From: Gillisia sp. Hel1_33_143
GTDB taxonomy: Bacteria; Bacteroidota; Bacteroidia; Flavobacteriales; Flavobacteriaceae
Direction of reading: 5' to 3'
DNA: 64,000 nucleotides
Assembly: GCF_900104765.1 (NCBI RefSeq)
Contig: NZ_LT629737.1
Span: forward strand, 3,348,001-3,412,000
The notes under the pieces were generated by a model. The model did not search any database. It worked only from the letters and a program-made list of their open reading frames with translations, and was not told the DNA's origin. Numbering within the stretch: position 1 is the stretch's first letter; each line of letters begins with the position of its first letter. Shown in pieces: positions 1 to 64,000 of the stretch. A program made the position numbers and the translations under genes.

Positions 1-17
1 GATATTGTCTCATCATT

Positions 18-174
18 TAGGGGAAAAATACCCTTGATTTAGCTGTAGGTTTCAAATACATTTACTTATTCATTTTAGTTAGCTAAAATGTTTTGGGGCA
101 AAAAAGTGCTGTGAAGGTGTAGATATTAATAGGTAGGGCTGTTAATATTGGAATTACTGGAACAGCACTTTTTT
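18..174. repeat. Non-coding module, copy 1
   Basis: Three blocks lie in fixed order. AGGGGAAAAATACCCT is at 19-34. An inverted repeat has arms CATTTTAG (71-78) and CTAAAATG (83-90). A hairpin has a perfect 13-bp stem (100-112 with 162-174) and AGGTAGGGCT in its loop (131-140). The same three blocks recur at 2197-2348 with the first two exactly 52 bp apart in both places. Read on the minus strand, this is a terminator followed by a palindrome and a GGGTATTTTTCCCC box that would lie upstream of a gene beyond the left edge. Read on the plus strand, it could be a small RNA gene with its own promoter. I cannot decide between these. Confidence 0.75.
100..174. terminator. Long-loop hairpin, probable bidirectional terminator
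   Basis: The arms at 100-112 and 162-174 are perfectly complementary over 13 bp, with a run of A on the left and T on the right, so either strand ends in a U-tract. It sits about 40 bp past the stop codon of the minus-strand membrane-protein gene at 215-925 and would terminate that unit. The 49-nt loop is unusually long for a plain terminator. Confidence 0.6.
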
Positions 175-214
175 ATTGATACCCATTAGAACTCTTTCTA
201 ATGGGACAAAGATT

Positions 215-925
215 TCACTTTCCAGATCGCGCACATATTAAAAAGCCAAGGGAGAAAGTGCAATACATAAAAATATTGCAAAACCTCAAAACAGAACTGT
301 AGAACAAGAGAAACTCTTTATTTTCCCAACTAAAGTATGTGTTATAAATGTAAATAGGTGTTACACATAAGTTCCAAACTACGGTGCCAATGGCAATATA
401 AAAAAGCAAATCTTTAGTAAAATATAGAATATCATCGTTGTTAAGCAGCTTCAAAAAATAAGTGCCCACACATGCCAAAAGCAATAAATTACCCAACAAT
501 ATATTAGGAATAAGATATTCTACAAATAAATTTCCTGAAAACAGAATTACAGCTAAAGCAATTATAGCATACAAAAACATTGCAAGCCTAAACCACTTTC
601 TGAGCAAAAAAGTTTTGAAAGAACTAACAAATACCGAACAATACACTAGATACGTAATTGGTTTTAAAAGATTATACAACCATTCATTTCTTACAAGTAC
701 AGAATTTCTTAACCAGGGAAAGGTTTTATAATTATCAAAATAATTCCAAATAGTATAAAACCCAGCAGTGTCTAAGAAAAAAACAAACCATAAAAACCAG
801 ACAAAAATTCTATTTTTTTGTGGAGCAGTTCTGATTTTATAAAGATAATAACTACCACAAATAGCAGCCATTAGCTCTAATATCGCCCCAGAATATAATT
901 TATTTTCTAATATATATTCTAGCAC
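215..925 (-). CDS. Seven-helix membrane protein of unknown function (paralogue B)
   Basis: This is a 236-residue integral inner-membrane protein with about seven hydrophobic segments (roughly residues 12-31, 39-60, 85-106, 112-130, 135-158, 170-194, 205-230) and no signal peptide or soluble domain. It is a clear paralogue of the next gene (978-1721). Both share WNYFDNY followed by FPWL (about residues 60-72), RNEW (79-82), a KDLLFYIAIG stretch and WNLCVTPIYIY in helix 6, and CNIFMY in helix 7. Polar and aromatic residues conserved within and between helices suggest a sensor or channel rather than a simple anchor, but that is inference. The start is GTG at 925-923; a nearby ATG at 930 is out of frame and soon stopped. 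I do not recognise the family. Confidence 0.85.
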   Translation of the reverse strand: MLEYILENKLYSGAILELMAAICGSYYLYKIRTAPQKNRIFVWFLWFVFFLDTAGFYTIWNYFDNYKTFPWLRNSVLVRNEWLYNLLKPITYLVYCSVFVSSFKTFLLRKWFRLAMFLYAIIALAVILFSGNLFVEYLIPNILLGNLLLLACVGTYFLKLLNNDDILYFTKDLLFYIAIGTVVWNLCVTPIYIYNTYFSWENKEFLLFYSSVLRFCNIFMYCTFSLGFLICARSGK

Positions 926-977
926 TTCATAAGACTTAATAAGTTATTCTATGTTTAATTTTGCACCTAGACTTAGG

Positions 978-1721
978 TTACTCAGGTTTCTTCCATATAC
1001 CAATCTTTTTAAAAGGGGTAACACACACCACAAATCCAACTGCAAAAGCAGAATACATAAATATGTTGCAGTATCTCAAGATTGCTGCGTATAATAATAT
1101 AAACTCCTCATTCTCCGTATTAAAATAATCATCATAAATATAAATTGGAGTAACACAAAGATTCCAAATAACTACTCCAATAGCTATATAAAACAATAGA
1201 TCTTTAGAAAAATAAAGAATTTTATCGCTTTTTAACAGCTGTTGGAAATACACCGCTATACTACTCAAAAGCAGCAGTGTTCCCAGAAAAATATTTATGA
1301 TAATATATTCCTTAAAAACATCTCCGATAAATAAGATTTCTATTACTCCAAATATCAAATAAAATAATGTTGCAGCCTTTAATACACTTTTCATCTTTGA
1401 AGCAATTAAAGAATCAATAAACATTAAACTTTGAACTAAATAAGAAATAACAATTAAACAGTTAAAATACCATTCATTGCGAGCAAAGGGAGAATCTTGT
1501 AACCATGGAAAGGTTTGGTAATTATCAAAATAATTCCAAACTGCATATAATCCAACAATATCTGCAATTAGCACAAACCATAAATACCAAGCAAAAAACT
1601 TGAATCTGAATGCTGTATTTTTGCTTTTAGTAATATAATAACTGCCCGCAAGAGCAGCTAATAATTCAAAAATATGGGTTATATATATATTATATTTTAA
1701 ATAGTAATCTAAAGTATCCAT
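978..1721 (-). CDS. Seven-helix membrane protein of unknown function (paralogue A)
   Basis: This 247-residue protein is a tandem paralogue of the gene at 215-925, with about seven hydrophobic segments and the same signature motifs in the same order (GSYY in helix 1, WNYFDNY, FPWL, RNEW, KDLLFYIAIG, WNLCVTPIYIY, CNIFMY). It starts with ATG only 10 bp after the stop of the 123-residue gene and ends 52 bp before its paralogue, so the three genes are probably one transcript. Keeping two diverged copies side by side suggests a heteromeric pair or two specificities; this is inference. The C-terminal tail is short and basic (KKIGIWKKPE), as expected for a cytoplasmic end. No known domain was recognised. 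Confidence 0.85.
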   Translation of the reverse strand: MDTLDYYLKYNIYITHIFELLAALAGSYYITKSKNTAFRFKFFAWYLWFVLIADIVGLYAVWNYFDNYQTFPWLQDSPFARNEWYFNCLIVISYLVQSLMFIDSLIASKMKSVLKAATLFYLIFGVIEILFIGDVFKEYIIINIFLGTLLLLSSIAVYFQQLLKSDKILYFSKDLLFYIAIGVVIWNLCVTPIYIYDDYFNTENEEFILLYAAILRYCNIFMYSAFAVGFVVCVTPFKKIGIWKKPE

Positions 1722-1731
1722 TTAATGAATA

Positions 1732-2103
1732 TTAGTACATAGTTGGAGGCCACTTTCCAGTACCGTTATTTAATGGATCTATTTCTTCGTTATCTACATC
1801 TTCAAATTCTATAGAATCATCAATTTTCACTCTCTTTGTTGGTGAGAAGAATACCGTAGCTAAACTTGGTTCTGTATCTGTTGCCTCGTAAGCACCAAAC
1901 CATACATTTATACCTGGTGTATCTACACCTTGCATTTCAGATTTCTTTTTAACATCATCTAAATAAGCTTGCAATTCTTCTACAGTAAAATAAAATTGAC
2001 ATGTATCTTCATGTGTAGTACCCCCAGTGGTAACCAGAGATCTAGTTTCCCACCATTTTTTTTGCAACTTTTTAGCCTTTGCCACAGTAATTTTTCTACT
2101 CAT
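1732..2103 (-). CDS. Small soluble protein of unknown function, first gene of the cassette
   Basis: This 123-residue protein has no signal peptide and no membrane segment. The N-terminus is basic and probably helical (KAKKLQKKWWETR, about residues 8-20). The middle has a FTVEELQAYLDDVKKK helix and a VWFGAY strand followed by FFSPTKR. The C-terminal tail is acidic and ends in DPLNNGTGKWPPTMY. I believe similar small proteins with a WFGAY / SPT core and a PLN-G-PP-Y tail occur in other Bacteroidota, but I cannot name a family. It leads a three-gene cassette with two membrane-protein paralogues, and a duplicated palindrome and box lie about 95-165 bp upstream of its ATG. Confidence 0.8.
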   Translation of the reverse strand: MSRKITVAKAKKLQKKWWETRSLVTTGGTTHEDTCQFYFTVEELQAYLDDVKKKSEMQGVDTPGINVWFGAYEATDTEPSLATVFFSPTKRVKIDDSIEFEDVDNEEIDPLNNGTGKWPPTMY

Positions 2104-2196
2104 ATCATTAATGATTCTAAAAATTAATAATCTTAAAATTTAAATATTTTGTTAAAATTAGAAAATTATTTAAGTATATAGAATATAAAATGATAA

Positions 2197-2348
2197 AAGG
2201 GGAAAAACACCCTTTCCAAACTCCAAAGTTGCTATTACTTTTGAAATATCATTTTAGTCTTCTAGAATGATCAGGATTAAAAAGTGCCGTAAGGTCTTAA
2301 TATTATTAGGTAGGGCTTTTAATATTAATATTGAAAAGGCACTTTTTT
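2197..2348. repeat. Non-coding module, copy 2
   Basis: This is the second copy of the module at 18-174. AGGGGAAAAACACCCT is at 2198-2213, the palindrome arms CATTTTAG and CTAGAATG are at 2250-2257 and 2262-2269, and the hairpin arms are at 2279-2288 and 2338-2347 with AGGTAGGGCT in the loop at 2308-2317. The spacing between box and palindrome is 52 bp in both copies, and palindrome to hairpin agrees within 1 bp. The hairpin arms differ between copies but each pairs with itself (CTGT/ACAG in copy 1, CC/GG here), which is covariation. On the minus strand the palindrome and box precede the 123-residue gene and are the best candidates for its control region. Confidence 0.75.
2279..2347. terminator. 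Long-loop hairpin, probable terminator of the pxp operon
   Basis: AAAAAGTGCC pairs with GGCACTTTTT across a 49-nt loop, giving a U-tract on both strands. It lies about 30 bp past the stop of pxpC on the minus strand, where it would end the operon, and before the control region of the next minus-strand unit. Confidence 0.6.
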
Positions 2349-2376
2349 ATATTCTTACTTTCCATTTTAAAAATAT

Positions 2377-3240
2377 CTAATTTCCAAAATCTTTAAAACT
2401 GAACATTACTTGATCTCCCATAATCTTCTGAGACATTGTATTTATTCCATTTTCTGTTAACTGTAATATTCTTGGATAACCGCCCGTTGTTTGGCAATCT
2501 CTCATCAAAACGATTAAATTTCCGGAAGGAGTTAATTGCACCGTACCCGGAACTACCGGAGAAGTAATAATTGGCAATAATTCATTTTTAAGTTTTTCTG
2601 TAAGCTGGATAGCCATTCTACTGTTATTCTTATCGATCGTAAAAAATCTATTTTTAATTTCTTCCTTAGTTGAAGTGGATAGTTTATAAAATTCCGGTCC
2701 TTCCTCTAATTCAATTTTTGTTTCAAATACATGTTTACTATTTACTTTAACCGAAGCATTTGTTGCTGCATCCTTTTGTTCGAAATCTTGAAAATAAAGG
2801 ATCATTCCTTTTTCTAATTTGATATTTTCAGAAATTCCCTCATACCAACTTTTGCTTTCAAGAATAGTTTCCGTCTTAAATCCTCCGGAAATAGATAGAT
2901 AAGTTCTACAGCCATTTACTCTTTTACCAAAAGAAAGTTCATCTCCTTCTTCCAGAAAATATACCTGATCATTTTGTATTTCTTCGTCGTTGATTTTAGG
3001 GGAAAGATTGGCGCCGGTAATTCCAATTTTCGCGGCAGAATGAAACTTTAATTTTGGCCCCATTTGCGTAATTTCCAACACCGCATAATCTTCAGAATTC
3101 TGTAAAATAAGGTTTGCCATTTTAGCAGAAAACATATCCATAGCGCCACTAATTGGAACTCCATATTTTCTAAAATTATGCCTTCCTAGATCTTGAATAG
3201 TTGAAAATAAACCGGGACTTAAAACTTCAATTTTAGCCAT
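2377..3240 (-). CDS. pxpC: 5-oxoprolinase subunit C (PxpC / KipA / YbgK family)
   Basis: This is the larger catalytic subunit of the ATP-dependent prokaryotic 5-oxoprolinase, which with PxpA and PxpB opens 5-oxoproline (pyroglutamate) to glutamate in the cytoplasm. The protein is 287 residues, a little shorter than the E. coli homologue. The family start is visible (VLSPGLFSTIQDLGR, residues 6-20), then YGVPISGAMD, and near the C-terminus QTTGGYPRI. It was formerly annotated as biotin-dependent carboxylase or allophanate hydrolase subunit 2. It overlaps pxpB by 8 bp, so the two are translationally coupled. It is the last gene of a five-gene minus-strand operon. Identification is firm; activity on 5-oxoproline follows from the pxpABC set. 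Confidence 0.93.
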   Translation of the reverse strand: MAKIEVLSPGLFSTIQDLGRHNFRKYGVPISGAMDMFSAKMANLILQNSEDYAVLEITQMGPKLKFHSAAKIGITGANLSPKINDEEIQNDQVYFLEEGDELSFGKRVNGCRTYLSISGGFKTETILESKSWYEGISENIKLEKGMILYFQDFEQKDAATNASVKVNSKHVFETKIELEEGPEFYKLSTSTKEEIKNRFFTIDKNNSRMAIQLTEKLKNELLPIITSPVVPGTVQLTPSGNLIVLMRDCQTTGGYPRILQLTENGINTMSQKIMGDQVMFSFKDFGN

Positions 3241-3967
3241 TAAATTCTTCTGATTTTAATTGAAAATTACCACTCATTTTTTCAATCATAATTTCATCAT
3301 GTTCCTCTAATGAAACTTGATAAAATTTCACTTTATCTCCTGCATAAATTTGACAAGGAGGATTGCTATTTTTATCAAATAATTGCACTGGAGAATTACC
3401 AATAATTTGCCAGCCGCCTGGACTTGATTTTGGATAAATTCCTGTCTGTTTTTCACCTATTCCAACGGCTCCTTTTTCCACCATTAATCTCGGTTCATTT
3501 TTACGAGAAATTTGAAGTCTTTTATCTAGCCCTCCCAGATATAGAAACCCAGGTAAAAAACCAATGAAATAGACAGTATAAATTGGAGCGGTATGTAAAG
3601 TTATAATATCTAAAACAGATAACTTATTGTGTGTTGATATAAGTTGAAGATCAAGACCATATTTTTCATTATAACATACCGGAATATGAAAAATAGTGTA
3701 GTTGTTGTTTTTTGTTATATTCGTGTCTTCCAAGAGCTCTTTTAAGGCCTTAAACTCACTATAGATATTATCTATATTGAATATGTAAGTAATTAATAAC
3801 GAGCAATATGTGTTAATTACCTCAACCTTTACTTTAGAATAATATTTTTCTAATTTATTTTTGAAGAATAAAAGCTTTTCTAAGCCATTATATGAGATTT
3901 CAGGCTCAAATTCTATTAGAATTGAGCGTTCCCCCATCTTTGTAAATCGTGGAAAATCACTATTCAT
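3233..3967 (-). CDS. pxpB: 5-oxoprolinase subunit B (PxpB / KipI / YbgJ family)
   Basis: This is the 244-residue partner of PxpC in the 5-oxoprolinase complex. Family features are GERSILIEF near the N-terminus (residues 12-20), HIPVCYNEKYGLDL in the middle, GFLPGFLYLGGL and, near the C-terminus, SPGGWQIIGNSPVQLFD. It overlaps pxpC at its 3' end and pxpA at its 5' end, each by 8 bp, an arrangement typical of subunits made in fixed ratio. B. subtilis KipI also inhibits the sporulation kinase KinA; no such role is expected here, because Bacteroidota do not make endospores. Confidence 0.93.
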   Translation of the reverse strand: MNSDFPRFTKMGERSILIEFEPEISYNGLEKLLFFKNKLEKYYSKVKVEVINTYCSLLITYIFNIDNIYSEFKALKELLEDTNITKNNNYTIFHIPVCYNEKYGLDLQLISTHNKLSVLDIITLHTAPIYTVYFIGFLPGFLYLGGLDKRLQISRKNEPRLMVEKGAVGIGEKQTGIYPKSSPGGWQIIGNSPVQLFDKNSNPPCQIYAGDKVKFYQVSLEEHDEIMIEKMSGNFQLKSEEFNG

Positions 3968-4700
3968 ATCTGCGTATTTCTATTTCATTTTTTTGAAATT
4001 TCTCCTTTAAATACCTCATGATGTTTACCGAATTTTCAGTATCGCTATGCAAGCAAAATGTATCTGCAAAAGAGGTAATTTCCTCTCCATTCTCACATCG
4101 AATTTTAGACGTTGAAAACATAGAAAAAACATGTTTGAAAACCTCTTCTTTTTTAGTTATTAGCGCGTTCGATTTTTCTCTTGAAACCAAGCTATAATCT
4201 GGATTATAATTTCTATCTACAAAGGCTTCAAAAAACACTTCAACTTTAGCTTTTGCCAAGTCAGCAATAATAGAATTTTGAGGCGCATAAAGGATCAAAC
4301 TTTCATCTAATTTTAAGATGGAATCCACAACAATTTGAGCGATATTTTCATCTTTTGCAGCTTCATTATATAGCGCTCCGTGAGGTTTAAAATGACTGAT
4401 CTTGGCACCTTCATTTTTGGCGATTTTCATCAAAGATAAAACCTGTGAGCAAATGGATTTTTTAAGATCTGAATTTGAAATATTAAGACTCTTTCTACCA
4501 AAATTTTCTTTATCTGGATAAGAAGGATGGGCTCCTATTTCCACCTGATTTTTCATGGCCATTCTTATGGTTTGCAACATCAAATTTTGATCTCCTGCAT
4601 GACCTCCACAAGCAATATTACAAGCAGAAATAAGAGACATTAATTGCGCATCGAATTTGCCACCTTCTCCTAGATCGCAATTGATATGTATAGCTTTCAT
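3960..4700 (-). CDS. pxpA: 5-oxoprolinase subunit A (PxpA / LamB-YcsF family)
   Basis: This 246-residue LamB/YcsF-family protein has almost exactly the length of E. coli PxpA. Diagnostic motifs are INCDLGEGG at the N-terminus (residues 6-14), NIACGGHAGD (about 28-37), IGAHPSYPD, and ISHFKPHGALYN, which carry the conserved Asp and His residues of the family. It acts with PxpB and PxpC in ATP-dependent cleavage of 5-oxoproline to glutamate. The ATG lies 10 bp after the stop of the NRAMP-fold transporter, so transport and cleavage are probably co-expressed. Confidence 0.94.
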   Translation of the reverse strand: MKAIHINCDLGEGGKFDAQLMSLISACNIACGGHAGDQNLMLQTIRMAMKNQVEIGAHPSYPDKENFGRKSLNISNSDLKKSICSQVLSLMKIAKNEGAKISHFKPHGALYNEAAKDENIAQIVVDSILKLDESLILYAPQNSIIADLAKAKVEVFFEAFVDRNYNPDYSLVSREKSNALITKKEEVFKHVFSMFSTSKIRCENGEEITSFADTFCLHSDTENSVNIMRYLKEKFQKNEIEIRRYE

Positions 4701-4710
4701 GATAGAAATT

Positions 4711-5934
4711 TTATAAAGATTGGAATACTGTATAAATGGATTTTGCTCCCAAAAAAATAGCGATGATAATAATTATCATCCCCAAAATATTTTGAACTAT
4801 ACTATTTTTATACCTACCAAGTACTGAAGATCTATTTACTATCCAAAATAAGAAAATAGCTATTATAGGCAATAATAAGCCATTTGCAATTTGAGCAAAA
4901 CGGATGATTTCTATAGGATTTAATTTAAGAGAAGAAAAGGTCACACCTAAAAGAATGATGCTAGCCCATACAAGTTTAAATTTAAATGTTTTTAAACCAC
5001 CTTGCCACCCTAGACAACCTTTAACCACATATGCTGCAGCTAAGGGTGCAGTTATAGAAGAAGTAATTCCTGCTGCTAAAAGACCAACTCCTATAAACCA
5101 TCCTGCAAAATCTCCGAATAAAGGTTTTAAACCTTGCGCAAGATCTGCAGCGCTATTCACATTAGTTAAGCCAGGAACTGCAGAGGTAATAACAATAGCC
5201 ATTGAAACTAACCCGCCCAATGCAATGGCAACTATCAATTCTTTTCTTGCAATGGGTAATTGCGAGGGTTTATTCCACTTTTCTCCAACCAAAGAGGCAT
5301 GTAAAAATAGGTTATAAGGAACCACGGTAGTCCCCACCAATGCAATTACGGTTAGAATTTTATCTGCACCTAATTCCGGAAGAAAAAGACCTTTAAATAT
5401 TTTAGTTAGATCGGGATTGGTAATAATTGCGGTTACAACAAATGAAACACTCATTACCAGCACCAAACAAATAAATACTCTCTCTAATATTTTATAATTC
5501 CCCAGAGATAATAATCCAAAAGCAATTGCGCCTACAGCAATACTCCAAAGATTTATAGAAAAGAAACCAATATCATAATATTTTGGAGTTACTACAGAAG
5601 TTATTCCAAGTACCGCTCCGGTAATATTCCCTGCTTCATAAGCAGCATTACCTATTACAATAGCAGAAAATATAAGTACAATTGCAAGTTTTCTTAGAGA
5701 AGGTGTTTTAATTTCATCTCGAATACATTCACTCAAACCTTTTTGTGCTATAATTCCCAACCTTGCAGCCATTTCTTGAAGCACAATACAAGCAATTATA
5801 GATAAAAGCAAAGCCCACAGTAAGGCATATTGAAAATTAACGCCGGCTAAAGTACAAACGGTAACTGTACCGGGACCTATAAATGCCGCCGAAACTAAAA
5901 CTCCCGGTCCTACATTATTAAGCCAGTTTTTCAC
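4711..5934 (-). CDS. NRAMP-fold transporter lacking the metal-binding motif
   Basis: This 407-residue inner-membrane protein of the NRAMP fold (LeuT-like) has about 11 hydrophobic segments. In true Mn/Fe transporters helix 1 carries DPGN and helix 6 carries MPH. Here the matching places read GPGT (residues 20-23) and VVPYN (about 203-207), so the metal-coordinating Asp, Asn and Met are all absent. B. subtilis ycsG, also an NRAMP relative, sits beside the same ycsF/kip genes. With pxpA directly downstream, I infer transport of 5-oxoproline or a related organic acid rather than a metal. The start is GTG at 5934-5932, overlapping the upstream stop by 4 bp (GTGA). The fold is sure; the substrate is inference. 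Confidence 0.85.
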   Translation of the reverse strand: MKNWLNNVGPGVLVSAAFIGPGTVTVCTLAGVNFQYALLWALLLSIIACIVLQEMAARLGIIAQKGLSECIRDEIKTPSLRKLAIVLIFSAIVIGNAAYEAGNITGAVLGITSVVTPKYYDIGFFSINLWSIAVGAIAFGLLSLGNYKILERVFICLVLVMSVSFVVTAIITNPDLTKIFKGLFLPELGADKILTVIALVGTTVVPYNLFLHASLVGEKWNKPSQLPIARKELIVAIALGGLVSMAIVITSAVPGLTNVNSAADLAQGLKPLFGDFAGWFIGVGLLAAGITSSITAPLAAAYVVKGCLGWQGGLKTFKFKLVWASIILLGVTFSSLKLNPIEIIRFAQIANGLLLPIIAIFLFWIVNRSSVLGRYKNSIVQNILGMIIIIIAIFLGAKSIYTVFQSL

Positions 5935-7091
5935 TTATTAACTTTGGCTTCCTGCAATGCGTATATAGCAAAACTTCCTAACCAATGCCCTCCTTCATAA
6001 CTATCTCCTGTGAGATTATTAAAAGAACTACTCACGTGTTGATCTGCAACTTTCTTTAAATGACCATAGATTTCAGGATATTGATTGGTTAGACCATACA
6101 TCACCCAAGCTCTGCTAAAGTTAAGTCCGTCCAGATGCACTAATTTTCCATCAGTTCTGTCTGACACTTCTCCTGGTTCTAAAGCGAAATCTTTATTTTT
6201 TAGGTCTGGCATAAAATCTTGGATCCAAAGGTCGAAAGCAGCTTTAGGAAGTACTTTTCGCATAATATCTACCTCTTCTAAACAAGGAGATAGAAAATCA
6301 AATCCGCTTGGTTCCCAAGACATTGGGCAATTATCATCTTTTAAATAATAATCTTTGGCTCTTTTTTCTATAATAGATAAAAAGTTTTCATTGTTTGCAG
6401 TTACCGCATAGTCATGCGCAAAGCTTAAGGCAAAAGCAGTATTAGTATGCTCTCCAACTCTTATGGGATAATTTAATTTTGGTAGGAATTCTGAAAATCT
6501 ATCAACTATTATTCCTGTAAGCGGTTGCATATTTTTAGAAAGCTCCACTCCTAGATCGCTATCCCATGTACGCAATTCTTCATCTAATTTTAAAAGCCAT
6601 GCCCAACCATAGGTACGTTCATAATCTGCATTGTGCTCCCCTCTAAAATAAGATACTTCTGCATCTATATTTTCTTTTGATAGAGATTGCTGCAAGGCTA
6701 CTTTAATATCATTAGCTTTATCTAATTTTGGAAATTCTTTTAATAATCTTACTAAAGACCAATGCGCATGCACAGAAGAATGCCAATCAAAACAGCCATA
6801 GAATGCTGGGTGCAATATTTTAGGGTTTTTAATATCTGCTTCGCTGCCTAGGGTTTGCCCTAATTTATTTGGATATTCTGTATTGATACAAGCCAATGGC
6901 AACTCCACCAATTTGTTTGCTTCTTCTAAATTTAGTGCTATAGCATCAGAACCAATCAAAGCGTCTATAGATATTACAGATTCTGATACACTATCTGATG
7001 CAGCATTTTTAGCGTTTTCTGGATCATCACGATTTTCACCTTTGCAACCAATTAATAAAACAAGCAGTAACGATAGGAAAGTTCTTTTCAT
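5931..7091 (-). CDS. DUF2891 lipoprotein
   Basis: This 386-residue predicted lipoprotein has a short signal sequence ending in LLIGC (Cys about residue 16) followed by KGENRDD. The body matches my recollection of DUF2891: HPAFYGCFDWHSSVHAHW (about residues 96-113), GEHTNTAFALSFAHDYA, SWEPSGFDFLSPCLEE and a GGHWLGSFA stretch near the end, all rich in Trp, His and acidic residues as in alpha/alpha-barrel enzymes. No function is established that I know of. It is the first gene of the operon leading into the NRAMP-fold transporter and pxpABC, so a role in releasing or processing pyroglutamyl or glycan-linked substrates in the periplasm is possible but unproven. Confidence 0.8.
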   Translation of the reverse strand: MKRTFLSLLLVLLIGCKGENRDDPENAKNAASDSVSESVISIDALIGSDAIALNLEEANKLVELPLACINTEYPNKLGQTLGSEADIKNPKILHPAFYGCFDWHSSVHAHWSLVRLLKEFPKLDKANDIKVALQQSLSKENIDAEVSYFRGEHNADYERTYGWAWLLKLDEELRTWDSDLGVELSKNMQPLTGIIVDRFSEFLPKLNYPIRVGEHTNTAFALSFAHDYAVTANNENFLSIIEKRAKDYYLKDDNCPMSWEPSGFDFLSPCLEEVDIMRKVLPKAAFDLWIQDFMPDLKNKDFALEPGEVSDRTDGKLVHLDGLNFSRAWVMYGLTNQYPEIYGHLKKVADQHVSSSFNNLTGDSYEGGHWLGSFAIYALQEAKVNK

Positions 7092-7174
7092 TTTAGATGG
7101 GATTCTGTCAACTTAATTGTTAATTTCTCAAATGTATTAAAATCATTCGGATAGGTTAAAAAAGTAAGAAAAAA

Positions 7175-8713
7175 TTAACCTAACCAACCCTCTCTATCTA
7201 GACTTCTGTATTGAATAGCTTCAGAAATATGCGCACCTTTTATGCTTTCTGAATTTTCTAGATCTGCAATTGTTCTGGATACTTTTAAGATCCTATCATA
7301 AGCTCTGGCTGATAGATTTAATTTCTCCATAGCATTCTTCAGTAATTGCTTTGAACTATCTTCCAACATACAAAATTCTCTAATCTGCTTTACGCTCATT
7401 TGGGCATTATAATGAACATTCTCAAAACTTTCAAATCTATGTGTCTGAAGCTGCCTAGCCCTAGTTACTCTTTTTCTGATCTCTACACTACTCTCTCCTG
7501 TTCGTTCTTCGCTTAATTTCTCAAAAGGAACGGGAGTTACTTCAATATGGATATCTATCCTATCCAGTAAGGGCCCGCTAATTTTGCTCAAATACCGTTG
7601 CATTTCTGCCGGAGAAGAATTCATTGGAGCTGAAGGATCATTGAAGAACCCACTCGGACTAGGGTTCATACTAGCTACCAACATAAAACTGGATGGATAT
7701 GTAACAGTGAATTTCGCCCTCGAAATAGTAACTTCTCTATCTTCTAAAGGCTGTCGTAACACTTCTAAAACACCTCGTTTAAATTCTGGTAATTCATCTA
7801 AAAATAAAACCCCGTTATGAGAAAGAGAAATTTCCCCCGGTTGCGGATATGCACCACCACCAACCAAAGCTACATCAGAAATAGTGTGATGCGGGCTCCT
7901 GAAAGGCCTTTGAGACATAAGACCTACATTGTCTTTAATTCTGCCCACTACGCTGTGTATTTTAGTTGTTTCTAAAGCTTCATGTAGCGTCATAGGAGGA
8001 AGAATACTGGGTAGTCTTTTTGCTAACATCGTCTTCCCTGCACCTGGTGGACCAATAAGAATTACATTATGACCACCGGCAGCTGCAATTTCCATACAGC
8101 GCTTTATCGATTCCTGGCCCTTCACATCAGCAAAGTCATGATCTAGATGTTCCTGGGCATTTTTAAATTCTTCTCTGGTATTAATAACCGTAGCTTCTAA
8201 CGGAATATCCTTATCAAAGAAATTAGTGACCTCGGTAATATTACTTATTCCGTATACATTAATTCCACTAACAATAGCAGCTTCTTTCACATTTTGCTGA
8301 GGAAGAATAAATCCTTTAAAACCTTCAGCTTTTGCTTTGATCGCAATTGGAAGAGCGCCCTTAATTGGTTGTAAGCTTCCATCTAAAGAAAGCTCACCCA
8401 TGATGATATAATCTGAAATGTTCTCGGCTTTAATTTGCTTGGAGGCAGCAAGAATGCCAATAGCTAAAGTAAGGTCGTAAGCAGAACCCTCCTTTCGAAG
8501 ATCTGCCGGAGCCATATTAACTGTTATTTTTTTACCAGGAAAATTGAAGGAATTATTCTGCAAAGCAGCAGAAATTCTAAAGCTACTTTCTTTAATGGCA
8601 TTATCTGGCAAACCCACTAAATGATATCCAATACCATTAGCAACGTTCACTTCTACTGTTATTGTGGTAGCTTCTACCCCAAAAACAGCACTCCCATATA
8701 CTTTTACCAACAT
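7175..8713 (-). CDS. comM: YifB/ComM-family Mg-chelatase-like AAA+ ATPase
   Basis: This is a 512-residue cytoplasmic AAA+ ATPase of the YifB/ComM family. The N-terminal ~160 residues form the S16/ChlI-like domain (VNVANGIGYHLVGLPDNAIKE). The AAA domain follows with Walker A GPPGAGKTMLAKR (about 218-230) and Walker B LFLDELPEF (about 306). The C-terminal Mg-chelatase-like helical domain ends in YRSLDREGWLG. In naturally transformable bacteria ComM is a branch-migration helicase that helps integrate incoming DNA. The gene has its own intergenic spaces on both sides and seems unrelated to its neighbours. Length and architecture are complete. Confidence 0.93.
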   Translation of the reverse strand: MLVKVYGSAVFGVEATTITVEVNVANGIGYHLVGLPDNAIKESSFRISAALQNNSFNFPGKKITVNMAPADLRKEGSAYDLTLAIGILAASKQIKAENISDYIIMGELSLDGSLQPIKGALPIAIKAKAEGFKGFILPQQNVKEAAIVSGINVYGISNITEVTNFFDKDIPLEATVINTREEFKNAQEHLDHDFADVKGQESIKRCMEIAAAGGHNVILIGPPGAGKTMLAKRLPSILPPMTLHEALETTKIHSVVGRIKDNVGLMSQRPFRSPHHTISDVALVGGGAYPQPGEISLSHNGVLFLDELPEFKRGVLEVLRQPLEDREVTISRAKFTVTYPSSFMLVASMNPSPSGFFNDPSAPMNSSPAEMQRYLSKISGPLLDRIDIHIEVTPVPFEKLSEERTGESSVEIRKRVTRARQLQTHRFESFENVHYNAQMSVKQIREFCMLEDSSKQLLKNAMEKLNLSARAYDRILKVSRTIADLENSESIKGAHISEAIQYRSLDREGWLG

Positions 8714-8759
8714 TTAAATAGGTTTTACTTAAATGTAGCAAAATTAAGTTAGCTAAATA

Positions 8760-9617
8760 CTAAACTTTAATAACGTTTTTGCGGTAATGTTCTAGTAATG
8801 CGTCTATTGGGCGTCTAATTATATTACCTATCTCTAATTGATAAGGTTGTGCTACAGCTCTAATAATATCTTCACTAAAGTAAGCTATGGTACCAATAAA
8901 GTGAATTGGCACATTTTGAGCTTGCTTAAAACAAAGCACTCTAGAGTGAATAAATTCTTGCAAACCTTCATGAACAAGCTTGTAGAAATATCCATTACGC
9001 TCATTAGAGAAAATAAATTCAGCGAAAGATGCTAAATAAGTATTTGGGTTTTCTTCTTTGTAAAGATTCCTTTTAATATCGTCGCTATCCAGATTAAAAG
9101 ACTGTTCAAACTTAACAGCCAATTCTGGAGGCATACGTTTGTAGTAATAATCACGAATTAATCGTTTTCCAAAATAATTACCACTAGCTTCATCCATAAG
9201 CATATAGCCTAAAGATTGCACTGTCATTTCAATGTTCTCACCATCAAAATAACAACTATTAGAACCGGTTCCTAAAATACAAACTATTCCAGGCTCTGTG
9301 GTTGCAGCATATACCGCAGCTACCATATCTTCTTTTACCATAACATCATCTGCATGGGTAAAATAAGAAGCAATAATATCTTCTAATAATTTCCTTGGAG
9401 TTTCTGTTCCACATCCGGCACCAAAAAAATGAACTTTTTCTACAGTGTCAATAACTCCTCTAAGATCCTCATTTTCTGCTAAACGCTCTTCGAGTTGTCT
9501 TTTTGGAAATACCGCTGGATTTAGTCCTTTAGTACGAGTCTTAAAAACTACTTCTCCCTCCATATCAAGAAGGATCCAGTCACATTTGGTGGAACCACCG
9601 TCGGCAATTAATATCAT
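8760..9617 (-). CDS. BadF/BadG-type sugar kinase (N-acetylglucosamine kinase-like)
   Basis: This is a 285-residue ASKHA-fold kinase. The phosphate-1 loop is ADGGSTKCDWILLD (residues 5-18) and the second phosphate loop is CILGTGSNSCYFDG (about 112-125), followed by a GYMLMDEASGNYFGKRLI motif typical of BadF/BadG/BcrA-type N-acetylglucosamine kinases in Bacteroidota. It would phosphorylate an amino sugar or glucose in the cytoplasm. It lies downstream of pfkA and gap but is separated from gap by a terminator, so it is probably its own unit. A glucokinase role for the glucose released by the maltose pathway is possible, but the sequence alone does not decide it. Confidence 0.82.
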   Translation of the reverse strand: MILIADGGSTKCDWILLDMEGEVVFKTRTKGLNPAVFPKRQLEERLAENEDLRGVIDTVEKVHFFGAGCGTETPRKLLEDIIASYFTHADDVMVKEDMVAAVYAATTEPGIVCILGTGSNSCYFDGENIEMTVQSLGYMLMDEASGNYFGKRLIRDYYYKRMPPELAVKFEQSFNLDSDDIKRNLYKEENPNTYLASFAEFIFSNERNGYFYKLVHEGLQEFIHSRVLCFKQAQNVPIHFIGTIAYFSEDIIRAVAQPYQLEIGNIIRRPIDALLEHYRKNVIKV

Positions 9618-9636
9618 TATTATTTCTTTATATAGT

Positions 9637-9687
9637 AAAAAAGGCTGTTTTAAACGCAGGTTTAAATTTTGCTTTTAAAACAGCCTT
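9637..9687 (-). terminator. Rho-independent terminator after gap
   Basis: A 14-bp stem (AAGGCTGTTTTAAA at 9641-9654 with its complement at 9674-9687) is followed on the minus strand by a run of T (9637-9642 region). It ends the pfkA-gap transcript before the sugar-kinase gene. Confidence 0.85.
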
Positions 9688-9710
9688 CAGAATTATTTTA
9701 GTGTGCTTTA

Positions 9711-10730
<1,020 letters not shown>

Positions 10731-11717
10731 TTAAATAGAAGTGATGTCTGCCACCCTTCTCAAATTCTTATCATATTTAGGTTCTCCCTGAATAGCAACT
10801 TTTAATGGAACGGAAACCACTTGCTGATGATGAATTCCAACCATAATGGTTCTCTCCCCTCTTAACAAAGCATCTACTGCTCCAACTCCTAATTTGCTTG
10901 CTAATACTCTATCATAACAGCTTGGAGAACCCCCTCTTTGAATATGTCCGAGCACAGAAACTCTTACCTCATATTCATCCAGGTTTTGTTCTATAAATTC
11001 TGCCAGCTCAAAAATGTTCTTTCCACTTTTATCGCCTTCAGCAACTACTATGATACTGGATGTTTTTCCAGTTTTCTTACTTTTTCTTAAAGATTCTATA
11101 AGTCTATCTACCCCTGTATTTTCTTCAGGTATCAAGATCTCTTCTGCCCCGGCCCCAATTCCACTGTTAAGTGCAATATCTCCAGCATCACGCCCCATAA
11201 CCTCCACTAAGAAAAGTCGGTTATGAGAACTTGCGGTATCTCTAATTTTATCTATAGCTTCTACTACTGTATTTAAAGCAGTGTCATATCCTATAGTGAA
11301 ATCTGTTCCGCTTATATCGTTATCTATGGTACCTGGAATCCCGATAACCGGGAAATCAAATTCTGTATCAAACAAAAGCCCACCGGTAAAGGTTCCATCC
11401 CCACCAATAACTACTAATGCATCTATGTTAGCATTTTTAAGGTTATTATAGGCTTTCTGTCTTCCTTCTTTGGTTTGAAATTCTTTAGATCTTGCCGATT
11501 TCAGAAAAGTTCCTCCTCTGCTTATAACATTACGTACCGATCTAGCATTTAATTCTTCAATATCATTTTCTATAAGACCTTGATATCCTCTATAGATCCC
11601 AGCACATTCAATATTATTAAAAGCACAACTTCTTACTACCGCTCTAATTGCGGCGTTCATTCCGGGAGCATCACCACCAGATGTTAACACTCCTATTTTC
11701 TTGATTTTTTCTTGCAT
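10731..11717 (-). CDS. pfkA: ATP-dependent 6-phosphofructokinase
   Basis: This 328-residue cytoplasmic enzyme phosphorylates fructose 6-phosphate. The ATP-binding start is GVLTSGGDAPGMNAAIRA (residues 9-26). The GGDGT motif has Gly at the position that is Asp in pyrophosphate-dependent enzymes, and PGTIDNDISGTD also has Gly where those have Lys, so ATP use is predicted. The catalytic TIDND and the substrate-binding MGRDAGDIAL are present. It lies just past the terminator of the maltose operon and is followed by gap, which places a main glycolytic step directly beside sugar uptake genes. Confidence 0.96.
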   Translation of the reverse strand: MQEKIKKIGVLTSGGDAPGMNAAIRAVVRSCAFNNIECAGIYRGYQGLIENDIEELNARSVRNVISRGGTFLKSARSKEFQTKEGRQKAYNNLKNANIDALVVIGGDGTFTGGLLFDTEFDFPVIGIPGTIDNDISGTDFTIGYDTALNTVVEAIDKIRDTASSHNRLFLVEVMGRDAGDIALNSGIGAGAEEILIPEENTGVDRLIESLRKSKKTGKTSSIIVVAEGDKSGKNIFELAEFIEQNLDEYEVRVSVLGHIQRGGSPSCYDRVLASKLGVGAVDALLRGERTIMVGIHHQQVVSVPLKVAIQGEPKYDKNLRRVADITSI

Positions 11718-11793
11718 TAATGTAAAAATATTCGATTTGAGCCTTAAAACCTAATTTCAGTCAGCACTCAATCGTTTTCGGTTGATAACTCAT

Positions 11794-11817
11794 AAAAAAA
11801 GCCTCATTTCTGAGGCT
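11794..11817 (-). terminator. Rho-independent terminator of the maltose operon
   Basis: A 7-bp GC-rich stem, AGCCTCA (11800-11806) with TGAGGCT (11811-11817), is followed on the minus strand by seven T. It lies 27 bp past the stop of the last glycoside hydrolase gene and isolates the operon from pfkA. Confidence 0.88.
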
Positions 11818-11843
11818 CATTAATAATATATTAGGAAAAAAAC

Positions 11844-13283
11844 CTATCTATTTGTTAATATGATAAATTCCCATGGCTTAAAATTCATCTTTTGATCAGC
11901 CTTAAGTTCAACAGATTGACCTTTAATATAGTCATGAAAATCTCCTTTAAGATCTAAAGTAAACTCTGCAGGAGCTTTGGTCATATTCGCAATGTAGATC
12001 ACTTTTTCATCTCCATTTGCTCTTTCAAAAGCCAATACATTTTTATCATTACTTGTGGTTAACCTTTTATATGCTGATGCCTTTTTACCACCGGCTAAAG
12101 CTGCATCATCATTTTTAAGTTTTCCTAATTTCGCCATTAAATCCCAAACTTGACCTTTAGTTTTTGGAATACTGTCTTTTTCGAAGAATTTTAATCTATG
12201 GTCAAGACCATATTCTTGTCCGCTATAAATTAAAGGCATTCCGGGAATTGTATAGGTAAGCGCCAACATAGTTTCAGAAGCATCTCCCATTCTTTCCTTA
12301 ACAGTTCCACTCCAGCTATTCTCATCGTGGTTGGTTACAAAATTCATTAAGATATCATCTTTTTGAAAGGTAGTGTCTATCTTTTTCATGTAAGCATCCC
12401 ACTTTTCAACCGTAGCTTTTCCTTGAGCAATATCATTCATAATATGATGACCTTCCCAGTTGTACCCCATATCAAAAGCTTTGTGAAAAAGATCTTTATC
12501 TTCAGACTCTGCCAACATAAATACCGGACGAATAGCTTTAATCTTATCTACAGCTTGTTCCCAAAATTCTGTTGGAACTTCACCCGCAACATCAGCTCTA
12601 AAACCATCTACTTGATGTTTATCTACCCAATATGTTAAACTATTGGTCATTGCAGTCCAAAGATCTTTATTGTCATAATTAAGATCTGCAGTATCTGTCC
12701 ACCCCCAAGATTCTCCAGTTTCAGGATTAATAGGATCTATGATCTCACCTTTGTCATTCTGAGTATAATATTCTGGATGCTCTGTAATCCATTTACTATC
12801 CCATCCTGTGTGATTTGCTACCCAATCTAAGATCACGTACATGCCATTTTCATGAGCGGTATCTACCAAATCTTGAAAATCTTCTTCAGTACCAAATTCA
12901 GGGTTTACAGCAGTATAATCTGTTACTGCATAATAACTTCCTAAATATTTCTCACGCTCTTTTTCATCTTTAATATCACTCACAAACCCTCCTCCGGTTG
13001 CTTTTCTATTTTTTACCGAAACAGGATAAATTGGCATTAACCAGATCACTTTAACTCCCAATTCTTTTAACTGCGGAATGTCTTTCGTAAATGCTTTAAA
13101 AGATCCTTCTTTTGAATACTGACGAATGTTTGCCTCATAAATTACAGAACTTTCAAGATCTGAATCTGCTACAGGAGCTAATGTTTCCTGCTCATTTTCC
13201 TGAGTTACAGTTTCTTCTTGCTTGTCATTCTTGCAAGAAGCCATAAATGCTACTGTTGCCAGCGCTAATGCTATTCTTTTCAT
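11844..13283 (-). CDS. GH13 alpha-amylase lipoprotein, probably periplasmic
   Basis: This 479-residue lipoprotein has a signal MKRIALALATVAFMASC with the lipidated Cys at residue 17. The GH13 catalytic barrel fills most of the chain: nucleophile in DGFRADVAGE (about residue 228), acid/base in MLAESEDKD (about 256) and the third acid in VTNHDENSW (about 318), then a short C-terminal beta domain. It should hydrolyse alpha-1,4 links of maltodextrins. Residues after the Cys (KNDKQEE) do not look like the Ser/Asp-rich export signal of the 29393 amylase, so I infer a periplasmic location. It is the last gene of the minus-strand maltose operon, 20 bp after the GH31 gene. Confidence 0.9.
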   Translation of the reverse strand: MKRIALALATVAFMASCKNDKQEETVTQENEQETLAPVADSDLESSVIYEANIRQYSKEGSFKAFTKDIPQLKELGVKVIWLMPIYPVSVKNRKATGGGFVSDIKDEKEREKYLGSYYAVTDYTAVNPEFGTEEDFQDLVDTAHENGMYVILDWVANHTGWDSKWITEHPEYYTQNDKGEIIDPINPETGESWGWTDTADLNYDNKDLWTAMTNSLTYWVDKHQVDGFRADVAGEVPTEFWEQAVDKIKAIRPVFMLAESEDKDLFHKAFDMGYNWEGHHIMNDIAQGKATVEKWDAYMKKIDTTFQKDDILMNFVTNHDENSWSGTVKERMGDASETMLALTYTIPGMPLIYSGQEYGLDHRLKFFEKDSIPKTKGQVWDLMAKLGKLKNDDAALAGGKKASAYKRLTTSNDKNVLAFERANGDEKVIYIANMTKAPAEFTLDLKGDFHDYIKGQSVELKADQKMNFKPWEFIILTNR

Positions 13284-13302
13284 AGTTAACTTTTATAAAT
13301 GA

Positions 13303-15714
13303 TTAATTGAATTTTATATGGATCGTGGAGTTTTCTGTGACTAATTCTATTCTGAAAATAAGTTCTTTAGCGTTCTCATTCCAGCTGAATTTTTGAGATT
13401 TCCCATTGAACTCTAATGCTTTCGGTTTTGCTGAAATATTATGAATGATGATATCTAAATGCTTAAATTCTGATCTGAAATTTGCTCCTAACTCTTTTTT
13501 AATTTCAATATCAAGCTCGCTTGCTGAAGCATTACTCTTTATTTTCAAAAGTTCATAAGCTCCATCTTTAAACGCATTTGGAGTTTTTCCATCATCATTA
13601 TAAACTTCAGCTTCGCTTGTTTTTGCTTCAGCATCATAATAAAAATGAAGATCAAGATCTGAAACGTTATAATCAGTAGTATTTTGCATAGGCTTAGCCA
13701 TCGGAATGATAGACCCACCTCTTACAAATGTTGGAATATGATCTTTTTCTAAATGCACTTCAGCAGTTGTTCCTTTCCTATATTGTTGTCCTGTGTAAAA
13801 ATCGAACCAATTAGAAGTTGCCGGAAAATAGATCTCTTTTTCAGAAACATTTGGTTCAACCACCGGAGAGATCAAAAAATTATTCCCCCATAAATAAGTG
13901 TTAGAAATGCTATAAAGCTTATAATTTGCAGATTCTTCAAAGAATAAAGGTCTCATTAAAGGCAACCCAGAATTGCTGTTTTGATAAGCGAGCGTATAAT
14001 TATAAGGCAATAATTGATACCTCAACTCAATAGATTTTTTAGCGAGTGCTTTAGTTTCAGCATTTTTAAATACAGGTTCTGAGGCTACTGCTTCTTGCGC
14101 ATGCGGACGAAAAATGGGTTGAAAAACGCCATATTGTAACCAACGTGTGTAAAGCTCATTATCTTCCAGATCCCCTGCAAAACCTCCAAGATCTGAATGC
14201 ATATAAGCCAGCCCTTGAAGTCCCATTTGTAAAGAGATCTCCGGTTGTGGTTTTAACCCACCCCAACTTCTGCTGACATCTCCAGACCACGGAATAAGTC
14301 CAAAACGTTGTGATCCTGCTGCTCCCGCTCTCATTAAAATAAACGGACGTTCTTTTGGAAATTCTTCTCTATAACCATCATAAATAAGTTTTGCCCAATA
14401 ATGCCCGTAGATATTATGAACTTCGTCTGCGCTGCCAATACTGTGTTGCAATTTAGATGGATGAACTTCTGGTTCTCCCAGGTCTCCCCACCAACCTTTT
14501 ACACCATAACTTTTAAGATCTTTATAAATATCCCAAAACCAATCTCTCGCTTTCGGTTTAAAAATATCTACCAAACCGGTGTTCCCAAAGTAAAAATCAA
14601 ATTTAAAAGGTTGGCCAATAGAATCTGTTCCTAATACATTTTTAGCAACCGCATTATCCCATTTTTTGGACGTTGTTAATATAAATGGTTCTGTTACTAA
14701 AATGGTATTCACGCCCTTATTAAGTAATTTAGCAATCATCTTTTTAGGCTCCGGAAAAGAATCTTTTACAAATTCGAGATTTCCCATGGTGCCTTTAATA
14801 TCATGACCAAACCAAAAAAGATCCAAAATAATAGCATCTACCGGAATGCTGTCTTTTTTAAATTCCTCAATGGTATTCAAAACTTCTTTCTGAGAGTGAT
14901 ATCCAAATCTACTCGAGAAATTACCTAATGCCCAACGAGGCGGCATTGGCTGGCGACCTGTTAATAAGGTATAATTTGAAATGATATTCTCCCATGTTTC
15001 TCCAACAATTACCTGATAGGTCTTTCTGCCACTTATTGTCTCATAAGTCAGCGTATTGTTGTGCTCACTGTCCAGATCTAAATATCCAATAGGAGCATTA
15101 TCAAAATGCAACAAATATTTCTTTGAAGAAATAGCAATTGGAAGCGTATAATTAAGCAATTCAGATTTGGTGGTATAACCATAATGCGCACGGTTATAAA
15201 GTTGAAGTCTGTTCCCTCTTCTATTCATTCCCAAAGCACGAGCTCCTCCTCCATAAAGCATTTCAGATTCGTTTAAATTGAAATCTAATTTTTCAAATTC
15301 TTCAGTTTTGGTATAACCCACTTTTTCTGAAAGCACTTTTTCACCTTCAAAATAATAGCTTATCTGAAATGGAGCTTTTGTAATTACAACATCAAGGCCA
15401 TCGGTATCGATTTTTAATGAGTTATCATCTTCAGAAACATTTACCTTCACATTTTTAGGCGCTAATACCACCGCAAAAGATTCCGGATTGTACTTTTCAC
15501 CTTTTGGAATAAAAGAGGTTTCCATGATCTCTTTGGTGAAAGGCATAAACCGGTATACTCCATCGCTGGTAGAAATGGTGATCACATTAGCTTCTACTTT
15601 ATGTGTTTGATATTTTCTATCAGGATTTTGTGCATGTAATGAGAAGGAAATTATTCCTATAAACAGAGCAACAAAAAGCTGTTTTGAGATTATGAATGTT
15701 GGCTTATTTTTCAA
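13303..15714 (-). CDS. GH31 alpha-glucosidase, secreted
   Basis: This 803-residue glycoside hydrolase family 31 enzyme has a Sec signal (KQLFVALFIGIISFSLHAQ, cleavage after about residue 29) and no lipobox, so it is soluble in the periplasm. The N-terminal beta-sandwich is followed by the barrel, with the nucleophile in WWGDLGEPEVHP (about residue 409) and the acid/base in WSGDVSRSW (about 478), and by C-terminal beta domains including a DUF5110-like stretch. It releases glucose from the non-reducing end of malto- or isomalto-oligosaccharides. The start is TTG at 15714-15712; no in-frame ATG precedes the signal peptide. It is 17 bp from the upstream GH13 gene, in the same operon. Confidence 0.92.
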   Translation of the reverse strand: MKNKPTFIISKQLFVALFIGIISFSLHAQNPDRKYQTHKVEANVITISTSDGVYRFMPFTKEIMETSFIPKGEKYNPESFAVVLAPKNVKVNVSEDDNSLKIDTDGLDVVITKAPFQISYYFEGEKVLSEKVGYTKTEEFEKLDFNLNESEMLYGGGARALGMNRRGNRLQLYNRAHYGYTTKSELLNYTLPIAISSKKYLLHFDNAPIGYLDLDSEHNNTLTYETISGRKTYQVIVGETWENIISNYTLLTGRQPMPPRWALGNFSSRFGYHSQKEVLNTIEEFKKDSIPVDAIILDLFWFGHDIKGTMGNLEFVKDSFPEPKKMIAKLLNKGVNTILVTEPFILTTSKKWDNAVAKNVLGTDSIGQPFKFDFYFGNTGLVDIFKPKARDWFWDIYKDLKSYGVKGWWGDLGEPEVHPSKLQHSIGSADEVHNIYGHYWAKLIYDGYREEFPKERPFILMRAGAAGSQRFGLIPWSGDVSRSWGGLKPQPEISLQMGLQGLAYMHSDLGGFAGDLEDNELYTRWLQYGVFQPIFRPHAQEAVASEPVFKNAETKALAKKSIELRYQLLPYNYTLAYQNSNSGLPLMRPLFFEESANYKLYSISNTYLWGNNFLISPVVEPNVSEKEIYFPATSNWFDFYTGQQYRKGTTAEVHLEKDHIPTFVRGGSIIPMAKPMQNTTDYNVSDLDLHFYYDAEAKTSEAEVYNDDGKTPNAFKDGAYELLKIKSNASASELDIEIKKELGANFRSEFKHLDIIIHNISAKPKALEFNGKSQKFSWNENAKELIFRIELVTENSTIHIKFN

Positions 15715-15731
15715 ATTTTGTTTTTATAAAA

Positions 15732-17579
15732 TTACTTCAACTCGATCACCATCGGTGATTTTGCATTGATCTTTAATTTCCCAGAAAGATCTACTCCTTC
15801 TCCGGTTAAAATATCTGTTCCGGAAGTATGTTCTTTAATTCCTTCAGCAAAACGATCTAATGAGATCTCTTTATCTTCAGAATTATTATTCATCACTACC
15901 ATTACCGTTTCTTTCTCGTTATATCTGAAATACACATACACATTGTCTTCCGGTAAGAACTGCATCAATTTACCAAAGTGCAGCACGTCTTTATTCTTTC
16001 TATAATTCAACAGTTTCTTGGTGAAAGCGTAAAATTCATTCTGATTATCTGTTCTTCCTGCTTGAGTAAAAGCACTTGCATCATCACCTTGCCATCCTCC
16101 GGGAAAATCGCGACGAATGTCTCCGTCTCCTTTAGCATCTTTGTCTCCCATCATTCCTAACTCATCACCATAATATACCTGAGGAATTCCTCTAGTGGTG
16201 AAAACAAGCGTCATTGCTAATTTGTACTTATCAAGATCTCCCTTATAGATCTGATTAATCCTGTTGGTATCATGATTTCCGGCAAAGACTAAAATATTAT
16301 CGATATCTGCATACAAGAAATCATTTACAAAATTCTCATAAGCTTTCATCATTCCATTTCCCCAACCTTGATCTTCTTCATTAAACATAGAGGTTAATGC
16401 ATCATGAAAGGTGAAATCCATCACAGAAGGCAGGTAAGAATTATAACTTTGAATGGCGCTAATTGGGCTGTCTTTTTGCCAAAAAGAGATCTGCGCCTGA
16501 TCGTGCATCCAAACTTCCCCAACGATATTGAAATTTGGATATTCATCCATAATTCCTTTCGTCCAAGCCGCAATTCCCTGTTTGTCATTATAAGAATACG
16601 TATCTACTCTAAATCCGTCTAGATCTGCATACTCTATCCACCAAATTGCATTTTGAAGTAAATATGTAGTCACTAAAGGATTGCTCTGATTTAGATCTGG
16701 CATTGTCTTGGTAAACCAACCATCTACGCAATATCTCAGATCTCTTGCAGAAGCATTTTGATCCATTTGCGTGGTCATTCTATAATTAGAGTTGGCGTAT
16801 CCCGGAAACTGATGAATCCATGTGTAGGTAGGAAGATCTTTTATCATCCAATGCTCTGCGCCCCAGTGATTGGTAACATAATCCATAATAAGTTTAAGAT
16901 CTTTTTTATGCATTTCTGCGGAAAGACGCTTGTAATCTTCATTGGTACCATAACGAGGATCGATGTTGTAAACATCGCTTTGCGCGTAGGTATGATAAGA
17001 ATATGTAGGATCATCATCTTCTAATAACGGGGTACTCCACACTGCTGTAGCTCCTAATTCTTCTATATAATCTAAATGATCTATAATTCCCTGAATATCT
17101 CCTCCATGTCTCCCTCCTAAATTATCACGATCTGCTTTTTCCAACATTTCTTTGGAAGAATCATTTTTAGGATCTCCATTTGCAAACCTGTCTGGCATGA
17201 TGAGATACATAACATCACTAGCATCAAAACCTTGACGTAAAGCTGAGTTTTCACGACGCTCCTTTACTTCATAATTCTTGCTGAAAGTCACTTTCCCTTT
17301 TTTCTTAAAATCGATTTTTAATGTTCCTGCTGCTACATCTTTCAAATCTAAGGTTACAAAAACGTAGTTTGGGTTTTCGGTTTTTGTAATGCCGTTGATC
17401 ACAACATCATTGCTCACAGCTACATCATATTGGGCGATATCTTTCCCGTGGAACATGATCTGCAATTCATTTTGTTGCATTCCAGACCACCAAAATGGCG
17501 GTTCCATATGATCTATTTGCGCGTTCACAGAAAATCCGCAAACTAAAAAGACTAAAAATAAAAGGTTAGATACTCTCAT
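15732..17579 (-). CDS. GH13 neopullulanase/cyclomaltodextrinase-like enzyme, secreted (SusA-like)
   Basis: This 615-residue enzyme has a cleavable signal (LLFLVFLVCGFSVNAQ). An N-terminal cyclomaltodextrinase-type beta domain (about residues 22-120, PPFWWSGMQQNELQIMFHG) precedes the GH13 barrel, with the nucleophile in DGFRVDTYSYNDKQ (about 321), acid/base in IVGEVWMHD (about 353) and third acid in AGNHDTNR (about 436). This is the architecture of B. thetaiotaomicron SusA, a periplasmic neopullulanase that trims imported maltodextrins. It follows the GH65 gene after a 121-bp gap that contains a structured element (17604-17681), so it may have separate transcript stability. Confidence 0.93.
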   Translation of the reverse strand: MRVSNLLFLVFLVCGFSVNAQIDHMEPPFWWSGMQQNELQIMFHGKDIAQYDVAVSNDVVINGITKTENPNYVFVTLDLKDVAAGTLKIDFKKKGKVTFSKNYEVKERRENSALRQGFDASDVMYLIMPDRFANGDPKNDSSKEMLEKADRDNLGGRHGGDIQGIIDHLDYIEELGATAVWSTPLLEDDDPTYSYHTYAQSDVYNIDPRYGTNEDYKRLSAEMHKKDLKLIMDYVTNHWGAEHWMIKDLPTYTWIHQFPGYANSNYRMTTQMDQNASARDLRYCVDGWFTKTMPDLNQSNPLVTTYLLQNAIWWIEYADLDGFRVDTYSYNDKQGIAAWTKGIMDEYPNFNIVGEVWMHDQAQISFWQKDSPISAIQSYNSYLPSVMDFTFHDALTSMFNEEDQGWGNGMMKAYENFVNDFLYADIDNILVFAGNHDTNRINQIYKGDLDKYKLAMTLVFTTRGIPQVYYGDELGMMGDKDAKGDGDIRRDFPGGWQGDDASAFTQAGRTDNQNEFYAFTKKLLNYRKNKDVLHFGKLMQFLPEDNVYVYFRYNEKETVMVVMNNNSEDKEISLDRFAEGIKEHTSGTDILTGEGVDLSGKLKINAKSPMVIELK

Positions 17580-17603
17580 AAATTCGATATTCTAAGAAAT
17601 AAA

Positions 17604-17681
17604 AGATCCAGAGAGCGCAATACATTTAAATGTTAAAGAAGATATCTTCCAACTAAAATGCAATATGTGCTTTCCGGATCT
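17604..17681. other. Structured intra-operon element (three nested palindromes)
   Basis: In the 121-bp gap between the GH65 and GH13 genes, an outer inverted repeat (17604-17616 with 17669-17681, 11 of 13 positions pair) encloses two perfect 12-bp palindromes, ACATTTAAATGT (17622-17633) and GAAGATATCTTC (17638-17649). On the minus strand the outer stem is followed by TTTTATTT, so partial termination is possible. An RNA-processing or stabilising element is an equally good reading. Confidence 0.55.
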
Positions 17682-17700
17682 CTCAATATTTATTAATTTT

Positions 17701-20007
17701 TTAAACTGTGATCAATTCATTTGGAGTGACTTCTACCAACCTATCTTTTACTAAGATCTTAATAGCCTCCTCTCCTTCTAAACTGAAAGTAGTTTTATCT
17801 GCCGCTACCTTGATCTTTAAGATCTGATTTCTAAAATTCACTTTAAAAGAATAGCCTTTCCACTCTTCTGGAATTCTTGGGCTGAAGGAAAGCTTATCGT
17901 CTACGATTCTCATTCCACCAAAACCTTCTACAATGCTCATCCAAGTTCCCGCCATACTTGTAATATGGCACCCTTCTTTTACCTCGTTGTTATAATCATC
18001 AAGATCTAATCTAGAAGTACGAACATAAAACTCATATGCCTGGGCCATTCTTCCCAATTTCGCAGCCTGAATACTGTGTACACAAGGAGAAAGAGAAGAT
18101 TCATGAACGGTTAATGGCTCATAAAAATCGAAATGTTTTTCTAACTCATTTTCTTTGAAATGATCTTCAAAGAAATAGAAACCTTGCAATACATCTGCTT
18201 GTTTAATATAACAAGATCTCAAAATTCTATCCCAACTCCATGTTTGGTTTATCGGGCGCATTTTAGGATCTAGATCTTCCACAGGAATGATCTCTTTATC
18301 TAAGAAACCATCTTGTTGTAAGAAAACTCCTTTTTCTTCTGAATATGGGAAATACATATTGTCAGCCACATCTTTCCATTCCATTAATTCAGAATCTGAT
18401 AGATTGGTATGCCCCATAATTCGATCATAATCTTCTTTATGACCAGATTTTACCTTGTCTATCATTTGCATACAATATTCGATACACCATTTTGCTAAAT
18501 AGTTGGTATACCAGTTATTGTTCACGTTATTTTCATATTCGTTAGGCCCGGTAACTCCAAGAATCACGAATTTATTCTTCGCTTTGCTGAAGTTTGCACG
18601 TTGCTGCCAGAAACGAGCCACAGCAATCATTACTTCTAAACCTTTTTCTGGGATGTAATCAAAATCTCCTGTATAGCGCACATAATTGTAAATGGCAAAT
18701 ACCATAGAACCGTTACGGTGAATCTCCTCAAAGGTGATCTCCCACTCGTTATGACTTTCTTCCCCGTTCATAGTAACCATTGGATATAAAGCAGCGCCAT
18801 TAGTAAAGCCTAATTTTTCTGCATTTTCAATAGCTTTTTGAAGGTGATTGTATCTGTACGTTAATAAGTTTCTTGCAACCTGCTGATCTTTTGTAGCCAT
18901 GTAGAATGGAATACAATAAGCCTCAGTATCCCAATAAGTGCTTCCACCATATTTTTCTCCGGTAAATCCTTTTGGTCCAATATTCAAACGTTCATCTTTA
19001 CCAGAATAAGTTTGATTTAGCTGAAAGATGTTGAATCTAATTCCCTGTTGTGCTTTTACATCTCCTTCAATAGAAATATCTGCCATTTCCCAGATCTTAA
19101 CCCAGGTTTCTTTTTGCATTTGCAACAAAGCGTCAAAACCATGATCTAAGGCAGTAGCAAGTACATTTTTAGCTGCATCTACCAACCCATTTTTCTCATG
19201 ATTCATGTCTGTAACATAACCCGCATATTTACGGATCTTTACAGTGTCCCCTTTTTCAGCAAAAACAGCATAAGAGAATTCTATTTTGTTTTCTTCTTGT
19301 TTAGAATTGAAGTCTGCTTGAACTTTCTCTTCATTCACAAAAATTTCAGACTGCATATACGTGCACGCCAAAAACTCAGTTTTAAGCGTTTGAGATGTAA
19401 TAAAAGCCTGATGACCTTCTTCTTTTATAGCTACCGTTTTCCAGAAACGCTCTTCCCAGTTAGCATCGGTATTACTAATTCCGCTGTCTAAATAAGGTTT
19501 AAAAACGATCTTCGCTTTCCCGCTTAGAAGTTCTACATTATAGTCTATAGCTCCCAACTCATCCAATTCCATAGAAAGGAATCTGGTAGCAGTTACTTTA
19601 ATTTTTATATCATTTGGAAGAGTAGCCACAAAACTACGTTTTAGCCATCCTTCTTTCATGTTCAATTCTCTGCGGAAATCTTCAATACTTTTACACGTAT
19701 TAAGATCTAAAGACTCACCTTCAACTTCAACATCTATCCCAATCCAGTTTGGAGCATTCAATACTTTTGCGAAATATTCCGGATATCCATTTTTCCACCA
19801 GCCAACTTTTGTCTTATCTGGGTAATAAATACCAGCTATGTAACTTCCCTGAAAAGAAGAACCTGTATAAGATTCTTCGAAATTGGCACGTTGCCCCATG
19901 GCTCCATTTCCAATACTAAAAAGACTTTCTGAAGATTTCACCCGTCCTTTCTCAAATCCTTCTTCAATGATAGACCAGCTATCCGGTTGTATATAATCTT
20001 GATTCAT
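17701..20007 (-). CDS. GH65 disaccharide phosphorylase, probably maltose phosphorylase
   Basis: This 768-residue cytoplasmic enzyme of glycoside hydrolase family 65 has no signal peptide. It has the N-terminal beta-sandwich (IEEGFEKGRVKSSESLFSIGNGAMGQRANFEE), the alpha/alpha barrel with GSTYWDTEAYCIPFY (about residues 355-370) and ESHNEWEITFEEIHRNGS (about 415-432) carrying the conserved Glu, then a C-terminal sheet. It would convert maltose and phosphate to glucose and beta-glucose 1-phosphate. Family members also act on trehalose or kojibiose, but the adjacent beta-phosphoglucomutase and starch genes favour maltose. Its ATG lies 3 bp after the pgmB stop. Confidence 0.93.
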   Translation of the reverse strand: MNQDYIQPDSWSIIEEGFEKGRVKSSESLFSIGNGAMGQRANFEESYTGSSFQGSYIAGIYYPDKTKVGWWKNGYPEYFAKVLNAPNWIGIDVEVEGESLDLNTCKSIEDFRRELNMKEGWLKRSFVATLPNDIKIKVTATRFLSMELDELGAIDYNVELLSGKAKIVFKPYLDSGISNTDANWEERFWKTVAIKEEGHQAFITSQTLKTEFLACTYMQSEIFVNEEKVQADFNSKQEENKIEFSYAVFAEKGDTVKIRKYAGYVTDMNHEKNGLVDAAKNVLATALDHGFDALLQMQKETWVKIWEMADISIEGDVKAQQGIRFNIFQLNQTYSGKDERLNIGPKGFTGEKYGGSTYWDTEAYCIPFYMATKDQQVARNLLTYRYNHLQKAIENAEKLGFTNGAALYPMVTMNGEESHNEWEITFEEIHRNGSMVFAIYNYVRYTGDFDYIPEKGLEVMIAVARFWQQRANFSKAKNKFVILGVTGPNEYENNVNNNWYTNYLAKWCIEYCMQMIDKVKSGHKEDYDRIMGHTNLSDSELMEWKDVADNMYFPYSEEKGVFLQQDGFLDKEIIPVEDLDPKMRPINQTWSWDRILRSCYIKQADVLQGFYFFEDHFKENELEKHFDFYEPLTVHESSLSPCVHSIQAAKLGRMAQAYEFYVRTSRLDLDDYNNEVKEGCHITSMAGTWMSIVEGFGGMRIVDDKLSFSPRIPEEWKGYSFKVNFRNQILKIKVAADKTTFSLEGEEAIKILVKDRLVEVTPNELITV

Positions 20008-20010
20008 CGC

Positions 20011-20670
20011 TTACTTGGTAACTAATTTTTTAATAAAATCTATTTCAATTTCTGTGAAATCGGTATAAACGTGATCGGCTTCATTTAAAACAGCTTCTTC
20101 ACCAATTCCAATACTTGTCATTTTAGCTAAATTTGCAGCCTGAATTCCGGCAACCGAATCTTCAAAAACTACACAGTTTTCTGGGTCAACATTTAACTGA
20201 TCTGCTGCAATAAGGAAAACTTCAGGGTTAGGTTTTGCTTTGCTTACATCGTTCCCATCAACTATAGCATCAAAACTTTGATACAAGCCTACTTTTTCCA
20301 ATATATTCCTTGCATTCTTACTAGCAGAGCCTAAAGCAATTGGAATATCATTTTCTTTTAAAAAATCAATGATTTCAGAAACGCCAGGCAGAATGTCACT
20401 TTTAGTCATTCCGGAGATATAAGAAAGATAATTATCATTCTTCATCGCCATTTGTTCCATAAATTCGTCTTCGGTAAGTGTTACGCCACCCCAGCCCAAG
20501 ATTATTTCTAAAGATTTCACTCGGCTTACTCCTTTAAGCTCTTCGTTTTGGGTTTCTGTGATATCAAATCCAAGATCATTTGCTAGCTTTCGCCAAGCCA
20601 AAAAATGAAATTTTGCAGTATCTACAATTACCCCGTCCAGGTCAAAAATGACTCCTTTACTATTGCTCAC
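20011..20670 (-). CDS. pgmB: Beta-phosphoglucomutase (HAD superfamily)
   Basis: This 219-residue cytoplasmic HAD enzyme converts beta-glucose 1-phosphate made by the GH65 phosphorylase to glucose 6-phosphate. The catalytic Asp pair is in IFDLDGVIVDTAKFH (residues 8-22). The cap has the HxxxW-type element FHFLAWRKL, and motifs II to IV are visible (GSASKNA, KAKPNPEVFL, VFEDSVAG). The gene starts with GTG at 20670-20668 inside the end of the permease gene (11-bp overlap), so translation is coupled to it. Confidence 0.94.
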   Translation of the reverse strand: MSNSKGVIFDLDGVIVDTAKFHFLAWRKLANDLGFDITETQNEELKGVSRVKSLEIILGWGGVTLTEDEFMEQMAMKNDNYLSYISGMTKSDILPGVSEIIDFLKENDIPIALGSASKNARNILEKVGLYQSFDAIVDGNDVSKAKPNPEVFLIAADQLNVDPENCVVFEDSVAGIQAANLAKMTSIGIGEEAVLNEADHVYTDFTEIEIDFIKKLVTK

Positions 20671-22180
20671 TTATATTAATTTTACGTTGAGTTTTTACTC
20701 TTAATGTTAATAATCCTGCTACAATCATAGAAACTCCTCCTATAATTAGCGCATAGATTGGCTCGTTATTGAAAAGTTCTTTAACTAAAAATCCTAATAT
20801 GGTTGCTGCAACTATTTGCGGAATTACAATAAAGAAGTTAAAAACTCCCATATAGTAACCCATTTTTGCTGAAGGTAGTGATCCTGAAAGCATGGCATAT
20901 GGTATAGACAAAATACTCGCCCATGCAATTCCAACTCCCACCATGGCCATTAACAATCCTATTTTATCTGAAAGAAAATAGATAGAAATAAGCCCTAATC
21001 CTCCTGCACAAAGTGCCAGCATGTGTGTGAATTTATTACTTGTTCTTCTAGCCAGTACCGGTAACAAAAATGCTACTGCTGCTGCAACTCCATTATAAAC
21101 AGTAAACATTACTGTTACCCAATCTGCCGCATCATTATAAAGTTCTGAGGTAGTGTCTCTTGTTCCAAAAACATGTCCGGTTACGGCCTGCGTGGTATAG
21201 ATCCACATGGAGAATAGTGCAAACCATGAAAAGAATTGCACCCACGCCAGTTGCTTCATAGCAGATGGCATGTTTAACATGTCTGTAATAATAATTGTGA
21301 ATCCGTTTCTCGTATTATTCTTACGTAATTGAGAAACTATCATAAATAATAGACCTATTATAATAAGACCTATAAATAAGATATAAAGTTCTTTTGTATA
21401 TTTTTCATAATAGATAAAAGCAGAAACTACAGTTCCCAAGATGGTCATTCCAAGACCAGACATAAACTGTACTTTAATGTTCTTTGCTTTATCTATAACA
21501 GGCTCTACTCGAGCTGGATTTTGCTCTTTATGAGACTTCTCAAAAGCTGCAAGCTCTGCCGGAGAATATTCTTTAGATTTAATAACCGTCCAAAGTACTG
21601 CTAGGAAGAAAACTATACCACCCACGTAGAAAGACCATTTAACAGAATCTGGAATGATACCTTCTGGAGCTGTGTTGCTTACACCAAACCAGTTGGTAAA
21701 CATATAAGGTAATAAAGAGCCAACCACAGCACCAATTCCTATAAAGAAACTTTGCATGGAAAACCCTAGAGTACGTTGCCTTTCTGGTAAATTATCACCT
21801 ACAAAAGCACGAAATGGCTCCATAGAGATATTTATAGAGGCATCCATCATCCATAATGTTCCGGCTGCAACCCATAAAGTTGGAGAATTTGGCATGATAA
21901 ATAGTGCCAGAGAGGATAAAATTGCACCAATTAAAAAGTAGGGTCTTCTCCTACCTAATTTGGTCCAAGTACGATCACTAAAGTATCCTATAATAGGCTG
22001 AATGATCAATCCTGTAACCGGCGCGGCGATCCATAGTATAGGAATATCCTCTACATTGGCGCCTAAAGTTTCAAAAATTCGGGAGGTGTTCGCGTTTTGA
22101 AGCGCAAAACCAAATTGTATACCCAGGAAACCGAAACTCATGTTCCAGATCTCCCAAAAACTAAGGGTGCGTTTTTGCAT
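20660..22180 (-). CDS. MFS sugar permease, probably for maltose
   Basis: This 506-residue inner-membrane permease has about 12 hydrophobic segments and belongs to the SLC45/GPH-like branch of the major facilitator superfamily. The loop between helices 2 and 3 carries the family signature GYFSDRTWTKLGRRRPYFLIG (from about residue 66). A long cytoplasmic loop with FEKSHKEQNPARVEPVIDKAK (from about residue 212) separates the two halves. It is placed directly before pgmB and the GH65 gene, so maltose or short maltodextrin import from the periplasm by proton symport is inferred. It starts 132 bp after the lacI-type gene. Confidence 0.88.
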   Translation of the reverse strand: MQKRTLSFWEIWNMSFGFLGIQFGFALQNANTSRIFETLGANVEDIPILWIAAPVTGLIIQPIIGYFSDRTWTKLGRRRPYFLIGAILSSLALFIMPNSPTLWVAAGTLWMMDASINISMEPFRAFVGDNLPERQRTLGFSMQSFFIGIGAVVGSLLPYMFTNWFGVSNTAPEGIIPDSVKWSFYVGGIVFFLAVLWTVIKSKEYSPAELAAFEKSHKEQNPARVEPVIDKAKNIKVQFMSGLGMTILGTVVSAFIYYEKYTKELYILFIGLIIIGLLFMIVSQLRKNNTRNGFTIIITDMLNMPSAMKQLAWVQFFSWFALFSMWIYTTQAVTGHVFGTRDTTSELYNDAADWVTVMFTVYNGVAAAVAFLLPVLARRTSNKFTHMLALCAGGLGLISIYFLSDKIGLLMAMVGVGIAWASILSIPYAMLSGSLPSAKMGYYMGVFNFFIVIPQIVAATILGFLVKELFNNEPIYALIIGGVSMIVAGLLTLRVKTQRKINISEQ

Positions 22181-22312
22181 ATCGTAAGTTTAATTTACTA
22201 TTACGACAAGCACTAGACTCGTCAAAACATATAATCAGGAAGTGAAAATATCAGTTTTGAGAGATATTAAAGTTGGTAAAGATATATATTTTTTTAAAAC
22301 TCCAATGTTAAA

Positions 22313-23332
22313 TTAAATTTTTGTAGAAGTACGTTCCACAAGTCCAGTTTCTACTATAACTGTTTGATAATGCTCCTCATCATCTTGATTTTCTAATTTT
22401 CTAATTAGAATTCTGGCTGCCTGCGCGCCCATTTCTGCCCCATGCTGATTTACGGTTGTTAAGCTAGGAATGAACCTTTTAGATAGTTCCCCATCAGTAA
22501 ATCCAATTACCTTCACATCTTCTGGCACCTTCAATCCATTTTCTTGGAAAGATTTAATGGCATAGATCGCAAAATGTTCGTTCACGGCAAAAAGGCCATC
22601 CATATTTTTTTCTTTCAGAAATTCTTGGATCTCATTCTCACTTAGATCAAAGTCATCTACCTTTAAGATCAAATCTTCATCGACCTCGATATTATTCTCC
22701 TGCAGCGCATTCTGGTAACCTTCTGTTCTTAATTTTCCAACACTTACATAATCTACGGTAGTCAACAATCCTATTCTTTTACAACCCAGATCTATCAATT
22801 TCTGAACAGCTTTTTTTGCACCATTTAGATCATCTATTATCACCTTGTCACAATATATTTCATCAATCACCCTATCAAACATTACCAAAGGCATCCCTTG
22901 GTTAATTACCTCATTTAAGTGATGATAGTCTTGCTTCTGCTGGGTTTCTTTGGCCACAGATATTATAAAACCATCGGTACTTCCATTAGCTAGAAGTTCC
23001 ATATTTATAACTTCTTTATCAAAAGAATTATTAGACATACATATAATAACATGATATCCTTTTTCATTTGCAACTTGCTCGATACCGCTAATTACGGTGG
23101 TGAAGAAATGATGCACGATCTCCGGAATAATCACCCCTATGGTCTTGGATTTCCTATTCTTTAAGCTTAAGGCGATATTGTTAGGCTTGTAATTATATAG
23201 TTTAGCAAAGGCCTTAATCTTTTTTCTAGTATCCTCACTAATTTCTGCACTATCTCTCAAAGCCTTAGAAACTGTAGAAATAGAGACGTCTAATTCTTTG
23301 GCGATTTGTTTTAAGGTTAATTTTCTTTTCAT
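22313..23332 (-). CDS. LacI-family transcriptional regulator of the maltose locus
   Basis: This 339-residue regulator has an N-terminal helix-turn-helix (LKQIAKELDVSISTVSKALR, residues 6-25) and hinge (KPNNIALSLKNRKSKTIGVI). The periplasmic-binding-protein-like effector domain covers residues 60-335. It is transcribed divergently from susC and upstream of the permease/pgmB/GH65 operon. A near-perfect 16-bp palindrome with a central CG, typical of LacI-family operators, lies in the 214-bp divergent gap at 23423-23438. The likely effector is maltose or a maltodextrin, by context only. The operator lies upstream of the susC promoter, so activation is as plausible as repression. Confidence 0.93.
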   Translation of the reverse strand: MKRKLTLKQIAKELDVSISTVSKALRDSAEISEDTRKKIKAFAKLYNYKPNNIALSLKNRKSKTIGVIIPEIVHHFFTTVISGIEQVANEKGYHVIICMSNNSFDKEVINMELLANGSTDGFIISVAKETQQKQDYHHLNEVINQGMPLVMFDRVIDEIYCDKVIIDDLNGAKKAVQKLIDLGCKRIGLLTTVDYVSVGKLRTEGYQNALQENNIEVDEDLILKVDDFDLSENEIQEFLKEKNMDGLFAVNEHFAIYAIKSFQENGLKVPEDVKVIGFTDGELSKRFIPSLTTVNQHGAEMGAQAARILIRKLENQDDEEHYQTVIVETGLVERTSTKI

Positions 23333-23422
23333 AGAATTATTATTCTTAGGACGGCAAATTCAATTTTCAGTAAAATTATCATAAAAAATCTGCTTGATCG
23401 TTAATTTACAAAAGTTTTCAAC

Positions 23423-23438
23423 ACGAAAACGTTTGCGT
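23423..23438. promoter_or_regulatory. Probable operator of the LacI-type regulator
   Basis: ACGAAAACGTTTGCGT is palindromic around a central CG with one mismatched pair out of eight. LacI-family operators have this form. It is 91 bp from the regulator's ATG and about 44 bp upstream of the putative -33 box of susC. Confidence 0.65.
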
Positions 23439-23466
23439 TGTTCCAATAGCTGAAATGACCCAAAAG

Positions 23467-23491
23467 TTGACCTAAAATTTACATACTTTTA
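23467..23491 (+). promoter_or_regulatory. Probable promoter of susC
   Basis: TTG at 23467-23469 and TACTTTTA at 23484-23491 resemble the Bacteroidota -33 TTG and -7 TAnnTTTG elements with normal spacing. The 55-nt interval to the ATG at 23547 leaves a leader of about 50 nt. Confidence 0.55.
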
Positions 23492-23546
23492 ACAACTGGA
23501 AGTGGAAATATAAAGTTAATTTTTAGTCAAACTAACAAAATCATTT

Positions 23547-26459
23547 ATGAAAAAATTATTTAAAAGCACGTTGTATCTGCTGTTTTTGCTGCCAATGAGC
23601 TTTTTTGCCCAACAAACCGTAACAGGTACTGTAACGGAAACTTCTAACGGAATACCTATTCCGGGAGTTAACATTATCGTAAAGGGTACCTCAAATGGAA
23701 CAGTTACCGATTTTGATGGTAATTATACCTTAACTAACGTTAGTAACGAAAACGTTTTAGTGTTTTCTTTTCTTGGATTTACGGCAAAAGAAGTTCCTTT
23801 TACTGGACAAAAAACAATTAACATAACGCTAGACGAAAGTCAGAACGCTTTAGATGAAGTTGTTCTTGTAGGTTATGGTTCTGTAAGAAGAAAAGATGCT
23901 ACCGGCGCCGTTAGCCAAGTATCTACAGAAGATTTTAACAAGGGTCAAATTAGTACCGCGGGAGAATTAATTACGGGTAAGATAGCCGGGGTTAATGTAA
24001 CTTCTGGTGGTGGTGCTCCTGGTGAAGGTCAGAAGATCATTATTCGTGGGCAGGGATCTTTATCCTTAAACAGCTCTCCATTATTTGTTGTTGATGGAGT
24101 TCCATTAAGTAATGATAACGCAGGTGGATCTAGAAACGCACTAGATTTTATTAACCCTAGCGATATTGAAAGCATGACCGTTCTTAAAGATGCATCTTCT
24201 ACTGCAATATATGGAGCAAGAGCTGCAAACGGAGTAATATTAATAACTACTAAAAGAGGAACAGGTCAAGAATTTAAATTCAACTATTCTGGAACTACCA
24301 GTATTTTCCGTCCTACAGATTATGTAGATGTAATGGATGCAGATCAATTTAGATCCTTAATCAATGAGAATGGAGCTCCATCTGATATTGAGAAACTAGG
24401 TTCTAGCAATACTAACTGGCAGGAACAAATTTATACAGAGGCTATTGGTTTTGATCATAGCTTAAGTACTACCGGAAATATTGGAGGTTTTATGCCAACC
24501 CGTGCAAGTATTGGGTATACAGATCAAGACGGTATTTTACGAGGTGACAACTTTTCTAGAACAACAGGTTCTGTAAGTTTACGTCCTTCATTTATGGATG
24601 GCCATATAAAAGTAGAAGTTAATGGACGTGGAATGTATACAGAGAATACATTTGCAGATCGTGGAGCTATTGGAAGTTCTGTAGATTATGATCCTACTCA
24701 ATCTATATACGATGCTAACTCTCCTTTTGGAGGTTACTTTACATGGTTAAATTCTGATGGTGTTCAAAATAGTTTAGCCCCTACTAACCCGGTTGCATTA
24801 TTAAATTTAATAGATGATACTGCAGAAGTTAGAAGATTAATTGGAAATGCGAAGGTAGATTACAAATTGCATTTCTTCCCAGATCTTACAGCTACTGTAA
24901 ATGTAGGTTATGACAAAACAAATAGCCATGGTAGAAAGATCGTTTCAGATCAATTGCCTTCTTCACAATTAGACTGGAATGGTTCTTATTCAAATTTTGT
25001 GAATAATTCTACCAATAAATTATTTGATGCGTATTTAACCTATTCAAAAGACATCAACGAGCACTCTATTTCTGCAGTTGCAGGATACTCTTACCAGAGT
25101 TTTGAAAATGATAACTATAGCTTTGATAGTGAAGCTCAGGAAGATGGTAACGATTTTGAATTTATAGATAAGTGGAGAAGCACATTATTGTCTTACTTCG
25201 GTAGAGCTAACTACAACTATGACGACAGATATTTACTAACTGCCACACTTAGAGCAGATGCATCTTCAAAATTAAATCCAGACGATCGTTGGGGATATTT
25301 TCCTTCTTTTGCAGTTGCATGGAATGTGGTAAATGAAGATTTCTTCAATTCTAATACAATTAATCAATTAAAATTAAGAGTTGGTTATGGAGAGATAGGA
25401 AACGTAAATGGTTTAGGAGATTATAATTTCTTAACTAAATACACAGGTAGTAGATCTAATGCAAACTATCAATTTGGATCTGGATATTTCCAAACCTACC
25501 GTCCAGAAGCTTATAATGAAGATCTTAGATGGGAAGTTGGTAAAACTCTGAATGCAGGTATAGATTACTCGCTATTTGAAAATAGAATTTCCGGTTCTGT
25601 AAACGCTTATTACAAGAAGACAGAAGATCTAATTAGCTTTGTAACTATAGATCCTTTCACTAACTTCTCTAATGGTATCGACAAGAATATTGGAGATATG
25701 GAGAACAAAGGTTTAGAATTTGAACTTAATGTAGTGCCTGTAAGAACAGACGATTTTACTTGGAGCATTGGATATAACATTGCTTACAATGAAAATGAAA
25801 TTACAAATCTGCCAGATCAGGTAGAAAAAGGTGGAATTAGTGGTGGTACCGGAAACAACGTTCAATTACATAAAGAAGGTTTTGCACCATTTAGTTACTG
25901 GGTTTATAAACAAGTTTACAATGAAGCTGGCAACCCAATTGAAGGCGCTTATGTAGATAGAAATGGCGATAATCAAATTAATGATGACGACAAGTATTTA
26001 TATAAAGACCCTAACGCAGATATTACAATGGGATTAAACACCAATCTTAATTTTAAGAATTGGGATCTATCTATCGTTTCTAGAGCAAACCTTGGTAATT
26101 ATGCATACAACAACATGGCCTCTAGTAGAGCTCATTTAAATAGAGCAACTGCTAATAACATTTTAACTAACCTGCATACAGATTATTATAATGCAGGATT
26201 TCAAAACATTACAGAAACCAATTTACAGAGTGACTACTATGTACAAGAGGCATCTTTCTTTAAGTTAGACAACATAACTTTAGGACATACTTTTGATAAC
26301 ATTATGGAAGCATCTAATCTTAGAATATACGGAACTGTACAAAATGTTTTGACAATTACAGATTACGAAGGTCTTGATCCAGAAATAGATGGAGGAATAG
26401 ATAATAACTTCTACCCTAGACCTAGAACTTTTACTGTTGGTGTAAATCTGAACTTCTAA
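23547..26459 (+). CDS. susC: SusC/RagA-type TonB-dependent outer-membrane transporter
   Basis: This 970-residue outer-membrane porter for maltodextrins has a signal peptide ending in MSFFAQ (about residue 21). A carboxypeptidase-regulatory-like domain follows (about 23-105, GTVTETSNGIPIPGVNI). Next comes the SusC-type signature ALDEVVLVGYGSVRRKDATG (about 102-121), the plug with LKDASSTAIYGARAANGVI, and a large 22-strand-type barrel ending in the aromatic VGVNLNF. With SusD it forms the lidded importer that takes up oligosaccharides using TonB energy. It is the first gene of the rightward operon, and susD begins 10 bp later. Confidence 0.95.
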   Translation: MKKLFKSTLYLLFLLPMSFFAQQTVTGTVTETSNGIPIPGVNIIVKGTSNGTVTDFDGNYTLTNVSNENVLVFSFLGFTAKEVPFTGQKTINITLDESQNALDEVVLVGYGSVRRKDATGAVSQVSTEDFNKGQISTAGELITGKIAGVNVTSGGGAPGEGQKIIIRGQGSLSLNSSPLFVVDGVPLSNDNAGGSRNALDFINPSDIESMTVLKDASSTAIYGARAANGVILITTKRGTGQEFKFNYSGTTSIFRPTDYVDVMDADQFRSLINENGAPSDIEKLGSSNTNWQEQIYTEAIGFDHSLSTTGNIGGFMPTRASIGYTDQDGILRGDNFSRTTGSVSLRPSFMDGHIKVEVNGRGMYTENTFADRGAIGSSVDYDPTQSIYDANSPFGGYFTWLNSDGVQNSLAPTNPVALLNLIDDTAEVRRLIGNAKVDYKLHFFPDLTATVNVGYDKTNSHGRKIVSDQLPSSQLDWNGSYSNFVNNSTNKLFDAYLTYSKDINEHSISAVAGYSYQSFENDNYSFDSEAQEDGNDFEFIDKWRSTLLSYFGRANYNYDDRYLLTATLRADASSKLNPDDRWGYFPSFAVAWNVVNEDFFNSNTINQLKLRVGYGEIGNVNGLGDYNFLTKYTGSRSNANYQFGSGYFQTYRPEAYNEDLRWEVGKTLNAGIDYSLFENRISGSVNAYYKKTEDLISFVTIDPFTNFSNGIDKNIGDMENKGLEFELNVVPVRTDDFTWSIGYNIAYNENEITNLPDQVEKGGISGGTGNNVQLHKEGFAPFSYWVYKQVYNEAGNPIEGAYVDRNGDNQINDDDKYLYKDPNADITMGLNTNLNFKNWDLSIVSRANLGNYAYNNMASSRAHLNRATANNILTNLHTDYYNAGFQNITETNLQSDYYVQEASFFKLDNITLGHTFDNIMEASNLRIYGTVQNVLTITDYEGLDPEIDGGIDNNFYPRPRTFTVGVNLNF

Positions 26460-26469
26460 TAATAGAATT

Positions 26470-28095
26470 ATGAAAATGAATTATATAAAAAAATTAATAT
26501 TAGTCATTCCGGCACTTATTATAGTATCATGCCATGACGATCTAGATCAGACACCTATCGATCCGGATAGTTTTACCGAGGCTGATGTATTTGTAAATGC
26601 AGATGAAGCTAAGGGTGCTTTAGCAAAATTATATGCTAGTTTAGCACTTACAGGTCAGGAAGGTCCTGCTGGGCAGCCTGATATTTCTGGAATAGATGAA
26701 GGTACATCTCAATATTCTAGAATGTTGTTTAGTTTAAACGAGCTTACTACAGATAATGCAGTGGTAGGATGGGGTGACCCGGGTCTTCCAAATCTTCATG
26801 CCATGAGCTGGGGAGCTAATAATGACTTTACTACAGCAATGTACTATCGTCTAGCACAAGAAGCTTCTTTTTGTAACTCCTTTATTTCAAACGCAGAATC
26901 TTTAAGTGATAATGATGAAGTTAAAGCTTACATAGCAGAAGCTAGATTTTTAAGAGCATTTGCTTACTACAACCTAGTAGACCTTTATGCAAATGTGCCG
27001 CTAGTAGACAAAGTTTCTACAGACTTACCATCACAATCTTCTCGTACAGAAGTTTTCAATTACGTAGAGTCTGAACTTCTTGAAGTTCAAGATCTTTTAA
27101 AAGAAAGTGGTGCTAATGAATATGGCCGTGTAGATAAAGTTGCTGCATGGGCACTTTTATCTAAGCTGTATCTTAATGCTGATGTGTATGTAGGTGAAGA
27201 TAGAAATACCGATGCTGTTACTTATGCTTCAAAAGCGATAAATTCTTCTTATAGCATTAACACTACAGATGCAAACGGAAATGGATCTGCTTATGATGAA
27301 TTATTCTTAGCAGATAACAATTCTAACGGAGCTCAGAAAGAATTTATCTTCGCTCTTAATTTCGATGGAAATCAATCTAGAACTTATGGAGGAACAACAT
27401 TTCTTGTGCACGCTTCTATAGGTGGTAGTATGGATGCTTCTAATTCTGGAGTTAATGGTGGCTGGGAAGGTCTTAGAACTACCAAAGCACTAGTTAATAA
27501 ATTTGACTATGCTGTAACTGCCAAAGATGCAGATGGAAACCCAACAGAATGGTCTGACGGTAGAGCTTTGTTCTACACAGAAGGTCAAAATCTAGAGATC
27601 AATAAGATCGCTAATACATTTACAGATGGTTATGCTGTTACTAAATTTACCAATATCAAATCTAATGGTGAACAGGGTAATGATGCAAGTGGAGAATTTG
27701 TAGATACAGATCTTCCTGTAATACGTGTAGCAGAGATGTACCTTACTTATGCAGAAGCTGTATTAAGAGGTGGTGCCGGAGGTGATCTTCAAACAGCTAC
27801 AAGTTATATTAATGAGTTAAGAGAAAGAGCTATTGGTGACGATTCTGGAAATATCAACAGCAGCGATCTTACCTTAGATTTCATTATAGATGAAAGAGCA
27901 AGAGAACTTTATTGGGAAGGTCAGAGAAGATCAGATCTTATTCGCTTTAACGATTATACATCAGGAAACTATTTATGGCCTTTTAAAGGGGGTGCTAAAT
28001 CCGGAACTGCAGTAGAATCTTTTAGAGATCTTTTTCCATTACCAAGTAACATTATCTTAATAAATACTAATCTAAAGCAAAATCCAGGCTACTAA
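26470..28095 (+). CDS. susD: SusD/RagB-type surface glycan-binding lipoprotein
   Basis: This 541-residue outer-membrane lipoprotein has a signal ending in ALIIVSC (Cys about residue 21) and then HDDLDQTP, a usual SusD beginning. The helical TPR-like core shows YIAEARFLRAFAYYNLVDLYANVPLV (from about residue 154), and the C-terminal SusD domain shows RVAEMYLTYAEAVLRGG, INELRERA and DERARELYWEGQRRSDLIRF. It forms the lid over SusC and binds maltodextrin through an aromatic platform. It is 15 bp from the next gene in the operon. Confidence 0.95.
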   Translation: MKMNYIKKLILVIPALIIVSCHDDLDQTPIDPDSFTEADVFVNADEAKGALAKLYASLALTGQEGPAGQPDISGIDEGTSQYSRMLFSLNELTTDNAVVGWGDPGLPNLHAMSWGANNDFTTAMYYRLAQEASFCNSFISNAESLSDNDEVKAYIAEARFLRAFAYYNLVDLYANVPLVDKVSTDLPSQSSRTEVFNYVESELLEVQDLLKESGANEYGRVDKVAAWALLSKLYLNADVYVGEDRNTDAVTYASKAINSSYSINTTDANGNGSAYDELFLADNNSNGAQKEFIFALNFDGNQSRTYGGTTFLVHASIGGSMDASNSGVNGGWEGLRTTKALVNKFDYAVTAKDADGNPTEWSDGRALFYTEGQNLEINKIANTFTDGYAVTKFTNIKSNGEQGNDASGEFVDTDLPVIRVAEMYLTYAEAVLRGGAGGDLQTATSYINELRERAIGDDSGNINSSDLTLDFIIDERARELYWEGQRRSDLIRFNDYTSGNYLWPFKGGAKSGTAVESFRDLFPLPSNIILINTNLKQNPGY

Positions 28096-28110
28096 TAAAT
28101 AATAAAGAAA

Positions 28111-29268
28111 ATGAAAAAAATAACTAACTTATTCATAGCTTTCATCGCGATCATTAGCTTAAATGCGTGTTCTGAGGATGATGATTTCACGTTCACCGCT
28201 AAACCAGATCCGGAAGGAATATCATTTACAAATTCTACTTCAGAAGTTTATACTCTTAGAGCTGCAAATGGAGATAACCTAGCAGAAAGATTTGTATGGA
28301 ATGAAGTTGATTTTGATGTACAAACTCCTATTAACTATGAACTTCAGGGATCTGCTTCAGAATCTTTTGACAGCTATACCGTTTTAGGTGATGTTTCTAC
28401 TACCAACGTTTCTGTAACTGTTGCCTCAATGTTAGAGCTTGCTGCAGAAGCAGGATTAGATAACGATGTAGAAACAGATCTTCCAAATACTGGTAACCTT
28501 TATTTTAAAGTTAGAGCTTATGCAGGAAGCGATGCAGGAAACGTAGTTGAGCAAACTTCAGAAGTTTTAACTCTAACTGTTCTTTTACCTGAAGGGGATA
28601 CAGAAGGTCCATCTTATAAAGAATTTTATTTAGTTGGAGATGCAACTGCTGCAGGATGGCAAAACAATAATAACAATACACCATTGTTTAGAGACTTTGC
28701 AAATGAAAATGTATACTACTATACCGGTAGATTTAAAGGTGGAGCAGATGTTGAAGGTTTCAAATTACTTGAAACTAAAGGTGAATGGCAACCACAATGG
28801 GGTCTTGACGCTGGTACTTTTACTAGCAGCGAAACCTTAGGTGGAGATCCATCTGCATTTGGTGTAGCTACAGATCAGTATTACTCTTTAATGGTTAACA
28901 GAGAAGATTTTACGTACTCTTTTGAAGCTTATGATGCTAGTGCAGCTCCTACTTATGATGTAATAGGAATTGTTGGAGCGGGAACTTCTGTTGGATGGCC
29001 TGGTGATGATAACCCAACTCCAGACATCAAAATGACAAATTCTGATTTTGACAAGCATATCTGGCAAGCTAATGATGTAGTTCTTACAGATGGTCCATTA
29101 AAATTCAGAGCTAATTTAGCCTGGGATGTAAACTGGGGAGGTGGAGAAAGTTTCCCAAGTGGAATCGCAAATGGTGATGACATTATGGTGAAAGCTGGAA
29201 CTTATACAGTTTGGTTTAATGACCTTACCGGACGTTACACCTTTATTCCAGTTGTAGATACAGAATAG
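28111..29268 (+). CDS. SusE/SusF-type surface starch-binding lipoprotein
   Basis: This 385-residue lipoprotein has a signal ending in ISLNAC (Cys about residue 20) followed by SEDDDF, which fits the acidic surface-export signal of Bacteroidota lipoproteins. An N-terminal SusE-type immunoglobulin-like domain (about 30-150) precedes two similar carbohydrate-binding domains. The second is introduced by FYLVGDATAAGWQNNNNTP-like sequence (about 173) and the third by IGIVGAGTSVGWPGDDN (about 287), each with Trp residues suited to starch binding. It follows susD directly and is the third gene of the canonical susCDE order. It has no catalytic domain. Confidence 0.9.
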   Translation: MKKITNLFIAFIAIISLNACSEDDDFTFTAKPDPEGISFTNSTSEVYTLRAANGDNLAERFVWNEVDFDVQTPINYELQGSASESFDSYTVLGDVSTTNVSVTVASMLELAAEAGLDNDVETDLPNTGNLYFKVRAYAGSDAGNVVEQTSEVLTLTVLLPEGDTEGPSYKEFYLVGDATAAGWQNNNNNTPLFRDFANENVYYYTGRFKGGADVEGFKLLETKGEWQPQWGLDAGTFTSSETLGGDPSAFGVATDQYYSLMVNREDFTYSFEAYDASAAPTYDVIGIVGAGTSVGWPGDDNPTPDIKMTNSDFDKHIWQANDVVLTDGPLKFRANLAWDVNWGGGESFPSGIANGDDIMVKAGTYTVWFNDLTGRYTFIPVVDTE

Positions 29269-29289
29269 ATCTTACAATAATATAATCCT

Positions 29290-29373
29290 AAAGCTGTCTA
29301 AAGATTAAGGCTTAACCTATTTCTAATTATTAGAAGTTAAGTTAAATCTTAAAAGTCTTCAGACAGCTTTTTT
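29290..29373 (+). terminator. Extended nested hairpin between susE and the amylase gene
   Basis: Four concentric helices can form: 29290-29299 with 29361-29370 (10 bp, perfect), AAGATT with AATCTT (29301-29306, 29345-29350), CTTAAC with GTTAAG (29311-29316, 29336-29341) and TTCTAAT with ATTAGAA (29321-29327, 29329-29335). The stem ends in a run of six T, so termination is likely. Partial read-through into the amylase gene 20 bp downstream would set its dose. Confidence 0.75.
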
Positions 29374-29392
29374 GTTTTTAAAAACTAAACTT

Positions 29393-30841
29393 ATGATGAA
29401 AAGAAAATTAATTTATGGTACTGTATTTACTGCACTACTATCTTTAAGTGCCTGTTCTAGTGATGATGCAGATACTCCTGATACCGATGGTGGCAATGGT
29501 GGAGAAAATCCTCCCGTTACCTCACAACCTCAAGCATTAGATCTAAATGCTTATAAAAACGGACAAGGTGTAATGATGCAAACCTTTTATTGGGATGTGG
29601 AACCTCGTGGAGATTGGTGGAACGTTATAAATGACCATATTGAAGATTGGGCAGATGCAGGAGTAAATAGATTATGGCTTCCTGTAGCAACCAAAGGACA
29701 ATCCGGAGGGTATTCTATGGGATATGATCCTTCAGATTATTTTGATTTTGGAGAATTTAACCAACAAGGTACCGTAGAAACTCGCTTTGGAAGCAGAGCA
29801 GAATTAGAAAGTCTTATAAGCAATGCTCATGATCACAATCTGGAAGTTATTGCAGATATTGTACTAAATCATAACTCTGGTGGTGGAGAAGAATTTAATC
29901 CATACAGAAATAAGAACACTTACACACTTTTTGATGAAACTCATGGAAATGCTTCAGGAATGTTCAATAGAAGTTATAAAGACTACCATCCTAATGATAT
30001 TCACGAGCGCGATTCTGGAGATCTTTTCTATGCAGAACAGGATGTATGTCATGATCAGGAACGTGTACAGGAGTGGTTCTGGAAAAAAGACAACTCTGTA
30101 GCTAAATATTATAAAAATGTAATGGGCTTTGATGGATGGAGATTTGATTATGTAAAAGGATTTGAACCTTGGGTAGTAAAGGCCTGGTTAAATGAAGTAG
30201 GTGGTTTTGCAGTAGGAGAAAATTATGATGGTAACGGCGCCGTATTAGAAAAATGGGTAGAAGATTCTGGAGCTTCCGCTTTTGATTTTGCTTGCTTCTA
30301 TAAAATGGAAGAAGCTTTTGACAGAAATAAAGATCTTACCTTTTTAGGAAAAGATATGCTTCGCAAAACCTATCCTGAAAAAGCAGTAACCTTTGTAGCA
30401 AATCATGATACAGAAAAAGATGATAATGTAGACAATAGAATAGACGAAAGTAATAAAATGAAAGCTTATGCTTATATTTTAACGCATGATGGTTATCCTA
30501 CAATATTCTATTCCGACTATGAAAATGCTATTTTTCAAGATGAATTAAAGAATTTGATGTTAATTCATAATTCTCTTGCTACAGGTGAAGTTGAAGTTCT
30601 CTTTAATGATAATGATGAATATATTATGAGAAGAAAAGGAACAGCTACCAACCCCGGGATTATCTTATACATTAACACCAACAGCAATGTTAAAAGACGT
30701 GAGATCAATTCTACATGGGCAGGTAAAAAAATAATGGATTACGCTAAGCAAACAAGCTATTCTACTACAGTTGCAGAAAATGGAACTGTAACGTTAGAAG
30801 CTCCAGCAAATTCTTATAGCATCTATTCTATAATGGAATAA
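29393..30841 (+). CDS. GH13 alpha-amylase, surface lipoprotein (SusG-like role)
   Basis: The enzyme has 482 residues from the ATG at 29393 (a second ATG follows at 29396). A reading frame open from TTG at 29372 would start inside the T-tract of the upstream hairpin and is unlikely. The lipoprotein signal ends in LSLSAC and is followed by SSDDADTPDTDGG, which fits the Ser/Asp-rich surface-export signal. The GH13 catalytic residues are in DGWRFDYVKGF (about residue 247), AVGENYDGN (about 273) and VANHDTEKDD (about 336). It should start starch breakdown at the cell surface, the role of SusG in Bacteroides. It is the last gene of the rightward sus cluster and is followed by a bidirectional terminator. 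Confidence 0.92.
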   Translation: MMKRKLIYGTVFTALLSLSACSSDDADTPDTDGGNGGENPPVTSQPQALDLNAYKNGQGVMMQTFYWDVEPRGDWWNVINDHIEDWADAGVNRLWLPVATKGQSGGYSMGYDPSDYFDFGEFNQQGTVETRFGSRAELESLISNAHDHNLEVIADIVLNHNSGGGEEFNPYRNKNTYTLFDETHGNASGMFNRSYKDYHPNDIHERDSGDLFYAEQDVCHDQERVQEWFWKKDNSVAKYYKNVMGFDGWRFDYVKGFEPWVVKAWLNEVGGFAVGENYDGNGAVLEKWVEDSGASAFDFACFYKMEEAFDRNKDLTFLGKDMLRKTYPEKAVTFVANHDTEKDDNVDNRIDESNKMKAYAYILTHDGYPTIFYSDYENAIFQDELKNLMLIHNSLATGEVEVLFNDNDEYIMRRKGTATNPGIILYINTNSNVKRREINSTWAGKKIMDYAKQTSYSTTVAENGTVTLEAPANSYSIYSIME

Positions 30842-30862
30842 ATATTAAAAAATTTAGTAAGT

Positions 30863-30894
30863 AAAAAGGTCGAATGTTATCATTCGGCCTTTTT
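30863..30894. terminator. Bidirectional terminator between converging genes
   Basis: AAAAAGGTCGAATG pairs with CATTCGGCCTTTTT across a TTAT loop (one G-T pair), giving U-tracts on both strands. It serves the rightward amylase gene and the leftward epimerase gene, whose stops lie 21 and 14 bp away. Confidence 0.92.
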
Positions 30895-30908
30895 ATTTTA
30901 TCCCGATC

Positions 30909-31889
30909 TTATTTAAAACTAAATGTATAAGAGATCTTGTTATAATAGGTTTCGCCAGGTTCTAATACAGCGGAAGGAAAATGAGAGTGATTTGGAGCAT
31001 CTGGAAAGTTTTGCGCCTCCAAACAAATAGATGGAAATTCTTGTGCAATACTTGTATTGTACTTCCAATTTGTTGGTAAATCTTTAGGAATAAATACCAC
31101 CACGGCTGGTTGATTGGTCTTAAAGACCATTTCTAATTTAGCATCTGGAGCATAGACCATAGCTTTTATCCTGCCTTCTTTCAAAATAAAAGTATCATCT
31201 ACGAACGTGTTCCCAATTCTTTTAGAACTTGAAAAATTCTTTAGTTCAGAATTTAGTGATCTCAAAATTCCTGTGGGTCTCAATCTTTCATCTACTTCTA
31301 AAATTTGGGCTGCGTTTATATAAAGTTCATGATCTTTTATACTCCCCTCCCCGCTCAAATTAAAATAAGTATGATTCGTTAGATTAACTATTGTCCTTTT
31401 ATCGGTACGTGCTGTGTAAACAATTTCCAGCTTATTTTCTTCGGTAAGTGTATATTGAACCTGCACATTTAAATTTCCGGGATATCCTTCCTCTCCATCT
31501 TCAGAATTGCAATTTAAAATTATAGAAGGATTGTTACCTGTAGTTTCGGAATGCTTCTGCCAGATCTTATGCTGAAGGCCTAGCTTTCCGCCATGAAGAT
31601 GTACTCCATTATTTTCATACAGTTGATAGTCTTTATTGTCCAATTTAAATTTCCCTTGAGATATTCTTCCGGCATACCTTCCAATAGAAGCTCCAAAACC
31701 CATATTGTTCTGAAGATATTCTTCTGTTATATAATCTTCTTTATTTTTGGGTCCAACCACAACATTGATAAAATTACCTTTTGGATCTTTTAATTTTAAG
31801 CTGAATACTGCAGCGCCTAAATTCAAAATTTCTAAAATTGTTCCAGCTTCATTCTCAAGTCTATAAATCTTAATATCTTTTGAGGTCAT
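30909..31889 (-). CDS. galM: Aldose 1-epimerase (galactose mutarotase family)
   Basis: This 326-residue cytoplasmic enzyme has no signal peptide and interconverts alpha and beta anomers of free hexoses. Family motifs are GFGASIGRYAGRISQGKF (about residues 64-81), HLHGGKLGLQHKIW, VNLTNHTYFNLSGEG (about 166-180), which includes the catalytic His, and a C-terminal CLEAQNFPDAPNH with the catalytic Glu. It lies next to the starch locus, where phosphorolysis and hydrolysis release glucose in defined anomeric forms, so a supporting role is likely. It is a single-gene unit with its own promoter region. Confidence 0.92.
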   Translation of the reverse strand: MTSKDIKIYRLENEAGTILEILNLGAAVFSLKLKDPKGNFINVVVGPKNKEDYITEEYLQNNMGFGASIGRYAGRISQGKFKLDNKDYQLYENNGVHLHGGKLGLQHKIWQKHSETTGNNPSIILNCNSEDGEEGYPGNLNVQVQYTLTEENKLEIVYTARTDKRTIVNLTNHTYFNLSGEGSIKDHELYINAAQILEVDERLRPTGILRSLNSELKNFSSSKRIGNTFVDDTFILKEGRIKAMVYAPDAKLEMVFKTNQPAVVVFIPKDLPTNWKYNTSIAQEFPSICLEAQNFPDAPNHSHFPSAVLEPGETYYNKISYTFSFK

Positions 31890-32347
31890 ATTTCTTTACG
31901 TGCAATTTAAGTATCAAAGATCTCAAAGGTCGTAATTAATTTATTTCCGATTACTCTATTCTATTTATAGAATTCTTAATTCTTCAAAAATAGAGCAGGT
32001 TTTTTTTGGTAGTTAGAACAATTTTAAAATTTGCACTTAGGCAGATTAAGTGATCTCTTTTTCACTCCAATAGATCAGATTTTAATATTTACGCGCTTAA
32101 AACCATCAATAAATAGAACTCTCAGGTCAGACAAAATTCAGAAATAATATGAATACCTTAAATAAAAAGATTTTTAATGAATAATAATACATACCCCTTA
32201 ATTTTAACTACTAAAAATTAATATATATACATTTTTAATCCGTAGCCCCTCAAAATAAGGGGGTGTATTGATATTATTTATATTTTAGTCAATGTGTGAG
32301 TACTTATAATTTTATTCTGATTCGAAACAATTTCAAAATAGATTTCC
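31890..32347. promoter_or_regulatory. 458-bp control region between galM and the P-II gene
   Basis: No gene is visible in this AT-rich stretch. It separates two diverging genes and so holds both promoters. The clearest feature is a CCCCT-CAAAATA-AGGGG inverted repeat at 32246-32262, with a related ACCCCTTAATTTT at 32193-32205, about 85-155 bp upstream of the P-II start. These may bind a nitrogen regulator; that is inference. Confidence 0.4.
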
Positions 32348-32686
32348 ATGAAAAAAATAGAAGCAATCATTAGAAAGTCAAGATTTTCTGCTGTTAAAAA
32401 AGCCTTGCATCAAAAAGGAATTAACTTTTTCTCTTACTGGGATGTTACCGGTGTTGGAAATGAGAAAATAGGGAGTGTTTATCGCGGGGTATCTTATAGC
32501 ACAAGTGACATTCAGAGAAGATATCTATCCATAGTGGTTGAAGATAAATTTGAAGATGATACTATTAATGCAATTATTTCTGCAGGCAAAACTGGTGAAG
32601 TTGGAGATGGAAAAATTTTTGTATCCCAGATCATGGAAGCTTATAGAATAAGAACCGGCGAGAAAGGCACGGATACTCTTTATTAA
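32348..32686 (+). CDS. glnK: P-II family nitrogen regulatory protein
   Basis: This 112-residue trimeric signal protein senses 2-oxoglutarate and ATP/ADP and normally controls the ammonium channel beside it. The T-loop region reads GSVYRGVSYSTSDIQRRYLS (residues 42-59 and on), and the Tyr at residue 50 matches the usual modification site in YRGAEY. The second signature, TGEVGDGKIFV, and RIRTGEKG near the C-terminus are intact. It lies 25 bp upstream of the amt gene, the classic glnK-amt pair, so the GlnK name is chosen over GlnB by context. The T-loop is otherwise divergent from that of proteobacteria. Confidence 0.93.
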   Translation: MKKIEAIIRKSRFSAVKKALHQKGINFFSYWDVTGVGNEKIGSVYRGVSYSTSDIQRRYLSIVVEDKFEDDTINAIISAGKTGEVGDGKIFVSQIMEAYRIRTGEKGTDTLY

Positions 32687-32711
32687 TATACACTACGAAG
32701 TTCAAAATTCT

Positions 32712-33950
32712 ATGGAGACAGCTTTATTTACTGCGAACAATGTTTGGATGATGATCTGCACCGGGTTGGTATTTTTTATGCATCTGGGGTTTTCATTTTT
32801 AGAGATAGGACTTACCAGACAAAAAAATACAATTAATATACTTTTCAAGAATCTATTTATTATTTGCGCCGGACTCCTAATGTATTATATAGGAGGTTTT
32901 AATTTAATGTATCCGGGCTTTGGTGAAAATTCTACAGGTATTATAAAATTTGCAGGATTTGGACTTACTATTCCAGAAAACGGATTATCTATAACTTATG
33001 CTAATGGTGGTTATACGTATTATACAGATTTTCTTTTTCAAGGGATGTTTGCTGCAACCGCTGCAACAATAGTATCTGGGGCAGTTGCAGAACGTATAAA
33101 GATTGGAGGTTTTATGATATTTACTATTATTTATGTAGGTCTAATATACCCAATTGTTGGTTCTTGGAAATGGGGAGGTGGATTTCTGGATGCGCTTGGT
33201 TTTTATGATTTTGCCGGCTCTACCCTAGTTCATTCTGTTGGAGGTTGGGCAGCCTTGGTAGCCGTCTATTTATTGGGACCTAGAATTGGAAAATTTGACG
33301 AAAATAAAAATCCTAAACCTATTCCGGGTCATAATTTGCCCTTAGCAGCTGCAGGGGTGCTCATACTTTGGTTGGGATGGTTTGGATTTAACGGAGGCTC
33401 TGTACTATCTGCTGAACCTGGAGCAACCTCCTTGGTTTTAGTAACTACTTCTTTAGCCGCTGCAGCCGGTGGAATATCTTGCTTTCTTTTCTCTACCCTT
33501 CGATACAAGAATTATGATATTACGATGTTCTTGAACGGAATACTAGGAGGATTGGTAGGTATTACTGCAGGAGCAGACCAAATGTCTCCCAATGATGCTG
33601 TTATAATAGGTATACTCGCAGGGATCATTATTGTGTTTGGAGTTTCTCTGGTAGATAGATTAAAACTAGATGATCCTGTAGGTGCTATTGCTGTTCATTT
33701 AATATGTGGTATCTGGGGGACATTAGCCGTAGGAATTTTCGGTAAAATGGCGGGCATAGCACAATTTATAATTCAGATAGAAGGAATAGCCATCATCGCG
33801 ATTTTTTGCCTCTCCACATCATATTTTATTCTTTACATTATTAAGAGAACTAGTGGCTTGCGAGTTTCGGAAAAAGAAGAAATGGAAGGTCTAGACCAAC
33901 ATGAGCATGGAATGAACGCTTATCCAGATTTTAGATCTAATGAGCATTAG
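32712..33950 (+). CDS. amt: Ammonium transporter (Amt family)
   Basis: This 412-residue inner-membrane channel has 11 predicted helices. Amt features are WMMICTGLVFFMHLGFSFLE at the N-terminus, FAATAATIVSGAVAERI (about residues 114-130), the first pore His in DFAGSTLVHSVGGWAALV (about 174) and the second in GAIAVHLICGIWGTLAVG (about 327). WLGWFGFNGGS is also conserved. It imports ammonium and would be blocked by the P-II protein encoded just upstream when nitrogen is plentiful. The C-terminal tail (EKEEMEGLDQHEHGMNAYPDF) is the usual cytoplasmic regulatory end. Confidence 0.96.
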   Translation: METALFTANNVWMMICTGLVFFMHLGFSFLEIGLTRQKNTINILFKNLFIICAGLLMYYIGGFNLMYPGFGENSTGIIKFAGFGLTIPENGLSITYANGGYTYYTDFLFQGMFAATAATIVSGAVAERIKIGGFMIFTIIYVGLIYPIVGSWKWGGGFLDALGFYDFAGSTLVHSVGGWAALVAVYLLGPRIGKFDENKNPKPIPGHNLPLAAAGVLILWLGWFGFNGGSVLSAEPGATSLVLVTTSLAAAAGGISCFLFSTLRYKNYDITMFLNGILGGLVGITAGADQMSPNDAVIIGILAGIIIVFGVSLVDRLKLDDPVGAIAVHLICGIWGTLAVGIFGKMAGIAQFIIQIEGIAIIAIFCLSTSYFILYIIKRTSGLRVSEKEEMEGLDQHEHGMNAYPDFRSNEH

Positions 33951-33994
33951 CACTATTTATAAGGCAAATTTTATGCGTAAAACATTATAATGTC

Positions 33995-34002
33995 TATTTT
34001 TG
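33995..34002 (+). promoter_or_regulatory. -7 promoter box of the DUF1456 gene
   Basis: TATTTTTG matches TAnnTTTG exactly and ends 5 nt before the ATG at 34008. It overlaps an upstream in-frame ATG (33990), which therefore cannot be in a transcript from this promoter. Confidence 0.55.
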
Positions 34003-34007
34003 TGTCT

Positions 34008-34259
34008 ATGGGTTTAACAAACAATGATATTTTCAAGAAACTTCGTGTGGCGCTAAAATTGCGTGATGACGATATAGTAGCTATTTGTGGTCTTGTAGAC
34101 TTTAAAGTTACCAAAAGTGAATTAGGCGCGATCTTTAGAAATGAGGATCATCCAAAATATGTAGAGTGTGGAGATCAATTTCTTAGAAATTTTTTAAATG
34201 GATTGGTCATTCATATGCGTGGACCAATGCCTAAGAAAAAGCCGGCAGAAGAAAAATAA
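34008..34259 (+). CDS. DUF1456 (YehS-like) protein
   Basis: This is an 83-residue soluble protein beginning MGLTNNDIFKKLRVAL. An in-frame ATG 18 bp upstream exists, but it overlaps the TATTTTTG promoter box, and DUF1456 proteins start with a (T)NND motif, so the later start is chosen. Most family members, such as E. coli YehS, contain two copies of the ~70-residue motif. Here only one is present, with DDDIVAICGLVDFKVTKSEL and AIFRNEDHPKYVECGD, so it is a half-length version. The function of the family is unknown to me. A terminator follows, and the gene stands alone. Confidence 0.8.
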   Translation: MGLTNNDIFKKLRVALKLRDDDIVAICGLVDFKVTKSELGAIFRNEDHPKYVECGDQFLRNFLNGLVIHMRGPMPKKKPAEEK

Positions 34260-34280
34260 CGTAAACATTTTATACAATTT

Positions 34281-34315
34281 AAGCATCCTTTCTAATAAGA
34301 TAGGATGCTTTTTTA
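34281..34315 (+). terminator. Rho-independent terminator
   Basis: AAGCATCCT (34281-34289) pairs with AGGATGCTT (34302-34310) and is followed by a run of T. It ends the DUF1456 transcript. Confidence 0.9.
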
Positions 34316-34799
34316 ATTTACCCCTCTAATTAAAAATTAAATTCTTACCTAGAATACCTTTTCAAATGATCATTATCCGCATAAATATTAATTCTTCAAT
34401 ATAAAATAAGGTTCAATTTTTGGAAAATTCCACTTAAAAACAGATCAGAATTTTAATTAAATACAGCTTTAACATAATATTAACGCTGGTAAATTTTGAC
34501 TGATTTAGATGAAAAAATTAAATAAACTTTTTTTTCGAAATTATCAACAACATTAAGCTTTTTGTAAAGATTCAATAATTCTAATGATCAAATTATTTAA
34601 CATTATATTTTAATTTGTTCAAGAGCTAATACTATCGATAATTGACATATGATAGACTTAGTAGTTGATTAATTCAATAAGATTTTTTAGCTTTAATCTA
34701 ACCAAACAGATCAATCAATTTAATAATTCTTAGCCCTACATCAGTTTAACAACTGTTGGTTATTAAGCATTTGCGAATATTAATTTAATAATATAGCTT
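34316..34799 (+). promoter_or_regulatory. 484-bp AT-rich leader region of the large secreted-protein gene
   Basis: No open frame, RNA gene or clear repeat was seen in this very AT-rich stretch. It must hold the promoter of the 34800 gene. No convincing TAnnTTTG box with a TTG partner could be fixed, and the long distance leaves room for regulator sites or a long leader RNA. Confidence 0.35.
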
Positions 34800-37700
34800 A
34801 TGGTTAAAGAATTACCTACTCTCAGATTTCGTTATGCGTTTTTCTTAATTTTTGTATTTATTGTATTTGGTGATTTAGACAACACTAATGCACAAAGTAA
34901 GAATTTAGCTACATCTATTCATTATCAAGATAATGTGGATAATGCAAACAATGCGCTATTAGATAACGATAGTTTTGCTACTCTCAATTCCAATTCCGGG
35001 ATTATTTTGAATGCGGGAAGAGAATCGGGAATATTGGAATTACAATATCCAACATTTTTAGATCCTAACACCGTATCATTTGTTCAAATTGATTTTGACC
35101 AAGATCTATTTAATTTCTTACTTCAAGGAACTTTAGGCTCTAGACTTGCAGATATTGTAGATAATGTGCTCTTTGGCGACCATTATTTAGAAGTAAATGC
35201 TAGTAACAATAGCAACCAAGTTTTTTCTGCCAGTAGCCAATTTGGCGACATCTCAGATAGATTTCGAGTGGTTACAGATGCAAATTCAAATACCTATGTC
35301 GCAATTGTTCCTTCAAGCAACTACAATAGGATTGAAATAAGAGATGAAACCTCAGCCGCTTTAGGTCTTAATACTAAGAATTCCTCCAAAGTATATAAGG
35401 CTTTTTATGGTGGAGATACCCCAACAGAATGTTACTCTCCTTCTTACACCTCTAGTGATGCCTCCGGAATATCTGTAGAGGTATTGGATTTAGGGGGTGC
35501 TGGTGTTAGTAATCCACAGTTTGCTATAGATAATAACATCAATACCTTCTCTGAAATTAGCAATGGAACTTTAGGAGTTGCCGCGAGCGTATCTCAATTA
35601 TTCTATTTACAGAGCAGCTCTGCTTCTACAGATAAAGTTTCTCTTGCTTTTAAGATGGATGGTGCACTGGTAGACCTGAAATTATTTGACAATATTGACG
35701 TGCTTTTATATCAAAATAATTCTCAGGTATATTCTGTAGGCTTATCCTCTTTATTAAACTTGGAATTACTTACAGAACTAAAATCTGAAAAGATCATTCG
35801 TGTAAACATAGCTCCAAATTTGGCATTCGATAAAATTGAAATAAAGCTATTAAATTTATTGAATGTAAGCTTAGAGCAATCCTTTGATGTTCATGAAGTG
35901 ACCATTTTAACCTCACAATGTGAAGCAGATCAAGATCCGGATAATGATGGTTTAACAAATTCAGAAGAAGCAGATCTAGGAACAGATCCTAATGATCCTG
36001 ATACTGATGATGATGGAGTAAACGACGGAGATGAGGTGGATAACAATACCGATCCTTTAGACCCTTGTGACCCAAACTCTTCCGGAGCTGAATGTCAAGT
36101 GGATACCGATGGAGATGGATTAACAGATACCCGAGAAGATATTATAGGTACAGATCCTAATGATCCTGATACCGATGACGATGGAATTAACGACGGAGAT
36201 GAAGTAGCTAATAATACCGATCCACTCAACTCTTGTGATCCTGATAGCACCAGACCAGAATGTGATCCTGACGATGACGGACTTACCAATGAGCAAGAAG
36301 CAGATCTAGGTACCGATCCTAATGATCCTGATACTGATAATGATGGAATTAATGACGGAGATGAAGTAGCTAATAATACCGATCCACTCAACTCTTGTGA
36401 TCCTGATAGCACCAGACCAGAATGTGATCCTGACGATGACGGACTTTCAAATCAGCAAGAAGCAGATCTGGGAACAGATCCTAATGATCCTGATACTGAT
36501 GACGATGGAATAAATGACGGAGATGAAGTAGCTAATAATACCGATCCGCTCAATTCTTGTGATCCTGATAGTACCAGACCAGAATGTGATCCGGACGATG
36601 ACGGACTTTCAAATCAGCAAGAAGCAGATCTAGGAACAGATCCTAATGATCCTGATACTGATGATGATGGAATTAACGACGGAGATGAGGTGGATAACAA
36701 TACCGATCCTTTAGACCCTTGTGATCCAAATTCTTCCGGAGCTGAATGTCAAGTGGATACCGATGGAGATGGATTAACAGATACCCGAGAAGATGTTATA
36801 GGAACAGATCCCAATGATCCTGATACTGATGATGATGGAATTAACGACGGAGATGAAGTAGCTAATAATACCGATCCGCTCAATTCTTGTGATCCTGATA
36901 GCACCAGACCAGAATGTGATCCGGATAATGATGGACTTTCAAATCAGCAAGAAGCAGATCTAGGAACAGATCCAAATGATCCTGATACTGATGATGATGG
37001 AATTAACGACGGAGATGAAGTAGCTAATAATACCGATCCTTTAGACCCTTGTGATCCAAATTCTTCCGGAGCTGAATGTCAAGTGGATACCGATGGAGAT
37101 GGTCTTAATGATTCCAAGGAAAATGTTATAGGAACAGATCCTAATGATCCTGATACTGATGATGATGGAATTAACGACGGAGATGAAGTAGCTAATAATA
37201 CCGATCCGCTCAACTCATGTGATCCTGATAGTACCAGACCAGAATGTGATCCAGATGAGGATGGTCTTTCTAATGCGGAAGAAGATACATTAGGTACAGA
37301 TCCGAACGATCCCGACACTGATAATGATGGAATTGGTGATGGCGAAGAATTTATGAACGGAAGCAATCCTTTAGATCCTTGTGATCCAAATTCTACAGGA
37401 GAGCAATGCAATATAGATACAGATGGGGATGGCCTTGATGATACAGATGAAGATACTCTGGGAACAGATCCTGAAGATGCAGATACTGATGACGATGGAA
37501 TTAACGACGGAGATGAAGTAGCTAATAATACCGATCCGCTCAATTCTTGTGATCCTGATAGCACCAGACCAGAATGTGATCCAGATAATGATGGACTTTC
37601 AAATCAGCAAGAAGCAGATCTAGGTACCGATCCTAACGATCCTGATACCGATGACGATGGAATTAACGACGGTGATGAGGTGGATAACAATACCGATCCG

Positions 37701-38888
37701 CTGAATTCTTGTGATCCAAATTCTTCCGGAGCTGAATGTCAAGTGGATACCGATGGAGATGGTCTTAATGATTCCAAGGAAAATGTTATAGGAACAGATC
37801 CCAATGATCCTGATACTGATGATGATGGAATTAACGACGGAGATGAAGTAGCTAATAATACCGATCCGCTCAACTCATGTGATCCTGATAGTACCAGACC
37901 AGAATGTGATCCAGAAGAGGATGGTCTTTCTAATGCGGAAGAAGATACATTAGGTACAGATCCGAACGATTCCGACACTGATAATGATGGAATTGGTGAT
38001 GGCGAAGAATTTATGAACGGAAGCAATCCTTTAGACCCTTGTGATCCAAATTCTACAGGAGAGCAATGCAATATAGATACAGATGGGGATGGCCTTGATG
38101 ATACAGATGAAGATACTCTGGGAACAGATCCTGAAGATGCAGATACTGATGACGATGGAATTAACGATGGAGATGAAGTAGCTAATAATACCGATCCGCT
38201 AGACCCATGCGATCCAAACGCTGAAGGAGATCTTTGTACAGAAAGATCTTCTGTAGCTATAACAATTAGCGTTAACACCACCACTCCTACCATTGGAACT
38301 ATAGTAGAATTTACAATTACAGTTCAAAATGATGGAAATGATGTTGCTAAGGATCTCATTGTAAAAGAAATTTTAGAAAATGGACTCGAATTAATAAGTG
38401 CTAGTTCAACAAAAGGAATTTTTAATCTTGCTTTAAAAGAATGGCGAATTTCAGAATTAGCAGCTAATTCTAAAGCAGAACTAATTATAAAAGCGAAAGT
38501 TCTTGATATAGGTATATATGTCAATCAAGTAATGATCGAGCAAGTTTCTCCTAGGGATGATTCCCCAGAGAACAATGTTAGTGCGATAGAATTATTCCCG
38601 AATTGTTTAACAGTTTACAATCAATTTTCACCAAATAATGATGGAATGAATGAGTCATTCAAAATTAACTGCATCGAGAATTATCCAAATAATCTCTTAC
38701 AAATATTTAATAGAGATGGAAATCTTATTTATAAAAGGCGCGGTTATAGAAATGAATGGAGAGGTGAAGCAAATGGAAACCTTAGCATAGGATCTGAAAA
38801 TTCAGCTCCAAATGGAACCTACTTCTATGTTCTAGATCTAGGGAATGGTTCTCCAGAAGTTAAAGGTTGGATTCAAATAATAAGATAA
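34800..38888 (+). CDS. Secreted TSP3-repeat protein with gliding-motility C-terminal domain
   Basis: This is a 1362-residue exported protein with a signal peptide ([21 protein letters not shown], ending about residue 32). Residues 33-375 form an all-beta, lectin- or discoidin-like region. Residues about 377-1145 are 14 units of 54-56 residues rich in DxDxDG loops ([12 protein letters not shown]), the pattern of thrombospondin type 3 calcium-binding repeats. A DUF11-like adhesion domain follows (about 1150-1255), then a C-terminal gliding-motility domain (CHU_C type: [23 protein letters not shown]) that directs export by the type IX system. The SprF-like gene immediately downstream supports this. 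The repeat block contains a recent 660-bp-offset duplication. It is probably a Ca-rigidified surface adhesin; the ligand is unknown. Confidence 0.9.
35928..38235 (+). repeat. 14 tandem TSP3-like coding repeats (~165 bp each)
   Basis: Units share [20 protein letters not shown] and fall into a few types (ending [24 protein letters not shown] or [12 protein letters not shown]) arranged in mixed order. The repeats are near-identical at the DNA level, including third codon positions, which points to recent expansion by unequal recombination. Confidence 0.93.
37048..38200 (+). repeat. Recent four-unit tandem duplication, 660-bp offset
   Basis: Bases 37048-37540 and 37708-38200 (493 bp each) differ at only five positions by direct comparison. 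The offset of 660 bp equals 220 codons, four repeat units, so the reading frame is kept. Confidence 0.9.
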
Positions 38889-38890
38889 TT

Positions 38891-39817
38891 ATGAAACATA
38901 TATATATAAAAGCGCTGCTAATAAGCTGCCTATCTACGATGCCATTTATAGCAGCCCAAGCACAGATAGAAGCAAAATTTTCAAACTATTTCTACAACCT
39001 TCAAAATGTGAACCCTGCTTCGGTTAGTTCATTAGAAAATACCACTATTACTGGGATCATTAGATCTCAGTGGCAGGGTATAGAAGGAGCTCCGGAAACA
39101 CAATTACTATCTATTGGAATACCTATTAATAATAATAAGATGGGAGTAGGCTTTAATATTCTTCACGATGAAATTGGGCCTAGCTCCTATAGTTCTGTAG
39201 ATGGGCTGTATTCATATTCTATTAGACTTTCTGAAAAAAGTAATCTAGATTTTGGAATTAACTTAGGTATTACCCTATTAGATGTTGACTTTACTAAGGG
39301 AAATTTTGAGAATGAAGGAGATCTTGCTCGAAACAATATAGATAATAAAACCTATTTTAGAACAGGAGCAGGAATTATGTATCATACCTATAGATGGTAC
39401 GCAGGACTTTCTGTACCCAACTTCTTTAAACAGGATTTTTATGATGAAGAAATAAGCAATGTAATTGCGAACAAACTTCAGTATAACTTCCAAACAGGAT
39501 ATTTACTTAACCTTAATCAGAATTTTGATTTTGTTCCAAGTATACTCGCTACCGTGGTAAATGGAAATCCTATCACTCTAACTGTTACCGGAAATTTTAT
39601 GTACAATCAGAAATTCAATTTCGGTATTGGATATCGATATGATGAAGCTTTAAATGCAACTATAGGTTTTCAATTCCTTTCCCACTTTCAGGTGGGATAT
39701 GCTTATGATCTAAGCTTGCAAGAATTTGGTAAATATAATGATGGCTCTCATGAGCTTATTCTAAAATATAGGTTTGGATCAAAAAGTTCAAGACCAGGTG
39801 TATTAAACATTTTTTAG
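38891..39817 (+). CDS. PorP/SprF-family type IX secretion outer-membrane protein
   Basis: This 308-residue outer-membrane beta-barrel has a signal peptide (KALLISCLSTMPFIAAQAQ). Family hallmarks are FSNYFYNLQNVNPASVSS near the N-terminus, RSQWQGIEGAPETQ (about residues 56-69), KMGVGFNILHDEIGP, and a C-terminal HELILKYRF. SprF/PorP paralogues are encoded next to individual type IX substrates and help their export or attachment. Here the partner is the repeat protein ending 2 bp upstream. The ATG at 38891 was chosen over an in-frame TTG at 38867 inside the upstream gene, because it gives a proper signal peptide. Confidence 0.92.
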   Translation: MKHIYIKALLISCLSTMPFIAAQAQIEAKFSNYFYNLQNVNPASVSSLENTTITGIIRSQWQGIEGAPETQLLSIGIPINNNKMGVGFNILHDEIGPSSYSSVDGLYSYSIRLSEKSNLDFGINLGITLLDVDFTKGNFENEGDLARNNIDNKTYFRTGAGIMYHTYRWYAGLSVPNFFKQDFYDEEISNVIANKLQYNFQTGYLLNLNQNFDFVPSILATVVNGNPITLTVTGNFMYNQKFNFGIGYRYDEALNATIGFQFLSHFQVGYAYDLSLQEFGKYNDGSHELILKYRFGSKSSRPGVLNIF

Positions 39818-39846
39818 CCCCCCGATTCTTTTGCCCTATCCAAAAG

Positions 39847-39880
39847 AAAAAAGTCCCAAGAGAGATCTTGGGACTTTTTA
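39847..39880. terminator. Bidirectional terminator between converging genes
   Basis: AAGTCCCAAGA (39851-39861) pairs perfectly with TCTTGGGACTT (39866-39876), flanked by A- and T-runs. It serves both the SprF-like gene and sucC. Confidence 0.93.
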
Positions 39881-39904
39881 AATTCTATAATGTTGCGAAA
39901 AAGC

Positions 39905-41095
39905 TTAAGCTAAAACCGCCTGAACTTTATCTGCAGCTTCTTGGAATTCTGTAGCACTTTGTACATCCAATCCACTGTTGTCTATTAATTCTTTTGCAAT
40001 ATCTGCATTGGTTCCCTGTAAACGAACAATAATAGGCACATTAATGTTCCCCATATTCTTGTAAGCGTCTACTACACCTTGAGCAACACGATCACAACGT
40101 ACAATACCACCAAAGATATTGATAAGAATTGCTTTTACGTTTTCATCTTTTAAGATCAAACGGAAAGCTTCTTCCACTCTTTTTGCATCTGCAGTACCAC
40201 CAACATCTAAAAAGTTAGCTGGCTCACCACCTGCTTGCTTAATAAGATCCATAGTAGCCATTGCAAGTCCTGCCCCATTTACCATACATCCAACGTTCCC
40301 GTCTAGATCTACGTAGTTAAGTCCAACTTTTTTAGCTTCAACTTCTACAGGATTTTCCTCACGAATATCACGCATCTCAGCATAATCCTTATGACGGAAA
40401 AGTGCATTATCATCTAAAGATACCTTTGCATCTACTGCAAGGATCTTATCATCACTTGTTTTTAAAACCGGGTTGATCTCAAACAAAGAAGAATCAGACT
40501 TTTCATATGCAGTGTAAAGTGCCATTACGAATTTTGTCATTTCTTTAAATGCAACACCACTCAATCCCAAGTTAAAAGCAATTCTTCTAGCTTGGAAAGG
40601 CATTAAACCTACGGCAGGATCAATTTCTTCTGTAAAGATCAATTCTGGAGTATTTTCTGCAACGGTCTCTATATCCATTCCACCTTCTGTAGAATACATC
40701 ACCATATTTTTTCCTGTACCTCTGTTTAAAAGAACAGACATATAATATTCTTCCGGCTCACTGTCTCCAGGATAGTAAACATCTTCTGCAACTAATACCT
40801 GATGTACTTTTTTACCTTCAGCAGAAGTTTGAGGAGTTACCAAGTTCATCCCGATAATTTGTCCTGCAATTTCTTCAACCTCTTTAAGGTTCTTAGCAAG
40901 TTTTACCCCACCACCTTTTCCACGTCCACCTGCGTGAACCTGAGCTTTGATTACATGCCAACCAGTACCGGTTTGCTCTGTAAGTTCTTTGGCAGCATCA
41001 ACTGCTTCTTTTGCATTATGAGCAACAATACCACGCTGTATGCGCACGCCAAAGCTGCTTAAAATTTCTTTTCCTTGATACTCGTGTATGTTCAT
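39905..41095 (-). CDS. sucC: Succinyl-CoA synthetase beta subunit (ADP-forming)
   Basis: This 396-residue TCA-cycle enzyme subunit joins with SucD to convert succinyl-CoA to succinate with ATP formation. The N-terminal ATP-grasp domain is clear (MNIHEYQGKEILSSFGV; KAQVHAGGRGKGGGVKLAK, about residues 46-64). The C-terminal CoA-ligase domain has GCMVNGAGLAMATMD (about 267-281) and NIFGGIVRCD. No sucD lies beside it in this window; unlinked sucC and sucD are common in Flavobacteriaceae. It has its own promoter and terminator. Confidence 0.96.
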   Translation of the reverse strand: MNIHEYQGKEILSSFGVRIQRGIVAHNAKEAVDAAKELTEQTGTGWHVIKAQVHAGGRGKGGGVKLAKNLKEVEEIAGQIIGMNLVTPQTSAEGKKVHQVLVAEDVYYPGDSEPEEYYMSVLLNRGTGKNMVMYSTEGGMDIETVAENTPELIFTEEIDPAVGLMPFQARRIAFNLGLSGVAFKEMTKFVMALYTAYEKSDSSLFEINPVLKTSDDKILAVDAKVSLDDNALFRHKDYAEMRDIREENPVEVEAKKVGLNYVDLDGNVGCMVNGAGLAMATMDLIKQAGGEPANFLDVGGTADAKRVEEAFRLILKDENVKAILINIFGGIVRCDRVAQGVVDAYKNMGNINVPIIVRLQGTNADIAKELIDNSGLDVQSATEFQEAADKVQAVLA

Positions 41096-41129
41096 AATCT
41101 GCTTTTTCTTCAGTATTAATTATGGAACG

Positions 41130-41137
41130 CAAAAGTA
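41130..41137 (-). promoter_or_regulatory. -7 promoter box of sucC
   Basis: Read on the minus strand, TACTTTTG matches TAnnTTTG exactly, about 35 nt before the ATG. Confidence 0.5.
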
Positions 41138-41297
41138 ACAAATGTAAAAGTATTGTACCAATCTTTTTTGGGTTATAACATCCTTCTCCTGAAAACTTTG
41201 TAAAAGCACCGATTCTGCGGCTATTATTGACTTCAAAATCACTAAATCGATATCGCTTTTTCCCATTAAAATCTTACGTTAGATTATTAATCTACAT

Positions 41298-41305
41298 TAT
41301 TTTTG
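41298..41305 (+). promoter_or_regulatory. -7 promoter box of the MFS gene at 41324
   Basis: TATTTTTG matches TAnnTTTG and ends 18 nt before the ATG. An in-frame TTG at 41303 overlaps this box and is therefore not the start codon. Confidence 0.6.
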
Positions 41306-41323
41306 CCCCTTAATTTTTTCGAG

Positions 41324-42493
41324 ATGAATAAAGCGTTAATAGCACTGGCAATAGGAGGATTTGGAATAGGGATGACCGAGTTTGTGATCATGGGAATCTT
41401 ACCTGATGTTGCAAGTGTATTAAATATTACAATTCCTCAAGCCGGTCATTTCATATCTGCCTACGCCTTAGGTGTAGTGGTAGGAGCCCCCCTACTTACA
41501 GCCATTGGAGGAAAATGGCCTGCACACAAGGTCTTATTACTGCTCATGTTATGGTTCACTGTTTTTAATACCTTATCTGCTTTTGCAAATAGCTATGAAC
41601 TACTAATGATCTCTAGATTTTTGTCTGGGCTTCCACATGGTGCCTTTTTTGGAATTGGCGCTGTGGTAGCAGGAAAATTAGCTAAACCCGGAAAATCTGC
41701 CAAAGCAATAGCCACCATGTTCACCGGTCTAACCTTAGCAAATGTACTAGGCGTGCCTTTAGGTACTTATCTAGGGCACCATTACAGCTGGAGCATCTCA
41801 TTTTTAATGGTAGGTGTAATAGGAATCTTAGCCATGTTAAGCATTAGATTTTGGATGCCCAAACTCGATAAATCTTCTCCAGACGGATTTAAAAAAGATA
41901 TGAAAGTGCTTAAGAAATTGGAACTTTGGATGGTAATCTTACTCACCACCGTTGGTACAGGAGGATTTTTTGCGTGGTACAGTTACATCGCTCCTTTAAT
42001 TACCGATGTTGCCGGGCATGATGAGAGTGTAGTGAGTTATGCAATGATCTTAGCGGGAACAGGAATGGTAGTAGGAAATCTAATTGGGGCGAAATTAGCA
42101 GAGAAGTTTAGCCCTATTTACGCTGTAATTCTCACCCTTATAGTAATGGTAATATTATTGGTTGCGAATACATATTTAGCACATGATCCTATTATTATCC
42201 TAATTATGACGTTTCTTATTGGTATGGTAGCTTTCTGTATCTCCACTCCTATTCAGATGGCTGTTATCAATTCTTCCAAAGGTTCTGAAATGTTAGGTTC
42301 TTCCTTAAACCAGAGTGCTTTTAATATGGGGAATGCTTCGGGAGCTTATCTTGCCGGATTGCCAATTGCCGCGGGGTATGGCTTTACATCTGCAACTTTG
42401 GTAGGTGCAGCAATGGCGGGAACGGGAGTGCTAATAGCGCTGGGAGTTATTTTTATACGAAAAAGAAAACCTTCACTAGCTGTAGAAGTTTAA
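41324..42493 (+). CDS. MFS efflux transporter (AraJ/YdhP-like)
   Basis: This 389-residue inner-membrane protein has 12 predicted helices, from the DHA1-type drug or sugar efflux branch of the major facilitator superfamily. Family features are ALAIGGFGIGMTEFVIMG in helix 1 (residues 5-22), PLLTAIGGKWPAHKVLL between helices 2 and 3, and SRFLSGLPHGAFFGIGAVV in helix 4 (about 100-118). The middle loop is short. E. coli AraJ and similar proteins export sugars or small drugs; the substrate here is unknown. It stands alone between sucC (divergent) and lysA. Confidence 0.88.
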   Translation: MNKALIALAIGGFGIGMTEFVIMGILPDVASVLNITIPQAGHFISAYALGVVVGAPLLTAIGGKWPAHKVLLLLMLWFTVFNTLSAFANSYELLMISRFLSGLPHGAFFGIGAVVAGKLAKPGKSAKAIATMFTGLTLANVLGVPLGTYLGHHYSWSISFLMVGVIGILAMLSIRFWMPKLDKSSPDGFKKDMKVLKKLELWMVILLTTVGTGGFFAWYSYIAPLITDVAGHDESVVSYAMILAGTGMVVGNLIGAKLAEKFSPIYAVILTLIVMVILLVANTYLAHDPIIILIMTFLIGMVAFCISTPIQMAVINSSKGSEMLGSSLNQSAFNMGNASGAYLAGLPIAAGYGFTSATLVGAAMAGTGVLIALGVIFIRKRKPSLAVEV

Positions 42494-42591
42494 TCGCAAT
42501 TAGCTCTATTTATACATCCTCCAATAAATATAACAGATATCTTTAATGTGTAATATTTGGATATTACTTATATATAATTAAAATTGTGGGT

Positions 42592-42599
42592 TAATTTTG
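42592..42599 (+). promoter_or_regulatory. -7 promoter box of lysA
   Basis: TAATTTTG matches TAnnTTTG and ends 21 nt before the ATG. Confidence 0.55.
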
Positions 42600-42620
42600 C
42601 AACGTAAAATTCTACTTTAA

Positions 42621-43829
42621 ATGACAAATCAAGACTTACTTGCTATAGCAGATGAATTTGGTACACCGGTTTACGTATATGACGCCGAAAAGATAAGATT
42701 TCAATACAACAGATTAAAAAATGCTTTTAGTAACGTTGATGATCTTCAAATTAATTATGCAGTAAAAGCGTTATCTAATCTCTCCATCTTAAAACTGATA
42801 AATTCCTTAGGCGGCGGCTTAGATACTGTATCTATTCAGGAAGTAAGACTTTCGCTAAAGGCTGGTGCAGATGCTTCTAGCATTATATACACTCCAAATG
42901 GAGTTTCTTTAGAAGAAATTGAACAGGTAGCACAAATGGGTGTTCAAATAAATATAGACAACCTGTCTATATTAGAACAGTTTGGAACTAAGCATCCAAA
43001 AGTTCCGGTTTGCATTAGAATAAATCCGCATGTTATGGCTGGTGGAAACTCTAATATCTCGGTAGGTCATATAGATTCTAAATTTGGAATTTCCATTCAC
43101 CAAATGCCTCATTTACTAAGAATTGTAGAAAATACAGGGATGAATATTAATGGTATTCATATGCATACCGGAAGTGATATTCTAGATATTGGTGTATTTA
43201 TCTATGCTTCAGAAATTCTTTTTGAAGCAGCCAAGAATTTTAAACATCTTGATTTTATAGATTTTGGAAGCGGCTTTAAAGTGCCTTATAAGCCAGGAGA
43301 TATAGAAACAGATATTGAAGAATTAGGTGAAAAGCTTACCCAAAGATTCGAAACCTTCTGTAAAGAATATGGCAAACAACTAAGGTTAGTGTTTGAACCT
43401 GGAAAATTTCTGGTAAGTGAATCCGGGAAATTCTTAGCACGTGTAAACGTTATTAAACAAACTACCTCTACCATCTTTACAGGAATAGATACCGGTTTTA
43501 ATCATTTAATTAGACCTATGTTCTACGGGTCTCATCATGAAATTCATAATATTTCTAATCCGGAGGGTAAAGAGCGTTTTTACACAGTAGTGGGTTACAT
43601 ATGTGAGACCGATACTTTTGCAAACAACCGAAGAATTTCCGAAATTAAAGAAGAAGATATCTTGGCTTTTAGTAATGCCGGAGCCTATTGCTACTCTATG
43701 GCGAGTAATTTTAACTCACGCTATAGACCTGCAGAAGTGCTTTGGAATGATGGAAAAGCGCATTTAATTAGAAAACGAGAAACTTTTGATGATCTTATTC
43801 AACATCAGATCATGGTAGATATTTCTTAG
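42621..43829 (+). CDS. lysA: Diaminopimelate decarboxylase
   Basis: This 402-residue PLP enzyme makes lysine from meso-diaminopimelate in the cytoplasm. The PLP-binding lysine is in INYAVKALSN (about residue 49). The barrel has HMHTGSDI (about 176-183) and DFGSGFKVPY (about 213-222, phosphate-binding glycines), and the substrate-binding region has FEPGKFLVSESG. The C-terminal YICETDTFANNR and AGAYCYSMASNFNSR carry the catalytic Cys and the Tyr of the dimer interface. The length is standard. Confidence 0.95.
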   Translation: MTNQDLLAIADEFGTPVYVYDAEKIRFQYNRLKNAFSNVDDLQINYAVKALSNLSILKLINSLGGGLDTVSIQEVRLSLKAGADASSIIYTPNGVSLEEIEQVAQMGVQINIDNLSILEQFGTKHPKVPVCIRINPHVMAGGNSNISVGHIDSKFGISIHQMPHLLRIVENTGMNINGIHMHTGSDILDIGVFIYASEILFEAAKNFKHLDFIDFGSGFKVPYKPGDIETDIEELGEKLTQRFETFCKEYGKQLRLVFEPGKFLVSESGKFLARVNVIKQTTSTIFTGIDTGFNHLIRPMFYGSHHEIHNISNPEGKERFYTVVGYICETDTFANNRRISEIKEEDILAFSNAGAYCYSMASNFNSRYRPAEVLWNDGKAHLIRKRETFDDLIQHQIMVDIS

Positions 43830-43855
43830 CATTGGTACTTAAAACCTTACTTATA

Positions 43856-43879
43856 GACCTTTGGTATCATCCAAAAGTC
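43856..43879 (+). terminator. Weak hairpin after lysA
   Basis: GACCTTTGG and CCAAAAGTC pair with one mismatch across a 6-nt loop. No strong U-tract follows, so it is at best a weak terminator. Confidence 0.35.
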
Positions 43880-44053
43880 TTATTATGTCGTATATGATCT
43901 TATAAGAACTCCTTCAGAGAAATTAGCATTAAAAAATAGCATCATTTAATCGCTCACTTTCAGCATGATGCAAAATAATTGCTTTTTAATTGAAGGTTTT
44001 TATAAAATCATTATATATATTAGTAAAAGTGTCCTCAATATGAAACCCTACTA

Positions 44054-47000
44054 ATGACTTATCTTAAGGAAGAATTACATGCACTAATTCAAAAGGATAT
44101 CAGAATATTTGACTTTATTCAAGAATCCGGGTTAGATGGAATCATATTTCGTGATCTTATAAATGAAGATCATGAATGGCAGGATATGAAGTTCTGGAAT
44201 AGCCTTGGTTATTTAAAGAAAGAGGTTTCAAAATTAAAGAGCTCTAAGGAGTTATACAAAAGCTCTAGGCTCTTAAGAATAGATTCTAAAGCAGAGTATT
44301 CAGAAAACCTAACCACTATTAGTTTTGATCTTCAGGAGTTTGATGAGTTTAAAGAGTATCATCATAAATCTGGAAAGGTTCTTACATTTAAAGCTGCGCA
44401 ATATCTAGTTTATAATGACAAAAATGAACCTATACGCCAATTGATAGGCTTAAAGAACATTACCTCCAATGACGATCTTGCCAAAAAAATAAAACATTAC
44501 GAACAAATAATTGAAGGTACCGGAATTGGAGCCTGGGAATGGAACCTACAAACTCACGAAGTAATTTTTAATGAGCAATGGGCTAAAATTCTAGGATACT
44601 CTTTAGAAGAACTTCAACCCATTACTCCAGACATTTGGAATAGATTCTGTCATCCAGACGATACAGAAAGATGTGCTAAATTGTTAGATGACCACATTTC
44701 AGGAAAAAACGATGTCTACGAGAGCGAAGCTAGAATGAGACATAAAAATGGCTCGTGGATCTGGGTGCTGGATAAGGGTAAAGTTGTAAGTTATACTCCA
44801 GATGGAAAAGCTGAGTGGATGACAGGTTTTCATGAAGAGATTACTCAGCGAAAAAAAGAATTCGAACGAAATAAATTATTTATAGATAAGGCTCCAAGTG
44901 AGATCGCCATGTTTGATAATAACATGAGATATCTTGCGGCTTCACAGCGTTGGAAGATTGGTTACGGCATAGATGAGATCGAAATTATTGGAAGATGTCA
45001 TTACAATATATTTCCTAACATCAGTGATGAATGGAAAGCTATACATAAGGAATGTTTAGGCGGGAAGACATTAAAAAAAGAGGAAGATTCTTATATAGGC
45101 CTTGATGGTGAGTTGCATTGGTTAAGCTGGGAAGTAAGCCCTTGGTATAATCATAATAATGAGATTGGCGGAATTTTAATGCACACTTCAGACATTACAC
45201 CAATTAAAGCAGCAGAGCAAGCCATAAAAGAAAAACAAGCTTTATTGGAAGCTGTTCTCAATAATATTGAAGTTGGAATTGTTTGTTGCGATACACAAGG
45301 CAAACTTACCCTTTTCAACAAAGCCACTCAGGAGTGGCATGGTTTACCCGCAGAACCTATAAATCCAAGCGAATTTCCGGAGTATTATAATCTATTTGAA
45401 GCAGATGGGGAAACCCCGCTTGCTACAGAGAACATCCCGCTCATAAAATCTTTAAGAACAGGCTCTGTTAAAAATCAAGAAATTATAATTCAAAAAGTAG
45501 ACGGAACCTATAAGATCGTGAGCGTAAATGGCTCGCATTTAAAAGACATTGATGGAAATGTTCTTGGTGCTGTAGTTGCCATGCATGATATTACTACAAA
45601 AAAAATAGCCGAAGATCGACTAAGAATTAGTGAGCAGACATTTAGAGGTAACTTTGAAAATGCAGCTATTGGAATGGCAATAGTAGACATTGCAGGACAA
45701 TGGGTGGAAGTGAATAAAAGTCTATGCTCCATATTTGGATATACTGAAGAAGAACTTCTAGAATCTACTCTGGAAGATCTCACGCATCCGGATGATCTGG
45801 AAATAGATCTCCAACGTCTGGAAGAACTAATTAGAGGGATTAGAAATTTCTATCATATAGAAAAACGTTACATTCATAAGAATGGTGAAACTATTCACGG
45901 AATACTTTCTGTCTCAATAGTTTTAGATGAAACAGGGGCTCCGCTACATTTTGTTTCGCAGATAACAGATATTACCCTTAGGAAAAAGACACAACAGAAG
46001 CTACAAAATACGCTGGCTTATTTAGAAAGTATCTTTCAGGCTAGTTCTAGAGTGAGCATTATTGCTACAGATACCAACGGTATAATAACTTCCTTTAATA
46101 AAGGAGCAGAGAATTTACTGGGATATTCTAGAGAAGAAATGGAAAATAAATGTTCCCCTCAAAAAATTCATCTAAAAAAAGAGATCAAAAAAAGAGGTAG
46201 AGAACTTGAAAAACTTCTTGGAATAGATGTAAGAGAGATCAAACCGCTCACAGCTCTGGCAGATAAAGGTCAATTTGATACCAGAGAATGGACCTATGTT
46301 AGAAAGAACGGCACTCAATTTCCTGTACTTTTAACCGTAACTCCTATAAAAGATGAGGAAGAGATCATTGGATATTTAGGAATTGGGACAGAGATCACGC
46401 AGCTAAAAAATGCAGAGAAAGAAATTATTTCATTATTAGAAGTTACAAAAGATCAAAATGAGCGCTTAAAGAACTTTGCACATATTGTTTCTCATAACCT
46501 AAGATCTCATTCCGGAAATTTTGAAATGCTATTAGATCTATACGTTCAGGAGAATCCGGAGGCTAAAGAGAATGAAATGATCCAATATCTAAACGTAGCT
46601 TCAGAAAACCTTAAAGAAACCATTGCTCACCTTAATGAAGTAGTTCTCATCAACACTTCTATGAAGGACAATCTTGTAAAGATAGACCTAAAGGAATGTA
46701 TAGATAAATCTTCAAAAAACATTGGCGCCATCGCTAGAGATATTGATGTGAAGATCATTAATGAGGTAGATGCTACCATAAGAGTTTTAGGAATACCCGC
46801 TTATATGGATAGTATCTTGCTAAATTTCCTTACCAATGGAGTTAAATATAGCTCTCGAGAAAGAGATAGTTATATAAAACTAAGTACATATATAGAAGAT
46901 GAATTTGTTGTTTTGAGTATAGAAGATAATGGTATTGGGATCGACCTAAAAAAGAATGAGTCAAAATTATTTGGGATGTATAAAACCTTCCATAAAAATA

Positions 47001-47131
47001 AGGATGCCAGAGGGATAGGTCTTTTTATCACTAAGAATCAGGTTGAAGCTTTAGGCGGAAAGATAGAAACAGAAAGCACCGTTGATAAAGGAACCACTTT
47101 CAAAATATATTTTAAGTATGAAAAAAATTGA
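44054..47131 (+). CDS. Soluble multi-PAS sensor histidine kinase
   Basis: This 1025-residue cytoplasmic kinase has no membrane helix. An N-terminal region of about 150 residues is followed by about five PAS domains: about 155-275 (GAWEWNLQTHEVIFNEQWAKILGY), 280-390, 400-515, 525-650 (FGYTEEELLESTLEDLTHPDD) and 660-790. Some are followed by PAC-type segments. The phosphoacceptor His is in FAHIVSHNLRSH (about residue 813). The ATP-binding domain has N-box NFLTNGVKYS (about 924), G1 EDNGIGID (about 956) and G2 RGIGLFI (about 986). It overlaps a response-regulator gene by 14 bp and is its probable partner. The signal is unknown; PAS domains could bind haem, flavin or small ligands. Confidence 0.93.
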   Translation: MTYLKEELHALIQKDIRIFDFIQESGLDGIIFRDLINEDHEWQDMKFWNSLGYLKKEVSKLKSSKELYKSSRLLRIDSKAEYSENLTTISFDLQEFDEFKEYHHKSGKVLTFKAAQYLVYNDKNEPIRQLIGLKNITSNDDLAKKIKHYEQIIEGTGIGAWEWNLQTHEVIFNEQWAKILGYSLEELQPITPDIWNRFCHPDDTERCAKLLDDHISGKNDVYESEARMRHKNGSWIWVLDKGKVVSYTPDGKAEWMTGFHEEITQRKKEFERNKLFIDKAPSEIAMFDNNMRYLAASQRWKIGYGIDEIEIIGRCHYNIFPNISDEWKAIHKECLGGKTLKKEEDSYIGLDGELHWLSWEVSPWYNHNNEIGGILMHTSDITPIKAAEQAIKEKQALLEAVLNNIEVGIVCCDTQGKLTLFNKATQEWHGLPAEPINPSEFPEYYNLFEADGETPLATENIPLIKSLRTGSVKNQEIIIQKVDGTYKIVSVNGSHLKDIDGNVLGAVVAMHDITTKKIAEDRLRISEQTFRGNFENAAIGMAIVDIAGQWVEVNKSLCSIFGYTEEELLESTLEDLTHPDDLEIDLQRLEELIRGIRNFYHIEKRYIHKNGETIHGILSVSIVLDETGAPLHFVSQITDITLRKKTQQKLQNTLAYLESIFQASSRVSIIATDTNGIITSFNKGAENLLGYSREEMENKCSPQKIHLKKEIKKRGRELEKLLGIDVREIKPLTALADKGQFDTREWTYVRKNGTQFPVLLTVTPIKDEEEIIGYLGIGTEITQLKNAEKEIISLLEVTKDQNERLKNFAHIVSHNLRSHSGNFEMLLDLYVQENPEAKENEMIQYLNVASENLKETIAHLNEVVLINTSMKDNLVKIDLKECIDKSSKNIGAIARDIDVKIINEVDATIRVLGIPAYMDSILLNFLTNGVKYSSRERDSYIKLSTYIEDEFVVLSIEDNGIGIDLKKNESKLFGMYKTFHKNKDARGIGLFITKNQVEALGGKIETESTVDKGTTFKIYFKYEKN

Positions 47132-47531
47132 TATTGCCTGCATCATAGACGATGATCCTATTTTTGTTTTTAGCGCCAAAAAGATCATGCAAATTGCAGA
47201 TTTCTGCAATGGGTTTCTTGTTTTTCATAACGGTCATGAAGCCATTAGTAACCTAAAAGCTATTATCTCCAATAAGGAACAGAATATGCCAGATGTTATC
47301 TTATTAGATCTTAATATGCCTGTAATGGATGGTTGGGAGTTTTTAGATGAATTTGTAAAGATCCCTTCTAATAAAGAGATCACCATTTATATAGTAACTT
47401 CATCCGTAGATCCTTACGATGTTATAAAAGCTAAAGCTTATGATCATGTAAGCAATTACATTGTAAAGCCTATCTCTATGGAAAGTTTAAAAGAATTGAT
47501 GATTAGCGAAAGTCAGCAAAAAGTGAATTAG
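47118..47531 (+). CDS. Single-domain response regulator
   Basis: This 137-residue receiver domain has no output domain. The acidic pocket is CIIDDDPIF (residues 6-14), the phosphoacceptor Asp is in VILLDLNMPVMDGWEF (about residue 63), the Thr/Ser switch is in YIVTSSVDP and the Lys is in NYIVKPIS. The chosen ATG at 47118 lies within the end of the kinase gene; the frame is open further upstream, but only inside the kinase. Rcp1-like receivers of this kind are common beside PAS-rich soluble kinases in Bacteroidota and pass the phosphoryl group to other proteins. Confidence 0.93.
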   Translation: MKKIDIACIIDDDPIFVFSAKKIMQIADFCNGFLVFHNGHEAISNLKAIISNKEQNMPDVILLDLNMPVMDGWEFLDEFVKIPSNKEITIYIVTSSVDPYDVIKAKAYDHVSNYIVKPISMESLKELMISESQQKVN

Positions 47532-47692
47532 TTTTTCTTAATAATATGAAATTTATTTTTTAGCGCTGTGCTAATATTAAATTTTAAGGATTCCAAGTAA
47601 ACAAAAGCATTTCCCTCCCAACGTAAGGTTAAATGAAAAATTGGCGGTTTTAAATTATCTTATATTGCAATAAGAAAAGCCCATAACAGCCA

Positions 47693-49561
47693 ATGCTTTA
47701 TATACTGCATCAAAATACTGATCTAGAAGAGGTTAAAACTGAGATCTTACCTTTGTTAGAAAACAAGGAATATCAATTACTTACCTATGATAATGTTTTA
47801 GATATAGAAGATTCAGAAAAGTCTGTAATTCTTACCTACCTAGGAGATCAGGAGCTATCAGAATTTTTACCTAAAGCAGCAGAGCAAAATTGGCAAGTTG
47901 CCATACTCCCCCACCCCGAACTTATTTTTACTGGAAAAGGACTCGGTATAGAAAATGACCTTAAGCAAAGTCTGGAAGATATTTTTGGTCTAGAGGAAAG
48001 TTATAATCTAGACATGTTATTCTGTAATGGAAAACCCGTATTTCAATCTGTGAATATTGGAAGTGTCTTTATTTTGAAAAGAAAGGATCATAACAACAAC
48101 CTTTTTTCAGAATTCTATAATTTTCTAAAGAATATTAGAAAACTTTCCCATTTATCACATAGGCGATTTAATTTGAGCGTAGATGGAGAAAAATTAATTA
48201 ATACTTCTGGTTTAGGGATCGTGATCGTAGAACGTTCCTCTAGTTCTATTATTTCAAAAAGATTAATAGAAGATAGTTATATGAACGATGGAATGTTTCA
48301 TGCACTCATTATTTCTCCTCAGAACATTTTAGAACTTATATGGTTCTTATTTAGAAGTTTGGTACCAAATACCAAAACCTTTGATCAGTTACCAGATTTT
48401 ATTGGCAGAATAAAGACATCAAATTTATGTATAAATAAATGTGGATCTTTAGATTATACAGTAGATGGTAAGCAGGAAACAAACGAAGAGATTGAAGTTC
48501 ATATAGAACCCCAAACCTTAAAACTTAGGCAAAGCAGCCTTTACATTAACGATAAAAATGGTAAGGAAGCTAAGAAAAGTATTAAAATAGAAAAATTGCC
48601 AACGGGAGAAAAAACCGAGGAGCTTACAAAAAGAACACTGCCATGGTGGCCACGAGCTACCACAGAAGAATTTCAAGATCTTTTCAAAGTCTTGCGAGAG
48701 AATGCTAAGCTTACCTCCCCATTTATCGTAATGATGGTGCTCTCCACATTAATAGCCTCTTTTGGCTTGTTCGGAGATTCTTCTCCTGTAATTATAGGGG
48801 CAATGATCCTTGCACCTATTATCTCTCCAATAGTTTCATTTTCTATGGGAATGGTTAGATATGACACCAATATGCTAAAAACTGGAATTTCAACGATTCT
48901 CATTGGAACTGCTGTTGCATTACTTGTTGCCGCAGGTGTAAGTTTAATAATCCCCCTAAAGGTTCTTACATCAGAAATAGATGCACGTCTTTCTCCTACG
49001 CTCTTAGATATGGGAATAGCAGTAGCCTCTGGAATTGCAGCAGCTTATGCGCATGCTAAAGAAGGTATTGCAAAAAGTTTAGCCGGGGTGGCAATTGCTG
49101 TGGCACTAGTTCCACCATTAGCTGTTGCAGGAATTGGGATTGGATGGCTGGATTGGGAAGTATTCTCTGGAGCTTTTCTTCTCTACCTTACCAACCTTGC
49201 CGGCATCATCATGTTTGCAGGTATCACTTTTCTAGTTTTAGGATTCGCACCATTTAGAAGAGCTAGAATGGGATTGATCTATACACTTATTATTCTGGTT
49301 TGTGTAATGATACCTCTATCACTTTCCTTTAACAGGATACAAACCGAAGCACAAATTACTAGTCAGTTAGAAGGTATAAAATTAGATGAAGCCATTTTAA
49401 AAGATATTAAGGTTAGAATAGGGAAACCGCTTTTGATCTCAGTAAAATTGGTAAGTTCAGAATCTTTAGATGCCAATAAGATGAAAATGATAAAAACCAA
49501 GATCGAAGAAAAGATTAATAAACCTATTAAGTTAGAAGTGATTTCCGCAATAGAATTTTAG
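47693..49561 (+). CDS. DUF389 membrane protein with degenerate diacylglycerol-kinase-like N-terminus
   Basis: This is a 622-residue protein. Residues about 320-540 are the DUF389 (TIGR00341) membrane domain, with six or so helices and the motifs SPFIVMMVLSTLIASFGLF, SSPVIIGAMILAPIISPI (about 363-380) and AGVAIAVALVPPLAVAGIG. Residues 1-300 resemble the fold of diacylglycerol/sphingosine kinases. A YLGDQEL stretch stands where GGDGT is expected, and VAILPHPE where the LPxGT motif is expected, so catalysis is probably lost; this is inference. A C-terminal beta domain of that fold (YTVDGKQETNEEIEVHIEP) is still visible. The function of DUF389 is unknown; a transport or lipid-linked role is possible. 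Confidence 0.82.
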   Translation: MLYILHQNTDLEEVKTEILPLLENKEYQLLTYDNVLDIEDSEKSVILTYLGDQELSEFLPKAAEQNWQVAILPHPELIFTGKGLGIENDLKQSLEDIFGLEESYNLDMLFCNGKPVFQSVNIGSVFILKRKDHNNNLFSEFYNFLKNIRKLSHLSHRRFNLSVDGEKLINTSGLGIVIVERSSSSIISKRLIEDSYMNDGMFHALIISPQNILELIWFLFRSLVPNTKTFDQLPDFIGRIKTSNLCINKCGSLDYTVDGKQETNEEIEVHIEPQTLKLRQSSLYINDKNGKEAKKSIKIEKLPTGEKTEELTKRTLPWWPRATTEEFQDLFKVLRENAKLTSPFIVMMVLSTLIASFGLFGDSSPVIIGAMILAPIISPIVSFSMGMVRYDTNMLKTGISTILIGTAVALLVAAGVSLIIPLKVLTSEIDARLSPTLLDMGIAVASGIAAAYAHAKEGIAKSLAGVAIAVALVPPLAVAGIGIGWLDWEVFSGAFLLYLTNLAGIIMFAGITFLVLGFAPFRRARMGLIYTLIILVCVMIPLSLSFNRIQTEAQITSQLEGIKLDEAILKDIKVRIGKPLLISVKLVSSESLDANKMKMIKTKIEEKINKPIKLEVISAIEF

Positions 49562-49830
49562 AAGTATAGGAGTTACATTGTTTTGGCTAATAGTATAATT
49601 ATCTCTCAGATAGCATTTAGCATATTTAATAAAGGATATAAAATACTGTTTATCAATATTTTAATGGATATAAATTGAAATTAATCAATTTTCTAATCAA
49701 GAAATATTATCTTAGAACATACACAACACCTCAACTAAGTATCTCTGTAACAAAGGTTACCGAAAAATTGCATCTATAAATTTAAATTTGTCTTAAGCGA
49801 TTTGAAAACAGTCGCGTAAAAATTAAGTTT

Positions 49831-50115
49831 ATGGAAATAGAAGAAATGATTAAAGATCATTGCGGGACGATTATAGATGTAAGAACCGCTGCAGAATTTA
49901 TTGGAGGTAGTGTAGTAGGAGCTATAAATATTCCGCTTAATGAAATACCTTTAAGAATGGAGGAAATTAAAGAATTAGAAAAACCTTTAATTTTATGCTG
50001 TAGATCTGGAAATAGAAGCGGACAAGCTCAGCAATACATCTCTAAAAATGATATTGAATGTTATAATGCCGGCTCGTGGCTGGATGTAAATTTCTATTTA
50101 TCACAAACCGATTGA
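49831..50115 (+). CDS. Single-domain rhodanese-like protein
   Basis: This 94-residue cytoplasmic rhodanese domain is of the short PspE/GlpE type. It begins with IIDVRTAAEFIGGSVVGAINIPL (about residues 14-36), and the active-site loop is ILCCRSGNRSG (about 54-64) with the catalytic Cys directly before Arg-Ser-Gly. Such proteins carry sulfur as a persulfide from thiosulfate or other donors. It starts after a 269-bp gap with no visible gene. A second rhodanese gene begins 2 bp after its stop, so the two are co-translated. Confidence 0.9.
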   Translation: MEIEEMIKDHCGTIIDVRTAAEFIGGSVVGAINIPLNEIPLRMEEIKELEKPLILCCRSGNRSGQAQQYISKNDIECYNAGSWLDVNFYLSQTD

Positions 50116-50117
50116 TT

Positions 50118-50432
50118 ATGTTAGAAAGAATTAAAAGCTTATTAGGTATTACTCCTGCACCAGATTATGCTGAATTGGTGAAAAATGGAGCACTTATTTT
50201 AGATGTTAGAAGTCCTAATGAATTTAATCAAGGGCATGTACAAGGTGCCAAAAACATTCCTCTTGAACATATACAAGGAAAGTTGAATACCTTAAAAAAT
50301 AAGGAACAACCTATAATTACCTGTTGCGCTTCCGGAATGCGAAGTGCTTCTGCTAAAGGAGTGCTAAAAGCAAATGGTTTTACTCAGGTTTATAACGGCG
50401 GTGGATGGCAAAGGCTAAATAGTAAGCTCTAA
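50118..50432 (+). CDS. Second single-domain rhodanese-like protein
   Basis: This 104-residue rhodanese is paired with the one directly upstream (2-bp gap). It shows LILDVRSPNEFNQGHVQGAKNIP (about residues 26-48) and the active-site loop ITCCASGMRSASAKGVL (about 70-86). Here Cys is followed by Ala-Ser-Gly instead of the Arg-Ser-Gly of its neighbour, so the two probably differ in substrate. The ATG at 50118 was chosen; an earlier in-frame codon lies inside the upstream gene. Confidence 0.9.
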   Translation: MLERIKSLLGITPAPDYAELVKNGALILDVRSPNEFNQGHVQGAKNIPLEHIQGKLNTLKNKEQPIITCCASGMRSASAKGVLKANGFTQVYNGGGWQRLNSKL

Positions 50433-50465
50433 AAGAACAAAATCTATAGCACCTACCTTCTAAGA

Positions 50466-51212
50466 TCATTTTCTAATTTGTACTTGAACATTCTCATTTT
50501 CAATATTTGACACAAATTCTAGCGCCCCATTTTCGTACATCTTACCAAGGTCTCTAAGATCTATATTAAAATCTTCTACACTATAATTCTCATAATCCAC
50601 AAAACGAATACCTTCTATAACTCGCGGATTGTAAACTACTCTAAATCTAATTCCGCGTTCAGACCCATGAAATTTATACGCTAGATAATCTACCGTAAAA
50701 TTATCTTTATGTATCCAATACATAAATTCATCATGATGATCTTCTCCTCCTCCATCTTGCTGAAAAGTAATTTTTAGCTGATAATATGGCTCTCCTTTTA
50801 TTATAGTTTCTCCGGCAAGTTGTTTATTAACAGCTCTGTCATTAAGGCCGTACGGAAGATTTGCGAAGTAATGAACAGAATTTACACTACTCCCAATTCT
50901 TAGCGCCATAGAATCCTGCACCTTCACCAAAGAATCTCCCCTTAAACGTTCGAAACCTGTATTGCTCAACACATCTACAAAAGTTCCTGTAGAATCTACC
51001 GTAGTACGCTCTAAGCGATACTCTCCTCCATTTCTAACGCTCTTATAAGTATGCTCTCTAAATTTGAACTCGATAGTAGCTTTTTTGTAATTGGCTCCTC
51101 CGGACTTCTCAATAGTTTTATCGATGATCTCTTGAGCAGTGATCTCTTCTTTTTTATCTTGACATGAGGAAATAAAGAACACTAAAGAAAGGACTAAAAG
51201 TAGGTTTTTCAT
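50466..51212 (-). CDS. DUF6503-family lipoprotein
   Basis: This 248-residue lipoprotein has a signal ending in FFISSC (Cys about residue 17) followed by QDKKEE. The rest is a beta-rich, LolA/LppX-like shape with ITAQEIIDKTIEKSGG, SVHYFANLPYGLNDRAVNK (about 110-128) and IRFVDYENY near the end. I recall this as DUF6503, common in Flavobacteriaceae and of unknown function; a periplasmic lipid- or lipoprotein-binding role is only suggested by shape. It converges with the rhodanese pair and diverges from smpB. Confidence 0.75.
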   Translation of the reverse strand: MKNLLLVLSLVFFISSCQDKKEEITAQEIIDKTIEKSGGANYKKATIEFKFREHTYKSVRNGGEYRLERTTVDSTGTFVDVLSNTGFERLRGDSLVKVQDSMALRIGSSVNSVHYFANLPYGLNDRAVNKQLAGETIIKGEPYYQLKITFQQDGGGEDHHDEFMYWIHKDNFTVDYLAYKFHGSERGIRFRVVYNPRVIEGIRFVDYENYSVEDFNIDLRDLGKMYENGALEFVSNIENENVQVQIRK

Positions 51213-51443
51213 AGGAATATCATAACAACTTCAAATATAAACAAAAACATACATCTATTAAATATAGATAGCTCTTCATTGAACGTTTACCGCATGTATC
51301 TTTCATCATCCATCTTCATTCATTTAAATAAGATCAAGCCAAAACTATAGGTACACTTAGAATTACCTTAGGTTCTTTTAAAATATTCTGAGCATTTATT
51401 AGAACGAAATCTTAATAATGATGCTAATTTATAGAAAGCTTCC

Positions 51444-51451
51444 TATTTTTG
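51444..51451 (+). promoter_or_regulatory. -7 promoter box of smpB, almost leaderless
   Basis: TATTTTTG ends 7 nt before the ATG at 51459. With a transcription start some 4-7 nt past the box, the leader would be only 0-4 nt. Confidence 0.6.
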
Positions 51452-51458
51452 TGGTGGT

Positions 51459-51914
51459 ATGAAGAATAACATCAACATAAAGAATAAGAAAGCTAAGTTT
51501 GAATATGAATTTCTGGATAAATATATTGCAGGAATCAAATTGGCAGGAACAGAGATAAAAGCTATCAGATTAGGAAAAGCTTCTATTACAGAAAGTTTTT
51601 GCGAGTTTCAAAATCACGAACTCTTTGTTATTAACATGCATGTGGAGGAATATTCTCATGCCACCCACTTCAATCATAACCCTAAGAGCGAGCGTAAATT
51701 GTTACTTCAAAAACGTGAATTAAGAAAACTCGAAAAAGAGGTTAAGAATTCTGGTTTAACGATTATTCCGCTTAAAGTCTTTATTAACGACCGCGGACTT
51801 GCAAAAATGCAGATAAGTCTTGCAAAAGGTAAAAAGTTATATGACAAGCGAGAGACCATTAAAGATCGCGAAAGCAAACGTAGGCTAGACCGAATTAAAA
51901 AAGATTTTAACTAA
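51459..51914 (+). CDS. smpB: SsrA-binding protein SmpB
   Basis: This 151-residue protein is the tmRNA partner in rescue of stalled ribosomes. Family motifs are NKKAKFEYEFLDKYIAGIKLAGTE at the N-terminus (from residue 9), GKASITESFCEF (about 38-49), KRELRKLEKEV, TIIPLKVFINDRGLAKMQISLAKGKK (from about 107) and the basic tail RESKRRLDRI that enters the decoding site. Length and motifs are complete. No tmRNA gene was seen in the window. Confidence 0.97.
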   Translation: MKNNINIKNKKAKFEYEFLDKYIAGIKLAGTEIKAIRLGKASITESFCEFQNHELFVINMHVEEYSHATHFNHNPKSERKLLLQKRELRKLEKEVKNSGLTIIPLKVFINDRGLAKMQISLAKGKKLYDKRETIKDRESKRRLDRIKKDFN

Positions 51915-51967
51915 GCCTAAACCCTATTGAGTAATTTTCGCTAATTTCCCGACAGAAATTTATCTTA

Positions 51968-54451
51968 ATGATCTGGAAATTACGCATCTTATTTGTGCTC
52001 TTATTTATCTCTAATCTTAGCTTTTCTCAAGTTTCGGGCACCGTTACAGACAAGAATGGAGAAACCCTGCCATATGTTAATATATATACTGAAGATGGCC
52101 TATTTGGAACTACCACCAACGAAGATGGAAAATTTCAGATAAACATAGACAAAACTGGCACCTATAATATTGTATTTCAGTTCCTGGGCTATGAAACGCT
52201 TAGAAAAACTGTATCAATAAAAGAGTTACCACTTATATTAGATGCTACCCTTCAAGAAACTACTACCAATCTTGAAGAAGTTACTATCAATTCAAAAGAA
52301 AATCCTGCAAATAAGATCATAAAGCAGGCTATAGAGAATCGCAATAAAAATCTGGCCAGATTAGAACAATATACCGCTAATTACTATTCTCGAGGTTTAT
52401 GGCGTATTAAGAATGCTCCCGAAAAAATCCTAGGCCAAGAAGTAGGAGATCTTGGGGGAGGTTTGGACTCTACCCGCAGTGGCATAGTCTATCTTAGTGA
52501 AACTATTTCTAATATTGCATTTAAAGCGCCAGATGATTTTAAAGAAACTATCCTCGCATCTAAAGTTAGTGGAGATGATAATGGCTTTAGCCTTAACTCT
52601 GCCAGAGAATCTGAATTTTCTTTTTATAAGAACACTATAGACCTCAACGCTAAAATAGTATCTCCAATTGCAGATTATGCTTTTAATTACTACACCTATA
52701 AATTAGAAGGTATCTTTTATGCTGATACCGGACAATTGATCAATAAAATTATGGTACAACCAAAAAGACCTAATGACAGGGTTTTCTCCGGATACATTTA
52801 TATCGTAGATAATTCTTGGCAGATCTTTGGGGTAGAACTGGATACTACGGGAGAAGCCATCCAATTTTCGCCTATAGAGCGACTTACCTTCACTCAAAAT
52901 TTCAAATATTCTGAAGAGAACAAGTTCTGGATAAAGATCTCGCAAACGGTAGATTTTAGTTTTGCAATGTTCGGAATTTCCGGAGATGGAAGATTTACCG
53001 CGGTATACAGTAATTACAACTTCACCCCTCAGTTTGAAAAGAGCAGCTTTTCTAGAGAAGTAATGTCTTTTGCAGAAAAGGCTAATAAAAAGGACTCTTT
53101 GTTTTGGAAAAGCTTAAGACCCGTGCCCCTTACAGATGAAGAACTTACAGATTATGTAAGAAAAGACAGCATACAAATATTAAAAACCTCTAAAAAATAC
53201 TTGGACTCTGTAGACACTGCACAAAACAGCTTCAATATTTCTAATCTAGCTTTTGGCTACAGTTATGCCAACTCTTATAAAAAACAGCGATTTAGTATAT
53301 CTTCTCCCTTATTTGGCACTCATTTTAATACCGTGCAGGGATGGAATACGAATGTGACTATAAGTTATAGAAAAGAACAGCAGGAGAATTCTGGAAAGTA
53401 CTGGAGACTTAAGACTCAACTTAACTATGGATTTAGTGAAGATAAACTTAGATATACCGCGGAGTTTCAACAAAAATTCAACAATTTCAGCAAACCAGTG
53501 CTAAGTATCTCAGGTGGAATTGAAACTGCAGAGACCAATGACACCAATCCAATTTCAACAAGAATGAATGATATTACAAGTTTATTCTTTGAGAGAAATT
53601 ACCTTAAACTATATCAACGTAAATTTGGAAAGATTGCCTGGCAACAAGAAGTCTTTAACGGACTAGAAATTCAAACAGATCTTAGCTTTCAAGATAGATC
53701 TGCCTTGCTAAATACTACAGATCAATATTGGGTTACTAATGATGATGTGCAATATACCTCTAACAACCCGTTACAACCCGATAATTTTGACTCAAAACCA
53801 TTTCTAGATCATCATATTTTTAAATTTAATTTGGCTGGTAAGATCAATTTCGATCAGAATTATATGAGCTATCCGGACGGAAAATATAATATTTCTTCCA
53901 ATAAATATCCTACTCTGTATTTAGGTTACGAAAAAGGATTTGCTGCAGATATCTCAAATTACAATTATGATCAGTTCAAATTCTGGATCCTTCAAGATCT
54001 AGAACTAGGCAATAAAGGGTCTTTTGGGTATAGCATAAAAGGAGGAACTTTTATAAATGCGGAAGCTATAGCTTTTGTAGATTACAGACATTTTGATGGT
54101 AACCAAACGCGTATTGGAAACGGTTCTTACCTCAACAAATACAACCTATTACCTTATTATCAATTAAGTACCAATAACAACTATTTAGAAGCACATGCAG
54201 AGCATAATTTTAAAGGGTTTATCTTAGGAAAGCTCCCTTTATTAAATAAATTGAATTACAATTTGGTGATCGGGGCGCACTTGCTTGCTACCAAAGACAA
54301 TAATCCTTATACAGAATATTCTGCAGGCTTAAATAATCTAGGCTTTGGAAAATACAGATTTCTACGATTAGACTATGTGGTCTCTAATTTTAATGGGCAA
54401 CAAGAAGGTGCTTTTATCTTTGGGCTGAAATTCTTGGGTATTTTTGAATAG
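51968..54451 (+). CDS. DUF5686 outer-membrane protein with carboxypeptidase-regulatory-like domain
   Basis: This 827-residue exported protein has a signal (IWKLRILFVLLFISNLSFSQ). Residues 21-105 are a carboxypeptidase-regulatory-like domain (VSGTVTDKNGETLPYVNIY, FQFLGYETLRKTV). The rest matches DUF5686, a beta-barrel-like outer-membrane region with a short C-terminal GAFIFGLKFLGIF. Unlike SusC there is no TonB plug signature. The family is typical of Bacteroidota and functionally uncharacterised. It starts 53 bp after smpB and converges on pcm. Confidence 0.85.
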   Translation: MIWKLRILFVLLFISNLSFSQVSGTVTDKNGETLPYVNIYTEDGLFGTTTNEDGKFQINIDKTGTYNIVFQFLGYETLRKTVSIKELPLILDATLQETTTNLEEVTINSKENPANKIIKQAIENRNKNLARLEQYTANYYSRGLWRIKNAPEKILGQEVGDLGGGLDSTRSGIVYLSETISNIAFKAPDDFKETILASKVSGDDNGFSLNSARESEFSFYKNTIDLNAKIVSPIADYAFNYYTYKLEGIFYADTGQLINKIMVQPKRPNDRVFSGYIYIVDNSWQIFGVELDTTGEAIQFSPIERLTFTQNFKYSEENKFWIKISQTVDFSFAMFGISGDGRFTAVYSNYNFTPQFEKSSFSREVMSFAEKANKKDSLFWKSLRPVPLTDEELTDYVRKDSIQILKTSKKYLDSVDTAQNSFNISNLAFGYSYANSYKKQRFSISSPLFGTHFNTVQGWNTNVTISYRKEQQENSGKYWRLKTQLNYGFSEDKLRYTAEFQQKFNNFSKPVLSISGGIETAETNDTNPISTRMNDITSLFFERNYLKLYQRKFGKIAWQQEVFNGLEIQTDLSFQDRSALLNTTDQYWVTNDDVQYTSNNPLQPDNFDSKPFLDHHIFKFNLAGKINFDQNYMSYPDGKYNISSNKYPTLYLGYEKGFAADISNYNYDQFKFWILQDLELGNKGSFGYSIKGGTFINAEAIAFVDYRHFDGNQTRIGNGSYLNKYNLLPYYQLSTNNNYLEAHAEHNFKGFILGKLPLLNKLNYNLVIGAHLLATKDNNPYTEYSAGLNNLGFGKYRFLRLDYVVSNFNGQQEGAFIFGLKFLGIFE

Positions 54452-54545
54452 ATAATAATACACTCAGATGCTGAGGCAAGCTAAACATAACGACAGATCA
54501 TCAAATTGATTAGCTGAATAAAAAATTCAAAAGAGGAAATTCATT

Positions 54546-55190
54546 CTAATTTCTATCCTCCAAAAGCGGAACAAATCTAAAATCTCCAAACTCTCTTTTT
54601 TCAAACTCTTTTGCAGATTTTCTAATAAAAAGAGTCATTACCTGTACCTTATCTCCAACAGGGATCACTAACCTACCTCCTACTTTTAATTGAGCTAATA
54701 ATGGCTTTGGTACATAGGGTGCACCTGCTGTAACAATTATCTTATCAAAAGGAGCATATTCTGGCCATCCTTTGTAGCCATCTCCAAAACTTAAATGCTT
54801 TGGCCTGTATCCAATTTTAGAAAGAAATAATTTTGTTTTTCTATAAAGTTCTCGCTGCCGCTCTATACTATAAACTTTTGCTCCAAGTTCACAAAGAACC
54901 GCTGTTTGGTATCCGCTTCCGGTACCAATTTCCAACACCATATCTCCTTTCTTGATCTCTAAAAGTTCAGACTGAAATCCTACGGTATAGGGTTGTGAGA
55001 TGGTTTGATCTGCAGCTATTGGAAAGGCCTTGTCTTGATAGGCATGGTCTTCAAAACTACTATCCATAAATAAATGCCTGGGGATAGTTCTTATAGCTTC
55101 CAAGACTTTAGCATCCTTAACTCCCTTTGCCTCCACTATGGCAGCTAACTGTTGTCTTTTCCCTTTATGTTTAAATGTATCTCTTAGCAA
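54546..55190 (-). CDS. pcm: Protein-L-isoaspartate O-methyltransferase
   Basis: This 214-residue SAM-dependent enzyme repairs isoaspartyl residues in aged proteins. Motifs are IRTIPRHLFMD (about residues 36-46), DQTISQPYTVGFQSELL (about 66-82, the family substrate motif), the SAM loop VLEIGTGSGYQTAVL (about 91-105) and FDKIIVTAGAPYVPKPLLAQL. No signal peptide is present. The start is TTG at 55190-55188, because no ATG precedes the conserved RDTFKHKG beginning. Confidence 0.94.
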   Translation of the reverse strand: MLRDTFKHKGKRQQLAAIVEAKGVKDAKVLEAIRTIPRHLFMDSSFEDHAYQDKAFPIAADQTISQPYTVGFQSELLEIKKGDMVLEIGTGSGYQTAVLCELGAKVYSIERQRELYRKTKLFLSKIGYRPKHLSFGDGYKGWPEYAPFDKIIVTAGAPYVPKPLLAQLKVGGRLVIPVGDKVQVMTLFIRKSAKEFEKREFGDFRFVPLLEDRN

Positions 55191-55319
55191 TTTTTGATGT
55201 TTTACGGGATAAAATTAATCAAACATACCCTAGGGTTCAAGCTAAGTTTTAATTATTATTTAACTCTCGTGCTAACTCATTTACAGCCAAAATGATATTG
55301 GCTTTAACTCAAGAAATGC

Positions 55320-55327
55320 TATTTTTG
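55320..55327 (+). promoter_or_regulatory. -7 promoter box of the Gfo/Idh/MocA gene
   Basis: TATTTTTG ends 17 nt before the ATG at 55345 and overlaps an in-frame GTG at 55327, which is therefore unlikely to be the start. Confidence 0.55.
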
Positions 55328-55344
55328 TGAAAAATGTAACAAAC

Positions 55345-56310
55345 ATGCTTAAAGCTGGAGTATTTGGTGCCGGACACCTAGGAAAGATCCACTTAAAACT
55401 TCTTCAAGAATCTTCTAAATATGAGTTGGTTGGTTTTTATGATGATAATAAAGAACTAGCCGCGAAAGTGGAACAGGAATTTGGATATAAAAGTTTTAAT
55501 TCTCCAGAAGAGCTACTAGCACTAGTAGATGTTATAGATGTTGTTACACCCACAAACGCTCATTTTAAAGTTGCTAAAGAGGTAATTTCTGCCGGGAAGC
55601 ATCTTTTTATAGAGAAACCTATTACCTCCACTTATGCAGAAGCCGAAGAACTTATAGCTTTAGCAAAAAAGCATAAGGTAAAAGGCCAAGTTGGGCATGT
55701 AGAAAGATTTAACCCTGCCTTTAGAGCGATTAAAGATAAAATAGAGCAACCTATGTTCATTGAAGCACATAGATTGGCAGAATTCAATCCTCGTGGAACC
55801 GACGTGCCGGTGGTTTTAGATCTTATGATTCATGATATTGACGTTATTTTAAGTGTAGTAAAATCTGAAGTGAAAGATGTTTATGCCAGTGGAGTTTCTG
55901 TAATAAGTGAAACTCCGGATATAGCAAACGCCAGAATTCAGTTTGAAAATGGATGTGTTGCCAATTTAACGGCTAGTAGAATTTCTTTAAAGAATATGAG
56001 AAAAGCGCGCTTCTTTCAGCGTGATGCTTACATTTCTGTAGATTTCTTAGAGCGAAACTGTGAGGTGGTAAAGATGAAGGATGCACCGGAAACACCAGAT
56101 GATTTTGCCATGATCTTACAAAATGCTGAAGGTATCAAAAAGCAGATCTATTTTGACAACCCTAGGGTTGAAGAGCACAATGCTATTTTAGATGAGTTAG
56201 AAACCTTTGCAGATGCCATAAATAACGATACAACTCCCATAGTAAGTTTAGAACAGGGTGCAGAAGCATTGCGTATTGCCAATATGGTTATAGATAGTTT
56301 TAAAAAATAA
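55345..56310 (+). CDS. Gfo/Idh/MocA-family oxidoreductase
   Basis: This 321-residue NAD(P)-dependent oxidoreductase starts MLKAGVFGAGHLGKIHLKLL, a clear Rossmann loop. The family signature FIEKPITSTYAEAEELI (about residues 85-101) holds the conserved Lys, followed by GQVGHVERFNPAFRAI, and the C-terminal alpha/beta dimer domain is complete. Substrates of this family are sugars, inositols or biliverdin-like compounds; the sequence alone does not identify which. A GTG 18 bp upstream is rejected because it lies in the promoter box. It is followed 70 bp later by hbd and may share its transcript. Confidence 0.92.
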   Translation: MLKAGVFGAGHLGKIHLKLLQESSKYELVGFYDDNKELAAKVEQEFGYKSFNSPEELLALVDVIDVVTPTNAHFKVAKEVISAGKHLFIEKPITSTYAEAEELIALAKKHKVKGQVGHVERFNPAFRAIKDKIEQPMFIEAHRLAEFNPRGTDVPVVLDLMIHDIDVILSVVKSEVKDVYASGVSVISETPDIANARIQFENGCVANLTASRISLKNMRKARFFQRDAYISVDFLERNCEVVKMKDAPETPDDFAMILQNAEGIKKQIYFDNPRVEEHNAILDELETFADAINNDTTPIVSLEQGAEALRIANMVIDSFKK

Positions 56311-56380
56311 ACGCTATCAGAATTTCAAGTAATAAAGAATAGAGGATTTTTTTAAACCTCCAATTATAAAAATTTAAATA

Positions 56381-57268
56381 ATGAAAAATATAGCAGTAAT
56401 AGGAGCCGGAACCATGGGTAACGGTATTGCACATACGTTTGCACAATTTGGATATAAAGTTAACCTTATAGATATTTCTAAAGAAAGTCTTCAAAAAGGC
56501 TTGGATACCATTTCTAAGAATCTAGACAGAATGGTTTCTAAAGAGAAGATCTCTGAAAATGAAAAAGCTGAAACTTTAAATAACATTTCAACTTTTATAG
56601 ATATACCTAGTGGCGTTAAAGATGTAGATCTTATTGTAGAAGCAGCTACAGAAAATGTAGATCTTAAATTAAAGATCTTTAAGCAGCTAGACATTAACTG
56701 TTCTAAAGACACTATTCTAGCCAGTAATACTTCTTCGATCTCTATTACCCAGATCGCAGCAGAGGTTTCTTATCCGGAAAGAGTTATTGGAATGCACTTT
56801 ATGAATCCAGTACCGGTTATGAAATTGGTAGAGATCATTAGAGGGTATAATACTTCAGATAAAGTAACGAAAGATATTATGGAGCTTTCAGAAAAATTGA
56901 ATAAAGTTCCGGTAGAAGTAAATGATTATCCTGGATTTGTAGCCAATAGAATTTTAATGCCAATGATAAACGAGGCAATAGAGACCTTGTATAATGATGT
57001 TGCCGGAGTATATGAAATAGATACGGTAATGAAGTTAGGAATGGCACACCCAATGGGTCCCTTACAACTTGCAGATTTTATAGGTTTAGATGTATGTCTT
57101 TCTATTTTAGAAGTAATGTACAACGGCTTTAAAAATCCAAAATATGCACCATGCCCATTATTGGTAAATATGGTGAGAGCCGGAAAATTAGGAGCGAAAT
57201 CTGGTGAAGGTTTCTACGATTATTCCGAGAGCAGAAAGGCTGAAAAAGTATCAGCTCAATTTATATAA
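56381..57268 (+). CDS. hbd: 3-hydroxybutyryl-CoA dehydrogenase
   Basis: This 295-residue cytoplasmic enzyme oxidises 3-hydroxyacyl-CoA with NAD, as in fatty-acid or butanoate metabolism. The NAD loop is IGAGTMGNGIAHTFAQFGY (residues 6-24), the catalytic region has ASNTSSISIT and the His in RVIGMHFMNPVPVMKLVE (about 131-148), and the C-terminal domain has YPGFVANRILMPMINEA and AHPMGPLQLADFIGLD. It lacks an enoyl-CoA hydratase domain, so it is the short, stand-alone type. A perfect 14-bp hairpin follows its stop codon. Confidence 0.95.
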   Translation: MKNIAVIGAGTMGNGIAHTFAQFGYKVNLIDISKESLQKGLDTISKNLDRMVSKEKISENEKAETLNNISTFIDIPSGVKDVDLIVEAATENVDLKLKIFKQLDINCSKDTILASNTSSISITQIAAEVSYPERVIGMHFMNPVPVMKLVEIIRGYNTSDKVTKDIMELSEKLNKVPVEVNDYPGFVANRILMPMINEAIETLYNDVAGVYEIDTVMKLGMAHPMGPLQLADFIGLDVCLSILEVMYNGFKNPKYAPCPLLVNMVRAGKLGAKSGEGFYDYSESRKAEKVSAQFI

Positions 57269-57277
57269 AGATTTTAA

Positions 57278-57315
57278 AGATCAGAAGTTAGAATGCAGAT
57301 CCTAACTTCTGATCT
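57278..57315 (+). other. Perfect 14-bp hairpin between hbd and the DUF1015 gene
   Basis: AGATCAGAAGTTAG (57278-57291) pairs without mismatch with 57302-57315 across a 10-nt loop. No U-tract follows on either strand. It ends 20 nt before the TTG start of the next gene, so it may protect the upstream message end or control downstream translation. Confidence 0.6.
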
Positions 57316-57335
57316 ATTATACCTATTTTCAGAAT

Positions 57336-58571
57336 TTGACCAAGATCATTCCCTTTAGAGCAGTTCGCCCTACCAGTGACAAGGCAGGACTCGTTGCATC
57401 AAGACCGTATGAAGATTATAGCATAGGCGAACTTACGGCGCAATTGGAATACAATCCATATTCTTTTTTACATATTATCAATCCCGGATATAAATTTCAG
57501 CATGAAATAACAGGAGAAAAAAGATTTCAATTGGTTAAGAATCGCTATCTCGAGTTTAAAGAAGAGGAGATATTTACCAGAGATGAAACTCCGTGCTATT
57601 ATCTCTACAAGATTATTGCTAGAAGTCAGGTATTTTGCGGAATTATAGCTGCAGCAAGTGTAGAAGATTATAAGAACAACCTTATAAAAAAGCACGAAGA
57701 CACTATAGAATACAGAGAAACACTTTTTAAAGATTATCTAAAAGTAGTAGGATTTAATACGGAGCCGGTATTGCTTACGTATCCAGATTCTGAGGTTATC
57801 AATAATATTCTGGCACAGGCTATGAAGGAGATCCCGGAATATGAGTTTACTACCCATAATAAGGAAACTCATTACCTGTGGAAAATAGATGATGAAATTA
57901 ATGTAAATAAGATAAAGGCAGAATTTGAAACGATGCCACATCTGTATATAGCAGATGGCCACCATAGAAGTGCTTCTTCTTGCTTATTGGCAAATGAATC
58001 TATGCAAGCCAATCCTGAGCATACCGGGGAAGAGAGCTATAATTATTTTATGAGCTATCTAATTGCAGAGAGCAATTTAAAGATCTATGAGTATAGTAGG
58101 ATGGTTACAGACCTTAATGGGTTGAGTAAAGAAGAATTCCTTATGCAGCTAGATGAATGGTTTAGAATTGAGAACAGGAATTTTGAGACCTATGCGCCTA
58201 CGAGCAAGCATCACTTCAATATGTATCTAGATGGCGAATTTTACTCGCTATATCTTAGAAAAACAGGATATGAATTTACAGACTCCTTAAGCACTTTGGA
58301 TACTAATATTTTATATGAAAAGATCTTAAAACCTATTTTGGGAATTATAGATCTTAGAAATGATAGTAGGATTGCCTATATTCACGGAAAGAATGATCTT
58401 ATAGAAATGAAATCTCAGGTAGATAATGGAACCTTTGCCGTTGGCTTTGGAATGCTACCACTCACTATAGAAGAAATAAAGAAAGTTGCAGATGAAGGTC
58501 TTATTATGCCTCCTAAAAGCACCTATATAGAACCTAAATTAAGAAGCGGACTTACCATCTATGAGTTTTAA
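57336..58571 (+). CDS. DUF1015-family protein
   Basis: This 411-residue cytoplasmic protein is of the widespread DUF1015 (HTH-like conserved, SerK-related) family. It starts with TKIIPFRAVRPTSDKAGLVASRPYE, the normal family beginning, and has YYLYKIIARSQVFCGIIAAASVEDY (about 88-112), LYIADGHHRSASS (about 207-219) and IAYIHGKNDL near the end. Archaeal SerK, a free-serine kinase, shows this ADGHHR motif, so kinase activity is possible but unproven. The start is TTG at 57336: the frame upstream is stopped at 57303 with no ATG between, and the N-terminus fits. Confidence 0.85.
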   Translation: MTKIIPFRAVRPTSDKAGLVASRPYEDYSIGELTAQLEYNPYSFLHIINPGYKFQHEITGEKRFQLVKNRYLEFKEEEIFTRDETPCYYLYKIIARSQVFCGIIAAASVEDYKNNLIKKHEDTIEYRETLFKDYLKVVGFNTEPVLLTYPDSEVINNILAQAMKEIPEYEFTTHNKETHYLWKIDDEINVNKIKAEFETMPHLYIADGHHRSASSCLLANESMQANPEHTGEESYNYFMSYLIAESNLKIYEYSRMVTDLNGLSKEEFLMQLDEWFRIENRNFETYAPTSKHHFNMYLDGEFYSLYLRKTGYEFTDSLSTLDTNILYEKILKPILGIIDLRNDSRIAYIHGKNDLIEMKSQVDNGTFAVGFGMLPLTIEEIKKVADEGLIMPPKSTYIEPKLRSGLTIYEF

Positions 58572-58697
58572 AATTTGCTGATCTCTTTTTAAGTTCTCAA
58601 TTCTTTCGAGTGTATGTCCTTCCTATAAAAGCATTTCTATGAAGATGGAATAATGACAGCGCAATAATATAGATTTAAAATTACAACATATAACAGC

Positions 58698-59354
58698 ATG
58701 AGCATTTCAGAAAATATAAAACAATATAAAGAAGAACTTGGTGATGTTTCCTTGGTAGCCATTTCCAAGACTAAACCAAATGAAGATCTGGAAGAAGCTT
58801 ATAATGCAGGGCAACGCATTTTTGGTGAAAACAAGATCCAGGAAATGACAGATAAATGGGAAGCCTTGCCAAAAGATATAGAATGGCACATGGTTGGCCA
58901 CGTGCAGCGCAACAAGGTAAAGTATATGGCGCCTTACATTGCTCTTATTCATGCTGTAGACAGCTTAAAGCTTCTTAAAGAGATTAATAAAGAAGCTAAA
59001 AAGAACGAACGTACCATAAAATGTTTGCTTCAGATAAAAATAGCCGATGAAGATTCTAAATTTGGGATCTCAAAAGATGAAGCTAAAGAGATCTTAGATT
59101 CTGAAGCTTTTGCAAAATTTGAAAATGTTGAGGTTAGCGGATTAATGGGTATGGCAACCTTTACCGATGATATGGATCAGGTTAAAAAAGAGTTTTCATA
59201 TTTACATTCTGTTTTTACAGAATTCCAGCAAACGTATCCAAAGATGAAGACCTTATCTATGGGGATGAGTGGAGATTATCAGTTGGCAGTAGAATGTGGC
59301 AGCACTATGGTTAGAATAGGAAGTGCTATTTTTGGAGAGAGAAATTATAATTAA
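58698..59354 (+). CDS. yggS: YggS-family PLP homeostasis protein
   Basis: This 218-residue cytoplasmic PLP-binding protein is a fold III single-domain barrel. The PLP lysine is in LVAISKTKPNEDLEEAY (residue about 24), followed by FGENKIQEMTDKW, WHMVGHVQRNKVKYM (about 64-78), and the C-terminal phosphate site LSMGMSGDYQLAVECGSTMVRIG. The family has no strong catalytic activity and keeps pyridoxal phosphate and amino-acid pools in balance. It ends 15 bp before the DnaQ/GIY-YIG gene, so the two are probably co-transcribed. Confidence 0.95.
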   Translation: MSISENIKQYKEELGDVSLVAISKTKPNEDLEEAYNAGQRIFGENKIQEMTDKWEALPKDIEWHMVGHVQRNKVKYMAPYIALIHAVDSLKLLKEINKEAKKNERTIKCLLQIKIADEDSKFGISKDEAKEILDSEAFAKFENVEVSGLMGMATFTDDMDQVKKEFSYLHSVFTEFQQTYPKMKTLSMGMSGDYQLAVECGSTMVRIGSAIFGERNYN

Positions 59355-59369
59355 GAAGAAGGATCATAT

Positions 59370-60743
59370 TTGTACGCAATATTAGACATAGAAACCACCG
59401 GCGGGAAGTATAATGAAGAAGGAATTACCGAAATTGCCATTTATAAATTTGATGGGCATACGGTAATAGATCAATTTATTAGTCTTGTAAACCCGGAGCA
59501 ACCCATACAACCTTTTGTAGTAGGACTTACCGGTATAAATAACGATATGTTGCGCAATGCACCCAAATTCTATGAGGTAGCAAAACGCATTGTAGAGATC
59601 ACTAAGGATTGTATTGTGGTAGCCCATAATGCCAAATTTGATCATAGAATACTAAGATTAGAATTTAGACGTCTTGGTTTTGATTATGAGCGTAAAACGC
59701 TTTGTACTGTAGAATTATCTAAAAAGCTTATTCCGGGTCAGACGTCTTATAGCCTTGGAAAACTTGTGAGAGCTTTGGGAATTCCATTAAGTGACAGGCA
59801 TCGCGCAAATGGAGATGCGCAGGCAACAGTGAAATTATTCAAAATGTTGCTGGCTAAAGATTCTCAAAAAGAGATCTTAAAAGAATCGGTTAAAAATGAA
59901 CCTTCAAAGCAATTAGACACAAAACTTGTTCAGTTATTAGAAGAACTTCCTGCAATAACCGGGGTATATTATCTTCACAATAGTGATGGAGACATTATTT
60001 ATATTGGTAAGAGCAAGAATATCCGCAAAAAAGTAAATCAGCATTTTACCAACGATAATCTTAAGGCAAAAGAACTCCAAAAAGAAGTTGCAGCGGTAAG
60101 CTTTGAAGCTACCGGTAATGAACTTATAGCTCTCCTTAAAGAAAATGAAGAGGTAAAACAGAATAAACCAAAATATAATAAGACTTCTAACAAACCTATT
60201 TTTAGCTACGCCCTCTATCAATTTGTTGATGAGAAAGGTTATATCAACCTAAAGATTGCAAGAGCAGATGCCAGAAAGAGTAATGTTACCACTTTTTCTA
60301 ATATGCAGCAGGCAAAATCTACGCTTAGAAACATGATCTCCTCTTACAATCTATGTGATAGATTATGCGGCTTGGAGCTAGGAACCGGGAAATGTTTTGG
60401 ATACACCATAAAGAATTGTCATGGTGCCTGTATAGATCTAGAATCGCCATTAGACTATAATGCACGGGTAAGAGAACTTATAGAAATATATAGTTATAAA
60501 GATCAAAACATGCTGGTGGTAGACCGTGGCCGTGAGGTAGATGAAAAAAGCGCCTTGCTTGTGGAAAATGGAGAATTTAAAGGTGTAGGATATTTCAATT
60601 TGAATTACCAACTGAATAACCTCGAAATTGTGAGGTCTATAATAACTCCTATGAAAAATGACAGGGATGTACGTCATATCATTCAGAGTTATTTAAGAAG
60701 GAACAAGAAACTTAAGATCATCCAACTGCAAACAAATGACTAA
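59370..60743 (+). CDS. DnaQ-like exonuclease fused to a GIY-YIG (UvrC/Cho-type) nuclease
   Basis: This is a 457-residue two-domain nuclease. Residues 1-165 are a DEDDh 3'-5' exonuclease like DNA polymerase III epsilon: YAILDIETTGG (1-11), VVAHNAKFDHRIL (about 89-101) and HRANGDAQAT (about 143-152). Residues about 195-290 are a GIY-YIG domain, GVYYLHNSDGDIIYIGKSKN (about 197-216), and the C-terminus resembles the UvrC N-half with CxGxxIDLESPLDY-type cysteines. The UvrC helix-hairpin-helix region is absent. A role in excision repair is likely from known fusions in other bacteria. The start is TTG at 59370; it overlaps the next gene by 8 bp. Confidence 0.9.
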   Translation: MYAILDIETTGGKYNEEGITEIAIYKFDGHTVIDQFISLVNPEQPIQPFVVGLTGINNDMLRNAPKFYEVAKRIVEITKDCIVVAHNAKFDHRILRLEFRRLGFDYERKTLCTVELSKKLIPGQTSYSLGKLVRALGIPLSDRHRANGDAQATVKLFKMLLAKDSQKEILKESVKNEPSKQLDTKLVQLLEELPAITGVYYLHNSDGDIIYIGKSKNIRKKVNQHFTNDNLKAKELQKEVAAVSFEATGNELIALLKENEEVKQNKPKYNKTSNKPIFSYALYQFVDEKGYINLKIARADARKSNVTTFSNMQQAKSTLRNMISSYNLCDRLCGLELGTGKCFGYTIKNCHGACIDLESPLDYNARVRELIEIYSYKDQNMLVVDRGREVDEKSALLVENGEFKGVGYFNLNYQLNNLEIVRSIITPMKNDRDVRHIIQSYLRRNKKLKIIQLQTND

Positions 60744-62706
60744 ATTTTTACTCCCCCTCTTTTTACTTTTTAACCTTTGCATATACGCTCAACAAAGCTT
60801 CAATATTAAAAATTCTGAGGTATCAGAATATGATCTAAACGCTACTAGCTACGAGAAAGATGCTGCTGCTAATGCTTTTTATATTTATGAAAAAGGTGAA
60901 ACAGAATTTCAAGATGTTAATGATCATGGGATAGTAACAAGGTATGAAGCTAAAATTAAGATCTTAAATAATGAAGGTTACGATACTGCAAATATCAAAA
61001 TAAGACTTTCTAAATCTGAGAGCGACAGGCAGAAGATCAAAGACATTGTAGCTACCACTTATTATCTGGAAGACGGAATTAGAAAAGAAAAGAAGTTATT
61101 AGACTCCCAGATATATACAGAAGAAAATACATATCAAGACATGGTGAGCTTTACTTTTCCGGCTTTAAAACCAGGAGCTGTTTTGGTGTACTCTTATACA
61201 AAAGAATCTCCTTTTATTTTTAATTTTCAAACCTGGTGGTTTCAAACCGATATTCCAAAGGTTTATAGTGAATTCAACAGCAAAATTCCAGGGAATTATA
61301 AGTACAATATTCAAAAAATTGGAGAACTTAAATTAGCTTCTCAGGAAAGCGATATTCAAAAGCGATGCTTCTTTACTTCAAAATTAGCAGTTCCGGCAGA
61401 TTGTATGGTTACTAAATATGTAATGAACAATATTCCAGCATTTATAGCAGAATCCCATCTAACCTCTAGCCATAATTATGTATCTAGAATAGAATATGAA
61501 CTGCAATCTATCACTCAACTAGACGGATATGTTAGAAAATATACCAAATCCTGGGAAGATGTAGATAAAGAAATAAAATTTGATAATGGTCTGGGAAAGC
61601 AATTAAAGCGCACTTCTCTGGTAGAAGATCTGCTTCCTGAAAATATCAGATCGATGCCTAAAGGCTTGGAAAAAGCACAGGAGATCTTCAATTTTGTAAA
61701 AAACACTTATAGCTGGAATGGCAGTTATAAGATCTTTTACGATATGAACTTAAAAGATATCATTAAAGATAAATCTGGAACTATTGCTTCCATAAATATT
61801 CTACTTCATAATATTTATGAGAATGAAGGATTTACAGTTAAACCAGTATTAAGTTCTACCAGAAACAATGGAACTCCTACTAAACTGTATCCAATATTAT
61901 CAGATTTCAATTATTTGATGGTACAATTAGAATTAGAAAACACTCCTTACTTATTAGATGCTTCTGAAAAGAATATAGAATTTGGAATGATTCCTTTTAG
62001 AGCATTGAACTCTTACGCCAGACTTATAGATTTTGATTCAGAAAGTTCTTGGATAGATATAAATGCCAAGATATATTCTAATGTTACTTATAAAGATTCT
62101 TTAGCTATCTATAAAGACGGGACTGCAAGTGGACATTCTAAGCAATCTTTTAGTGGATATCATGCGCTACAGGTAAGAAATGATCTGCAGGAAATAAGCA
62201 AAGAGCAGGTCTTTAATAAGATCTCGACTCCTATGAGCTTTACCACATCAAGCAATTTTGAGATCTATAATCAAAAAGAGATCGAAGAACCTTTAAGCAT
62301 AGATTATTCCTTGAAAAATCATTCTCAAAAAGTGAATGGAATGATCTATTTTAACCCCTTCAGCTTTAAGCTTTTTGACAAAAATCCTTTTACACTTAAA
62401 GAAAGAAATTATCCTATAGATTTTGGATTTAAAGATGGCTATTATTATTACGCCAAAATAAAATTACCAGAAGATCATACGCTGGTAGAATTACCAGAAT
62501 CTAAAGCTTACTCCTTACCGGAAAATGGAGGATCTATTCAATTCTCTACAAGAAAGGTTTCTGAAACAGACGTGATGGTAGTTTTAAGGGTCACTTTCCC
62601 AAAGGCAGTTTATCCTTCGGCATATTATCCTTATCTTAAAGAGTTTTTTGACCATATTTTAGAGATCCAAGATCAATCTTTAATTGTTCTTAAAGAGAAT
62701 AGCTAA
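60736..62706 (+). CDS. DUF3857 / transglutaminase-like exported protein
   Basis: This 656-residue exported protein has a signal (KFLLPLFLLFNLCIYAQQ). Residues about 60-240 are DUF3857 (DVNDHGIVTRYEAKIKILNNEGYD; SYTKESPFIFNFQTWWFQ). Residues about 285-400 are a transglutaminase-like fold (IFNFVKNTYSWNGSY, SGTIASINILLHNIYENEGF). The classical Cys is replaced by Ser/Ile in the GTIASIN stretch, so it may be inactive as a protease or transferase. A DUF3858-like beta domain ends the chain. The family is typical of Bacteroidota and of unknown role. It overlaps the upstream nuclease gene by 8 bp. Confidence 0.87.
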   Translation: MTKFLLPLFLLFNLCIYAQQSFNIKNSEVSEYDLNATSYEKDAAANAFYIYEKGETEFQDVNDHGIVTRYEAKIKILNNEGYDTANIKIRLSKSESDRQKIKDIVATTYYLEDGIRKEKKLLDSQIYTEENTYQDMVSFTFPALKPGAVLVYSYTKESPFIFNFQTWWFQTDIPKVYSEFNSKIPGNYKYNIQKIGELKLASQESDIQKRCFFTSKLAVPADCMVTKYVMNNIPAFIAESHLTSSHNYVSRIEYELQSITQLDGYVRKYTKSWEDVDKEIKFDNGLGKQLKRTSLVEDLLPENIRSMPKGLEKAQEIFNFVKNTYSWNGSYKIFYDMNLKDIIKDKSGTIASINILLHNIYENEGFTVKPVLSSTRNNGTPTKLYPILSDFNYLMVQLELENTPYLLDASEKNIEFGMIPFRALNSYARLIDFDSESSWIDINAKIYSNVTYKDSLAIYKDGTASGHSKQSFSGYHALQVRNDLQEISKEQVFNKISTPMSFTTSSNFEIYNQKEIEEPLSIDYSLKNHSQKVNGMIYFNPFSFKLFDKNPFTLKERNYPIDFGFKDGYYYYAKIKLPEDHTLVELPESKAYSLPENGGSIQFSTRKVSETDVMVVLRVTFPKAVYPSAYYPYLKEFFDHILEIQDQSLIVLKENS

Positions 62707-62737
62707 ACACAAATATCTATTTAGTAGAAACTATATA

Positions 62738-63562
62738 TTGAAAACTAAAAAATCTTATCCGGCCTGGAAAGCTAAGCTCCATGAAGTAATCTATGAAGCA
62801 GATACTCCCATGGGGAAACTGTTCGATATTGTTCTTCTGGTTGCTATAGTATTAAGTATTGTACTGGTAATGTTAGAAAGCATAGCTCCTGTTAATCTTA
62901 AATACAGACAGGAATTCTATATCACAGAGTGGATCATTACATTTTTCTTTACCATAGAATATGTATTGAGGATAGTGTCTATAAAGAAACCCAGAAAATA
63001 CATCTTTAGTTTTTATGGTATTATAGACCTTCTTTCTACGCTTCCTTCTTATTTAGCTTTCTTCTTTGGTGGTTACAATATGCTATTCGCTATTAGAGCA
63101 CTTAGATTGCTAAGAGTGTTCAGGATCTTAAAGATCTCAAGATATATTGGCGAGTCTAATAAACTAATGCGGGCGCTAAAGAGCAGTCAGCCAAAGATTC
63201 TGGTTTTCTTATTTGCGGTGTTAATAATCTGCATTATCATGGGAACCTTAATGTATCTGGTAGAAGGTCCGGAACATGGGTTTACTAGCATACCTGTTGG
63301 GGTTTATTGGTGTATAGTTACGCTCACCACGGTAGGTTTTGGAGATATACATCCGGTTACTCCGCTAGGCCAGTTCATTGCTTCGTTCATCATGATCATG
63401 GGTTACGGAATTATTGCGGTACCTACAGGAATTGTAAGTTCTGAGTTTTCTATGGATACCACTTCAGAAAAACAGGTAAATACTCAATCTTGTCCTAATT
63501 GTGCAGAAAGCAATCACCTTAACAGAGCAGAATTTTGCCATAAATGCGGGCATAGCCTTTAA
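62738..63562 (+). CDS. Voltage-gated potassium channel-like ion transporter with C-terminal zinc ribbon
   Basis: This 274-residue inner-membrane channel has six helices and a voltage-sensor-type S4, IRALRLLRVFRILKISRY. The pore has the K-selective filter TLTTVGFGDIHPVT (about residues 204-217) and the cytoplasmic tail a four-Cys zinc ribbon (CPNC about 253, CHKCG about 268). TTG at 62738 is taken as the start, giving MKTKKSYPAWKAKLHEVIYE. The frame is also open from TTG 62684, but that lies inside the upstream gene, and the first 18 residues would be unlike the family. The zinc ribbon is unusual for a channel. It is followed 5 bp later by miaA. Confidence 0.85.
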   Translation: MKTKKSYPAWKAKLHEVIYEADTPMGKLFDIVLLVAIVLSIVLVMLESIAPVNLKYRQEFYITEWIITFFFTIEYVLRIVSIKKPRKYIFSFYGIIDLLSTLPSYLAFFFGGYNMLFAIRALRLLRVFRILKISRYIGESNKLMRALKSSQPKILVFLFAVLIICIIMGTLMYLVEGPEHGFTSIPVGVYWCIVTLTTVGFGDIHPVTPLGQFIASFIMIMGYGIIAVPTGIVSSEFSMDTTSEKQVNTQSCPNCAESNHLNRAEFCHKCGHSL

Positions 63563-63567
63563 TTAAA

Positions 63568-64000
63568 ATGGAGAATAGATACGTAATAAACGTTTTAGGA
63601 CCAACGGCAATTGGAAAGACAGCGCTAAGTATAAAACTCGCCAATGCATTTAACACAGAGATCATATCTGCAGATTCCAGACAGTTCTATAAAGAAATGT
63701 CTATAGGTACTGCTGCGCCAAGCAACGAAGAGCTGGCTCAAGCTCCGCATCATTTTATTCAGCACATCTCTATAGAAGATGATTATTCTGTAGGAGATTT
63801 TGAAAAGGAAGCTATCAGCACATCAGAAGCACTTTTTGAAAATAAAGAGGTATTGATTCTGGTGGGTGGCAGCGGACTTTATGTAAAAAGTTTTACTGAA
63901 GGTCTGGATGAATTTCCGGAAGTAGATGCAGACATAAGAGCAGCCCTAAATTTACAACTTCAAGAAGAAGGCATTGCTCCTTTAAAATTGAAATTACGAG
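63568..64000 (+). CDS. miaA: tRNA dimethylallyltransferase, 3' end outside the window
   Basis: The N-terminal 144 residues of MiaA lie in the window; the gene runs off the right edge. MiaA adds an isopentenyl group to A37 of tRNAs reading UNN codons. The P-loop is VLGPTAIGKTALSIKLA (about residues 8-24), then IISADSRQFYKEMSIGTAAP (about 33-52), which binds the tRNA base, HHFIQHISIEDDYSVGDFE and LVGGSGLYVKSFTEGLDEFP. The ATG at 63568 follows the channel stop by 5 bp. Confidence 0.95.
   Translation, partial: MENRYVINVLGPTAIGKTALSIKLANAFNTEIISADSRQFYKEMSIGTAAPSNEELAQAPHHFIQHISIEDDYSVGDFEKEAISTSEALFENKEVLILVGGSGLYVKSFTEGLDEFPEVDADIRAALNLQLQEEGIAPLKLKLR

Follow-up and report, generated by a model that had tools for sequence, protein, structure and literature searches.

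What kind of element recurs in the two repeated non-coding blocks of this Gillisia sequence: the control regions of neighbouring genes, or genes in their own right? The window (the whole stretch analysed, 64,000 bases) carries a module at 18-174 that returns at 2197-2348, and the boxes, palindromes and hairpin loops reported by an initial annotation were all located in both copies, AGGTAGGGCT being retained in either loop. Judged from their sequence, the blocks look like two copies of a plus-strand small RNA (sRNA) gene, which was the second of two readings offered by that annotation and is the one favoured by a -7 element at 21 nt and by modules standing in tandem or inverted. The order of parts is an 18-bp inverted-repeat box (consensus AAGGGG-N6-CCCCTT over 25 copies), 21 nt, a -7 element TAnnTTTG and a predicted RNA of ~105 nt. 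This RNA would begin with a hairpin at its 5' end and finish with a long one as terminator, whose GUAGGG loop is nearly invariant and rests on covarying pairs (Table 1). Module, promoter spacing, conservation, covariation and confinement to the locus are read from the DNA itself. Our overall explanation, that these are copies of an sRNA gene under the control of a neighbouring kinase/regulator pair and acting by pairing in trans, appears to us quite probable.

Table 1. Positions of the module copies and neighbouring features in the window
Feature	Position	Strand	Basis or remark
Copy A box (operator), TAGGGG-AAAAAT-ACCCTT	18..35	none	centre ~-42.5 from predicted sRNA start
Copy A -7 element, TACATTTA	57..64	+	21 nt past box; TAnnTTTG minus one letter
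Copy A predicted sRNA, ~106 nt	69..174	+	start deduced from -7 element, end from U-tract
Copy A 5' hairpin SL1 (palindrome of the initial annotation)	71..90	+	sequence and fold
Copy A long hairpin SL2 and U-tract, predicted terminator	100..174	+	covariance model, fold
Copy A apical AG[GUAGGG]CU, DNA AGGTAGGGCT	131..140	+	sequence, loop counts
Copy B box, AAGGGG-AAAAAC-ACCCTT	2197..2214	none	common to predicted sRNA promoter (right) and predicted P123 promoter (left)
Copy B -7 element, TACTTTTG	2236..2243	+	21 nt past box; full TAnnTTTG match
Copy B predicted sRNA, ~101 nt	2248..2348	+	fold, z -5.6
Copy B 5' hairpin SL1	2250..2269	+	sequence and fold
Copy B apical AG[GUAGGG]CU, DNA AGGTAGGGCT	2308..2317	+	sequence, loop counts
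-7-like element of divergent P123 unit, TAATTTTA	2153..2160	-	box B lies 36 nt to the right; start predicted at ~2148
P123, conserved 123-residue protein without Pfam family	1732..2103	-	
TM247, predicted seven long helices (7-TM)	978..1721	-	
TM236, paralogue of TM247 (50% identity)	215..925	-	
CT_A_B protein, pxp (5-oxoprolinase-type) operon	2377..3240	-	constant right-hand neighbour

Of the 78 copies found by the covariance model, 77 have the -7 element (relaxed pattern) precisely 21 nt past the box, as do 18 of the 19 copies that belonged neither to the model training set nor to the promoter-pattern search; exceptions are L120:5941, among the 78, and a copy left out of them, L071:7204 (22 nt). 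Compared with the flavobacterial sigma-A -7 consensus TAnnTTTG, placed at -12 to -5 in the accessible text of PMC9723704, copy B is complete and copy A reads TACATTTA. The 52 bp between box and palindrome noticed initially are exact in both copies when measured from the first base of AGGGG, but they reflect the spacing from operator to predicted transcript start: the palindrome sits downstream of that start and would be a hairpin of the RNA. Flanking sequence has diverged as described, except that the conserved -7 element between box and palindrome had been overlooked, and the ~75-nt transcript expected at 100-174 gives way to predicted lengths of 106 and 101 nt.

A genome scan that made no use of the loop (box, spacing, -7 element and ATTTTAG) returned 49 matches in 41 stretches. 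GTAGGG stood at the expected place in 41 of the 42 matches from Gillisia, Salegentibacter, Christiangramia/Gramella and one Flavobacteriaceae MAG, and in none of the remaining seven, from other organisms. Exact boxes outside the locus were ruled out as extra regulon members in Gillisia: none of the 25 inspected has a -7 element at 21 or 35-39 nt, and 20 sit within ORFs. One off-locus box, within a 500-residue ORF, has a -7 element at 19 nt.

Fold energies of the predicted RNAs (-35.4 kcal/mol, z -6.2 for copy A; -30.4 kcal/mol, z -5.6 for copy B) beat all 200 dinucleotide shuffles of each copy, so that the two hairpins exceed chance. Comparative evidence comes from an alignment of 78 copies, restricted by an E cut of 6e-5 that was meant to remove opposite-strand matches and also removed two sense copies (L071:7204-7271 and L070:6276-6351); L123 (same contig as L114) and L126, L128, L135, L139, L152, L157 and L159 (contigs already represented, going by their length) were left out as well. 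In the long hairpin, 89.1% of cells are paired, compared with 73.5% in shuffles. The hairpin arms covary, as the initial annotation had proposed from two copies: 17 of 24 pairs are altered on both sides, a figure reached by 1 of 500 shuffles, while the number of cells changed on both sides (319 vs 108.9) and the covariation score (0.483 vs 0.198) are reached by none of the 500. A MAFFT alignment, independent of model fitting, yields 13 of 24 pairs altered on both sides (2 of 500 shuffles). Loop-closing pairs are 99.4% paired, in three forms, and the hexaloop is GUAGGG in 69 copies, GUGGGG in eight and AUAGGG in one. The SL1 leader has a stem of at least 6 in 71 of the 78 copies, against 55% of shuffles.

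Transcription, binding by the regulator, activation rather than repression, and base-pairing are the four steps that we infer. The RNA would fold so that the long terminator hairpin displays GUAGGG in its six-base loop, and this loop and/or the single-stranded UUUUGGGG linker would most likely pair in trans with C-rich stretches of mRNAs. Perfect 10-nt complements of the loop were not enriched in 16 genomes (69 vs 112 control matches); 29 of the 69 are the sRNA genes themselves, as are both matches in the Gillisia genome of the window. Complements of 9 nt were not enriched either (GCCCCAAAA, 566 vs 738 control matches), and CCCTAC close to the starts of neighbouring genes occurred at chance level. 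A pyrimidine-degenerate form exceeded shuffles in CT_A_B (29/34 vs 14.5) and TM (62/69 vs 44.4), an excess that we take for codon content. The lack of enriched loop complements, like the presentation of six bases on covarying pairs, would also suit an RNA that acts as a protein ligand or sponge, with GUAGGG as the protein site, instead of an antisense regulator. We give this possibility about one chance in four, as complement counts cannot judge short seeds of 6-7 nt and no partner protein is indicated.

Copies in relatives, which the initial annotation had set as a test, were found with the covariance model of the long hairpin in all 16 Gillisia genomes (40 copies, one to four per genome at one locus, two genomes having a single copy), and the RNA is also present in Salegentibacter and Christiangramia. 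The pxp operon flanks the module on one side, and a histidine kinase/NarL-type regulator pair, which starts ~127 bp left of the window, on the other. Modules occur in tandem with no genes between them (L069, L072), or inverted relative to their neighbours in three Salegentibacter genomes (L114/L123, L133, L145). One genome (G100) has retained regulator and sRNA, with no match for kinase, TM or P123. Over 299 genomes of the family, model R1 gave a match in seven, one of which (G065, E 0.017) is regarded as false because it has neither box nor neighbours; as this first pass scored only 16 candidates per genome, absence elsewhere in the family is a weak result. The same model, trained on Gillisia, had no match at 20 P123-regulator loci of other genera. 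Searching for the loop only (GGTAGGGCTNTTAATATT, 1 mismatch) hit 18 of the 299 genomes, and these matches are mostly chance since counts about equal those of controls. Rfam 15 produced no match at gathering score in the whole 64,000 bases, and three in 1-2500 with E up to 5, all under cut-off, one of them GAIT over copy A (21.5 bits vs a cut-off of 37). The Rfam check recommended at the outset was negative at these thresholds, including for the Bacteroidota RNA motif Flavo-1 (RF01705). No published report of the RNA was found in the literature searched.

The sRNA is probably switched on by the adjoining sensor-regulator pair, as far as sequence can tell. The kinase, of HisKA_3 type with a single N-terminal hydrophobic stretch, would phosphorylate the NarL/LuxR-type response regulator, P123 and the 7-TM proteins probably being its sensing partners (fold searches with P123 and the 7-TM protein gave no match at E up to 0.001). 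A regulator dimer would then bind the 18-bp box and activate two divergent promoters, that of the sRNA with the box centred near -42, beside polymerase, and that of P123/7-TM with the box centred near -57. The common box has a fixed place in 77 of the 78 sRNA copies, and its recognition by the regulator is suggested by an association between helix and box. In related genera, close in descent and counted without phylogenetic correction, AGG boxes accompany 9 of 11 Q-type regulators vs 2 of 8 of the E/N/D type, and GGGG boxes 6 of 8 E/N/D-type vs 2 of 11 Q-type loci; box letters thus seem to tend to change with the recognition helix. With binding deduced in this manner, and with the box overlapping the sRNA promoter at its -33 region, a position that also suits a repressor, another factor might occupy the box or the regulator might repress. 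We estimate this at perhaps one chance in five, given that box and regulator stay together even in the kinase-less genome, that box letters track the regulator helix, and that both centres suit activation.

On its other side, the box lies 35-39 nt from a divergent -7-like element of the P123/7-TM unit in 26 of 28 P123 flanks, a spacing seen in 2 of 37 flanks that have no gene. This fixed distance recalls the first reading of the initial annotation, in which there is no RNA gene and each block acts as terminator for the minus-strand gene to its right and as control region for the minus-strand unit to its left. Part of it stands: the box would serve the divergent promoter as well, and the long hairpin, which has U-tracts on both strands and is also scored on the minus strand by the covariance model, can terminate both ways. 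The further gene set it predicted left of the window is absent, P123 occurring once in the genome of the window and the kinase/regulator pair occupying that side. As a complete account it is improbable, since tandem modules have nothing between them to terminate or control and, with the inverted ones, argue against a mere terminator-promoter region; nor would a terminator need a near-invariant loop on covarying closing pairs, a plus-strand -7 element keeps its constant 21 nt, and G100 holds the sRNA without P123. Least probable is a small peptide encoded in the conserved linker, rejected as not conserved: an in-frame ATG/GTG precedes TTTTGG/TTTGGG in 46 of 78 copies and (V/M)FWGKKV recurs, but the frame is absent from the other 32, copy B of the window included, and runs from 4 to 49 codons, stopping after 4 in Gillisia lutea (L063).

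With an sRNA gene as the preferred reading, we see roughly even chances for a wider scenario, that of a dedicated system whose kinase/regulator pair drives divergent 7-TM/P123 and sRNA outputs through one type of operator, which has promoter spacing at that locus alone. An older 7-TM/P123 unit, widespread in Flavobacteriaceae, would have gained an sRNA on the opposite side in Gillisia, Salegentibacter and Christiangramia, followed by tandem multiplication.

Small paralogous sRNA families under a response regulator include the streptococcal csRNAs (CiaRH) and the vibrio Qrr sRNAs. The one to four copies with a shared core in each Gillisia genome match the multicopy character of such families, and the Gillisia RNA is set apart from csRNAs and Qrr, by description only, by other regulators, promoters and RNA sequences. 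In Listeria, LhrC1-5 form a multicopy sRNA under the LisRK two-component system, according to the accessible text of PMC4132741. Several copies of one sRNA and a single two-component system (here a candidate) are common to both cases, whereas LhrC uses CU-rich sites, the Gillisia RNA shows G-rich ones, the phyla differ and the sequences are unrelated as far as known. To our knowledge, LisRK is not encoded beside lhrC. Closer in taxonomy, the accessible part of PMC11697453 describes FopS/GibS of Bacteroides as multicopy paralogous sRNAs with sigma-A promoters, in 12-15 scattered copies of 65-70 nt with a 5' seed and no known two-component control; by this description, they differ from the Gillisia RNA, whose one to four copies share a single locus next to a regulator. 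In Flavobacterium psychrophilum, likewise of the Flavobacteriaceae, the structured sRNA Rfp18 is proposed to pair through its third stem-loop in the accessible text of PMC9723704, whereas the Gillisia RNA, again compared by description, has two.

Little work has addressed the regulatory RNAs of Flavobacteriaceae. If the wider scenario is true, this locus would represent a Bacteroidota family of multicopy sRNAs under two-component control, and would let one read how an sRNA gene arose on the back of a pre-existing promoter. Genera in which the regulator, the box and the P123 unit occur without a detected RNA provide a comparison for the origin of such a gene. Strong covariation, an adjacent candidate regulator, a compact operator and one-copy species make the full circuit testable from sensor to RNA, and two uncharacterised families, P123 and the 7-TM protein, become linked to a regulator.

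The window is part of a closed 3.48-Mb genome and contains, as the initial annotation described, two repeated blocks. From left to right it holds TM236, TM247 and P123, then copy B, then the pxp genes, with these protein genes on the minus strand; copy A is flanked by the kinase and TM236, copy B by P123 and the CT_A_B gene. A further gene set had been proposed to the left of the window, but P123 is single-copy in the genome and a kinase/regulator pair sits there instead. Each box is followed, 21 nt downstream, by a -7 element. The motif TAnnTTTG at -12 to -5 is given as the sigma-A consensus of Flavobacterium psychrophilum in an excerpt of PMC9723704, and this position places the predicted RNA starts, in both copies, 2 bases ahead of the palindromes. 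The palindrome exists as first described, but falls downstream of the inferred start and would thus form a 5' hairpin within the transcript. The long hairpin and its U-tract are the 3' end of the predicted RNA.

Features of the two module copies and their neighbours (window coordinates; RNA starts and ends are predicted)
Feature	Position	Strand	Sequence or remark
Box, copy A	18-35		
-7 element, copy A	57-64	+	TACATTTA
Predicted sRNA, copy A	near 69 to 174	+	
Box, copy B	2197-2214		
-7 element, copy B	2236-2243	+	TACTTTTG
Predicted sRNA, copy B	near 2248 to 2348	+	
P123-side -7-like element, copy B	2160-2153	-	TAATTTTA
TM236	215-925	-	7-TM paralogue
TM247	978-1721	-	7-TM paralogue
P123	1732-2103	-	123 residues
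CT_A_B	2377-3240	-	pxp-operon protein
HisKA_3 histidine kinase	start codon ~127 bp left of window base 1	-	262 residues
Response regulator, GerE/LuxR HTH domain	left of window	-	212 residues

Both predicted RNAs fold far more stably than shuffled sequences, and the apical portion of the long hairpin reads AG[GUAGGG]CU. Across 78 aligned copies, 89.1% of pairing cells were paired versus 73.5% in shuffles, both-sided changes affected 17 of 24 pairs versus 13.7 (17 being reached by 1 of 500 shuffles), and the covariation score was 0.483 versus 0.198 (0 of 500 as high), in an alignment fitted to the covariance model and so biased towards its structure. A MAFFT alignment of the first 26 copies gave 86.4% pairing versus 78.9% in shuffles, with both-sided changes in 13 of 24 pairs (2 of 500 shuffles). 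The two loop-closing pairs take the forms AG/CU, GA/UC, UG/UA and others while being 99.4% paired, and among the 78 copies the six-base loop reads GUAGGG in 69, GUGGGG in 8 and AUAGGG in 1. A 5' hairpin stem of 6 or more is present in 71/78 leaders, versus 55% of single-base shuffles; the letters of this hairpin differ greatly between tandem copies.

Because GUAGGG and the UUUUGGGG linker are the conserved unpaired parts, the RNA would be expected to base-pair in trans through the loop and perhaps the linker; the main rival to this role is protein binding. Searches for complements lend trans pairing no support. The 10-nt loop complement was not enriched in the 16 Gillisia genomes (69 matches, of which 29 fall in the sRNA genes, versus 112 control matches). 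Neither was GCCCCAAAA (566 versus 738), and CCCTAC near the starts of neighbouring genes was at chance level; trans pairing through shorter seeds is possible. A mini-ORF, (V/M)FWGKKV, could start in the linker of 46 of the 78 copies (for example at window 89-113), and was rejected as a conserved peptide as its length and presence vary among them. The Rfam comparison proposed in the initial annotation, Flavo-1 included, returned no matching family, and searches of open-licence PMC papers on sRNAs of these genera, on Rfp18 and on Bacteroidota or Flavobacterium sRNAs and their regulators turned up no description of this RNA. Rfp18 of F. psychrophilum is a possible relative; we claim membership in no named sequence family.

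A covariance model built from 26 copies and restricted to the long hairpin matched all 16 Gillisia genomes (40 sense copies, 1 to 4 per genome) and 7 of 299 sampled family genomes. Six of the latter were judged real (two genomes of the window's genus, G031, G257, G100 and G266); the match in G065, lacking both box and module neighbours, was rejected. A DNA search of the 16 genomes and the regions extracted from them place the module at one locus, where CT_A_B adjoins it in 16/16 genomes and kinase plus regulator in 15/16, the contig of G312 ending before reaching them. At two loci, gene matches are split into several fragments, as frameshifts or draft sequence would give (CT_A_B, regulator and TM at L068; P123 and TM at L073). 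In G307 a complete box (L119:5575-5593) lies roughly 100 bp upstream of P123 with no model match beside it, and is perhaps a decayed sRNA copy. Next to the regulator lies a GNAT-nitrilase fusion (L006:8812-10335) with 75-93% identity, far better conserved than regulator and kinase at the same loci.

Box and -7 element were spaced by 21 nt in 77 of the 78 copies that the hairpin model detected (printed as 20 where the box pattern absorbed one extra T), a set whose training copies were chosen with the box and many of whose others were found by promoter pattern; in copies outside both the training set and the promoter search, the spacing held in 18/19. A reverse scan for box, spacing, -7 element and ATTTTAG, without the loop, covered 84,980 species, each represented by one genome, and returned 41 stretches with 49 matches. 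Of these, 42 fell in Gillisia, Salegentibacter, Christiangramia/Gramella or a Flavobacteriaceae MAG belonging to the window's genus. GTAGGG stands 65-71 bases into the stretch as printed in 41 of the 42; in the remaining one, L147, the box was read from the other side, and the model places the RNA on the opposite strand. The loop was absent from the expected place in all 7 stray matches in other taxa.

The initial annotation offered two readings, a plus-strand small RNA gene or the terminator and control region of a minus-strand unit. The second, on which the module is a mere terminator-promoter region of its neighbours, explains none of three cases that support the first: three modules in tandem, 210-235 bp apart with no space for a gene between, at L069 and L072 (L117 and L118 appear to have the same arrangement); a module co-directional with the kinase in three Salegentibacter genomes (L114/L123, L133, L145) and opposite elsewhere; and G100 (L112), which keeps CT_A_B, sRNA and regulator with no match in searches for kinase, TM and P123.

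No Pfam family covers P123 or the TM protein, which give weak matches to single members only; the two families accompany this kinase/regulator pair. Their AlphaFold2 models are of fair to good quality (pLDDT 84.4 for P123, 88.5 for TM). TM is modelled with seven long helices, and its best PDB fold matches, GPCRs and rhodopsins, were not significant (E 0.2 or worse). By eye, P123-like proteins of some other genera start with a lipoprotein-like signal.

The box appears to be shared. Towards P123, TAnnTTT(A/G) lies 35-39 nt left of the box in 26/28 cases, compared with 2/37 flanks without a gene, 2/7 other genes and 1/5 kinase flanks. Relative to predicted starts, the box centre would lie at about -42 in the sRNA promoter and about -57 in the P123 promoter, consistent with class II and class I activator sites. 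Exact boxes (AAGGGGN{5,7}CCCYTT) occur off-locus 25 times in the 16 Gillisia genomes, 20 of them within ORFs of 80 codons or more. All 25 lack a -7 element at the 21-nt or the 35-39-nt distance (two come close, at 19 and 34 nt, both within ORFs); the combination of box and promoter spacing is therefore restricted to this locus in these genomes.

Homologues of the regulator (E to 1e-50) and of P123 (E to 1e-6) occur in 83 and 140 of the 299 family genomes. The sRNA model matched none of 20 regulator/P123 loci of other genera (L246-L265); at most of them P123 is preceded by an inverted repeat. Box type at these loci tends to track the residue after YR in the last HTH helix of the regulator, read in 19 of the 20 (one gave none): with Q, boxes were AGG-type in 9/11 and GGGG-type in 2/11, and with E, N or D, GGGG-type in 6/8 and AGG-type in 2/8, as raw locus counts uncorrected for descent. 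Within the sRNA group the helix is E-type at every one of the 29 loci that have P123 and whose helix was read, with a GGGG box in 23, an AGG match only in 2 and neither within 300 bp in 4, likewise as raw counts. This pattern supports the regulator as the probable binder of the box, the residue after YR being a possible specificity switch between GGGG and AGG half-sites, and points to regulator, box and P123 being older than the RNA. The RNA apparently works like LhrC, described in PMC4132741 as a multicopy sRNA under a two-component system.
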